Origin: an uncultured Microcaldota archaeon
GTDB lineage: Archaea; Micrarchaeota; Micrarchaeia; CAILAH01
Length of the DNA stretch: 36,117 nt
Reading direction: 5' to 3'
NCBI GenBank assembly: GCA_903832205.1
Contig: CAILAH010000013.1
Coordinates: 1-36,117 of the forward strand
Positions within the stretch are counted from its first letter, which is position 1, and each line of letters opens with the position of its first letter. A model generated the notes under the pieces. The model had not been told where the DNA came from and did no database searches. It was given only the letters and a program-made list of their open reading frames with translations. Shown here piece after piece: positions 1-36,117 of the stretch. The position numbers were made by a program, and so were the translations under genes.

Positions 1-132
1 TGTTAGCGTGATAATGCTTTTAGTAGGGCATCTCATAAATATCTAAAAGAAGGATTGAAATTCTATTCACAATATCTTTAATCTGCTCATAAAGTGGATT
101 TATGGACAGGGTTTATGAGCAAAGCTGCCGCA

Positions 133-150
133 ATCACAAACTATTTAAAC
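133..150 (+). promoter_or_regulatory. Putative archaeal BRE/TATA promoter (ATCACAAACTATTTAAAC)
   Basis: 18-bp string identical to 8823-8840, lying 25-30 bp upstream of an ATG in both places; archaeal TATA-like. Confidence 0.6.
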
Positions 151-174
151 CCGGGCTCTCCAGTAGTTATATCG

Positions 175-1122
175 ATGGCAGTCTTTGGGAAACCCAAGGA
201 GCGCCACGATAGTCGGCGCTTACAACACGAAGACCGTTCTCCTTTTCTCGATGTGGGCCCCGCAGTTGAAAATTCCCTAGAGAAAACCAGAATTGGAAGC
301 TTAATCGACCCCAAGAAGAAGAAACTGATTTTAGAGAGAATCAAGGACGGAAAGGGTCCCCTCTTTATGGAGAAGAAGCCCGCGCCTGAGCGCAGTGCTG
401 ATAAGCCTGCTTCTGAGCAGTCCCAATTTTTTGAAATTATATCCTATGATGGCAACGATTTGGGCAAGTATATCGAGCTCATTATGGAGGAAGTGGATCC
501 ATTCAATAAATGGAAAAAACAAGAAGCCCAACACACCGATTATTTGACCGCGAGAAAACTGGTGGCGGAACGAGGCTGGAGATTACCCTCAAACGTCCTG
601 CACGAAAGCTATGTCCAAAATCATGACGCATGGATGCGGATGAGGCATTTCGGCTACTATTACGCCTGGGCGCGGGAAATAGTCGCCTATCCTGCCAGCA
701 ATGGCATGTTTGAGGCAGGCAGGGACATAATGGACGAAGAGACAAACTGGATAATTCCCGCAAGCTTCATTCCGCAGGAAGCGATCGGCGTAAAGGACGT
801 TGGCCTGTTCATAGACCCGGAAGATGTGAGCAAACAGAACGGCAGGGTAATAGTTATCCCAAGGGTCACGATTGTCCTGACACGCATGATTCAGGGAATC
901 GGCGATCTCGGCGGCGTCAATACGGCAACCGGCATTCCTCATGAAATTACCCATGGTGTTTGTGCATATCAGGACAGTGAAAGGCACTACTTTGGCAGGG
1001 CAGACGGAATGGGCGTCAGGCCGATTGTCCGCGGCGGTTACGATGAAGAGCGCAGATGGACCGTCGAAACCCACGTCAAACCAGACAAACATTACGGGGT
1101 TGGCGGCGTGAAGAGGTGGTGA
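175..1122 (+). CDS. Hypothetical protein, paralog family member 1 (LIDPKKK / LPSNVLH / GLFIDPEDV family)
   Basis: ORF 94-1122; ATG at 175 preferred because it sits ~25 bp after the TATA-like element. Shares conserved blocks with the next three ORFs and the ORF at 35305. Confidence 0.75.
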   Translation: MAVFGKPKERHDSRRLQHEDRSPFLDVGPAVENSLEKTRIGSLIDPKKKKLILERIKDGKGPLFMEKKPAPERSADKPASEQSQFFEIISYDGNDLGKYIELIMEEVDPFNKWKKQEAQHTDYLTARKLVAERGWRLPSNVLHESYVQNHDAWMRMRHFGYYYAWAREIVAYPASNGMFEAGRDIMDEETNWIIPASFIPQEAIGVKDVGLFIDPEDVSKQNGRVIVIPRVTIVLTRMIQGIGDLGGVNTATGIPHEITHGVCAYQDSERHYFGRADGMGVRPIVRGGYDEERRWTVETHVKPDKHYGVGGVKRW

Positions 1123-1124
1123 AC

Positions 1125-1937
1125 ATGAATAGCTTGATGGACAAAACAAAAAAGGCAGAAATCCTTCAAAGAATTAGGGAAGGAAAGGCACCGCTGTTTA
1201 TGGAGAAGAAGCCCAACCCGGAAAGCCCTTCCCATGCAGCACAGGAAACCTCAACCTACGCTAACAACGATCTGGGAAAGGAAATACAAATCCTGCGGGA
1301 ACCTTTATGGAACCCCAAAGCCTATGTAGCGACCCATCACTACGCAAGAGTGCTTTTGGCTGAAAAAAACCTTAGGCTGCCCTCAAACGTGCTGCATGAT
1401 GATTACCTAGTTTATACCAATAAATGGGAAACGCTGCATGGAAAATGCAGCTCTGCGATGTCCTTAAAGGTAACGTGGGCCCGCGAGATACTCGCCTATC
1501 CAGAAATTAACGGTGTGTTTAAAAAAGGTGAGGACATCAGGGATGCGGCAACAGGCTGGACAATCAAGGCAAAGGATGTCCCGAAGGAGGCAATGGGCGT
1601 AAAGGGCGCGGGCCTGTTTATCGACCCCGAAAATATCGATGGGTGGAGAGTCATTCCCAGGACCATAATTGTCCTGACTGGCATGATTCAGGAATTACAT
1701 GGTGTGGGCAGGGTTGACGAGGTGACCCGCATCCCGCTCGCGGTTCCAAAGCAGGTGCTGGATTCGCTGAAGAAAAATGAGAAGCGCATTATTTCCAGGC
1801 GTTCTGAAACTAGTGTCAGGCCCATATGCCGCGGCGCCATTCGTGATTGCCTTGTCAGTTACGTTGATATAAGTAGAGACGTGTACTGTAACATAGAGCC
1901 TACCAACAAAGTGTTTGTGACAGGCGTAAGATTCTAA
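1125..1937 (+). CDS. Hypothetical protein, paralog family member 2
   Basis: ATG at 1125 after SD-like GGTGGTG, 2 nt after the preceding stop; conserved blocks LPSNVLHDDYLV, GAGLFIDPENI, TRIPL, VRPICRGA. Confidence 0.8.
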   Translation: MNSLMDKTKKAEILQRIREGKAPLFMEKKPNPESPSHAAQETSTYANNDLGKEIQILREPLWNPKAYVATHHYARVLLAEKNLRLPSNVLHDDYLVYTNKWETLHGKCSSAMSLKVTWAREILAYPEINGVFKKGEDIRDAATGWTIKAKDVPKEAMGVKGAGLFIDPENIDGWRVIPRTIIVLTGMIQELHGVGRVDEVTRIPLAVPKQVLDSLKKNEKRIISRRSETSVRPICRGAIRDCLVSYVDISRDVYCNIEPTNKVFVTGVRF

Positions 1938-2005
1938 AAATTAGATCTCGTATTTTGCACTTTTGCCCTAACGGCAATGTTTAAAAAACAGTTCATCTCC
2001 CAACA

Positions 2006-2788
2006 ATGATGATGGGAGAGAGGATAGGAACGCTCATTGACCCGAAAAAGAAAGCAGAAGTCCTACAGAGAATTAAAGATAGAAAGGCACCGTTTTGCGC
2101 AGTGAAGCCCGCCCCGGAACCTGTAGGGACAATCCCATCTTCATCCGGATATGTTGGAAACGATTTGGGCAAGGATATCCATCCCGTTGGGCCAGATGGC
2201 AAAATAACAAATACAGATTATTTGGAAGCAAGAAGGCTGGTTGCAGCGCAAGGCGTTCGGCTCCCCTCAAACGTCCTTCACGATGATTATTTAGTCAGTT
2301 CAGACAAATGGAAGGAATTGGACAAGAAGGGCTATTATGCTGCCTGGGCCCGCGAGATACTCGTTTATCCAGGAACAGGCGGAACATTTATCCAAGGCGA
2401 GGACGTAATTGATGGTGGGACAGGCTGGATTCTTCCGGCAAGATATGTTCCTGAGGATATATGCGGTAAAATAGGTATGGGCCTGTTCATAGACCCGGAA
2501 GATGTTTGCAGGGAAAATGGAAGAATAATCGTCCATCCAAAAACAACAATCATTCTCAATCGCCTGCTCCAAGAGAGGGATGCTTTTGGGATGGTTGATG
2601 AAGCAACCCGCATCCCGTTAGAAACAAACGTTCAACTAGATTTTGAAAAACGCTGGTTTTGGAGAACAGCGGGGATGAGTGTTAGGCCCATATGCCGCGG
2701 CGCCTCCAAACCCAACATCAGGATGGGCATCAACTGCGACTGCTTCCCAACCTCCAATTTCGGTGTGGGCGGCGTGGAATACAAATAA
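2006..2788 (+). CDS. Hypothetical protein, paralog family member 3
   Basis: RIGTLIDPKKKAEVLQRIKDRKAPFCAVKPAPE N-terminus plus family blocks; TTTAAAAAA TATA-like sequence upstream. Confidence 0.8.
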   Translation: MMMGERIGTLIDPKKKAEVLQRIKDRKAPFCAVKPAPEPVGTIPSSSGYVGNDLGKDIHPVGPDGKITNTDYLEARRLVAAQGVRLPSNVLHDDYLVSSDKWKELDKKGYYAAWAREILVYPGTGGTFIQGEDVIDGGTGWILPARYVPEDICGKIGMGLFIDPEDVCRENGRIIVHPKTTIILNRLLQERDAFGMVDEATRIPLETNVQLDFEKRWFWRTAGMSVRPICRGASKPNIRMGINCDCFPTSNFGVGGVEYK

Positions 2789-2800
2789 ATTGGTGGAAAA

Positions 2801-3592
2801 ATGTCAGAAAGAATAGGCTCGCTCATTGACCCCAAGAAAAAAGAAATAGTTCTACAAAGGATTAAAGACGGAAAGGCGCCTTTTTGCGCGGAAAAGCCCG
2901 CACCGGAAAACCCAGCAGCAGAAGCCCAATCACAGCAGATTGCATCAACCCCCGTTCCCAATTCCAATCTCGTAGTTCTCGATCAGAAGTTGAATTATAT
3001 TGAGGCGTGGACTACTGCAAGAGCGCGCAATATGAAAATTGCCCCACACGTCCTGCACGATAATTATCTCGTGATGAGCGACCTCTGGAAAACAATACAA
3101 AACGCTTATCCCGTCTGGTGCCGCGAGTGGCTCGTCTATCCGAAGAAGGATGGGGTATTTGAGCCCAACAAGGATGTAGTGGACACCCACGAATTAGATG
3201 GTGAGAAGTGGCGCGTGATCTTTCCAGCAAGCTATATCCCGCAGCAGGCATTAGGCATAAAGGGGGTAGGCCTATTCGTCGACCCATCGGACATAGCGAT
3301 TTATCCAAATCTGAAACAGCTAATCATCCATGCCAACATTACGCCGCCAACCCTTCTCACCGATTTCCTGCAAAAACAGGACTGGGGCCAGGTAGGCACT
3401 AACACACGCATTCCCCTTTCAGTTTCCAGAGATGTTCTTGACGCATTGCCAGATAATCAGAAGCGTTTTCTGCTGAGAATTGACGGTGATGGTGTTCGGC
3501 CTTTGGCGCGCACCTGCATTGGCATGGGCCACCGGAATGTCTACGCTGACCAAGACGTCGGCTCGGTCTTCGGGGTGTGCCTAATACCCTAA
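2801..3592 (+). CDS. Hypothetical protein, paralog family member 4
   Basis: SD GGTGG upstream; RIGSLIDPKKKEIVLQRIKDGKAPFCAEKPAPE N-terminus; most similar to the ORF at 35305. Confidence 0.8.
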   Translation: MSERIGSLIDPKKKEIVLQRIKDGKAPFCAEKPAPENPAAEAQSQQIASTPVPNSNLVVLDQKLNYIEAWTTARARNMKIAPHVLHDNYLVMSDLWKTIQNAYPVWCREWLVYPKKDGVFEPNKDVVDTHELDGEKWRVIFPASYIPQQALGIKGVGLFVDPSDIAIYPNLKQLIIHANITPPTLLTDFLQKQDWGQVGTNTRIPLSVSRDVLDALPDNQKRFLLRIDGDGVRPLARTCIGMGHRNVYADQDVGSVFGVCLIP

Positions 3593-3593
3593 A

Positions 3594-4877
3594 TCAGACT
3601 TCGTATTCTTCCCCGACCTTTGGGAGGAACACCTCATACTTCTTGTCCAGTGATTCCTCAAGCTCCTTCCTCTTTCTCTCCTCCCCGTGCACGATGAACA
3701 CTTTCTCCAGTCCTTTCACATTATTCAGGTACTGCACCAGCCCGTTATGGTCCGCATGCGCGCTCATCTTTAGCGTCTCAATATTCATCTTCAGCTTGAC
3801 TTCCTGCCCGCGAATGCGCACGCTCTTCTCGCCGTCCATAATCCTCCTTCCCGGAGTCCCCGGCGCCTGGTATCCTACGAACATCAGCGTGTTCCTCTTA
3901 TCCCCCGCCAATTCCCTCAGATAGGTCATCACCGGCCCGCCCTTTAGCATTCCAGAAGTGGTGATGATGATGCTCCCCTCCTCAATCGCATCCCTCCTGT
4001 CCCTGCTCTGCGGCACGAACACGTACCTGCTCTTGAACGGGTCCACATCGCTTACTAATATGCTATGCTGCAATTCCTTCTTCGCATAAATCACGTCATG
4101 CCTGAAAATGTGCAGCGCCTTCTTTATCATCCCGTCAATGTAAATGGGCGCAGGCTCAATCAATCCCCCGCGCATGTAAGAATCAAGCATCAATACCAAT
4201 TCCTGCCCCCTCCCTACTGCGAAACTCGGGATGAGCAGCCTCCCATTCTTCTTTAGCGTGCCGTTCACCACCTTCACTAATTTCTCACCAAGCTCCTTGT
4301 TTGAAGGCAGCACATCATTCTTTCCGCCATAGGTGCTCTCCACAATTGCAGTCTTTGCAGTGAGCCCCATCTCCGCAGGATCCATAATCCTCGAAGTCCT
4401 CGTGCTGAAATCAGACGTATAAAGCAGATTCCCTTTTGGATTATGCACAAGCACGGATGCGCTTCCCATAATATGCCCCGAATTATGCAGGCTGAACTTA
4501 ACGCCCGCATCCACGACCGTTCCATAATCCGTAATCCTACAATTTCTCAAAATATTATTCAGCACCTTCCCGTTATCAAAATCATTCTTGCTCACTCTCA
4601 TGTAATCCGCAATCATCAGCTGAATCAGATCCCTCGTGGGCTTAGTCATGTAAACATTCGTCTTCCTTTCCTTCCTGAACAAATGCGGCAAATAAGCAGC
4701 GTGATCCAGATGCGCATGCGTAATCACAATGTTCTTTGGCACCTTCTTAATCGTGGGGTACTCCTCCTGGGCGCCAATCTTAACCCCGTAATCCATCAAT
4801 AGCGAATGTCTGCCGTCCAGGACCTCAATACAGCTCCTGCCGACCTCGTCAGCACCGCCGAAAAATCTTATCTTCAG
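3594..4877 (-). CDS. Beta-CASP / metallo-beta-lactamase-fold RNase (RNase J / archaeal CPSF-like)
   Basis: HAHLDHAAYLP, ESTYGG, SFAVGRGQE, TSGMLKGGP, SAHADH motifs. N-terminus extended from the ORF call at 4799 to a CTG at 4877 (LKIRFFGGADEVGRSCIEVLDGRHSLLMDYG) behind an SD-like AAGGTGAT. Confidence 0.85.
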   Translation of the reverse strand: MKIRFFGGADEVGRSCIEVLDGRHSLLMDYGVKIGAQEEYPTIKKVPKNIVITHAHLDHAAYLPHLFRKERKTNVYMTKPTRDLIQLMIADYMRVSKNDFDNGKVLNNILRNCRITDYGTVVDAGVKFSLHNSGHIMGSASVLVHNPKGNLLYTSDFSTRTSRIMDPAEMGLTAKTAIVESTYGGKNDVLPSNKELGEKLVKVVNGTLKKNGRLLIPSFAVGRGQELVLMLDSYMRGGLIEPAPIYIDGMIKKALHIFRHDVIYAKKELQHSILVSDVDPFKSRYVFVPQSRDRRDAIEEGSIIITTSGMLKGGPVMTYLRELAGDKRNTLMFVGYQAPGTPGRRIMDGEKSVRIRGQEVKLKMNIETLKMSAHADHNGLVQYLNNVKGLEKVFIVHGEERKRKELEESLDKKYEVFLPKVGEEYEV

Positions 4878-4922
4878 AAATAATCACCTTTTCTCTCAAG
4901 CGCCCTGCCAATTCTCAGCAGG

Positions 4923-5525
4923 TCACCTTTTCTTATAGCGGCCCCTTGTCTGGTTCTTCTCGAACCTTCCTATTACATGCGCGGAATCGCCGTAAGCCGT
5001 CCTATAACTCTCCACAAATGCATTAAACACTTCCTCATCCTTCATGGAGCTGTACATTACGGCCAGGTCCGCCGCCTTCTTCTCGTGGTACGTCGAAAAT
5101 TCGCACAGCCCAAAATCAATGGGCCTTACAACTCCCTCGCAATCGACAAGATTGGTGAGCGCATAATCGCCATGGCACAACCCTATCTCGTGCATCCTGG
5201 CAAGCAATCTGCCGCACTCCTCCGCATACTCCCTCTTCTCCTTTTCACTCGCGCTCTCGAACGCCTCGCTCAATCTCACTCCCCTCAAATACTCCATAAC
5301 TATCCTGTTCTCGTCAAACCCAGATATTTCAGGGCACGGTATCCCCGCCTCCCTGCATTTCTTGAGTGCGGTGGCCTCCCTCTTTGTCCTTCCCTTCCTC
5401 AGCTTACCGTCGAGCTCGGGGTGCCTGTAATCCTTCTTTTCCCTCACCTTAATTGCATTATTCCCGTCCCTATAGACGTAGGCCTCTGCGCCCTTTCCGA
5501 TGAGGCTCAAGTTTTTCCCTTCCAT
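4923..5525 (-). CDS. bud32: Kae1-associated protein kinase Bud32
   Basis: Small kinase with GKGAEAYVY, CHGDYALTNL, IDFGLCEFS, basic C-terminus TRGRYKKR. Confidence 0.92.
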   Translation of the reverse strand: MEGKNLSLIGKGAEAYVYRDGNNAIKVREKKDYRHPELDGKLRKGRTKREATALKKCREAGIPCPEISGFDENRIVMEYLRGVRLSEAFESASEKEKREYAEECGRLLARMHEIGLCHGDYALTNLVDCEGVVRPIDFGLCEFSTYHEKKAADLAVMYSSMKDEEVFNAFVESYRTAYGDSAHVIGRFEKNQTRGRYKKR

Positions 5526-5591
5526 TAATCGGAATTAGCAAAATTAACATTAATAACCCTTTTGCCGAAAACAGGATAAGGGTGTGTTCTT

Positions 5592-6020
5592 ATGGCTAGC
5601 AAGGTTGTGAAGAAAAAGGGAAAACCAATTGTCAAAAAGGCCAAAAAGAAAATGGCCAAGGCAGGCATGAAAAAGGCCAGCGCAACCAAGAAAAAGGCCT
5701 CTGTGATTAAGAAGAAAGCCTCGGTGATTAAGAAGGCCTCACCGGTTAAGAAGAAGGTCTCACTGATTAAGGGAAAGGCCTTCATCACCAAAAAGGGCGC
5801 CAAGGTTGTGGCCGCCAGTGAGATTGCTGATAATGATGCAAGAGTGGGCGCTGAGAAAGAGCTGGAACACAGCACCGAGCAGGAAATCACCGCCCAGGAA
5901 GAAACGGAAGAGAAGGAAGTGGACTGGGACAATGAGTCACAGGGCGAGTGGAAGGACAAGGAAGAGGGCGAGGCCGAAGCGGAAGATGAAGAAGAGGAGT
6001 TTGAGGACGAAGAGGAATAA
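5592..6020 (+). CDS. Lys/Ala-rich repetitive protein with acidic C-terminal tail (histone H1-like)
   Basis: KKKASVIKKKASVIKKASPVKKKVSLIK repeats followed by a poly-Glu/Asp tail. Confidence 0.75.
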   Translation: MASKVVKKKGKPIVKKAKKKMAKAGMKKASATKKKASVIKKKASVIKKASPVKKKVSLIKGKAFITKKGAKVVAASEIADNDARVGAEKELEHSTEQEITAQEETEEKEVDWDNESQGEWKDKEEGEAEAEDEEEEFEDEEE

Positions 6021-6041
6021 TCCCTTTCTATTTTTTAATAT

Positions 6042-6548
6042 TCAATCTGATTTTTCAATTTTCTTAACCATCTCTAGGTGGCTTGGCAAGAATCCCCATC
6101 CCTCATAGATTGCGCGCGCCCTCTTGTTGCCCCAGCGCACGCCTATGGACACGTGCTTCATTCCCTTCTGCCTGAACCACTTCATCCCGATTTCCTTCAG
6201 CTTGCTGCCTATTCCCATTCCCCTGTACTCCTTCTTCACGTACAAATCCCCGAAATGGCCTAACTTCTCAATCTCAAAAACAGGTATATTCTTCTTTATC
6301 TGGAGCAGCGAGTACCCGACGGGCATTTTCCCGTCCCACGCAATGAACAAATCACTATTCCTTGAGCGTATGCATTTCACCACATACTTCCTGAATATCC
6401 CTGCCCAATTCTTTTTCCTCATCAGCACGGGTCTTATTTTCGGATTCTCCCTTGTCACGATGGCCCTATGGTCGCTCTCAAATTTCACAGCCATCTTAAC
6501 TATTGCATCAACGTCCCTAATCCTTGCCTTTGTGTAAACAGTTCCCAT
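6042..6548 (-). CDS. GNAT family N-acetyltransferase
   Basis: LYVKKEYRGMGIGSKLKEIGMKWF acetyl-CoA binding motif; VSIGVRWGNKRARAIYEGWGF. Confidence 0.85.
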   Translation of the reverse strand: MGTVYTKARIRDVDAIVKMAVKFESDHRAIVTRENPKIRPVLMRKKNWAGIFRKYVVKCIRSRNSDLFIAWDGKMPVGYSLLQIKKNIPVFEIEKLGHFGDLYVKKEYRGMGIGSKLKEIGMKWFRQKGMKHVSIGVRWGNKRARAIYEGWGFLPSHLEMVKKIEKSD

Positions 6549-6570
6549 CGCATTAACTTCTGAAAATATC

Positions 6571-6583
6571 CTTATATATTTAT
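6571..6583 (+). promoter_or_regulatory. TATA-like element upstream of the 24-aa sORF
   Basis: CTTATATATTTAT about 30 nt upstream of ATG 6612. Confidence 0.5.
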
Positions 6584-6611
6584 GTGGAGATGCTGTTAAT
6601 GGTGATATAAC

Positions 6612-6686
6612 ATGGATTGCAAATGTTGTGGCTCAATGAAGAAGAAGCCCGCAAAGAAGAAGGTCGTAAAGAAAAAGAAGAAATAA
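6612..6686 (+). CDS. 24-aa Cys-cluster/poly-Lys microprotein MDCKCCGSMKKKPAKKKVVKKKKK
   Basis: Intergenic ATG ORF with TATA-like and SD-like (GGTGAT at 6601) sequences upstream and a T-rich tract after the stop. Confidence 0.55.
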   Translation: MDCKCCGSMKKKPAKKKVVKKKKK

Positions 6687-6764
6687 GCCGTTTTTCTCTT
6701 TTTTATTATTTATCATTCCAGCAAAATCTATCTTTTATTACTTGCCAATTTTATCTTTCCCGCA

Positions 6765-7739
6765 ATGGTTTCACTTGACAAGGACTCAAAGGCCAATTTT
6801 CAGAAGAAGCATTACGGCATAGTGGGCAGCCATTCCGGCGTTGAGATTTGCGGCTGGACAAAAAAATCGCTCACGGGAAGGGGCACCTGCTACAAGGAAA
6901 AATTCTACGGCGTGCACGCCGACAGGTGCGCCCAGATAAGCCCGGCCATGGCCTGGTGCGAGCAGAACTGCCTGCACTGCTGGCGTCCCATGGAAATGTT
7001 CAGGGCGCCAAACAAATTCACAGGCGATATGGATCCTCCAGAACTAATAATCGACGGAGTAATCAGCGAAAGAAAAAAACAACTCAATGGCTTCGGCGGC
7101 GATGCACGCACGCAGCGCACGCAGTGGGAGCACTCCCTCATCCCGGACCACTGGGCAATCTCCCTAAGCGGCGAAGCAACCCTCTACCCCAAGCTCCCTG
7201 AACTAATCAAAGCAATCAAGTCAAGAAAGGAAACAAAGACAATCTTCCTCGTCACAAACGGCCAGGAGCCGGACATGCTCGAGCGCCTCAACAAGGAGGG
7301 TGCGCTTCCCACACAGCTTTACATCTCGCTCATCGCATCCTCAAAAAAGCAGTTCTCCGAGCTCTGCGCCCCATTCTACAAGAACGGCTGGGAGCGATTG
7401 ATGAAATCATTTGAAATTTGGAAATCATTTCCCACCCGCAAGGTAATCCGCATCACGCACATAAAAGGCCTCAACGATTCAGAAGATGATGCCTCCCGCT
7501 TCGCGCAAATAATCTCCTCCGCACAGCCCGATTTTGTCGAGATAAAATCCTACATGTACCTGGGCTATTCGCGCAGGCGCCTTAAGAAAGAGAACATGCC
7601 GGAGATGCCGGATGTTGAGCAATTCTCATCCAATATACTCAAACACCTGAATGATTATTCGCCCGAGGATAAGGATTCCGCATCCCGCATCACCCTTCTC
7701 AAGCGCAAATCCTCCCCCCATACCACCAGAATACAGTAA
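6765..7739 (+). CDS. taw1: tRNA 4-demethylwyosine synthase (Taw1/TYW1), radical SAM
   Basis: CEQNCLHCWRPMEMF radical SAM Cys motif; SLSGEATLYPKLPELI; KSYMYLGYSRRRL. Confidence 0.92.
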   Translation: MVSLDKDSKANFQKKHYGIVGSHSGVEICGWTKKSLTGRGTCYKEKFYGVHADRCAQISPAMAWCEQNCLHCWRPMEMFRAPNKFTGDMDPPELIIDGVISERKKQLNGFGGDARTQRTQWEHSLIPDHWAISLSGEATLYPKLPELIKAIKSRKETKTIFLVTNGQEPDMLERLNKEGALPTQLYISLIASSKKQFSELCAPFYKNGWERLMKSFEIWKSFPTRKVIRITHIKGLNDSEDDASRFAQIISSAQPDFVEIKSYMYLGYSRRRLKKENMPEMPDVEQFSSNILKHLNDYSPEDKDSASRITLLKRKSSPHTTRIQ

Positions 7740-7792
7740 TAGCAAATTGCAAATCAACTGCAATTCCCGTTTGCCAAAGGCAAATGGGCATC

Positions 7793-7868
7793 GTTTCGCA
7801 CATTTGCGAAAGCAAATGGCGCATCGTTTGGCGTTGCCAAACGCTTGTCGCTTTGCGAAAACGCTTGT
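7793..7868. repeat. Nested double-hairpin palindromic element (units 1 and 2)
   Basis: Outer arms gtttcgc (7793-7799) and gcgaaaac+gcttgt (7855-7868) enclose a second unit with hairpins 7802-7817 and 7826-7842+gcttgt. Confidence 0.7.
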
Positions 7869-7944
7869 GCTAGCTAGCAACCCACACATACAGCCCAAAA
7901 TTGATGTGTTTTGCTATAATATTTTTTTGTCACCATATTATTCC

Positions 7945-8421
7945 GTGAAATATTCGATACGGCAGGCAACGGGATTGGATGTTGACCAGATTGTCGGCCT
8001 ATGCGTAAAACTCGCCGAATTCGAGGGCAAGTTCATGCAAAAGAAATCCTCGAATGAGGAAATCTCCAACCGTGTCGCAAATGAGATATTAAACGACAAG
8101 TTCTGCGCCTATTTCATCGCCGAGGAAGGGACCAAGGTGGTGGGCGTGATTAAGATTGCGCACATGGAAAGCGGGCTTGGCAAGGTCTCGGAGGCGTTTG
8201 TTCTTGACCAGTACCGCAAGAACGGCATAATGGAGGCGCTTTTTGAGGAGTCGCTCAAATGGGCGCTCCCCCGCGGAATAAAATCCCTCTACCTTACCGT
8301 TGTGACCGGAAATGACCTGGCCTATAATTACTGGAAAAAGCGCGGGTTCGAATGCGACTCCTACGTGAGCGACACCCTAATCAAGATGTTCAAGGATGTC
8401 GGCGGCATGGTTGCTGGCTAA
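7945..8421 (+). CDS. GNAT family N-acetyltransferase
   Basis: YSIRQATGLDVDQIVGLCVKLAEFE...AFVLDQYRKNGIMEALFEESLKWA; GTG start preferred because the N-terminal part of ORF 7651 has no domain support and lies over palindromic DNA. Confidence 0.8.
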   Translation: MKYSIRQATGLDVDQIVGLCVKLAEFEGKFMQKKSSNEEISNRVANEILNDKFCAYFIAEEGTKVVGVIKIAHMESGLGKVSEAFVLDQYRKNGIMEALFEESLKWALPRGIKSLYLTVVTGNDLAYNYWKKRGFECDSYVSDTLIKMFKDVGGMVAG

Positions 8422-8451
8422 CACTGATGGGGAAGGAGCGCCTCCCCCGCA

Positions 8452-8499
8452 CATTCGCGTGAGCGAATTGCGCATCGTTTGGCTCTGCCAAACGCTTGC
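8452..8499. repeat. Double-hairpin palindromic element (unit 3)
   Basis: cattcgc-GTGA-gcgaattgcgcatcgtttggc-TCT-gccaaacgcttg aligns to 7801-7848. Confidence 0.7.
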
Positions 8500-8548
8500 C
8501 TCGTGTGGTCTACACCCCCCACCCATGAGTAACAGTATTTAGTTGAGA

Positions 8549-8612
8549 AAAAAGAGGGCCGACATTTGCAGCGGCAAATGGTGCCCCTTTTTGCTTTGCA
8601 AAAAGAGGGCCG
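8549..8612. repeat. Double-hairpin element (unit 4) flanked by a 13-bp direct repeat
   Basis: aaaaagagggccg at 8549-8561 and 8600-8612; between them catttgc-agcg-gcaaatg and ctttttgc-ttt-gcaaaaag hairpins. Confidence 0.65.
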
Positions 8613-8723
8613 CGACCGGGAATCGAACCCGGGTCTGGGGATTTCTGCATTTCTGGCATTCTTTTTCGGCGAACCGAAAAAGATGTCCACAGTCCCCCAT
8701 GTTACCATTGCACTATCGCGGCC
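8608..8723 (-). tRNA. tRNA-His (GTG), encoded G-1, anticodon-loop intron 8643-8686
   Basis: Acceptor GCCGCGA/TCGCGGC with extra G-1:C73; T arm CCGGG TTCGATT CCCGG; anticodon stem GGGGA/TCCCC; anticodon at 8688-8690; no encoded CCA. Confidence 0.9.
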
Positions 8724-8758
8724 ATGAATAGGGAGCTCCGCCCCCTATGACCCCGGTA

Positions 8759-8781
8759 GTTTTGCGCCCGTGGCGCAAAAC
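8759..8781. repeat. Perfect 10-bp stem, 3-nt loop hairpin
   Basis: gttttgcgcc-cgt-ggcgcaaaac. Confidence 0.6.
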
Positions 8782-8822
8782 ACGAGGCCATTGCCTTAAT
8801 CGTTAGGGCATTTTTATTAGTC

Positions 8823-8840
8823 ATCACAAACTATTTAAAC
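8823..8840 (+). promoter_or_regulatory. Putative TATA promoter, duplicate of 133-150
   Basis: ATCACAAACTATTTAAAC about 30 bp upstream of ATG 8871. Confidence 0.6.
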
Positions 8841-8870
8841 CTCAGCTTTTCAGGCTTATTCGGTGTTAAA

Positions 8871-9611
8871 ATGCAGGTTAAAAAGTGGGACAGCCATTCC
8901 AATTCTCAAATTCGCAAGAAAGCCGTGACGGCATTCGGCGCCTGCGTCCTTGCGGCAGGCATATTCGCTTCAAGCCCTCTGCAGGCGGCGCCCTTAATCT
9001 CGGATGCAACCTACGTTTCACCCAAGGCCAAGGATGACGCCCCCAAAATCATACTCAATAAAATCCGCATCAGCCTAGATGGCCCGGATAATGACCAAAT
9101 TGATAACTCTTTCGCGATACATGTTCGCAAGGAACTTATGAAGTCCCTTGAATCCAGGCCCGCAATGGGCGAGCACAAAATCGGCGACACAAACTGTGTT
9201 GCTAGGGTTTCCGGCCTCCAGGTGGTTTGCGACAGCATGAAAGACGTCAAGCAGGTGTGCGAGGATGCAGGCAACAGGCACCAGACAAAAGACTGCGTGA
9301 AGGGCGCGCTTGAGAAGCTGGCCGGCCCTGTGAAGAAACTTTTGAAAAAGGCCCACGACCATTTTCTCAACCTCTGGAAAAAGGATTGCTCTATGAATGG
9401 CGCGGAATCCATAACGATAACAGATAAGGACGGGATGCTCAACTATGACTTGTACGTCTTCTATCCCGTAAATGACAAGCGCAGCTGCCCCGAAGAGCAG
9501 GGCGAGGCAACGCAAAGCACAAAATCCGGTGGCGGAGGCGTGGAACTGCAAACGAATCCCCCGCGCAAGAAAGTCTACAGCCCAAATGCAGATGCAGAGA
9601 AAGGCCGCTAA
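8871..9611 (+). CDS. Secreted hypothetical protein (Sec signal peptide, Cys-containing)
   Basis: Basic N-terminus, hydrophobic stretch, LQA|AP cleavage-like site; several Cys in the mature part. Confidence 0.7.
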   Translation: MQVKKWDSHSNSQIRKKAVTAFGACVLAAGIFASSPLQAAPLISDATYVSPKAKDDAPKIILNKIRISLDGPDNDQIDNSFAIHVRKELMKSLESRPAMGEHKIGDTNCVARVSGLQVVCDSMKDVKQVCEDAGNRHQTKDCVKGALEKLAGPVKKLLKKAHDHFLNLWKKDCSMNGAESITITDKDGMLNYDLYVFYPVNDKRSCPEEQGEATQSTKSGGGGVELQTNPPRKKVYSPNADAEKGR

Positions 9612-9656
9612 ATAGCCTTTTCTCATTATAAACTTTTTTCATCTATCTTATAGCGA

Positions 9657-10565
9657 GTGTTACTTATGTACGGTGGCAAAGACCATGATAAGGCAGGCGA
9701 GATCGCCAACCAAGTCCTGAAGAATGTGCGCAACAAGGTTAAGGTCGGCGCATCCCTGGCAGAAATCTGCGACCAGATTGAGAAGGAAATCGTGGATTTG
9801 GGCGCACAGCCCGCATTCCCCTGCAGCGTTGCGGTTAATGAGTATGCGGCCCACTACGCGCCGCTATTCGGCGACAAGTTGGTTGTCCCGGAAAACTCAA
9901 TCGCAAAGGTCGACTTCGGCGTGCACATTGACGGCTATATCTGCGACTGCGCAACGACCGTGAATTTCAATCCCGCCCTAACGCACCTGGAAAAAGCATC
10001 CAAGGAATCGCTCAAGGCGGCGGTGGAGATTGTAAAGGACGGCGTCACAATCGCAGAGCTGGGCAACACAATTCACAGGGTAATGCGCGAGAACAACGCA
10101 AGCCCCGTATTCAATCTCACTGGCCATAGCATGGACCAGCACATGATTCACGCGGGCCTAAGCATACTCAACCACGAGAACAACGTCCAGACAAAGCTAA
10201 CCGAGGGAATGGTGGTGGCGATTGAAACCTTCTCCTCCACGGGTGCGGGCTATGTGCACGACCGCGGCAGGCCGGGCATTTACTCAATCATAAACCCGAA
10301 GAACGTGCGAAACGCGGCCGCACGCAAAATCCTCTCGCACTTTTACACGGAAAGGAAAACGCTTCCCTTTGCGGAGAGATGGCTCCACAAAATTGAAAGC
10401 TCAAGCTTCGCAATCCAGAACGCGCTCCGCGAGCTTGGATCTTTTGAAGTGATAATGCCCTACCCCCCGCTGAGCGAGCTGACGGGCGCAATGGTATCAC
10501 AGCACGAATGCACGCTTCTGGTGGAAAAGAACGGCTTCCACATTATCGGAGGGGACTACCCCTAG
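9657..10565 (+). CDS. map: Methionine aminopeptidase type II
   Basis: AKVDFGVHIDGYICDCATTV, GHSMDQHMIHAG, AIETFSSTGAGYVHDRG, TLLVEKNGFHIIG; GTG 9657 or ATG 9666. Confidence 0.93.
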   Translation: MLLMYGGKDHDKAGEIANQVLKNVRNKVKVGASLAEICDQIEKEIVDLGAQPAFPCSVAVNEYAAHYAPLFGDKLVVPENSIAKVDFGVHIDGYICDCATTVNFNPALTHLEKASKESLKAAVEIVKDGVTIAELGNTIHRVMRENNASPVFNLTGHSMDQHMIHAGLSILNHENNVQTKLTEGMVVAIETFSSTGAGYVHDRGRPGIYSIINPKNVRNAAARKILSHFYTERKTLPFAERWLHKIESSSFAIQNALRELGSFEVIMPYPPLSELTGAMVSQHECTLLVEKNGFHIIGGDYP

Positions 10566-10574
10566 GGTGAAAAC

Positions 10575-11213
10575 ATGGCAGGTACATTCATGCTTGACAA
10601 GCTAGGCTTCCTTCTTGCGCTCACCATGGGCGCCATAATCCTGGTGCTCGGCTACCCGCAGGGCATGCAGATGCTCATGCTGATGTTCATCTTCCTGCTC
10701 GTGAGCGTAATCGCAACAAAATACGGCACGCGCTCAAAGAAAAAGCTCAACATATTCGAAGGCGAGAGGGGCTGGAAAAACGTGGTCTCAAATGGCCTCG
10801 TCCCGACAGTGATGGCAATCGCCCTCTTCTTCACGGGCAACCCCATGTTCCTGCTCGCCTATGTCGCAAGCATCGCGAGCATCACGGCTGACAAGTTTGG
10901 GTCCGAGCTCGGCATATTCGATATCCCGTTCTTCCTCTGGGGCATGAAAAAGGTGAGGCCCGGCACGAGCGGCTCGGTCTCAGTGCTCGGCACGCTCGCA
11001 TCACTGAGCGGCGGGTTCGTAATCTCGCTCGGCTCGGTGTATCTGCTTTCAATCCCGATCTCAACCGCATTCTTCATAGGCCTGATTGGGTTCATGGGCG
11101 GTTTTGTTGACAGCCTATTCGGGATACTCGAGGAAAAGGGCATCGGCAACAAGTTCACCACAAATTTCATGTGCTCGCTCGCAGGCGCGCTCATGGTATG
11201 GCTTGTGTTCTAG
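10575..11213 (+). CDS. DUF92 (VTE6/TMEM19-like) membrane protein
   Basis: RGWKNVVSNGLVP, SITADKFGSELG, GTSGSVSVLGTLAS, GGFVDSLFG motifs typical of the DUF92 family. Confidence 0.85.
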   Translation: MAGTFMLDKLGFLLALTMGAIILVLGYPQGMQMLMLMFIFLLVSVIATKYGTRSKKKLNIFEGERGWKNVVSNGLVPTVMAIALFFTGNPMFLLAYVASIASITADKFGSELGIFDIPFFLWGMKKVRPGTSGSVSVLGTLASLSGGFVISLGSVYLLSIPISTAFFIGLIGFMGGFVDSLFGILEEKGIGNKFTTNFMCSLAGALMVWLVF

Positions 11214-11224
11214 GGTGTTAATGA

Positions 11225-12157
11225 ATGGAAACTTACGACATAATAGTGATTGGCGCGGGCCCGGCCGGCTCAGCCGCCGCAATCTACGCGAAGCGCTACG
11301 GCATGAATGTATTGATTGTCGAATCCGGAACAATCGGCGGCCAATTAAGCTGGGCATCAGAAATAGAGAATTACCCCGGCGTCCCGAAAATGACCGGGAT
11401 GGATTATGCGGAGAGCATCCGCAAGCACCTCGAGCACCTTAAGATTCCTTTGCAGATGGAGACAGTCAATTCCATCCGCAAGCTAAATGGCAAATTCGAG
11501 CTTGAGCTCTCTTCAGGCTCAAAGCTTACCACGCTCAGCGTCATTCTTGCAACCGGCTCATCGCACAGGCACCTGGACGTCGCCGGCGAGGAGGCATTCT
11601 TCGGCAAGGGCGTCTCCTACTGCGCAACCTGTGACGGCTATTTCTTCAAGGGCCGCACGGTCGCCGTAATCGGCGGCGGCAACTCCGCGCTCACATCCGC
11701 CCTCTACCTGGCGGGCATCGCAAAGAAAACATACCTGGTGCACAGGCGCGACGGCTTCCGCGCGGAGCAGGCAATCATTGACAAGCTCATGAAAGACCCG
11801 CGCATTGAGGCAAAATTAGGGTTCGTCCCGCTTGCGCTTGAGGGCAACGATGTCCTGAAAAAAATAAAGCTGATGAATGTCTCGGACAATTCCGAATCCT
11901 ATCTGGATGTTGACGGCGTATTCGTCTCCGTGGGCGAGGACCCGAACAGCTCGCTCGCAAAACAGCTCGGCATCCCGCTTTCAGAAAAAGGATTTGTCCA
12001 AACGGATGAAAAGCAGGCCACCTCCATTCCCGGCTTTTACGCAGCAGGCGACCTGACGGGAAAAGGCTGGGCGCAGGCAATCAACGCCGCAGCACAGGGC
12101 ATGGCCGCGGGGATTGAATGCAGCATCTACATACAAGGCCTGAAAAAGAAGCACTAG
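11225..12157 (+). CDS. trxB: Thioredoxin-disulfide reductase
   Basis: GAGPAGSAAAIYAKR, CATCDGYFF redox motif, GGGNSALTSALYLA, YAAGDLTGKGWAQAINAAAQG. Confidence 0.95.
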   Translation: METYDIIVIGAGPAGSAAAIYAKRYGMNVLIVESGTIGGQLSWASEIENYPGVPKMTGMDYAESIRKHLEHLKIPLQMETVNSIRKLNGKFELELSSGSKLTTLSVILATGSSHRHLDVAGEEAFFGKGVSYCATCDGYFFKGRTVAVIGGGNSALTSALYLAGIAKKTYLVHRRDGFRAEQAIIDKLMKDPRIEAKLGFVPLALEGNDVLKKIKLMNVSDNSESYLDVDGVFVSVGEDPNSSLAKQLGIPLSEKGFVQTDEKQATSIPGFYAAGDLTGKGWAQAINAAAQGMAAGIECSIYIQGLKKKH

Positions 12158-12502
12158 CTATTCAATCGCAACAATCTCATTTTCTTTCGTTATCTTAAGG
12201 CTCGTTGAATTCCCGCTCCCCCTATACTCAACCTCGCAGTCAACATTCCTCTTCTCGCCATTCACGCCAATCTCCTTTCCGCCCCCTTCAACGGTTGCAG
12301 CATTCCTGAATTCCACCTCAAGCGTGCCCGTATTTGCACACAGCACATTAACCTTATGCGCCAGCTCATCCGCATAGGCAGAGCTCTCCAGCTTTCCCAT
12401 TGCGCCCTGCACAGCGTCCATAAAATTGTTCATGTACACATACCACACCCCGATGTACACGAGGAAAACAAGCATTACAATGAGCATCTCGGTGCTAATC
12501 AT
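12158..12502 (-). CDS. Pilin-like / membrane-anchored small protein
   Basis: MISTEMLIVMLVFLVYIGVWYVY N-terminal hydrophobic helix with S+3/E+5 pattern; directly follows a class III pilin-like gene. Confidence 0.55.
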   Translation of the reverse strand: MISTEMLIVMLVFLVYIGVWYVYMNNFMDAVQGAMGKLESSAYADELAHKVNVLCANTGTLEVEFRNAATVEGGGKEIGVNGEKRNVDCEVEYRGSGNSTSLKITKENEIVAIE

Positions 12503-12564
12503 TCAAACCACAACAGATAGCTATACGGGGGAGCGTGAATGCCCCTCCATCTCAGAACTACTGG

Positions 12565-12804
12565 CTAATCACAGGTGTTGAAAGAGCACGAGTTGCTCTT
12601 GCACTGCCCGTTTGTCGAGCAGTAGGCACCCTTCTCCAAAAGCTGCGAAGACTCATTGCCAACGCCCAGTATGGCGTTGCTCCTGTTCTCCACCATTGCG
12701 CCCGCATTGGTGGCGGTCTTCTGAAGCTGGGTCACCAGTATGAAAGCTATCGCCAGTATTGCGGCAAGTATCAGTATCATCTCAATAGAAATCTGGCCTT
12801 TCAT
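12565..12804 (-). CDS. Class III signal peptide pilin-like protein
   Basis: MKGQISIEMILILAAILAIAFILV matches the class III QxSxE motif; start moved to ATG 12804 from the ORF call at 12909. Confidence 0.8.
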   Translation of the reverse strand: MKGQISIEMILILAAILAIAFILVTQLQKTATNAGAMVENRSNAILGVGNESSQLLEKGAYCSTNGQCKSNSCSFNTCD

Positions 12805-12856
12805 AAACCCCTTACTGCACCCAAACTTTATATTCTTATACAAATCCAAATTTGCC

Positions 12857-13597
12857 ATGGCGGAGCTAACTGCCCTCGGGAAGACAATGATTGAATTCAA
12901 CGGCACCAAAGGCTATGCTGAAGATATTCGCCCCGGAAGCAGGGATGAGCTCCTACTGCAGAATTACAGGAAAGCCCAGGAAAAAATACGCCTTGGAAAT
13001 CTCATTAAGGTGGAGGACATCTTTTTGAGAGCCGGCTGCACTGGCCCAGAATATCTTCCCGCATTCAAGTCGCTGCTCAGGAACTGCGTTTACCCGCCAA
13101 TCTGCCTTCCGCTCAGCACTGAGTACAGGCTCATGGCGCCCGTAATCTCCGTTGATGAGGTCTATTACGCAAGCCCGCAGCACGGCGAGCTCATTGTTGC
13201 GGCGGTTGCCTTCTTCGGCGTAATCGGGCCGGCAGTATCGGGCTATTATAAGTCAGGCCGCACTATTCGCCAGAATCCCTTGGGTATCAATCAGAAAAAA
13301 TTCATCGATTCCCAGCTGGCCCTCCTTACTTCGCAGAGAATGGTGCTAAATATTGAGGGCAGGGAACTCGTGTTTGACGCCAACAAGATCGCGCTTGCAT
13401 GGCTAATAAGGGGTTACTACGTTGAGAATTACGATTCCCTTGCGGCATACCTAGACCGCAAGCTCACCGACAAATTCCTGCACAAAGTCTATTGTTTCAC
13501 GGCGCCCTACCTGGACGGCACCCTTAACGTAATGCTCATAAAAGGGGAGAAGGAAATCAGGGTGAATTGGCGCACAAAAACCGGAGAGAGCATCTAA
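12857..13597 (+). CDS. Hypothetical protein
   Basis: ORF from ATG 12857 (MAELTALGKTMIEF) after a TATA-like tttatattctta; no family recognised. Confidence 0.65.
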   Translation: MAELTALGKTMIEFNGTKGYAEDIRPGSRDELLLQNYRKAQEKIRLGNLIKVEDIFLRAGCTGPEYLPAFKSLLRNCVYPPICLPLSTEYRLMAPVISVDEVYYASPQHGELIVAAVAFFGVIGPAVSGYYKSGRTIRQNPLGINQKKFIDSQLALLTSQRMVLNIEGRELVFDANKIALAWLIRGYYVENYDSLAAYLDRKLTDKFLHKVYCFTAPYLDGTLNVMLIKGEKEIRVNWRTKTGESI

Positions 13598-13598
13598 C

Positions 13599-14753
13599 TT
13601 ATTTTTTGCCTGGCACATAGCTTTCAACGGCCATGTCTGCAAAGTCGCACGCGCCCTCGTTGTAATCCACAACGCCGTGCGCAAAATAGTTTTCGTACGC
13701 GGCATCCTTCCATATTGCATATGCTTGTGCCGTATCCGCCGCCATGCTCACATTCTCCATTATCTTCGCAAGCTGGAGAGGATTATCCATCCCGGCCGCA
13801 AACGTTGCCTCGCCTATCTCCGGGAACTGCCCCAGATAGCCGCTTGTAAGGTGCCTCTGCTTTTCAACCGCCCCAATCAGCTTATCATCGACCTTTGGAA
13901 ACTTCATCTGCGCAAGAAGCTTCACAATCTTGAGCTCATCAGTTGGCTGGTACTCGCCCGTCATCTTGATGAGATTCGCATAGAACCTATACTGTATCGC
14001 ATGCAGCCTTGAGGCAACGCCTCTCAGCCATTCCGGATAGCTCGTGAGCGGGTTTCTCGCATAGAGCCTCACAATGCTCTCGCCGAGCACTGCCCACACA
14101 TGCGGCTTGTCCTTCGTTAATTCGTTCTCCTTAAGGAACTGCAAATCCCCATTATGCATCCTCTCATTGCCAACAAAGAAGCATCGCCTCTCAACAACGC
14201 GGAACCCGGAGGCCTCCAGCAGCGCGTCGCATATCTTCATGCTCACCGCGACAATCGCCTTCTCATCCGCATTCACGTCGAACCTGCTGAGCCTTATCAC
14301 ATCCGCCAGAGTCTTCTCGTGCTCTATGAGCGCAAACGCAACCGTGGCCAGCTCCTCCCTATTTAGAGAAAGGCAATCATCAGGCATAACGCCCCATGCC
14401 TCCTTCGCAGTCTTGGTAAAATATGACGCATAGGCAATCCACTTGGCGCCCTCAGCGCCGTGGGGCACCTTCTCTGTCGGCTGCCTCACTATATCATGCA
14501 AATAGCCCGCAAGCTCTGCAGTATCCGCGACATGCTTTACAGCTTCGGCCACGTCATCAATTGAGTAAATATAAGATTTGTCCCTGCTCTCGCCAATCCC
14601 TTCCTTCTTGGCAATCCCCTCGGCAAGTATTCTCCCGTACCTTGCCACATTGGTGACATGCGTCTCGTCATGCGCATGGCTCAGGATTCCCTTCTTTCGC
14701 CTCTGGGCGAACGCCCTCTCCATCATTTCCTTTGCCTTCTGGGCTTCAATCAT
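13599..14753 (-). CDS. HD-domain phosphohydrolase-like protein
   Basis: HAHDETHVTNVARYGRILAEGIA, ELAGYLHDIVR motifs; internal ATG 14753 preferred. Confidence 0.75.
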   Translation of the reverse strand: MIEAQKAKEMMERAFAQRRKKGILSHAHDETHVTNVARYGRILAEGIAKKEGIGESRDKSYIYSIDDVAEAVKHVADTAELAGYLHDIVRQPTEKVPHGAEGAKWIAYASYFTKTAKEAWGVMPDDCLSLNREELATVAFALIEHEKTLADVIRLSRFDVNADEKAIVAVSMKICDALLEASGFRVVERRCFFVGNERMHNGDLQFLKENELTKDKPHVWAVLGESIVRLYARNPLTSYPEWLRGVASRLHAIQYRFYANLIKMTGEYQPTDELKIVKLLAQMKFPKVDDKLIGAVEKQRHLTSGYLGQFPEIGEATFAAGMDNPLQLAKIMENVSMAADTAQAYAIWKDAAYENYFAHGVVDYNEGACDFADMAVESYVPGKK

Positions 14754-14823
14754 AAAATCCCTTCGTGTATGTACTCTTAGGGTTATATTCAGGTTTTTAT
14801 ACTTTGTTATTATAGGAATTAAC

Positions 14824-15597
14824 ATGATAGTGGCCATCAAGCTCGGCGGCAGCATAATCACGCAGAAGTCAAGATTCAAGACGCCAGAACCCGCGGCAAT
14901 TGACGCGCTGTGCGCTCTCATAGGCGAATACCATAAAAAAGGCGTAAAGTTCATTGTGGTGCACGGCGCAGGCTCCTACGCGCACATTCCCGCAAAGGAG
15001 TATGGCCTCGCCGACGGCATAAAAACCGAAGAGGGCTTGGTGCACTATGCGTCCGTGCACTCGCTCTGCGAGGAGCTCTCCACAATCATAACCAATTCGC
15101 TCATTAGGCACGGCGTCCCCGCAATCTCATTCCATCCGGCAACATTTGTCACGCAAAACAAGAAACTCCCGGTGAAAATAGACGACAAGCTTCTCCTGCG
15201 CTATCTGAAGGAGGGCTTTGTTCCGGTAACTCACGGCGATGTCGTCCTTGACAAATCTCTCCGCACCTCAATCATCTCAGGTGATGGGCTGATGGACCAT
15301 TTCGGAAAAGAGCTCGCTGACAAGCTGATTTATGCGAGCGATGTGGACGGCCTTCTCTCCTCTCTTGACGTTAAAGGCGAGCTAATCAGGGATGTGACAA
15401 AGAAGAATTTTGACGGCGTCTACAGGATGGTGAGCGGCTCGCAGCACACGGATGTTACGGGCGGCATGTCCGGCAAGATAAAAAACCTCATGACGCTCAA
15501 ATGCCCCACCTATCTTGTGAATGGAAAGCACCCCAACAGGATACGCAGCATCCTAGACGGAAAGAAGGACATCTACACGAAGTTCACGCCTGGGTGA
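14824..15597 (+). CDS. ipk: Isopentenyl phosphate kinase
   Basis: IVAIKLGGSIIT, VVHGAGSYAHIPAKEYGL, VTHGDVVLD, ISGDGLMDHFGKELADKLIYASDVDGLL: amino-acid-kinase fold with IPK active-site His. Confidence 0.9.
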   Translation: MIVAIKLGGSIITQKSRFKTPEPAAIDALCALIGEYHKKGVKFIVVHGAGSYAHIPAKEYGLADGIKTEEGLVHYASVHSLCEELSTIITNSLIRHGVPAISFHPATFVTQNKKLPVKIDDKLLLRYLKEGFVPVTHGDVVLDKSLRTSIISGDGLMDHFGKELADKLIYASDVDGLLSSLDVKGELIRDVTKKNFDGVYRMVSGSQHTDVTGGMSGKIKNLMTLKCPTYLVNGKHPNRIRSILDGKKDIYTKFTPG

Positions 15598-15663
15598 CAC
15601 TTCGTCAATTGTCCCCCCTGGGTTTCGATACCCTTATATCCCTAACCTCCAACAATATCTTAT

Positions 15664-16200
15664 ATGAAGCTTCTAATCGGCATAAGCGGCGCCTCGGGCA
15701 TGCCCTATGCAAAGGCGCTCATTGATGAATTGAAAAAGCAGGGCCACGATGTAAAGGCCGTCATAAGCAAAGGCGCAAGGAATGTCGCCAAGTACGAGCA
15801 CACCACACTTCCCAAATCCGACTATGACGAAGGGGACCTTGCGGCACCGTTCGCATCCGGCTCCTACCAGTTTGACGGCATGGTCATTATTCCCTGCTCG
15901 CTCAAAACCCTTGGCGAGGTTGCGCACGGCATAGGCGGGACGCTTGTGACGCGCGCAGCAGAGGTGTGCCTCAAAGAGAGGAGGAAGCTCATACTGGTAG
16001 TGCGTGAAACCCCGCTCTCACTTATCGCAATCGAGAACATGCGCCTCGTCACTCTCGCAGGCGGTGTCATTATGCCTGCAGCACCGGGCTTCTATTCTGA
16101 CTCAAAAAGCGTCAACGACCTTGTGAATTTCATGGTGGGCCGTGTTATGGACCAGCTTGGCGTGAAGCACAATGTTTACAGAAGGTGGAAAGGCAAATAA
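15664..16200 (+). CDS. ubiX: UbiX flavin prenyltransferase
   Basis: LIGISGASGMPYAKALID, IIPCSLKTLGEVAHGI, LILVVRETPLSLIAIENM. Confidence 0.93.
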   Translation: MKLLIGISGASGMPYAKALIDELKKQGHDVKAVISKGARNVAKYEHTTLPKSDYDEGDLAAPFASGSYQFDGMVIIPCSLKTLGEVAHGIGGTLVTRAAEVCLKERRKLILVVRETPLSLIAIENMRLVTLAGGVIMPAAPGFYSDSKSVNDLVNFMVGRVMDQLGVKHNVYRRWKGK

Positions 16201-16233
16201 TGTTTGTTGCTGATATTCAACAAAGGTGTTCAT

Positions 16234-17538
16234 ATGAAGTCATTGCGCGAATTCATTTACGATCTTGAAAAGGAAGGGATACTGAAAAAGGTAAAGAGGC
16301 CCGTTTCGCTCAAGTATGAGCTCGCATCGGTGCTCTACCACGCGGGCGAGACTCCCGTTCTCTTTGACAAGATAAGCGAATCGGAAATCCCTGTCGTTGG
16401 CAATGTGTTCGCGAACAAGGGGCTGGTTGCAAAATACCTGAACGTGCGCAGGAATGAGTTAACCAAGGCGCTTGCAACGGCCATCAGCCAGCCGTCAAAT
16501 CCTGGGGAGGTTCCGCCCGCAGAAGCGCCCGTGATGCAAAACATAATTGAAAATCCGGACTTCACCAAATTTCCCATTCCCCTTCATACTGAAAAGGACG
16601 GCGGCCCCTACATTGCTTCGGCAATAATCGTTGCAAACGACCCGGAGCACGGGCGCAACTCCTCATTCCACAGGATGATGCTCATTGATAAGGACAAGTT
16701 CGCAGTGCGCATACTTCCCCGCCACCTCAACGAGTACATTGAGCGCGCGGGCGGTGAATTGCGCGTCGCAGTTGTGGTGGGCGCTTCCATCAACGTGCTT
16801 CTCGCATCCGCAATCTCAGTTGACGTGAAGGATGATGAGTTCAGGATTGCAAACACGCTCATGCCGTTCAATACTGTGCAGCTGCCCGACAGCAACATAA
16901 GCGTCCCCGCAGATGCGGAGATGGTATTCGATGCCACCATAACCAAGGAGATGCACGATGAGGGCCCGTTCGTGGACCTCACTGAAACGCTCGACATCGT
17001 AAGGTCGCAGCGCGTGATGAAGGTGCACCGCATCTACCACAGGAACAAACCCATTTTCCACACGCTTCTTCCCGGCGGATTCGAGCACAAGATTCTGATG
17101 GGAATGCCGCGTGAGCCCACAATATTCCTTGAAGTTGGAAAGGTCGCGGAATGCACCGGCGTCAACATAACGCCAGGCGGCTGCTCCTGGCTCCACGGCG
17201 TCATCTCAATAAAAAAGAAAAATGAGGATGACGGCAAGAATGCGATTGAGGCCGCGTTCAAGGGCCACAAGTCCATGAAGCACGTCATAATCGTTGACGA
17301 TGATATCGACATCTACAACCCGCTTGAGGTTGAGTGGGCAATAGCCACGCGATTCCAGGCAAATAAGGACATGATAGTCAAGGTTAACGAGAAGGGCTCT
17401 TCGCTCGACCCGTCCGCCGATCCCAACACCTACATCACAACCAAGGTCGGGATTGATGCAACAAAGCCGCTGGTCGCGCACGGGAAGAATTACGACAAGG
17501 TGAAGTTCGTCCCGCTCAACATTGGCGATTATATCTAA
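16234..17538 (+). CDS. UbiD-family decarboxylase, likely trans-anhydromevalonate 5-phosphate decarboxylase
   Basis: UbiD-family sequence (SLREFIYDLEKEGILKKV, HRMMLIDKDKFAVRI, DDIDIYNPLEVEWAIATRFQ); context adjacent to UbiX and AcnX subunits. Confidence 0.88.
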   Translation: MKSLREFIYDLEKEGILKKVKRPVSLKYELASVLYHAGETPVLFDKISESEIPVVGNVFANKGLVAKYLNVRRNELTKALATAISQPSNPGEVPPAEAPVMQNIIENPDFTKFPIPLHTEKDGGPYIASAIIVANDPEHGRNSSFHRMMLIDKDKFAVRILPRHLNEYIERAGGELRVAVVVGASINVLLASAISVDVKDDEFRIANTLMPFNTVQLPDSNISVPADAEMVFDATITKEMHDEGPFVDLTETLDIVRSQRVMKVHRIYHRNKPIFHTLLPGGFEHKILMGMPREPTIFLEVGKVAECTGVNITPGGCSWLHGVISIKKKNEDDGKNAIEAAFKGHKSMKHVIIVDDDIDIYNPLEVEWAIATRFQANKDMIVKVNEKGSSLDPSADPNTYITTKVGIDATKPLVAHGKNYDKVKFVPLNIGDYI

Positions 17539-17547
17539 GGTGAAACC

Positions 17548-18741
17548 ATGAAGCTGACCGCTGAAGAAAGGAAGATGTACGAAGGAAAGCGCGGCAAGGC
17601 GGCACAGACTGCAATGGAAATACTCGTTGCGCTCGGCGAAATCTACGGCGCAAAGAATATGGTCCCAGTCTCATCGGTGCAGGTGAGCGGCGTCTCCTAC
17701 CACAATCTTGGCGATGCAGGCCTTGAATTCCTTGAGGAACAGGCAAAGGACGGCAAGGTGCGCGTCCTCACCACGCTCAATCCCGCCGGCATGGACCTGG
17801 ACGACTGGAAAAAGCTCGGCATCAGCGATGATTTCGCCCAGAAGCAGCTCACAGTGATTAGCGCATTCGCAAAGATGGGCATCACCGTCTCCTGCACCTG
17901 CACTCCATATCTCGTCGGAAATCTCCCCCGCTTCAACGACCACATTGCATGGGGCGAATCATCCGCGGTAACATTTGCAAACTCCGTGCTGGGCGCGCGC
18001 ACAAACAGGGAGGGCGGGCCTTCAGCGCTCGCGGCCGCGCTCACCGGGAAAACACCTGCCTATGGCTTGCACCTTGACGAGAACAGGCAGGCGCAATTAC
18101 ACGTCCAAGTAAAGGCAAAGCTCAACAGCACTTCCGATTTCAGCGCGCTCGGCTGGGCTCTTGGTAAGAAATTCGGCAACAAGATACCTCTCATGACCGG
18201 CATAAAGCATGCCACCATTGATGAGCTAAAGTCATTGAGCGCGGCGCTCCCCACCTATGGCGGCCCCTCACTCTTCCACATTAAGGGCATCACCCCCAAC
18301 AGGACGAAGAAGCCCAAGGAAACGGCAACCATTACCGAGGATGACATTAAAGAGGCGTACAAGGCCCTCAATGAAGAGAGCGACATTGTTGATTTTGTCG
18401 CAATCGGCTGCCCCCACGCGAGCATAAACGAGATAAAAAAGATAGCATCGCTCCTTGAGGGCAGGCACGTGAAGGCGGAGTTCTGGATTGCAACCGCCCG
18501 CCAGACAAAGGAGCTCGCGGACCGTGCAGGCTATTCGAAAATAATAGAGGCATCTGGCGCAAAAATCGCCTGCGATACCTGCATGGCGGTCGCGCCGCTT
18601 AAGGGGCGCTTCCGCGTAATGGCAATCGATTCAGCAAAGGGCTGCTACTATGCGCGCGGCTCAAACGGCTTCAAGACCAAATTCGGCACGCTCGAGCAGT
18701 GCATTGATGCCGCAGTAACCGGGAAATGGAACCCGAAATAA
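17548..18741 (+). CDS. Aconitase X catalytic domain (DUF521), likely phosphomevalonate dehydratase large subunit
   Basis: LTAEERKMYEGKRGKAAQTAMEIL, VSCTCTPYL, ARTNREGGPSALAAALTGKTP, CDTCMAVAPL. Confidence 0.9.
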   Translation: MKLTAEERKMYEGKRGKAAQTAMEILVALGEIYGAKNMVPVSSVQVSGVSYHNLGDAGLEFLEEQAKDGKVRVLTTLNPAGMDLDDWKKLGISDDFAQKQLTVISAFAKMGITVSCTCTPYLVGNLPRFNDHIAWGESSAVTFANSVLGARTNREGGPSALAAALTGKTPAYGLHLDENRQAQLHVQVKAKLNSTSDFSALGWALGKKFGNKIPLMTGIKHATIDELKSLSAALPTYGGPSLFHIKGITPNRTKKPKETATITEDDIKEAYKALNEESDIVDFVAIGCPHASINEIKKIASLLEGRHVKAEFWIATARQTKELADRAGYSKIIEASGAKIACDTCMAVAPLKGRFRVMAIDSAKGCYYARGSNGFKTKFGTLEQCIDAAVTGKWNPK

Positions 18742-18751
18742 GGTGCATGAG

Positions 18752-19153
18752 ATGGAACACCCGATAAATTGCAGGAAGATTTCACCAGGCGTTGCATCTG
18801 GCGAGGCACTGGTAAGCAAGGATCCTGTCTCCTTCTACGGCGGGGTAGATCCCAATAGCGGCGTCGTTGTGGAAAAAGGCCACTGCCTTGAGGGCAAATG
18901 CATCTCCGGAAAGGTGCTTGTGTTCCCGCAGGGAAAAGGCTCCACGGTAGGCTCCTACACGCTCTACCGCCTGAAGAAAAACGGCGTTGCACCCGCTGCA
19001 ATCATAAACCAGGAGACCGAAACAGTCGTTGCCGTGGGCGCAATCATCTCGAAAATCCCAATGGTTGACAAGCTCGAGGGCGATGCCTATTCAAAAATAA
19101 GGGACGGCATGCACATTGAAGTTGACGCAACAAACGCAAAAGTAAAATTCTAA
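18752..19153 (+). CDS. Aconitase X swivel domain (DUF126), likely phosphomevalonate dehydratase small subunit
   Basis: SGEALVSKDPVSFYGGVDP, ISGKVLVFPQGKGSTVGSYTLYRLK; start ATG 18752 behind SD aaggtg. Confidence 0.9.
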   Translation: MEHPINCRKISPGVASGEALVSKDPVSFYGGVDPNSGVVVEKGHCLEGKCISGKVLVFPQGKGSTVGSYTLYRLKKNGVAPAAIINQETETVVAVGAIISKIPMVDKLEGDAYSKIRDGMHIEVDATNAKVKF

Positions 19154-19225
19154 TTCCCTATTCGCAGCTTCACTCACTGCCTATCCTATCTCTAGTTACA
19201 TTCTCATTCCAATCTCGATTTACGT

Positions 19226-20251
19226 TCACTTCTTATCCACTTTCACGCCATCATTCGTAGGCTCCAACTCTATTGAATCAAAATTCGCGTTCTTGAGCGC
19301 ATCTTTCACCCTCTGCAAATCCTTCTTGTATAGGTAGCCTATGAGCGCTCCCCCCTCTCCTCCCGCACCGGTAATCTTTGCGGCAATCCCGCCATTCTTC
19401 ATAACAATCGCAACCGCCTCCTCAATCACAGGCGTTGACATTCCCGCTCCCCTAAGCAGTGCATGATTCTCATCCATCAGCTTTCCCAGCCTCTCCGCAC
19501 TCCCGCCTCCCTGCAGCTCTTTCAATGCGCTCCCAAATATCCTCACATAGGGCTCCATTACCTTATCTCTCTCTTCCTGGGCCAGTTCGTCCGGCTTCTT
19601 TGAAACGCCGTGCTGCTTTGCAAACAACAGCACCAGGTCGCCCGTGTTGCATCTCACTCCCCTGAACGTGTCCACAATGATAATGGTCGTCCCTTCTGGC
19701 AGGCTAATCTTCATTGGCTCAAAATTATACACCGAAGGGTTGAACTCCCTCCAAAACTTAATCATGCCGCCGTGCACCACGGTCCTCGCGTCAATCCCGC
19801 TTGGCCTTCCGCCGTGGTCAACCTCATCGCCAATCTGCGCGCACCTGAATATCTCCTCCAAATCCGCTCTCTCTCCAGCACACCTATAGAGCCCGAGCGC
19901 AATGCACGCGCCCAGCGCGGATGAGCCTCCCATTCCCTTGACTATCCTGTCGCCCAGGAACGTTGCCCTGAACGACTTCCCCTTCAAATTCCCTGTCTTA
20001 TTGTAAATCTCCCTGTAAATTGCCGCGTGCATCTGCACGTGCCTGTGCCCCTCAGATTTTCCGTCCGGATAAATTGTTCCCCCTTCACCGTAAACGGGGT
20101 TCACAATCTCAATCGTTTCCTTCCCATTGGCGCTAACTTCCTCAAGTAGGACCTTTCTCCTATTATCAACGGCCACCGATAACGCCGGGGCACCATACAC
20201 AACGTAGTGCTCCCCGAAAAGAATAATCTTTGTGGGCGCGCTTATTTCCAT
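19226..20251 (-). CDS. mvk: Mevalonate kinase (GHMP kinase)
   Basis: SAPTKIILFGEHYVVYGAPAL, KGMGGSSALGACIALGLY, GRPSGIDARTVVHGG, KITGAGGEGGALIG. Confidence 0.9.
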   Translation of the reverse strand: MEISAPTKIILFGEHYVVYGAPALSVAVDNRRKVLLEEVSANGKETIEIVNPVYGEGGTIYPDGKSEGHRHVQMHAAIYREIYNKTGNLKGKSFRATFLGDRIVKGMGGSSALGACIALGLYRCAGERADLEEIFRCAQIGDEVDHGGRPSGIDARTVVHGGMIKFWREFNPSVYNFEPMKISLPEGTTIIIVDTFRGVRCNTGDLVLLFAKQHGVSKKPDELAQEERDKVMEPYVRIFGSALKELQGGGSAERLGKLMDENHALLRGAGMSTPVIEEAVAIVMKNGGIAAKITGAGGEGGALIGYLYKKDLQRVKDALKNANFDSIELEPTNDGVKVDKK

Positions 20252-20252
20252 G

Positions 20253-21248
20253 CTATGATTTGTCCCCAAGATATTCATAAAGGTTTTCCGTAAAGTAGGT
20301 GTACTTGGGCTCCCTCACGGCGAACATCGTGTCATACTGCGCCATCTCCTTTCCCAGCAAATTCCTCATCCTTCTCACGTTCAGGTAAAACTCCTGCACA
20401 TTCCTGTTTATCGTGTAGGAAATTGCATCCCACTTTCCCAGCCCCCTTGCCGTCCACAGCACGCTCTTGTCATCAATGTATTCTTTCATCCCCCTGTCCA
20501 CGTCCTTGCCGTGCTTTGAGAATTTCATCAGCACCGCCATCATGTTCAAATCTAATGCAGCATAATTCAGCACCGGCCTGAAATCCGTAATAATCTCCTG
20601 CCGTATGAGGTTCCCCATCCTGTACTTGATTGCGTCCCAGCTCATGTTCAGCTCCTCGCCAATCTCCGTGTAGCTCGCCCTTGCATTGTTCGAGAGGTAC
20701 TTGAGCAGCTGGAAATCCGTCTCATCCACCTTGCTCACCGCCTTTCCGCCTCTTCTCTGGAATTTCCCCTTCTCGCCAAGCGCACCCAGCTTTATGCTCT
20801 CCAATCTAATGAGCACGTCATAATCATAGGGCTTCACCAAATCCTCAAGCTCGTGGACATAATTGTATGTCTCGTAGATATCCTTGGCCACGATGCTCGC
20901 CTCCACATCCCACGCGCCCACATAGGTGATTACCGTATTCACGTACTTCGCATTCTTCAGCTTCTCAATAATCTCATTCTCCCTCTTGTCGTTCAATTCG
21001 CCGAAGCGCATGAACATATGGCTCGTGAAGAATCCCAGCTTCCTCAAATTAATCCCCGTCAAGTATCCCGCAATAACTCCCGCTTTCTCCAGCCTGTCAA
21101 TCCTGTAATTAACCGTCTCCCTTGATGCGCCCACACGGTGCGCAATCTGCGTTGTGGATTCCCTGCAGTTTGAGCTCAGCTGCCCGAGGACCTTCCAGTC
21201 GAGCTTATCCAGCCCGATTTTGGTGAACTCCCTATCCAGCACTCGCAT
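20253..21248 (-). CDS. Lrp/AsnC-family regulator with two HTH segments
   Basis: LDKLDWKVLGQLSSNCRESTTQIAHRVGASRETVNYRIDRLEKAGVI and a second EIGEELNMSWDAIKYRMGNLIRQEII. Confidence 0.82.
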   Translation of the reverse strand: MRVLDREFTKIGLDKLDWKVLGQLSSNCRESTTQIAHRVGASRETVNYRIDRLEKAGVIAGYLTGINLRKLGFFTSHMFMRFGELNDKRENEIIEKLKNAKYVNTVITYVGAWDVEASIVAKDIYETYNYVHELEDLVKPYDYDVLIRLESIKLGALGEKGKFQRRGGKAVSKVDETDFQLLKYLSNNARASYTEIGEELNMSWDAIKYRMGNLIRQEIITDFRPVLNYAALDLNMMAVLMKFSKHGKDVDRGMKEYIDDKSVLWTARGLGKWDAISYTINRNVQEFYLNVRRMRNLLGKEMAQYDTMFAVREPKYTYFTENLYEYLGDKS

Positions 21249-21353
21249 ATTTTACATTATACGCACATTCTATTATATATTTTACTATTATGGCAAAAAC
21301 CCAATGGAAGTTTTTATACGCCCCGCATGCGCCTAGTTATATGAGGTGATGGC

Positions 21354-22316
21354 ATGAAAATAAGTTTATACGGGACGAGGGGTTCCATCCCTGCGCCATC
21401 AAGGCGCAATAGGCCGACGCATGAATTCGGCGGGAACACCACCTGTTTGCTTGTGGAGGGGGCTAGCGGCAGGCATTTCGTAGTTGACGGCGGGAGCGGC
21501 ATACGCCTCTATGGTGAGGATTTGCTTAAGGCGAACAAGGCAATGTTCAGCCCGGATAAGCCCCTGGTTGCGCTGCTTACGCACGTGCACTGGGACCACA
21601 TACAGGGGATACCGTTCTTCACGCCCATATATTTCCCGAAGAACAGCATAGTCTTCTACGGCAACTGCAACTACGTGAGCTCCCTCAATGAGGCGCTGCA
21701 GAACAGCGAGCCGAAGAAAATTACTCAGTTCGCGCTTGAGAAGCAGCAGGGCAAATTCGTCTTCCCCGTCCGCTTCAGCGACCTGCAGTCCAACGTTACC
21801 TTTGGCGACAATGAGGACCTGCGTGAGGGACTTGAGATTGACGGCCTGACCATAAGGACGCGCGGCGTGAACCACCCAGAGGGCTGCTACAGCTACATGT
21901 TCCTTGAGAACGGCAAGAAATTTGTCGACCTCACCGACCACGAGCACGAGCCGCAGCTCTCAGTGATTGGCCCGAAGGATGCAAAGATGATGAAGTGGAT
22001 TGAGGGCGCGGACGTTCTTTTGCAGGACGCCCAGTACACGCCCGAGGAGTACGACCCCGAGCAGGCTGGCAAGAAAGGCACGAAGAAGGTGGGCTGGGGG
22101 CACAGTGTGGATGAGAAGGTGATAAGGATGGCGGTGGATGCAGGAGTGAAGAGGCTCATCCTCACGCACCACGACCCGACGCATCTCGACCAGTTCCTTC
22201 TTGACCGCGAAACCGTGCTCAGGGAGTATCTCGGGCTGCAGCTCAAGGAGAAGGGGCTTCCGGAAAACGCGATGAGCGTTGAATACGCACGTGAAGACAC
22301 CTCAATCGAGCTGTAA
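21354..22316 (+). CDS. MBL-fold metallohydrolase
   Basis: TRGSIPAPSRRNRPTHEFGGNTTC, LTHVHWDHIQGIPFF, LILTHHDPTHLD. Confidence 0.85.
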   Translation: MKISLYGTRGSIPAPSRRNRPTHEFGGNTTCLLVEGASGRHFVVDGGSGIRLYGEDLLKANKAMFSPDKPLVALLTHVHWDHIQGIPFFTPIYFPKNSIVFYGNCNYVSSLNEALQNSEPKKITQFALEKQQGKFVFPVRFSDLQSNVTFGDNEDLREGLEIDGLTIRTRGVNHPEGCYSYMFLENGKKFVDLTDHEHEPQLSVIGPKDAKMMKWIEGADVLLQDAQYTPEEYDPEQAGKKGTKKVGWGHSVDEKVIRMAVDAGVKRLILTHHDPTHLDQFLLDRETVLREYLGLQLKEKGLPENAMSVEYAREDTSIEL

Positions 22317-22367
22317 CCTCAGAAGAATCTAACCTAACCTTATTTTTTCTTTTTTCAAAAATTAGGA

Positions 22368-22471
22368 TGGACCGGACGGGATTTGAACCCGCAGCCTCGT
22401 CCATTTTGTAGCTTTTTTTTCAAAAGAAAAAGCTTCGCCAAGAACGCGATCTGCCGTTGATCTACCGGCCC
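22368..22471 (-). tRNA. tRNA-Ala (GGC), anticodon-loop intron 22404-22435
   Basis: Acceptor GGGCCGG/CCGGTCC with G3:U70 and A73 (Ala identity); anticodon GGC at 22437-22439; T arm GCGGG TTCAAAT CCCGT. Confidence 0.9.
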
Positions 22472-22511
22472 GGAAGATTTAGAGAAGAAAGAATATTTAA
22501 AGATTAGGAAT

Positions 22512-22802
22512 TCACTCGAGCCCCAAAAGATAGCGCCAGTTCTTTATGTTAATCTCCTTGTCCTTGCCTTCGACGAATACGGGCTCTTTCTGCTTTTGTG
22601 AGGCTGGAGCCTGCTGCGGTTGGGAGGGCCTGCCCTTCTCTATGTAATGGTACCCTGCGGGCTGCGGCTTTGGCGCCTGCGGCTGCTGTATCTGCTGCTG
22701 GGCGCGCTGCCTCATCATCACGGACTCAAGCCTCTCGAGACGCTCCTCAATTTCCTCAAGCTTAAGATAGATATCAGAAAGAGTTACATTCGGACTTGCC
22801 AT
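22512..22802 (-). CDS. Coiled-coil/Gln-Pro-rich hypothetical protein
   Basis: LEEIEERLERLESVMMRQRAQQQIQQPQ... ORF with ATG start and Pro/Gln-rich linker. Confidence 0.6.
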   Translation of the reverse strand: MASPNVTLSDIYLKLEEIEERLERLESVMMRQRAQQQIQQPQAPKPQPAGYHYIEKGRPSQPQQAPASQKQKEPVFVEGKDKEINIKNWRYLLGLE

Positions 22803-22853
22803 GATAATAATCAGAAATAAAACATTAAAAGCATTTGAACCGTCTAATTAGCC

Positions 22854-23342
22854 ATGGACGTCACAATTTCCCTTATCAGCATCGACATGCCACAGGACTG
22901 TAATGTCATCCTGGGTCACGCGCATTTTATCAAGACAATAGAGGATTTATACGAAGTGCTTGCGGAGAGCGCGCCGGGGATAAAGTTCGGTGTTGCTTTC
23001 TGCGAGGCGAGCGGGCCGAGGAAGGTTAGGATAGAGGGGAATGATGACGAATTGATGGAAAAGGCAGGGGAAGAGATATCCAAAATAAGCGCGGGGCACA
23101 CGTTCCTGATTTTCCTTAAGAACGGGTATCCGGTAAATGTGCTCAATGCGGTGAAGAATGTGAGCGAGGTGTGCCAGGTTTATGCCGCCACCGCGAATTC
23201 ATTGCAGGTCGTTATAGCCGAGAGCGAACAGGGAAGGGGAGTGCTCGGCGTGATTGACGGCAGCTCATCGCTCGGCATTGAGAACGAGCAGGAGAAGGCC
23301 GACAGGTACGAACTATTGAGAAAGATCGGCTACAAGCTCTGA
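22854..23342 (+). CDS. Adenosine-specific kinase-like protein (DUF355)
   Basis: CNVILGHAHFIKTIEDLYEVL, GIKFGVAFCEASG, GYPVNVLNAVKNVSEVCQVYAATAN, GVLGVIDG. Confidence 0.88.
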   Translation: MDVTISLISIDMPQDCNVILGHAHFIKTIEDLYEVLAESAPGIKFGVAFCEASGPRKVRIEGNDDELMEKAGEEISKISAGHTFLIFLKNGYPVNVLNAVKNVSEVCQVYAATANSLQVVIAESEQGRGVLGVIDGSSSLGIENEQEKADRYELLRKIGYKL

Positions 23343-23375
23343 TTCTTTTTTAAAAAATAAGAAAAGAAAAAAAGG

Positions 23376-23933
23376 CTAAAGGCAGAACTCAACGAAATAT
23401 GCATCCCCCCTTTCTGCATCCAGTTCCGCATAAATCCTATTCAGCTCTTCAGAAGGGCATCGGTAATCCTGGATTGAGAGCCTTCTTCCATACATCCCGT
23501 CAATCCTAGTCCTCTTCACGCTAAAATTCCCTTTGCCCTTCATCTCAAGCGCCTTCCTAAGCGAGTGCTCAATCCTCGGGTTCTGCGTCCTCACGCTCAC
23601 CTTTTCATAGCTCTCTGCGCTGACGAGCCTCGCAAGGCTCAGGTGCGTGTGCAGCCGGTTTCCCTGGTGCTCAGGCATCACCGCCTCGCCGCTCATATAG
23701 AGCGCATTCTCCACCATTTTGGAGAACGCGAACCCCACAACCTCATCGCCCAGCACCGCCGCAAAATGCATCTTCCCGTCGTGGATATGCTCGAGCACTT
23801 CCTGCCTGCACATAAGCGGCCCAAATGCGGCTAGGCCAACACGCACAAGCGCATCTTCAACCAGAGGAGTCAATCTCCCGATTTGTCTTATCCTGTATCT
23901 AGAATTAGTCTCGCCAAAGTACAGACACTGCAA
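23376..23933 (-). CDS. GNAT-like acetyltransferase
   Basis: FAAVLGDEVVGFAFSKMVENALYMSGEAVMPEHQGNRLHTHLSLARL. Confidence 0.65.
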   Translation of the reverse strand: MQCLYFGETNSRYRIRQIGRLTPLVEDALVRVGLAAFGPLMCRQEVLEHIHDGKMHFAAVLGDEVVGFAFSKMVENALYMSGEAVMPEHQGNRLHTHLSLARLVSAESYEKVSVRTQNPRIEHSLRKALEMKGKGNFSVKRTRIDGMYGRRLSIQDYRCPSEELNRIYAELDAERGDAYFVEFCL

Positions 23934-24026
23934 TTTCGTTCCTTATTTTTTCTTTTCTTGTTTCCATTCATTCCACCTCGTAATAATATGGGAGCCCCGC
24001 CTTAAATACCTTCTCCCATCCTGCGC

Positions 24027-24815
24027 TCATTTCTCCATAAGGAATAAAAGCAGTATGAGGTCTATTGCGCTCTGCAGCCCCATCTTTTCAGCGCTCATTA
24101 TGGGCACGCCCGCCTGCACTGAAACCAACGAATCAACAAGCGGCGGAACAACATAAAGCAGCCCGAACAGGTACGCGGGCGCTGCGAGCTTCTTCATACT
24201 CGCGTGATAAAGCACCGCAAACCCAACCACAAACCCGGACAGCAGCATCACAAACGACGCCCAGTCCAGCGCAGGCATAAAGCCCGGCGCAGCGAATGCT
24301 GCAATCACGGTGCCGACAACAAAAGAGGCGACCGTAAATATGGCCGCATTGAATGCGGCAAACCTCGTCTTCCAGGGCTGATATTTCACTATGGCAAGCA
24401 GCCACAGGAAAAGTATGAACGCGCCCAGCCCATTCCACAAAGCTGCGGAGATGAGCTGCAATCCGAACAATTGCGCAATCGGCCTCTGCTCGATTGCGAG
24501 CAGCGCCGCATTTGAAACCAGCCACAGCACGAAGCTGCACACAAAGAAAAGCACACCTAGCGATAGGCACAGGTTCTCATCCTTCTTTACCTTTAGTACT
24601 TCAGAGAGCCTTGATGCGATGAGCGCAATCCCCGGAAAGCTTAGCGTGGCAAGCAATGCCATTGCTATTGCGAACACCTCTCCACCAATCACATTCGCAA
24701 ATCTCAGCACATAGAACGGAAGCGTAAGAAGCGCATAAAGCACCTCGCTGCACACAAGAAGAAGGAAATGCTCCGCCTGCACATCAATCTTGTAGCTGAA
24801 CATTTTGAACTTCAT
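24027..24815 (-). CDS. Multi-pass membrane protein
   Basis: About seven hydrophobic segments; no recognised family. Confidence 0.7.
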   Translation of the reverse strand: MKFKMFSYKIDVQAEHFLLLVCSEVLYALLTLPFYVLRFANVIGGEVFAIAMALLATLSFPGIALIASRLSEVLKVKKDENLCLSLGVLFFVCSFVLWLVSNAALLAIEQRPIAQLFGLQLISAALWNGLGAFILFLWLLAIVKYQPWKTRFAAFNAAIFTVASFVVGTVIAAFAAPGFMPALDWASFVMLLSGFVVGFAVLYHASMKKLAAPAYLFGLLYVVPPLVDSLVSVQAGVPIMSAEKMGLQSAIDLILLLFLMEK

Positions 24816-24826
24816 CCCTTCATCCC

Positions 24827-25798
24827 CTAAACCCTGGCGGCCAGCACGAGGTTGGTGTAAACGTCCTCCGCCTCCCTCAGCTCTTTCACGCCCACCTTCT
24901 CATCCTTGGTGTGCGCATCTTCAATTTTTCCCGGCCCGCAAATCACTCCGACTCCTCCTGTCTTTTTCCAGAAGTACATCTCGGTGAATGCCGGGTAGAG
25001 GTCAACGCTCTTCTTGCATTTCACAACCCTCGGCATCCTGATGGGCTCGAGTGAATTCTTTATCCTCAATTGCGAGCCCCTGCAAGCCTTCCTAATCTCC
25101 CCAATAATCTTCGCATTATTACCAGTAGTCCTGAACGATGCGGTAAACTCAGCGTGAGCCGGGATGACATTATCCGCAACCCCTCCCTTGATAATCCCAA
25201 TATTCAGGCTCTCGCCCTTCGCCAACCTAATCTCCCTTATCCTTGCGATTGCATCGTGCATCTTCATTATCGCGCTCTCACCAAGGTGCGGAAGCGATGA
25301 GTGGGCCGCCTTCCCCTTGAATTCCGCATCCATAACCACTATGCCTTTCTGTCCGAACACGCATGCGTTTGATGATGGCTCGCCAACGACGAAGAATTTT
25401 GGCCTCACTTTCTTCACCGCCTCCATCGCCCCGATGAAATCCGTCTCCTCACGCACGGTGAACACGAGCGCAAAATCATCCGTAAGGTCAATCAGCTCCT
25501 CGCCGGCGCAAAGCATCGCCGCAATGCTTCCCTTTGTGTCGCACGTTCCTCTCCCGTACAGATACTCTCCCTTTTTCCTTAATGGGACATAGGGCGGCAC
25601 CGTATCCATGTGCGCGGTAAGCACCTTCACAGGCCTTCCCTTTTTCGCAATAACATTGAAAGCATTCCCAACCTTCTGCTTCTCCACATCGAATCCCAGC
25701 GTCTCGCAAATGTCTGCCAGGTACTCGCCAATCTCCTGCTCTTTCCCAGATGTGGATTCTATCCTAACAAGCTCCTCAAGCAATTTTGCCGGGTCCAT
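24827..25798 (-). CDS. M20 family peptidase/deacylase (ArgE/DapE/LysK-like)
   Basis: VLTAHMDTVPPY, YGRGTCDTKGSIAAML, FTVREETDFIGA, VVGEPSSNACVFGQKGIV. Confidence 0.9.
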   Translation of the reverse strand: MDPAKLLEELVRIESTSGKEQEIGEYLADICETLGFDVEKQKVGNAFNVIAKKGRPVKVLTAHMDTVPPYVPLRKKGEYLYGRGTCDTKGSIAAMLCAGEELIDLTDDFALVFTVREETDFIGAMEAVKKVRPKFFVVGEPSSNACVFGQKGIVVMDAEFKGKAAHSSLPHLGESAIMKMHDAIARIREIRLAKGESLNIGIIKGGVADNVIPAHAEFTASFRTTGNNAKIIGEIRKACRGSQLRIKNSLEPIRMPRVVKCKKSVDLYPAFTEMYFWKKTGGVGVICGPGKIEDAHTKDEKVGVKELREAEDVYTNLVLAARV

Positions 25799-25847
25799 GT
25801 TACACCTATTTCATCTAATAATTAAAAGCGTGAGCGGGAGCTATATA

Positions 25848-25890
25848 TTAAGTGGGACGCCAGAAGAGCGAAACGTATTTTAAGTGGGAC
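25848..25890. promoter_or_regulatory. Tandem 11-bp direct repeat TTAAGTGGGAC (putative operator)
   Basis: Copies at 25848-25858 and 25880-25890, 32 bp apart, upstream of the AbrB gene. Confidence 0.4.
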
Positions 25891-25946
25891 ACCCCCAATA
25901 GATAATGGTGATGAAATGCGAGGTGACTTTGAGAAATCCGTAACAG

Positions 25947-26168
25947 GTGAATGGCTTCATACGGCCAGATAAGAAAGGCCGGCTAGTTTTGCCTGCGGCC
26001 GTCCGCAGGATGCTCGGGACTGAATACGTGCGCATACGGCTTAAAGGCAATAAGGTCTCCATCCTTGCATGCCTGGAATCAGATGCCGGCGCAAAGGCGG
26101 TGCAGCCAGCAATCAAATCCAGGTGTATGCAGCGCAGCTCCCGCAATATGTGGGAGGTGTTAGGATGA
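25947..26168 (+). CDS. AbrB/SpoVT-domain DNA-binding protein
   Basis: GFIRPDKKGRLVLPAAVRRMLGTEYVRIRLKGNKVSIL; GTG start. Confidence 0.8.
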   Translation: MNGFIRPDKKGRLVLPAAVRRMLGTEYVRIRLKGNKVSILACLESDAGAKAVQPAIKSRCMQRSSRNMWEVLG

Positions 26169-26677
26169 GAATTGAGCGATTAACCCCCAGCATGCTTGCC
26201 GGGCCCGATTCCAAAGGATTGATGCGTGCATACAAGAAAGTGTTCGAGGGCCCGCCATGGCTTGAGAAATGGCCGCTTCCCAAAGTTGAAGAATGCTTTG
26301 GGGAGCTTGCGAAGGGAAATGCAAAGGGGCTGGTCGGGTTTGATGAAGACGGCTTGATTCCCATCTCCTTCATCATTGTCCTTAACAAGGCCTTCACAGA
26401 TCCCATCGTTTGGGATGGACCCTACATAACGGAATTTGGCGTTATTCCGGAACAGCAGCGGCGCGGCCTGGGGTCAAGATTAGTTCGTAATTTTTTAGCG
26501 CAGTTTTCCGCGGACGAGCCGTTCCTAATTAGGACAATAAACCCCGTAGTCCCGCGCATATTCGAAAAGTTCGGGAACGTCAAGTGCGTTGGAAGGGCAA
26601 AGGACGATGAGTATGAGAACCGCTTCTACTATCGGATCAGGAATTGGCTCTTAAGCGGAGGAGGTTGGGGGCATTAG
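26165..26677 (+). CDS. GNAT family N-acetyltransferase, ATGA-overlapped with the AbrB gene
   Basis: TEFGVIPEQQRRGLGSRLVRNFLAQF; ATG at 26165 overlaps TGA at 26166-26168. Confidence 0.82.
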   Translation: MRIERLTPSMLAGPDSKGLMRAYKKVFEGPPWLEKWPLPKVEECFGELAKGNAKGLVGFDEDGLIPISFIIVLNKAFTDPIVWDGPYITEFGVIPEQQRRGLGSRLVRNFLAQFSADEPFLIRTINPVVPRIFEKFGNVKCVGRAKDDEYENRFYYRIRNWLLSGGGWGH

Positions 26678-26726
26678 ACCAATCTAATCGGCCCAGTGCA
26701 TATAGAAATTCTATTTTTTCCTTTTT

Positions 26727-27083
26727 TCAAAAAGATTCATGGGCTACGCGCTTTGCATTGAAAAATTTCTTTGTGAACCCAACGGCCTTTTTCACGTTGA
26801 ACTTTTTGCACGTGTATATTACCGTTGAGAAGAACCCCGCATTACCCCAAACATATAGCGCAATCCCCGAGTCAATGAGCGGGACGAACGCATCAAATCC
26901 CTGGTTTATCGCCTTGCCTTTCTTTCCCGTTGCATGTATCGTGGGTTTCCCATATGTCCTGAGGCCCAGCTCCTTGGTTATTCCGCCGAAAAAACTCACT
27001 ATTGTTTTCTCATCCACCTTTCTCTCAAAGAAGCCTTCTATCACAAGCCGCTGCCTTGTTATGTTGGGAGCAAGATCCTTCAT
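26727..27083 (-). CDS. Small protein resembling S-adenosylmethionine decarboxylase-fold proteins
   Basis: PTIHATGKKGKAINQGFDAFVPLIDSGIALYVWGNAGFFSTVIYTCKKFNVKKAVGFTKKFF resembles the SpeD/SpeH C-terminal half; weak. Confidence 0.45.
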   Translation of the reverse strand: MKDLAPNITRQRLVIEGFFERKVDEKTIVSFFGGITKELGLRTYGKPTIHATGKKGKAINQGFDAFVPLIDSGIALYVWGNAGFFSTVIYTCKKFNVKKAVGFTKKFFNAKRVAHESF

Positions 27084-27124
27084 GGCTACATATCCACTGT
27101 TAAAATTAAAAATAAAAAGAAGAG

Positions 27125-27273
27125 CGGACCCGAAGGGATTTGAACCCTCGACCTACGCCTTACTCTCTTTCTTTTTCCAAGGTTTTTCTTTTCCAAAGAA
27201 AAAGCTTTTAGGAGAGCGCCGCTCTATCCAAGCTGAGCTTCCCGATGTGCATAAAGCACTTATTTACGGGCCC
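27125..27273 (-). tRNA. tRNA-Arg (CCT) with two introns: 27239-27264 (after position 9) and 27161-27208 (anticodon loop)
   Basis: Acceptor GGGCCCG (27267-27273) pairs CGGGTCC over 7 bp only if the 26-nt insert is removed; T arm GAGGG TTCAAAT CCCTT; anticodon CCT at 27210-27212; insert fits a 3-bp/3-nt/4-bp/3-nt BHB. Confidence 0.82.
27164..27206 (-). repeat. Copy A of an intron-associated dispersed element
   Basis: 28-bp arm 27164-27191 (27/28) and 12-bp arm 27195-27206 (12/12) match the reverse complement of 35216-35243 and 35175-35186. Confidence 0.7.
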
Positions 27274-27355
27274 ACTTAGATATTCGATTTTATACCGCTC
27301 TTCATATATTTTCTAAAGGGATAGCTTTTTATTTTGATGATGGAATATGATATCC

Positions 27356-27868
27356 ATGGCCAAGAAAGCTTTAGGCACCGCAACGAAGGCGAAGAACAAG
27401 ATTCCAATCATTTTGGGCATAGTGGTCCTGCTCGTCCTGCTCCTGGTGGCGATCTACTATTTCATGCAGGTAATGGGGCAATCCCTCTCGAACGCCCAAA
27501 CCAACATAGGCTCCGGCCTCTCAAACACGAGCGGCCTCGGCAGCGATAATACAACCCTTCCGCTGAACCTTTCGGTGAAGGACTGCCTCGCATCAAAGGG
27601 CTACACCACATTCCTGTTCCTGCACTCGCCCTACTGCCCGCACTGCCAGAACATGCAGCCCATAATCGACGGCCTCACTTCTGAGGGCTACCAAATCACC
27701 AAGGTTGACGTTACAAACTCCGCACAGGTCGCAGCAGTGTCAGAATGTGTAAAACTCCAATCCTACGTCCCGCAGTTCGTGTGCCACAGGACAGGCGCAA
27801 GCGACGTGGGCGAAATGGATAGGGAGCAGGTGATTGAGCTCTACAACAACTGCATGCTGACTGAATAG
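27356..27868 (+). CDS. Membrane-anchored thioredoxin-like protein (CPHC)
   Basis: N-terminal TM helix then FLFLHSPYCPHCQNMQPIIDGL. Confidence 0.8.
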   Translation: MAKKALGTATKAKNKIPIILGIVVLLVLLLVAIYYFMQVMGQSLSNAQTNIGSGLSNTSGLGSDNTTLPLNLSVKDCLASKGYTTFLFLHSPYCPHCQNMQPIIDGLTSEGYQITKVDVTNSAQVAAVSECVKLQSYVPQFVCHRTGASDVGEMDREQVIELYNNCMLTE

Positions 27869-27922
27869 GAAACAATCCACATTTTCTTTCTTTAGTTTTC
27901 CGGCTTTTTCGATATTCTCTGA

Positions 27923-29752
27923 TTATTCCTCACTCAGGTTTTTTCTCCAGAACTCCAGCACATCCCTCGTTCCAGCACGTCGCCCTTCCACGAGCTTCCC
28001 GAGATATTTCCTGTACTGCTCCCACTCAAACCTCTCGTCCATGAAAACTATTACTCCCCTATCTTCGCTGCTCCTGATGCACCTTCCCGCAGCCTGCACG
28101 CTCTTGGTAACAGCGGGCCCCAGATAGCCGTACTCCCATCCCTTGCCGAACCTCTTCTCATAATACTCTATCCTCGCCTTTGTCTCGATGGTCATCTCCT
28201 CCAAAGGTATTCCCACAACAATCACCGACTTGAGCGAATTCTTCTCGTAATCAACTCCCTCGGAAAGGCTTCCTCCCTGTACGCCAATTAGCATAAACCT
28301 GTCCTCGGCAAGCAGCATGTTCTTCACCCTCTTTATCTCATGCGTCTCCATGCTCTTCTGCTGCACAATCATCTCCTTATCGCCCGGGTCCATGTGCGGC
28401 AGCACGCTGTTCATCACCCTATAGCTCGGGAAAAACACCGCCGTATTTCCCGGCGTTATTGCGCACATCTCAGAAATCTTCCTGCCCATCCTCCTGTACT
28501 CGCCGGGCACTCTCCTTGAGAACCTGGTGGTCACATCCCTGTCAACAAACGATAATTTATTCTCCCTAGGGAACGGGTTCTCATACTCGCGCATGACCGT
28601 CCTTTCCGGGTCAAGGCCGATAATGTCCCTGTGCATTTCCATTGGCAGCATTGTGCCGCTCACAAGAATCGCAGATGCGGCCAGGTTCAATTTCGAAGTG
28701 ATGATATCAGGCGACAGGCATCTCTTCTCCACCGCATACCCGTGCTCATTCCTGCTGATAATCCGTGCAAACTTCTCCTCGCCCGCCTCCATATTCCAGT
28801 ACTCAATGAACCTCGCAATGCGCAGGCACGCGCTCGCCGCGCCAGTCTCCTCCACCCACCTGTTCCCGGTGGAGATGAGCTCCTCAACAAGCAAATCCTG
28901 CTGGCCTTCCCTTTCCAAAAGCGTGCTGAGCTTCTCCTTCTCAAGCAGCTGTTCCTTTCTCTTCCCAAGGGTGAGCTCCGCCCACCCATTAAACTCAGCA
29001 CTGACGAACGCAAGCGATTCGGACTCGAGCTGGGCGCACTCCTTCCTCGCCCTTGCAAGCGCCCTCTCAGAAAGCCTTATTGAAAGCTCCTCGCGCATCC
29101 TCCCGCTGAGATTATGCGCCTCATCAACAATCACAACTGAATTCGAAAGCCCCTTGCCCGCCCTCTTCATCAGCGGCTCCACAACACCGGGCATCAGCAC
29201 GTGCGCATAATCGGCTATTATCACCCGCGACTTTGACGCAGCCTCAAGCGCAAGCTCATAGCCGCACACGTTCCTCACAACCCCCTCCTCCTGCAGCTCC
29301 CTGTGCGAATAATTGAACTGCGCATCCAGCTGCATCCCCTTTCTCCTTCTCGCATTATCATAGCAGATGCACTGCCCCCTCTTCACGCGCAGGTGGCACG
29401 CATGGTAAAAATCCTCCGAAGGCAATTGGCCCAGGTTCCTGAGGTTGCACATGTGCCTCTTCCCGACCAAATCAACGGAATTCATCTTGAGCGCATACTT
29501 GTCCGCAATCCCCTTCACGACCTTGTGCGCAATCTCATGCTGGGAATTCTTGGGCGTCACGAAGAACACATCATAGCCGTGCTCCTCCGCAGCCGTCAAT
29601 GCCGCGGATAGGGTCGCATCCGTCTTCCCCAATCCAGTGGGCGCGTGCCCCATAAAATTCTTCTGCCCATTAATCGCATTGTAAATATCCTCAACCAGCC
29701 TCTCCTGTTCCTTCCTGAATACCTTGTGCCGGAACAGCATCTCAGTTTGCAT
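27923..29752 (-). CDS. XPD/Rad3-like (DEAD_2) DNA helicase with Fe-S cysteines
   Basis: APTGLGKTDATLSAAL, KRHMCN...FYHACHLRVKRGQCICYD cysteines, VVIVDEAHNLSGRM, QAAGRCIRSSEDRGVIVFMDERF. Confidence 0.92.
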   Translation of the reverse strand: MQTEMLFRHKVFRKEQERLVEDIYNAINGQKNFMGHAPTGLGKTDATLSAALTAAEEHGYDVFFVTPKNSQHEIAHKVVKGIADKYALKMNSVDLVGKRHMCNLRNLGQLPSEDFYHACHLRVKRGQCICYDNARRRKGMQLDAQFNYSHRELQEEGVVRNVCGYELALEAASKSRVIIADYAHVLMPGVVEPLMKRAGKGLSNSVVIVDEAHNLSGRMREELSIRLSERALARARKECAQLESESLAFVSAEFNGWAELTLGKRKEQLLEKEKLSTLLEREGQQDLLVEELISTGNRWVEETGAASACLRIARFIEYWNMEAGEEKFARIISRNEHGYAVEKRCLSPDIITSKLNLAASAILVSGTMLPMEMHRDIIGLDPERTVMREYENPFPRENKLSFVDRDVTTRFSRRVPGEYRRMGRKISEMCAITPGNTAVFFPSYRVMNSVLPHMDPGDKEMIVQQKSMETHEIKRVKNMLLAEDRFMLIGVQGGSLSEGVDYEKNSLKSVIVVGIPLEEMTIETKARIEYYEKRFGKGWEYGYLGPAVTKSVQAAGRCIRSSEDRGVIVFMDERFEWEQYRKYLGKLVEGRRAGTRDVLEFWRKNLSEE

Positions 29753-29849
29753 AATGAAAAAGAATTAGAAAAAGCCTCTTTATATAGGGATGCGCAGGTG
29801 GATTTCCGCTGGCTCCGCCCAGCGTGCGGCCTCCTCCTGCTCTCTACAC

Positions 29850-32519
29850 CTATTCCCCGGACGGGGGCTCGTCCGATTCCTCGCCGCCCTCCTCCTTTTC
29901 AACGCCCGCAATCTCTTCGCCCTTCCCCTTTCTCCTCCTTGCCTCATCTTCGGCCTCCTGTTTCTCCTTTTCCCTGGGGCGGTTGCGCTGCGCATACGCA
30001 TAGGCAGAGTAATACTTCCTCACGCGCTTCTCAGGTATGTTCGCTACCTTCGGCAGTGCGGGCGCCTTCTCGCCCTCATTCTGCATCTCGTAAATCCTGG
30101 CAAGCAGCCTGTACCTGCCCTCCCTCAGCTCCTCGGATGCGGTGGGCAGCGGGAAGTTCTCATCCTTAGCCCTGGCAAGAACCTTATTGAAAAGCTCCTG
30201 CGAAACCTTGCCCCATTTCCCGTCAATGTAGAAATTGTCTGGGATTTCAATCCCGAACTTCTCCGCGGATTCCATGAGCAAATACTGGTTGGTCGCATTT
30301 TTCCATCCCCTCCACCCGCCGTGGTAGGACATCATGATTATGAATCCCAAATCCTCCCTGGAATAGTTGCCCGGCCTCTCCTTCTGTATCTTATTCGCGA
30401 TGAAATCCGCATACTCCATGTACATGGCGCTCGCAAAATACTTGTTGTCCCTTATGAGCGTGTGCAGCAGGAAATATGCGTGGGTATTCTCATCATAATC
30501 ATAGGCGACCCTGAAATCGGGCACCGTCTTCTCCAGGTCCATCTTCTCAAGCTGGCCCGGCTTAAATACCAGATTGGCAATCTTCGATTTCTTGAGCTCC
30601 TGCGGCGTGGCATTCATCATCCTGGCCGCGAGCGACTCAATCACTTCGGTCTTGAATTTCCCGGCCACCTTGCCAACAATGGATTTCTTTTCCATGTCCT
30701 CCGCAATGCTGTAGAGCCCCTTCTTAATCAAATCAGACATGAGCACCCTGATCTTGGCACTCTTGACTGCCACCACCTGCTGGCCCTGCAGCTGCTCCTC
30801 GCCCATCCCGCCCAATAGCGCAATCGCCCTAACCTCCGTGGCGCTGAACAGCTTGGAGCCCTCCTTTGATACTGCGAAATCGTAAATCTTCTTGAACGCC
30901 TTGTGCACGCTCTGCGGGTCATCCTGCATCCAGTCAACGTACGGGTCCGGCTTGCTCTGCGTTATCCCCATGCTCGTGACCGCCATGTGCGCTTTTCCCT
31001 TCCGATTGTTCACAATGTCCTCAAGCCTGGTGACATAATCTTCAGAGATGGTGACCTTCTTTCCCTCGTACTTTTTTGCATATCCCTTCAGGGCCTTGGG
31101 TATTCCCTCGATGCTTTCCATATCCTGCACTGTTATTTTTCCGGTCGTCTCAAGCTCGTTGAGCACTTCCTTCCCCATCTTCCTGTATCCCGTGCTCTTC
31201 CCGAAATATTCCTTTGCAAGCGTGTGCCCGAGCACATTATACTGCCAGTCACTGTATCCCTTGCCGTAGGCGTCCCTCATGGACTTCACTGCCTTTGTTG
31301 CCTCCGCATTTTCGCTCGCCCCCAATCCCCCGGCAAGCGTTACCTCGCGCGCACCATAGGTCGGGTACACCAAATCCGCAACCTTCTTCCCCTGCTTGTA
31401 TGCCTTGAACAGCTGGCCTGCGAAATACCATTTCATCAGCTTTGTCCCGTAAATCTCGTTTGAGACTTCCTCGCCCGCATTGAGGAAATCATAGGTTCCC
31501 TTCCCGCTCGGCAGGCTCTTCCTGACGCCCTTGAACTGCATGGTTGACTTTTCCGGCGGCTCATACAGCATTCTCATTGCCCAGGGATGGCCTTTCATGA
31601 CCCTCTCATCACGCAGCTCAAAATATCTCATGATAGTATCACTGGTTTCGGAAGAGGGCTTGGCACCTACGAATTGGAACCACCTGCCGTTCATCTTCAC
31701 GACCGTATGCGTGGGCGGATTCTCGCCCAGCTTCTTTTGTGCATCGTACCTGTAGTGGGTCTCGGAATATCGTACGAGCATCACGCTGCCGTCAGGCATC
31801 TTTTCCACTATCTTTGCCATCTCCGCCTTGAGCACATCATGGATATTTTCCAGCAGTGAATCCGAGTCGGTCCTCTTATAGCTCGCCGCATATGTGCTGA
31901 TCTTGTCTGCAGCCTCCTGCGACAGGCGCCCCGCATCAACAAGCAGCTTTACCCTTCTCTCAACAATCCCGACTTCCTTGTCTTCCGCGCTCTTGTAAAT
32001 TGCCTTATACCAGTCGAGAACCTCGGATGTGTTTTTCCATCCCCTTGCCTCAAGCTTGGGCGGCAAATCCCAGGTGTTTACTGTGGGCAGCGCATATCCC
32101 ATATTCTCCAGTATGAGCGTCGCATAGGTTGCGCACGCAACCTTGCTGTTCGAAACGTCAACGTATCTCCTCATGAAATCGTCGGAGTAATGTATGCCCA
32201 TGGCGGTCGTCCTCATCGGCTGGGGAACGTAATCAGCCGTCCTTGTGGGCACAAATGCCTTCCCTCCAATCACCGCGGCTATTGCATTCATCTCATCCGC
32301 CTTGACGAAGTATACGCCCCTTGCGTTCTGCCTAATCTGCACCCTCGCCTCGGCAACCACCTTGTCCGTGATTTGCGCGGGCTTGGTATTTTTCTCAATC
32401 GCATCCACGAGCATCTTGAACCTCTCATTCCCCAAAGTCGTGTAAAGCCAGTTGCCGCTGTTTGTTGTGAAATGCTTTTTCATCTCTTCAATCTGATCTG
32501 CATGAATAGTATTTGCCAT
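29850..32519 (-). CDS. Large (~890 aa) uncharacterised protein with charged C-terminal tail
   Basis: Long ORF with ATG at 32519 (GTG alternative 32525); VSNSKVACATYATLILENMGY segment; no family recognised. Confidence 0.75.
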   Translation of the reverse strand: MANTIHADQIEEMKKHFTTNSGNWLYTTLGNERFKMLVDAIEKNTKPAQITDKVVAEARVQIRQNARGVYFVKADEMNAIAAVIGGKAFVPTRTADYVPQPMRTTAMGIHYSDDFMRRYVDVSNSKVACATYATLILENMGYALPTVNTWDLPPKLEARGWKNTSEVLDWYKAIYKSAEDKEVGIVERRVKLLVDAGRLSQEAADKISTYAASYKRTDSDSLLENIHDVLKAEMAKIVEKMPDGSVMLVRYSETHYRYDAQKKLGENPPTHTVVKMNGRWFQFVGAKPSSETSDTIMRYFELRDERVMKGHPWAMRMLYEPPEKSTMQFKGVRKSLPSGKGTYDFLNAGEEVSNEIYGTKLMKWYFAGQLFKAYKQGKKVADLVYPTYGAREVTLAGGLGASENAEATKAVKSMRDAYGKGYSDWQYNVLGHTLAKEYFGKSTGYRKMGKEVLNELETTGKITVQDMESIEGIPKALKGYAKKYEGKKVTISEDYVTRLEDIVNNRKGKAHMAVTSMGITQSKPDPYVDWMQDDPQSVHKAFKKIYDFAVSKEGSKLFSATEVRAIALLGGMGEEQLQGQQVVAVKSAKIRVLMSDLIKKGLYSIAEDMEKKSIVGKVAGKFKTEVIESLAARMMNATPQELKKSKIANLVFKPGQLEKMDLEKTVPDFRVAYDYDENTHAYFLLHTLIRDNKYFASAMYMEYADFIANKIQKERPGNYSREDLGFIIMMSYHGGWRGWKNATNQYLLMESAEKFGIEIPDNFYIDGKWGKVSQELFNKVLARAKDENFPLPTASEELREGRYRLLARIYEMQNEGEKAPALPKVANIPEKRVRKYYSAYAYAQRNRPREKEKQEAEDEARRRKGKGEEIAGVEKEEGGEESDEPPSGE

Positions 32520-32604
32520 AATCACACTATCATTTTCTCACTAAATAAACCTATCGCCGCCATCAAAACCTTTAAATACCCTCCAAATCCCTAATCAGAA
32601 CGCA

Positions 32605-33960
32605 ATGAACGACGGCAAAAAGCGCTCGCTCTGGGAAAGAAGGATAGCCCCTGCGATCGCATCATTTTCATGCGCAGTGCTGATTGCGGTTAATGGCTGC
32701 GATTTCACTACGCTCAAGCCCATGGCCGAGCAAATCTCAGGCAAGGCAGCAACAACAATCACTCGCGTGGAAAAATACACGGACCGCAAGGGCACCGAGC
32801 TCACCTACAGGTATCTTGACTCGCTCGTGCGCATCAACAGGCTTCTCGGCAAGGAACCGCCCCGCCCTTCTCCACTCAAGTTAACTCTTCCAGACACTAT
32901 TCCAACCTTAATTTCGCACAAGCCCCTGCGCACGCTTGATGAAGGGCAGCTCAAGAAGCGGACCGCGTGCCTGGAGAACGGGGAGATATTCGAGTGCGAG
33001 CCCTGCGACGGGCATGACGGCCTCCCGCTTATTGATGCAAAGCCATCCGGATTGTTCAGGCACCTCAACGGCACCTATCTTCCACTTGAGAAGCTCGATG
33101 CCGAGTTTCCCGAAGCATCCGTGCGCGTCTATGACATCTCCTCGCGAACGCTTGTTGTTGATTCCGGCGATGAATTCTCAATCGATTCAGGCAATCTCGG
33201 AATGCTCGCCTCAAAAATGGGGGGCAAGATAAATACGCTTGATGATGCGCTCTCATTCTTCAAGACCGTTTTCTTTTCGGATTCAAAAGCGCACAGCGCG
33301 CTCGATTACATTACCAACTGCAGAAGCGGCATGTGCCTCTACTGGGACGGCAATTTCGCCGCAGGCCTGCTCGTTGACATGGCAAGCAAGAGGCCCTACG
33401 TCGTCTCGCTCTACTCCCAGAACCCGGAGCAAACGCTCTCAACCATTTATGCCCTAATGTCAGATGCATTCCTCCCGGACGGCCTTTATCTTGAGGCGGA
33501 CCTTACGCGCCGCCAGCTCTCAATAATCGATTCCGGAAAGGTGCTTGAAACAATCAGCATCGTCCGCGGCCGAGGCATTGACAAGCTGCGCCTGGGCGAC
33601 AAGCGCACGCCTTTAGGCCTCTACCACCTCTGTGAGATGCACGATTCATACTGGTACAAGTTCGTCCAGTTCGATTACCCGTCCCCGCACGACGCACTTC
33701 GCGGCCTCTCATCCGGCACCATCTCGCCAAATGATTACAAAAGAATCCTATCAAGCCACAAGAGGGGAAAGTGCCCGCCGCTCACAAAGCTCGGCGCCTA
33801 CGTTGGAATACACTCCACTTCGTCCGAGGGCCCGCTCCCAAACTGGGACTGGACCTACGGCTGCCTTGCAATGGAGCGCAGGGACATCGACCGCATGCTC
33901 AAAGTCGTTGCCAAGCGCGTCACCAAAGGCGAGCGCGTGCCAATCCTGATACGCATGTAG
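32605..33960 (+). CDS. Putative lipoprotein with C-terminal L,D-transpeptidase (YkuD-like) domain
   Basis: VLIAVNGC lipobox-like N-terminus; LRLGDKRTPLGLYHL and LGAYVGIHSTSSEGPLPNWDWTYGCLAMERRDIDRML (H...GC motif). Confidence 0.82.
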   Translation: MNDGKKRSLWERRIAPAIASFSCAVLIAVNGCDFTTLKPMAEQISGKAATTITRVEKYTDRKGTELTYRYLDSLVRINRLLGKEPPRPSPLKLTLPDTIPTLISHKPLRTLDEGQLKKRTACLENGEIFECEPCDGHDGLPLIDAKPSGLFRHLNGTYLPLEKLDAEFPEASVRVYDISSRTLVVDSGDEFSIDSGNLGMLASKMGGKINTLDDALSFFKTVFFSDSKAHSALDYITNCRSGMCLYWDGNFAAGLLVDMASKRPYVVSLYSQNPEQTLSTIYALMSDAFLPDGLYLEADLTRRQLSIIDSGKVLETISIVRGRGIDKLRLGDKRTPLGLYHLCEMHDSYWYKFVQFDYPSPHDALRGLSSGTISPNDYKRILSSHKRGKCPPLTKLGAYVGIHSTSSEGPLPNWDWTYGCLAMERRDIDRMLKVVAKRVTKGERVPILIRM

Positions 33961-34002
33961 CAGAAACAATAATAACTTATACAATTCAAACTCCTTCATT
34001 AG

Positions 34003-35175
34003 GTGGTATTAATTCCAGTAGAGATTGAATTCTTTGAAGAAGACAAGAAAATCGTTTTGAGCGACCCCTCTAGCGTATCTAACCTGCGCAAGGCATTCTA
34101 CGGCACCAGCGAGGGCGCGGTCATTTTCCTATTTCCCGAAGAGGCGCTCTACGTCCTTGACGTGCGCAACGGCAAGTGCACTGGCGAGGACGGCGCCGAA
34201 ATCTCATTCAACCATCTCGCATCGCATTTCACAAATATCCCGCGCCTCATGACGCGCTACTATGCGTTCAAGGACTGGCGCGACCGCGGGCTCGTCATCC
34301 GCCCCGTTTCAGAGGCTACAGAGAATTATGAGCGCGCAACAACGCACAAGTACCCCTCGCCCGGCTACGAGGTGCCCATATACGACGTTTCCGCGCGCCT
34401 CTATACGGAAGACAATCTCTCAATCGTTGACAACGTTGAGATTGGGGAGAGGATGTATTTCGGCGACTGGTACGGCCAGTACGGCACCTACAAGGCGGAC
34501 AAGCACGGCAGGTTCAGCAAGCTCGACATCTACGAGACGCTCTTTCTCATGCGCCACGGCTCGCTAACGCTTGAGAATACCGATGAGGAAACCCTCCTGC
34601 GCGAGGCAAAGAAGAACAATGAGTTCTTCGAGCCCATCTACAGCGTCTATGAGGACTGGAGGCTGCGCGGGTTCGTGGTGAAGAGCGGGTTCAAGTTCGG
34701 CACGCATTTCAGGATTTATTTCCCGGGCGCCTCTCCGTCCCGCGGCCAGGACGACTGGATACACTCCAAGCACGTGCTTCACGTATTCCCGCGCGACATG
34801 CGGCTGCTCACGTCCGAGCTCTCCCGCGCAATCCGCGTCGCGCACTCCGTGAAGAAAACATTCATACTCGCAATCCCCGGTGAGAAGGCACCCGAGAAAA
34901 TCCCCGCGGATTTCCTGCTCTACCACCGCAAGAAGGAGGGCATCGAAACCCCAGACGACGGCAAGCCGCGCTACCTCATGCTCTCACTTAACGAAGATGA
35001 GAAGATAAGCGGCTCCTACCTCGCCGGCGCAATCGAATCCTCCAAGGCGGTCGGCCTCAACCTCATGCTCGCAATCGTCGACCGTGAAACCAGTGTCACC
35101 TACTACCGCGTCCGCAGGATCGAACTGAAGGACAGCAGGTACGAATACTACGAAATCGACTGGAAGCAGCCCTGA
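34003..35175 (+). CDS. endA: tRNA-splicing endonuclease, epsilon2-like three-unit form
   Basis: VYEDWRLRGFVVKSGFKFGTHFRIYFPG...DDWIHSKHVLHVFPRD...LSRAIRVAHSVKKTFILAI carries catalytic Y/H/K positions; 390 aa with flanking related units. GTG start uncertain (ATT at 34012 behind AGGTGG is also possible). Confidence 0.88.
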   Translation: MVLIPVEIEFFEEDKKIVLSDPSSVSNLRKAFYGTSEGAVIFLFPEEALYVLDVRNGKCTGEDGAEISFNHLASHFTNIPRLMTRYYAFKDWRDRGLVIRPVSEATENYERATTHKYPSPGYEVPIYDVSARLYTEDNLSIVDNVEIGERMYFGDWYGQYGTYKADKHGRFSKLDIYETLFLMRHGSLTLENTDEETLLREAKKNNEFFEPIYSVYEDWRLRGFVVKSGFKFGTHFRIYFPGASPSRGQDDWIHSKHVLHVFPRDMRLLTSELSRAIRVAHSVKKTFILAIPGEKAPEKIPADFLLYHRKKEGIETPDDGKPRYLMLSLNEDEKISGSYLAGAIESSKAVGLNLMLAIVDRETSVTYYRVRRIELKDSRYEYYEIDWKQP

Positions 35176-35243
35176 GCTTTTTCTTTCGGTTTTCGTGCTG
35201 CGCACGAAAGCTCCTAAAGAAAAACCTCGGAAAAAGAAAGAGA
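35175..35243 (+). repeat. Copy B of the intron-associated dispersed element, 3' of endA
   Basis: agctttttcttt (35175-35186) and aaagaaaaacctcggaaaaagaaagaga (35216-35243) match the tRNA-Arg intron; loop holds hairpin tttcgtgc-tgc-gcacgaaa (35191-35209). Confidence 0.7.
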
Positions 35244-35304
35244 CATCTGTTGTTTTCCCCGAATGGAAACGTTTTTATTACGTAATAAGTCCAATCATCT
35301 CGTT

Positions 35305-36096
35305 ATGTCGCCACAAAGCCTAATCGACCCAAAGAAAAAAGAGATAGTTCTACAAAGGATTAAAGACGGGAAGTCACCCTTTTGCGCAGAGAAGCCCGTC
35401 CCTGAAGCTCTTGCAGCTGAAGCCCAATCAGCAGATGGAAAAACAATCTCCGTGCCCAATTTCAATCTCGTAATTCTCAGCCAGAAGATGAGTTATACTC
35501 ATGCATGGAACGAAGCAATTGCATGCAACAAGAGAATCGTATCCCACACTCTTCACGATGATTACCTGACGAATAACAATCTCTGGAGACCATATGAGAA
35601 ATATTATCCTGCCTGGTGCCGCGAGTGGCTCGTCTATCCAAAGAAGGATGGCGTGTTTAAGCCCGGCAAGGACGTTAAGGATACCCACGAATTAAATGGT
35701 GAGCGCTGGCGCGTAATCTTTCCTGCAAGCCATATCCCGCAGCAGGCAATAAATGTAAAGGGAGTGGGCCTATTTATAGATCCAACAGATATAGACGTCA
35801 ATACAAGTAAGAGACGGCTAATCGTTCATACAACCATTCAGTCAGTAATAACTTTGAATGGCTTCATGCAGGAGGATGGCTGGGGCCAGGCAGACACAAA
35901 CACGCGCATTCCTCTTTCAGTTCCCGAGGATGTTTTGAATGCACTTGCAGACAATCAGAAGCGTTACCTGTGGAGAGTTGACGGAAATGGTATCCGGCCT
36001 CTGGCCCGCGGCGGCGGCAGCCTCATCTGTAACGTCTACGCCAACAGCAACGGCAACGGCATCGACTGGGTTTTCGGCGTATTCCTAATGCCCTGA
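35305..36096 (+). CDS. Hypothetical protein, paralog family member 5
   Basis: MSPQSLIDPKKKEIVLQRIKDGKSPFCAEKPVPE; collinear with the protein at 2801 over its full length. Confidence 0.8.
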   Translation: MSPQSLIDPKKKEIVLQRIKDGKSPFCAEKPVPEALAAEAQSADGKTISVPNFNLVILSQKMSYTHAWNEAIACNKRIVSHTLHDDYLTNNNLWRPYEKYYPAWCREWLVYPKKDGVFKPGKDVKDTHELNGERWRVIFPASHIPQQAINVKGVGLFIDPTDIDVNTSKRRLIVHTTIQSVITLNGFMQEDGWGQADTNTRIPLSVPEDVLNALADNQKRYLWRVDGNGIRPLARGGGSLICNVYANSNGNGIDWVFGVFLMP

Positions 36097-36117
36097 GCCA
36101 GTTTTTTCTTTAAAAAA

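Follow-up and report, generated by a model that had tools for sequence, protein, structure and literature searches.

The window analysed here, a single contig of 36,117 nucleotides from an uncultured Microcaldota archaeon, carries small double-hairpin units around a GNAT acetyltransferase gene, and we consider these units to be copies of a non-autonomous archaeal mobile DNA element of the REP/BIME-like (RPE-like) kind, built from two inverted hairpins (probability roughly 0.7). The element occurs in many copies with covarying stems and feet, its insertion sites have exact empty counterparts, copies lie nested within one another, in tRNA introns and inside a gene, and it is absent from orthologous sites. 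This combination supports the REP/MITE-like mobile repeat that a preliminary description of the sequence had proposed.

Copies in the window and their nesting

A repeat search combined with sequence inspection located four copies of the two-hairpin element in the window, one of them nested inside another.

7766..7796, + strand: outer, interrupted element, 5′ part, CC.CG.TTTGCC-AAA-GGCAAA.TG.GG.CA.T.CGTTT (feet CC/GG and CA/TG pair)
7797..7847, + strand: inner double-hairpin element, 51 nt (best-scoring copy, 76 bits)
7848..7867, + strand: outer element, 3′ part, with the remainder of stem 2 and the 3′ foot CTTG (rejoined stem)
8448..8498, + strand: second double-hairpin element, 51 nt (covariance-model match, DNA fold; missing from the GNAT-to-tRNA interval of genome G001)
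8559..8609, + strand: third, divergent copy (repeat search, covariance-model match; foot 1 unpaired)

Two of these units had been described earlier as 7801-7848 and 8452-8499, and both were found in the sequence with their stems and the compensatory T:A to C:G change. Their ends required correction: the first unit runs from 7797 to 7847, its 5′ foot having been missed and one target base included, and the second from 8448 to 8498. GNRA-type first loops are present in both units but are not conserved across the family, in which loop 1 reads AAAC, ATGC, ACAT, ATAA and so on in other copies; they were therefore rejected as a family feature. The 7797..7847 copy consists of foot CG, CA, stem 1 (CATTTGC-GAAA-GCAAATG), G and foot CG in its first half, followed by foot CA, T, stem 2 (CGTTTGGC-GTT-GCCAAACG), CT and foot TG in its second. 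Folded as single-stranded DNA, three window copies gave z-scores of −3.65, −4.67 and −4.90, and no shuffle folded equally well.

The suggestion that one element had inserted into another was confirmed, although the insertion point lies in the 5′ arm of outer stem 2 (CGTTT/TCGC; here and in the junctions below the slash marks the insertion point) and not in a loop as had been thought. When the inner 51 nt are taken out, outer stem 2 becomes CGTTTTCGC-TTT-GCGAAAACG, a perfect 9-bp stem, indicating that the inner element entered the arm of the stem rather than its loop. No other single observation demonstrates insertion as clearly as this restored outer stem.

The copy at 8559 is an exception to the foot rule set out below and counts against our preferred explanation. 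Its last 10 nt are a repeat of its left flank (AAAAAGAGGG), so that this copy can equally well be read as a 38-nt insert flanked by a 13-bp duplication (AAAAAGAGGGCCG). The 13-bp repeat flanks the copy at window positions 8544-8612; other copies show no duplication.

Anatomy, covariation and distribution of the family

The elements are ~48-57 nt long and consist of two hairpins in inverted orientation; at the base of each hairpin, past an asymmetric internal loop, a 2-bp foot closes the structure. The 5′ half begins with foot XY and two unpaired bases, after which come stem 1, a single base that is mostly G, and foot Y′X′. The 3′ half begins with foot ZW and a single base, mostly T, and continues through stem 2 and a further two bases, often CT, to foot W′Z′; the base after the 3′ foot is a pyrimidine of the target. 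The feet were noticed in copies found with a covariance model (R1) built from seven copies with the feet left out; parsing relied on the fixed 6-nt linker, and some of the misses are one-pair parsing shifts. Foot 1 was fully Watson–Crick in 35 of 57 distinct copies against 8.0 expected (maximum 17 in 5000 shuffles) and foot 2 was paired in 40 of 57 against 15.3 expected (maximum 23 in 5000 shuffles), the shuffles treating copies as unrelated and ignoring kinship among them. Pairing of the 5′ end with the 3′ end was at chance (7 compared with 5.8), and the foot rule passed separately in the copies of the own genome and in those of relatives.

In an ungapped alignment of 11 copies, both sides had changed in 14 of 19 pairs, giving 34 such cells where shuffles gave 9.3; the covariation signal was lost when the partners were slid against each other. 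The linker GCGCATC and the end CTTG are near-constant at unrelated sites and across genera. The conserved part is the base of the hairpin, which coincides with the ends of the element, and the arms vary freely when both sides change.

Selection at the RNA level usually leaves many G·U pairs. Here G·U accounted for 8 of 798 stem positions (about 1%), and this near absence points to a DNA-level palindrome under selection on DNA rather than RNA. It bears directly on the other reading in the preliminary description, a structured RNA family, in which a two-hairpin regulatory or small RNA would be kept by selection on RNA structure. The strong covariation favours such an RNA, as do the inclusion of both feet in the RNA folds of two window copies and the position of some copies inside tRNA transcripts. 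We nevertheless judge it very unlikely. G·U is scarce, and in an Rfam search of the window plus 31 further stretches only tRNA scored above the gathering threshold. Copies also run in either direction relative to tRNAs, occur within other repeats and within an ORF, and have no conserved neighbour gene or fixed genic context.

Coordinated change of both arms with no G·U intermediate would also be compatible with replication template switching, which could make and copy palindromes with no dedicated enzyme, the shared feet then being a template-switch hot spot; the left flank that recurs in the 3′ arm of the 8559 copy fits as well. This explanation is improbable, since a defined mobile unit is required to account both for the exact, repeated foot-to-foot boundaries and for a linker and CTTG end that stay nearly constant between unrelated sites and between genera.

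In the source genome (G000; 1.11 Mb, 70 contigs, ~82% complete), R1 gave 84 matches at E ≤ 10, with both strands counted and many matches far below 1e-4. A second model that included the feet (R2) gave 56 matches at E ≤ 0.01 per genome, corresponding by our own count to 41 distinct places, and no match at E ≤ 0.05 in 622 kb of other archaeal DNA; chance is thus excluded. The covariance-model search, proposed beforehand as a check, yielded further copies in related genomes of the class as well as in the own genome. Under strict filters, 25 of 301 genomes of the phylum matched at E ≤ 1e-6, representing several families of one class, and the copies in relatives had the same linker and 3′ end (GCATC ... 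GCTTG) and, in most copies inspected, the same foot rule. A viral or plasmid origin was rejected for want of a convincing match: viral contigs gave no match to a strict pattern and 11 stretches to a loose one, these fitting the model weakly and mostly as partial hairpins, and plasmids gave no element match.

Insertion sites and host genes

Filled and empty sites were compared between paralogous positions at four repeat-internal sites in the own genome. Site CTCTTTTGGGA/TGCCTAAAGAG is filled on contig C36 and empty on C41, with one base differing beside the site; TAGTCCGTCA/CCGCCCAAAC is filled on C14 and C49 (the latter with one change) and empty on C63; GGTTCCCCC/TCGTGTGG is filled twice on C63 and empty on C19; and CGTGTGGTC/TACACC is filled on C19 and C41 and empty on C63 and C25. 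At all four, the two feet form the exact limits of the insert, the target is not duplicated and a pyrimidine follows. Of the 30 copies in which both feet pair, 24 are followed by T and five by C. Flank complementarity at the insertion points was slightly above that of the control (3.5 compared with 3.2 bp), a difference so small that loop-targeting was rejected as a general rule.

Many copies are nested in other short palindromic repeats. The 8448 copy interrupts a host repeat of family B, which recurs elsewhere.

8422..8447, + strand: host repeat family B, left half (CACTGATGGGGAAGGAGCGCCTCCCC), interrupted by the 8448 copy
8499..8519, + strand: host repeat family B, right half (CCTCGTGTGGTCTACACCCCC)

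Family B was found, filled or empty, on C19, C25, C37, C38, C41 and C63. In the form CACTGATGG-GGGGA..TCCCC-CTCGTGTGGTCTACACC (window 8422-8519) it hosts double-hairpin elements at two fixed sites; further occurrences are in introns of tRNA genes and, in G001, in a T-loop insertion.

The genes around the window copies appear to be bystanders.

6765..7739, + strand: TYW1-type wyosine synthesis gene, synteny marker (Pfam Wyosine_form 3e-19, Radical_SAM 2e-13)
7945..8421, + strand: GNAT acetyltransferase gene, flanked by elements (Pfam Acetyltransf_1 6e-13)
8607..8722, − strand: tRNA-Tyr(GTA) with a 44-nt intron (Rfam tRNA, intron-aware ARAGORN)

The TYW1 gene has relatives at 38-48% identity in Diapherotrites/Iainarchaeum, Aenigmatarchaeota, Thaumarchaeota and others; together with the tRNA introns, it marks the organism as archaeal. 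In two genomes of the same family, G002 and G003, only a short spacer without an element separates TYW1 from GNAT, compared with ~207 bases in the window. Within the genus, one further genome (G001) was searched; there the GNAT gene is followed by AAAAAAGAGAGGG/CCGCGACCGGG and then by tRNA-Tyr, with the copies at 8448 and 8559 both absent. The site equivalent to 8559 is likewise empty in G003 (AAAAAAGAGGG/CCGCGACCGG), and the empty-site junctions for this copy are AAAAAAGAGGG/CCGCGACC in G003 and AAAAAAGAGAGGG/CCGCGACC in G001. As relatives have the same gene order without the elements, those around GNAT appear from sequence comparison to be recent relative to that order, and they have no evident function for the GNAT gene. 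Polymorphism of the elements inside a single strain was not seen, which counts against our preferred explanation.

The copy at 8448 starts 27 nt past the GNAT stop codon, which would suit transcription terminators or hairpins stabilizing the mRNA 3′ ends of neighbouring genes, and such a role has been proposed for bacterial REPs (PMC3733652). For the present elements it is extremely unlikely: the stems are not followed by a T-tract, copies are also found ahead of genes, within tRNA introns and in a coding frame, and relatives have the same genes without elements. A terminator role was rejected because no terminator was called at the elements.

Intron-aware ARAGORN analysis placed element copies in a 95-nt intron of tRNA-Pro(TGG) on C24 and a 181-nt intron of a tRNA gene on C38, and a single hairpin in a 130-nt intron of tRNA-Ala(CGC) on C59. 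Copies on C38, C61 and C67, read by eye, fall within T-loop insertions of tRNA genes, and the orientation of elements relative to the tRNA transcripts is of both kinds. The T-loop of tRNA-Tyr in G001 has an insertion, a host repeat of the CACTG..CGTGTGG type; the window tRNA-Tyr is without it.

Several side observations concern these tRNA loci. Introns of ~95-180 nt or more made of nested palindromic repeats were seen at L129 (C10:70-360), L131 (C24:20789-20981), L135 (C59), L117 (C39) and L122 (C63), and the tRNA genes that hold them are mostly missed by default tRNA searches. T-loop-interrupted tRNAs (TTCAAA/.../TGAAAATC) were read by eye at C38:51500-51900, C61:2700-3120, C67:2450-2900 and C41:5300-5450. 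A further repeated unit, GGGGGC/TTCCACCCCCTATGACCCCGG-AGTTTTGCGCCCGTGGCGCAAAACACG, adjoins tRNA genes at window 8733-8790 and on C39 (L016).

One copy lies in a protein gene. On C41, a calcineurin-like phosphoesterase gene (L123 14086-15036) holds a copy within a host repeat, in frame, and the resulting insert of ~35 residues is absent from 13 of 13 aligned homologues. A second segment of ~29 residues (DDGRIGPGKEEAVIGREHKGKITGCGRGN) is also absent from homologues, and on this comparison the gene may hold two insertions.

That several copies, and host repeats too, occupy introns or T-loop insertions of tRNA genes raises the alternative that the elements are retroelements derived from tRNA introns, the excised intron RNA being reverse-spliced and then reverse-transcribed into DNA. 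The lack of target duplication and the presence of a reverse transcriptase in the genome would agree with this, and missing duplications prompted the proposal of an RNA intermediate for mitochondrial elements of Allomyces (cited in PMC2800124). We regard this route as unlikely. The only reverse transcriptase found in G000 (G000:C26:45301-45948; L197 1255-3557) has no element nearby; its own template and variable repeat lie next to it, and from this sequence context it looks like part of a diversity-generating retroelement. It was therefore rejected as the mobilizer. In addition, RVT_1 was present in only three of nine element-bearing genomes, most copies lie outside tRNAs in mixed orientation, and the scarce G·U pairs argue for a constraint at the DNA level. 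The C-terminal end of the ORF beside the reverse transcriptase (GVRPVARDGDGLLDGRRNIGCSGDPGSGF) resembles an N-terminal stretch of the reverse transcriptase ORF (GPVARDNNNLNNRRNINCNNDPGSGF).

Relation to known repeats and possible mechanism of movement

CGTC-tagged REPs, which include Rickettsia RPE-4 and RPE-6 and Neisseria dRS3, have a fixed tag (CGTC, or TGTC/CCTC) and a short unpaired tail, mostly CCA, and the phyla listed for them are bacterial (Di Nocera et al. 2013, PMC3733652). The archaeal elements resemble them in that the hairpins are short, have an outer tag of 4 nt and mostly come in head-to-head pairs, that no dedicated transposase is known and that some copies lie within palindromes or in frame in ORFs (PMC3733652). 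The head-to-head arrangement is seen here as a hairpin 2 that is an inverted hairpin 1, with the outer 4-nt sides outside and model matches on both strands. An in-frame insertion in an otherwise conserved protein gene, as in Rickettsia palindromic elements, was found in one gene, the C41 phosphoesterase. Unlike in the CGTC family, the outer tetranucleotide varies (CGCA, CGTT, CATT, CACG, CCCG, TGCA) and no CGTC tag was found, the tail (one base and the foot) pairs with the first two outer bases, the two hairpins are fused by a fixed 6-nt linker and copies lie in tRNA introns.

GTAG-tagged REPs and BIMEs, which are associated with RAYT, likewise have inverted hairpin pairs in many copies, with recognition probably at the hairpin base. 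However, the ends of the parsed copies here have no GTAG, and no Y1 (RAYT) gene was found in the 82%-complete genome; a GTAG-tagged REP with RAYT was rejected on these two grounds. With MITEs and PATEs the elements have in common that they are non-coding mobile DNA dispersed in the genome, but they lack long terminal inverted repeats, target duplication at clear sites and any parent transposon that we could find. A classical MITE was rejected because the four repeat-internal site comparisons showed no target duplication, and an IS200/IS605-derived element (PATE) is not indicated, as neither PF01797 nor PF07282 (TnpB) was found in G000. The double-hairpin elements of Allomyces (Paquin et al. 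2000, cited in PMC2800124) are also small, two-hairpin units with evidence of mobility and no flanking duplications, a likeness of architecture and insertion style; they are mitochondrial, and paired feet are not among the features described in the available part of PMC2800124. Because both tags were looked for and not found, we file the elements as a variant of the REP-like kind outside the CGTC and GTAG families. No report of archaeal or DPANN REP-like dimers of this kind was found in the literature searched, which covered few subscription journals.

A REP-associated transposase, another check proposed at the start, was not found: G000 has no Y1/RAYT gene (PF01797), in an assembly from which the gene may be missing, and Y1 showed no association with the elements across 34 genomes. 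Y1 occurred in four of 16 element-bearing genomes (with or without G000) and four of 17 element-free genomes, and so did not track the elements; this and the lack of a Y1 gene in G000 count against our preferred explanation. In G038 (L096/L153, G038:C15:626-677), an element interrupts an IS200-like Y1 transposase gene and shifts its frame, although the exact boundary is ambiguous, and other Y1 stretches in this genome are too divergent to provide an empty site. Y1 was rejected as the cognate enzyme, the G038 gene being an interrupted gene and not a REP-flanked transposase.

We infer that a nuclease or transposase acting in trans would recognize the hairpin base (foot and loop) on single-stranded DNA and cut at the foot, and that the excised unit would be rejoined at a low-specificity site 5′ of a pyrimidine, usually T. 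The arms would be free to change as long as both sides change together. More tentatively, and with considerable doubt, the feet may act as guide and cleavage-site pairs for an undescribed non-Y1 hairpin nuclease that moves the element as single-stranded DNA, and nested elements that land in tRNA genes may be a major source of archaeal tRNA introns, both new ones and ones that are growing.

Judged by the covarying feet, the likely recognition site coincides exactly with the ends of the element. The feet would thus offer a direct handle on the movement of transposase-less REPs of the CGTC/RPE type, a question that is open in that literature. In addition, the copies in tRNA introns, together with the host-repeat insertion in the tRNA-Tyr T-loop that G001 has and the window lacks, suggest a source for the gain and growth of archaeal tRNA introns.

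Follow-up and report, generated by a model that had tools for sequence, protein, structure and literature searches.

A putative intron at position 9/10 of a micrarchaeal tRNA-Arg(CCT) gene, with a BHB predicted to compete with the acceptor stem

The tRNA-Arg(CCT) gene and its two introns

The window analysed here, a stretch of 36,117 nucleotides from an uncultured archaeon of the Micrarchaeia, carries on its reverse strand a tRNA-Arg(CCT) gene with two introns (27125-27273), which was delimited by running ARAGORN on the spliced forms and by inspecting the sequence. Exon 1 (GGGCCCGTA, 27265-27273) comprises positions 1-9 and forms a 7-bp acceptor with CGGGTCC at 27132-27126. It is followed by intron A, a non-canonical intron of 26 nt at position 9/10 (AATAAGTGCTTTATGCACATCGGGAA, 27239-27264), whose CGGG at 27244-27241 pairs with CCCG of the exon. 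Exon 2 (27209-27238) runs from the D arm to A37 and includes the anticodon CCT, intron B is a canonical 48-nt intron at 37/38 (27161-27208), and exon 3 (27125-27160) extends from A38 to the discriminator G73 at 27125. The predicted mature tRNA (GGGCCCGTAGCTCAGCTTGGATAGAGCGGCGCTCTCCTAAGGCGTAGGTCGAGGGTTCAAATCCCTTCGGGTCCG) measures 75 nt and derives from a body of 149 nt. Two TATA-like boxes on the same strand, one about 31-35 nt upstream of G1 (27304-27308) and the other at 27288-27294, are a weak hint that the gene may have a promoter of its own.

A standard cloverleaf with a 7-bp acceptor is obtained by ARAGORN once both introns are taken out. When the 26 nt alone are removed, the program reports a tRNA-Arg(cct) with the 48-nt insert as an anticodon-loop intron, while it reports no tRNA on the unspliced precursor or on the precursor lacking only the 37/38 intron. 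The Rfam tRNA model at its gathering threshold found two other tRNAs in the window, this gene not being among the matches, and in a search of the whole genome it reached only 13.7 bits on this gene, in the T arm. These results bear out the sequence-only reading, which had proposed two introns with exact borders in a tRNA-Arg(CCT): all of its coordinates and letters agree, and a cloverleaf arises only after removal. It had also held that the unspliced 5' side cannot pair with CGGGTCC, that excising 27239-27264 restores the 7-bp acceptor and that a second intron of 48 nt sits in the anticodon loop, all of which stand, the last with ARAGORN's call at 37/38. Its warning that a default tRNA finder could miss the gene proved true for ARAGORN and for the Rfam model on the unspliced form. 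Since such tRNA genes are missed by common tools, the tRNA sets of DPANN archaea can look more incomplete than they really are.

Two further intron-containing tRNA genes lie on the reverse strand of the window at 8608-8722 and 22368-22471, which ARAGORN assigns to Tyr(gta) and Ala(ggc). Paralogous open reading frames with a common start resembling LIDPKKK..LQRIKDGKAPF lie at either end of the window (94-3592 and 35263-36096, forward strand).

At the 9/10 junction, which would form a bulge-helix-bulge (BHB), the exon strand GGG-CCCG-TA^A faces the intron strand CGGG-AA^G-CTC. The outer helix GGG/CTC consists of G-C, G-U and G-C, with one G-U pair, the central helix of 4 bp is CCCG/CGGG, and the two bulges of 3 nt each, TA^A and AA^G, would be cut after their second base; inside the intron, an inner helix of 2 bp (AT/AT) is followed by GTGC/GCAC. 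The near-ideal BHB that had been proposed for this junction is thus found in the sequence with its outer, central, bulge and inner elements. With a 4-bp helix, two 3-nt bulges, outer and inner helices, and a cloverleaf that is restored by removal, the junction has the form of a standard BHB and is a putative splice site. By letters alone, a junction at 8/9 or at 9/10 yields the identical mature RNA; we place the intron at 9/10 because of the BHB cutting rule and because the introns of relatives end in CGGGAT^G and CGGGAC^G (L051, L052). The 4-bp central helix arises in 0.4% of composition-shuffled inserts, and the layout recurs in four further Micrarchaeia genomes, which together suggest that this BHB is more than a product of chance.

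Recurrence of the 9/10 site and the splicing machinery

A pattern search of the class found an insert at 9/10 of a tRNA beginning with GGGCCCG in 5 of 301 Micrarchaeia genomes, which belong to five genera and four families, and the reversed control of this search across the 301 class genomes gave zero matches. All five tRNAs are Arg(CCT), the other four genomes being G045, G076, G018 and G292. The contiguous 5' form, without interruption, is present in 140 of 296 class genomes. The four remaining genomes of the family are among them, and in three of these four the tRNA has the same neighbour as the window gene, a thioredoxin-like gene. Because the copies of the nearest relatives are contiguous, a recent gain is the simplest reading, and the 9/10 intron of the window gene was probably acquired recently.

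Among the matches listed outside the class, the same 9/10 layout was found in named genomes of Bathyarchaeota, in a member of the Hodarchaeaceae and in an unplaced euryarchaeote, in tRNAs of several isotypes. Most bacterial matches to the pattern are attributable to chance, and none of the listed ones that include a D arm gave a tRNA. The interiors of the archaeal 9/10 introns are unrelated in sequence, yet they are self-complementary in most of 16 cases, such that the inner helices differ in their letters while pairing is kept, which is the signature of compensatory change. The central CCCG/CGGG helix is set by the search pattern and hence is not counted as evidence of conservation, whereas the self-pairing of the interiors is independent of it. 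The site would be prone to reuse in archaeal tRNAs that start with GGGCCCG-TA-GCTC, since positions 1-3 can pair with positions 11-13 and all that positions 4-7 would require to complete a BHB is a CGGG close to the end of an insert. The repeated use of the site may be explained in this way.

Introns of this kind are not new. The non-canonical BHB introns of Thermoproteales, Thaumarchaeota, Aigarchaeota, ARMAN and Atabeyarchaeia/Freyarchaeia are likewise short, are bordered by BHBs whose 3-nt bulges are cut behind the second base, and often occur alongside a canonical intron; epsilon2 endonucleases are known as well. The accessible text of PMC4090602 lists non-canonical sites at 3/4, 20/21, 22/23, 25/26, 29/30, 30/31, 45/46, 53/54, 56/57, 59/60 'etc.', and position 9/10 is not named in the accessible text of the literature on archaeal tRNA introns, figures and paywalled papers aside. 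In contrast to the listed introns, the BHB of the window gene draws on acceptor positions 1-7. Thus, the 9/10 introns of micrarchaeal tRNA-Arg(CCT) are ordinary in kind, and it is their site, with its consequence for folding, that is unusual.

The window also encodes a candidate enzyme for their removal. The EndA-like gene that had been noticed at 34003 is real and encodes an epsilon2-type tRNA splicing endonuclease of 390 aa (34003-35175, forward strand; Pfam PF01974/PF02778), which matches the ARMAN-2 enzyme (PDB 4fz2/9w2k) over residues 13-390 at 1e-120. The protein is a three-unit chain that can be aligned with ARMAN-2 EndA from one end to the other, and this alignment shows every one of the key ARMAN-2 residues Y160, K161, Y236, H251, R275, K282 and W384 (PMC12397907) to be conserved. 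The two proteins are alike in their three-unit architecture, catalytic triad, ASL Tyr-Lys and bulge-binding Arg and Trp; they differ in that the window enzyme comes from another species and is known here from its sequence. An RtcB is encoded elsewhere in the genome (contig C17, E = 2e-170).

With respect to the demand for this tRNA, 211 of the 374 arginine codons in 19 genes of the window are AGG, so that by these counts AGG is the main arginine codon and tRNA-Arg(CCT) is heavily used. A second intact tRNA-Arg(CCT), which would have spoken against the proposal, was sought and none was found in the assembly (1.11 Mb in 70 contigs), which is 82% complete, such that one could be missing. The other similar D arms in the genome were traced to Arg(TCT), Lys(TTT) and another tRNA. 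Statements about the whole genome are based on searches and chosen stretches.

Predicted folding and order of splicing

The BHB at 9/10 takes up the 5' strand of the acceptor (positions 1-7) and part of the D stem, and according to the folding models it and the acceptor stem would exclude each other. For this reason, the BHB would form only as long as the 3' acceptor strand has yet to be made, or after refolding. When folding is modelled at 37 C in the absence of proteins and modifications, the probability of the central 9/10 helix is about 0.95 in nascent fragments of 39-55 nt and about 0 at full length, when the 3' acceptor strand is present; the nascent value varies with length, and in the full-length precursor the BHB state lies 11.5 kcal/mol above the acceptor state. 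Most of the other 9/10 precursors examined are predicted to undergo the same switch between nascent and full-length RNA, the exceptions being L114 and L153, which have little predicted BHB even as nascent fragments; L051 stands outside the full-length comparison. The fall from about 95% to about 0% argues that 9/10 splicing should take place early, ahead of 5' processing, which is a prediction. As BHB and acceptor stem would not coexist, the 9/10 site lends itself to a clean test of the timing of archaeal tRNA splicing.

Taken together, we are confident that the locus is a functional, apparently single-copy tRNA-Arg(CCT) that is spliced by the window enzyme and RtcB, with the 9/10 intron probably removed early. 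The 149-nt body with its two BHB introns would be transcribed, and 9/10 splicing on the nascent RNA would come first, followed by folding of the cloverleaf and then by 37/38 splicing and end trimming. Gene content, together with what the ARMAN-2 enzyme is known to do, suggests that the epsilon2-type endonuclease of the window would cut both introns, and gene content likewise points to RtcB for the joining of the exons.

An alternative that concerns only the ordering holds that the tRNA is spliced as described but in free order, the acceptor stem being opened by the enzyme or a chaperone once the precursor is complete. A free order would be in keeping with the varied substrates on which the ARMAN-2 enzyme can act (PMC12397907), with the neglect of proteins and temperature in the folding models, and with the weak nascent BHB of the two other 9/10 precursors named above. 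The penalty of 11.5 kcal/mol on the BHB state of the full-length precursor stands against it, and we regard this alternative as possible but rather unlikely.

The remaining alternatives concern the gene itself. That an insertion of 26 nt has turned it into a decaying pseudogene might be suggested by the uninterrupted 5' half of its closest relatives. However, the insert builds an exact BHB and leaves all arms intact after its removal, the gene is the sole Arg(CCT) found for the most used arginine codon, and the same kind of insert occupies the same site in four other Micrarchaeia genomes, so that decay is very improbable. It is harder still to credit that the 26 nt are retained or contain the true 5' end, such that the tRNA would start at about ATCGGGAAGCTC: the CGGG near the intron end does repeat the start of the 3' acceptor strand and lends the region a tRNA-like look, but that 5' side is unable to pair with CGGGTCC, ARAGORN reports no tRNA in such a form, and exon 1 alone supplies the 7-bp acceptor. 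Finally, a permuted gene, or an exon 1 joined in trans from another transcript, is extremely unlikely. Split and permuted tRNAs are known in archaea (PMC3218864), but here the three exons follow one another on a single strand in the space of 149 nt, and the intron ends pair in cis. A functional tRNA-Arg(CCT) with probable early splicing at 9/10 is thus the reading we retain. Beyond what the sequence-only reading had noticed, it includes the mutual exclusion of BHB and acceptor stem and the repeated archaeal use of the site, to which the nature of the 48-nt intron as a dispersed element is to be added.

The 37/38 intron and a dispersed element

The BHB of the 37/38 intron is not perfect: in its central helix C35 faces an A, which leaves three pairs and one mismatch, a relaxed motif. 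Relaxed BHB motifs are known to be spliced by such enzymes, and the C.A mismatch for this reason lowers only the word 'perfect'. The 48-nt intron matches other tRNA introns of this genome and of further genomes in the class. Within it lies a Y-R1-R2 element (27168-27204, reverse strand), which consists, in this order, of a Y tract CTTTTTCTTT, its complement R1 AAAGAAAAA, CCTTGG, and R2 AAAAAGAAA, the mirror image of R1. A second copy, identified by motif scan and sequence matches, starts at the stop codon of the endonuclease gene (35177-35240, forward strand). In a generic motif scan, the window yielded these two loci, whereas 20 Markov controls yielded none. The endonuclease copy was considered as an mRNA intron and rejected, as the protein reaches its end at the same point as the ARMAN-2 enzyme and GAGC has no partner downstream.

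The exact core of the element occurs in 24 copies in 12 genomes in a search of 296 class genomes, with zero copies in the reversed control of the same 296. About 18 of the 24 copies lie in tRNA introns (37/38, T loop, one D arm) or in 23S rRNA introns, and the others just downstream of tRNAs, of a C/D-box-like RNA or of protein genes; these contexts were counted partly by eye, since automatic removal of segments with ARAGORN worked at some loci and many loci hold several introns. In all cases among the 24 in which a host can be assigned, the element has the sense of the host RNA, and a looser scan found a few antisense or upstream copies (L197, L012, L006). A core match in a viral contig was set aside as a chance match within a protein gene. 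The mirror agreement of R1 and R2 extends beyond the core, with a mean run of 2.46 as compared to 1.21 in shuffled sequences, and 0 of 20000 permutations reach it, a statistic to be read in the light of element copies that are not all independent.

The order of a Y tract, a complementary R1 and a mirror R2 is the layout of a class II intrastrand triplex motif. The element shares this order and the dispersal of its copies with the bacterial motifs BoxC, PIT and TMECO (PMC4666352), whereas it is A/T-rich and they are G/C-rich. Furthermore, it is located mostly in introns and trailers of tRNAs and rRNAs and has the same sense as the host RNA, in contrast to TMECO, which is intergenic and has no strand bias (PMC4666352). 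Purine-motif triplexes form in DNA and not in RNA (PMC4666352).

Copies across the Micrarchaeia (labelled L178-L221) include one within an insert of a 23S rRNA gene (L192/L215, G003 C49:1930-1969). With CAGC/GCTG, CA^A and TT^T, this insert is likely an rRNA BHB intron whose splicing would give the usual ...AGCAGCCATCC... sequence. At another locus (L202, G065 C8:132), the element directly follows an apparent C/D-box sRNA. A single tRNA intron elsewhere (L191/L207, G003 C32:55-129) holds two element units head to tail, as from tandem or nested insertion.

A link between introns was also found within the genome of the window. The T-loop introns of both Lys(TTT) and Gly(CCC) share a 38-nt core with the anticodon-loop intron of Gly(TCC) (L224-L227; G000 C17:31299-31336, C68:14726-14763, C20:64-101 and C38:25427-25464). 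Its presence at two tRNA positions suggests that introns have moved between tRNAs and between positions, and shared cores of this kind provide a concrete system for how archaeal tRNA introns move. Transposition of tRNA introns has been reported in Thermoproteales (Fujishima et al. 2010, as cited in the accessible text of PMC4090602), where near-identical introns likewise sit in different tRNAs and positions of one genome; as far as that text goes, the Micrarchaeota differ in that their shared cores include Y-R-R motifs, which are also found downstream of tRNA and protein genes. It may be, though we would not count on it, that micrarchaeal tRNA and rRNA introns carry a mobile Y-R-R element that spreads in sense from one RNA gene to another, is spliced by the epsilon2 enzyme and thereby creates new introns, with the 9/10 intron belonging to the same regime of easy gain and co-transcriptional splicing. 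The element would then be tolerated in genes because the endonuclease, with its presumed broad specificity, splices it out.

Near-identical 3' halves of tRNA-Gly(CCC) with few differences occur at two contig ends of this genome (C20:1-200 and C68:14663-14847), and they represent strain variants or a duplicated gene.
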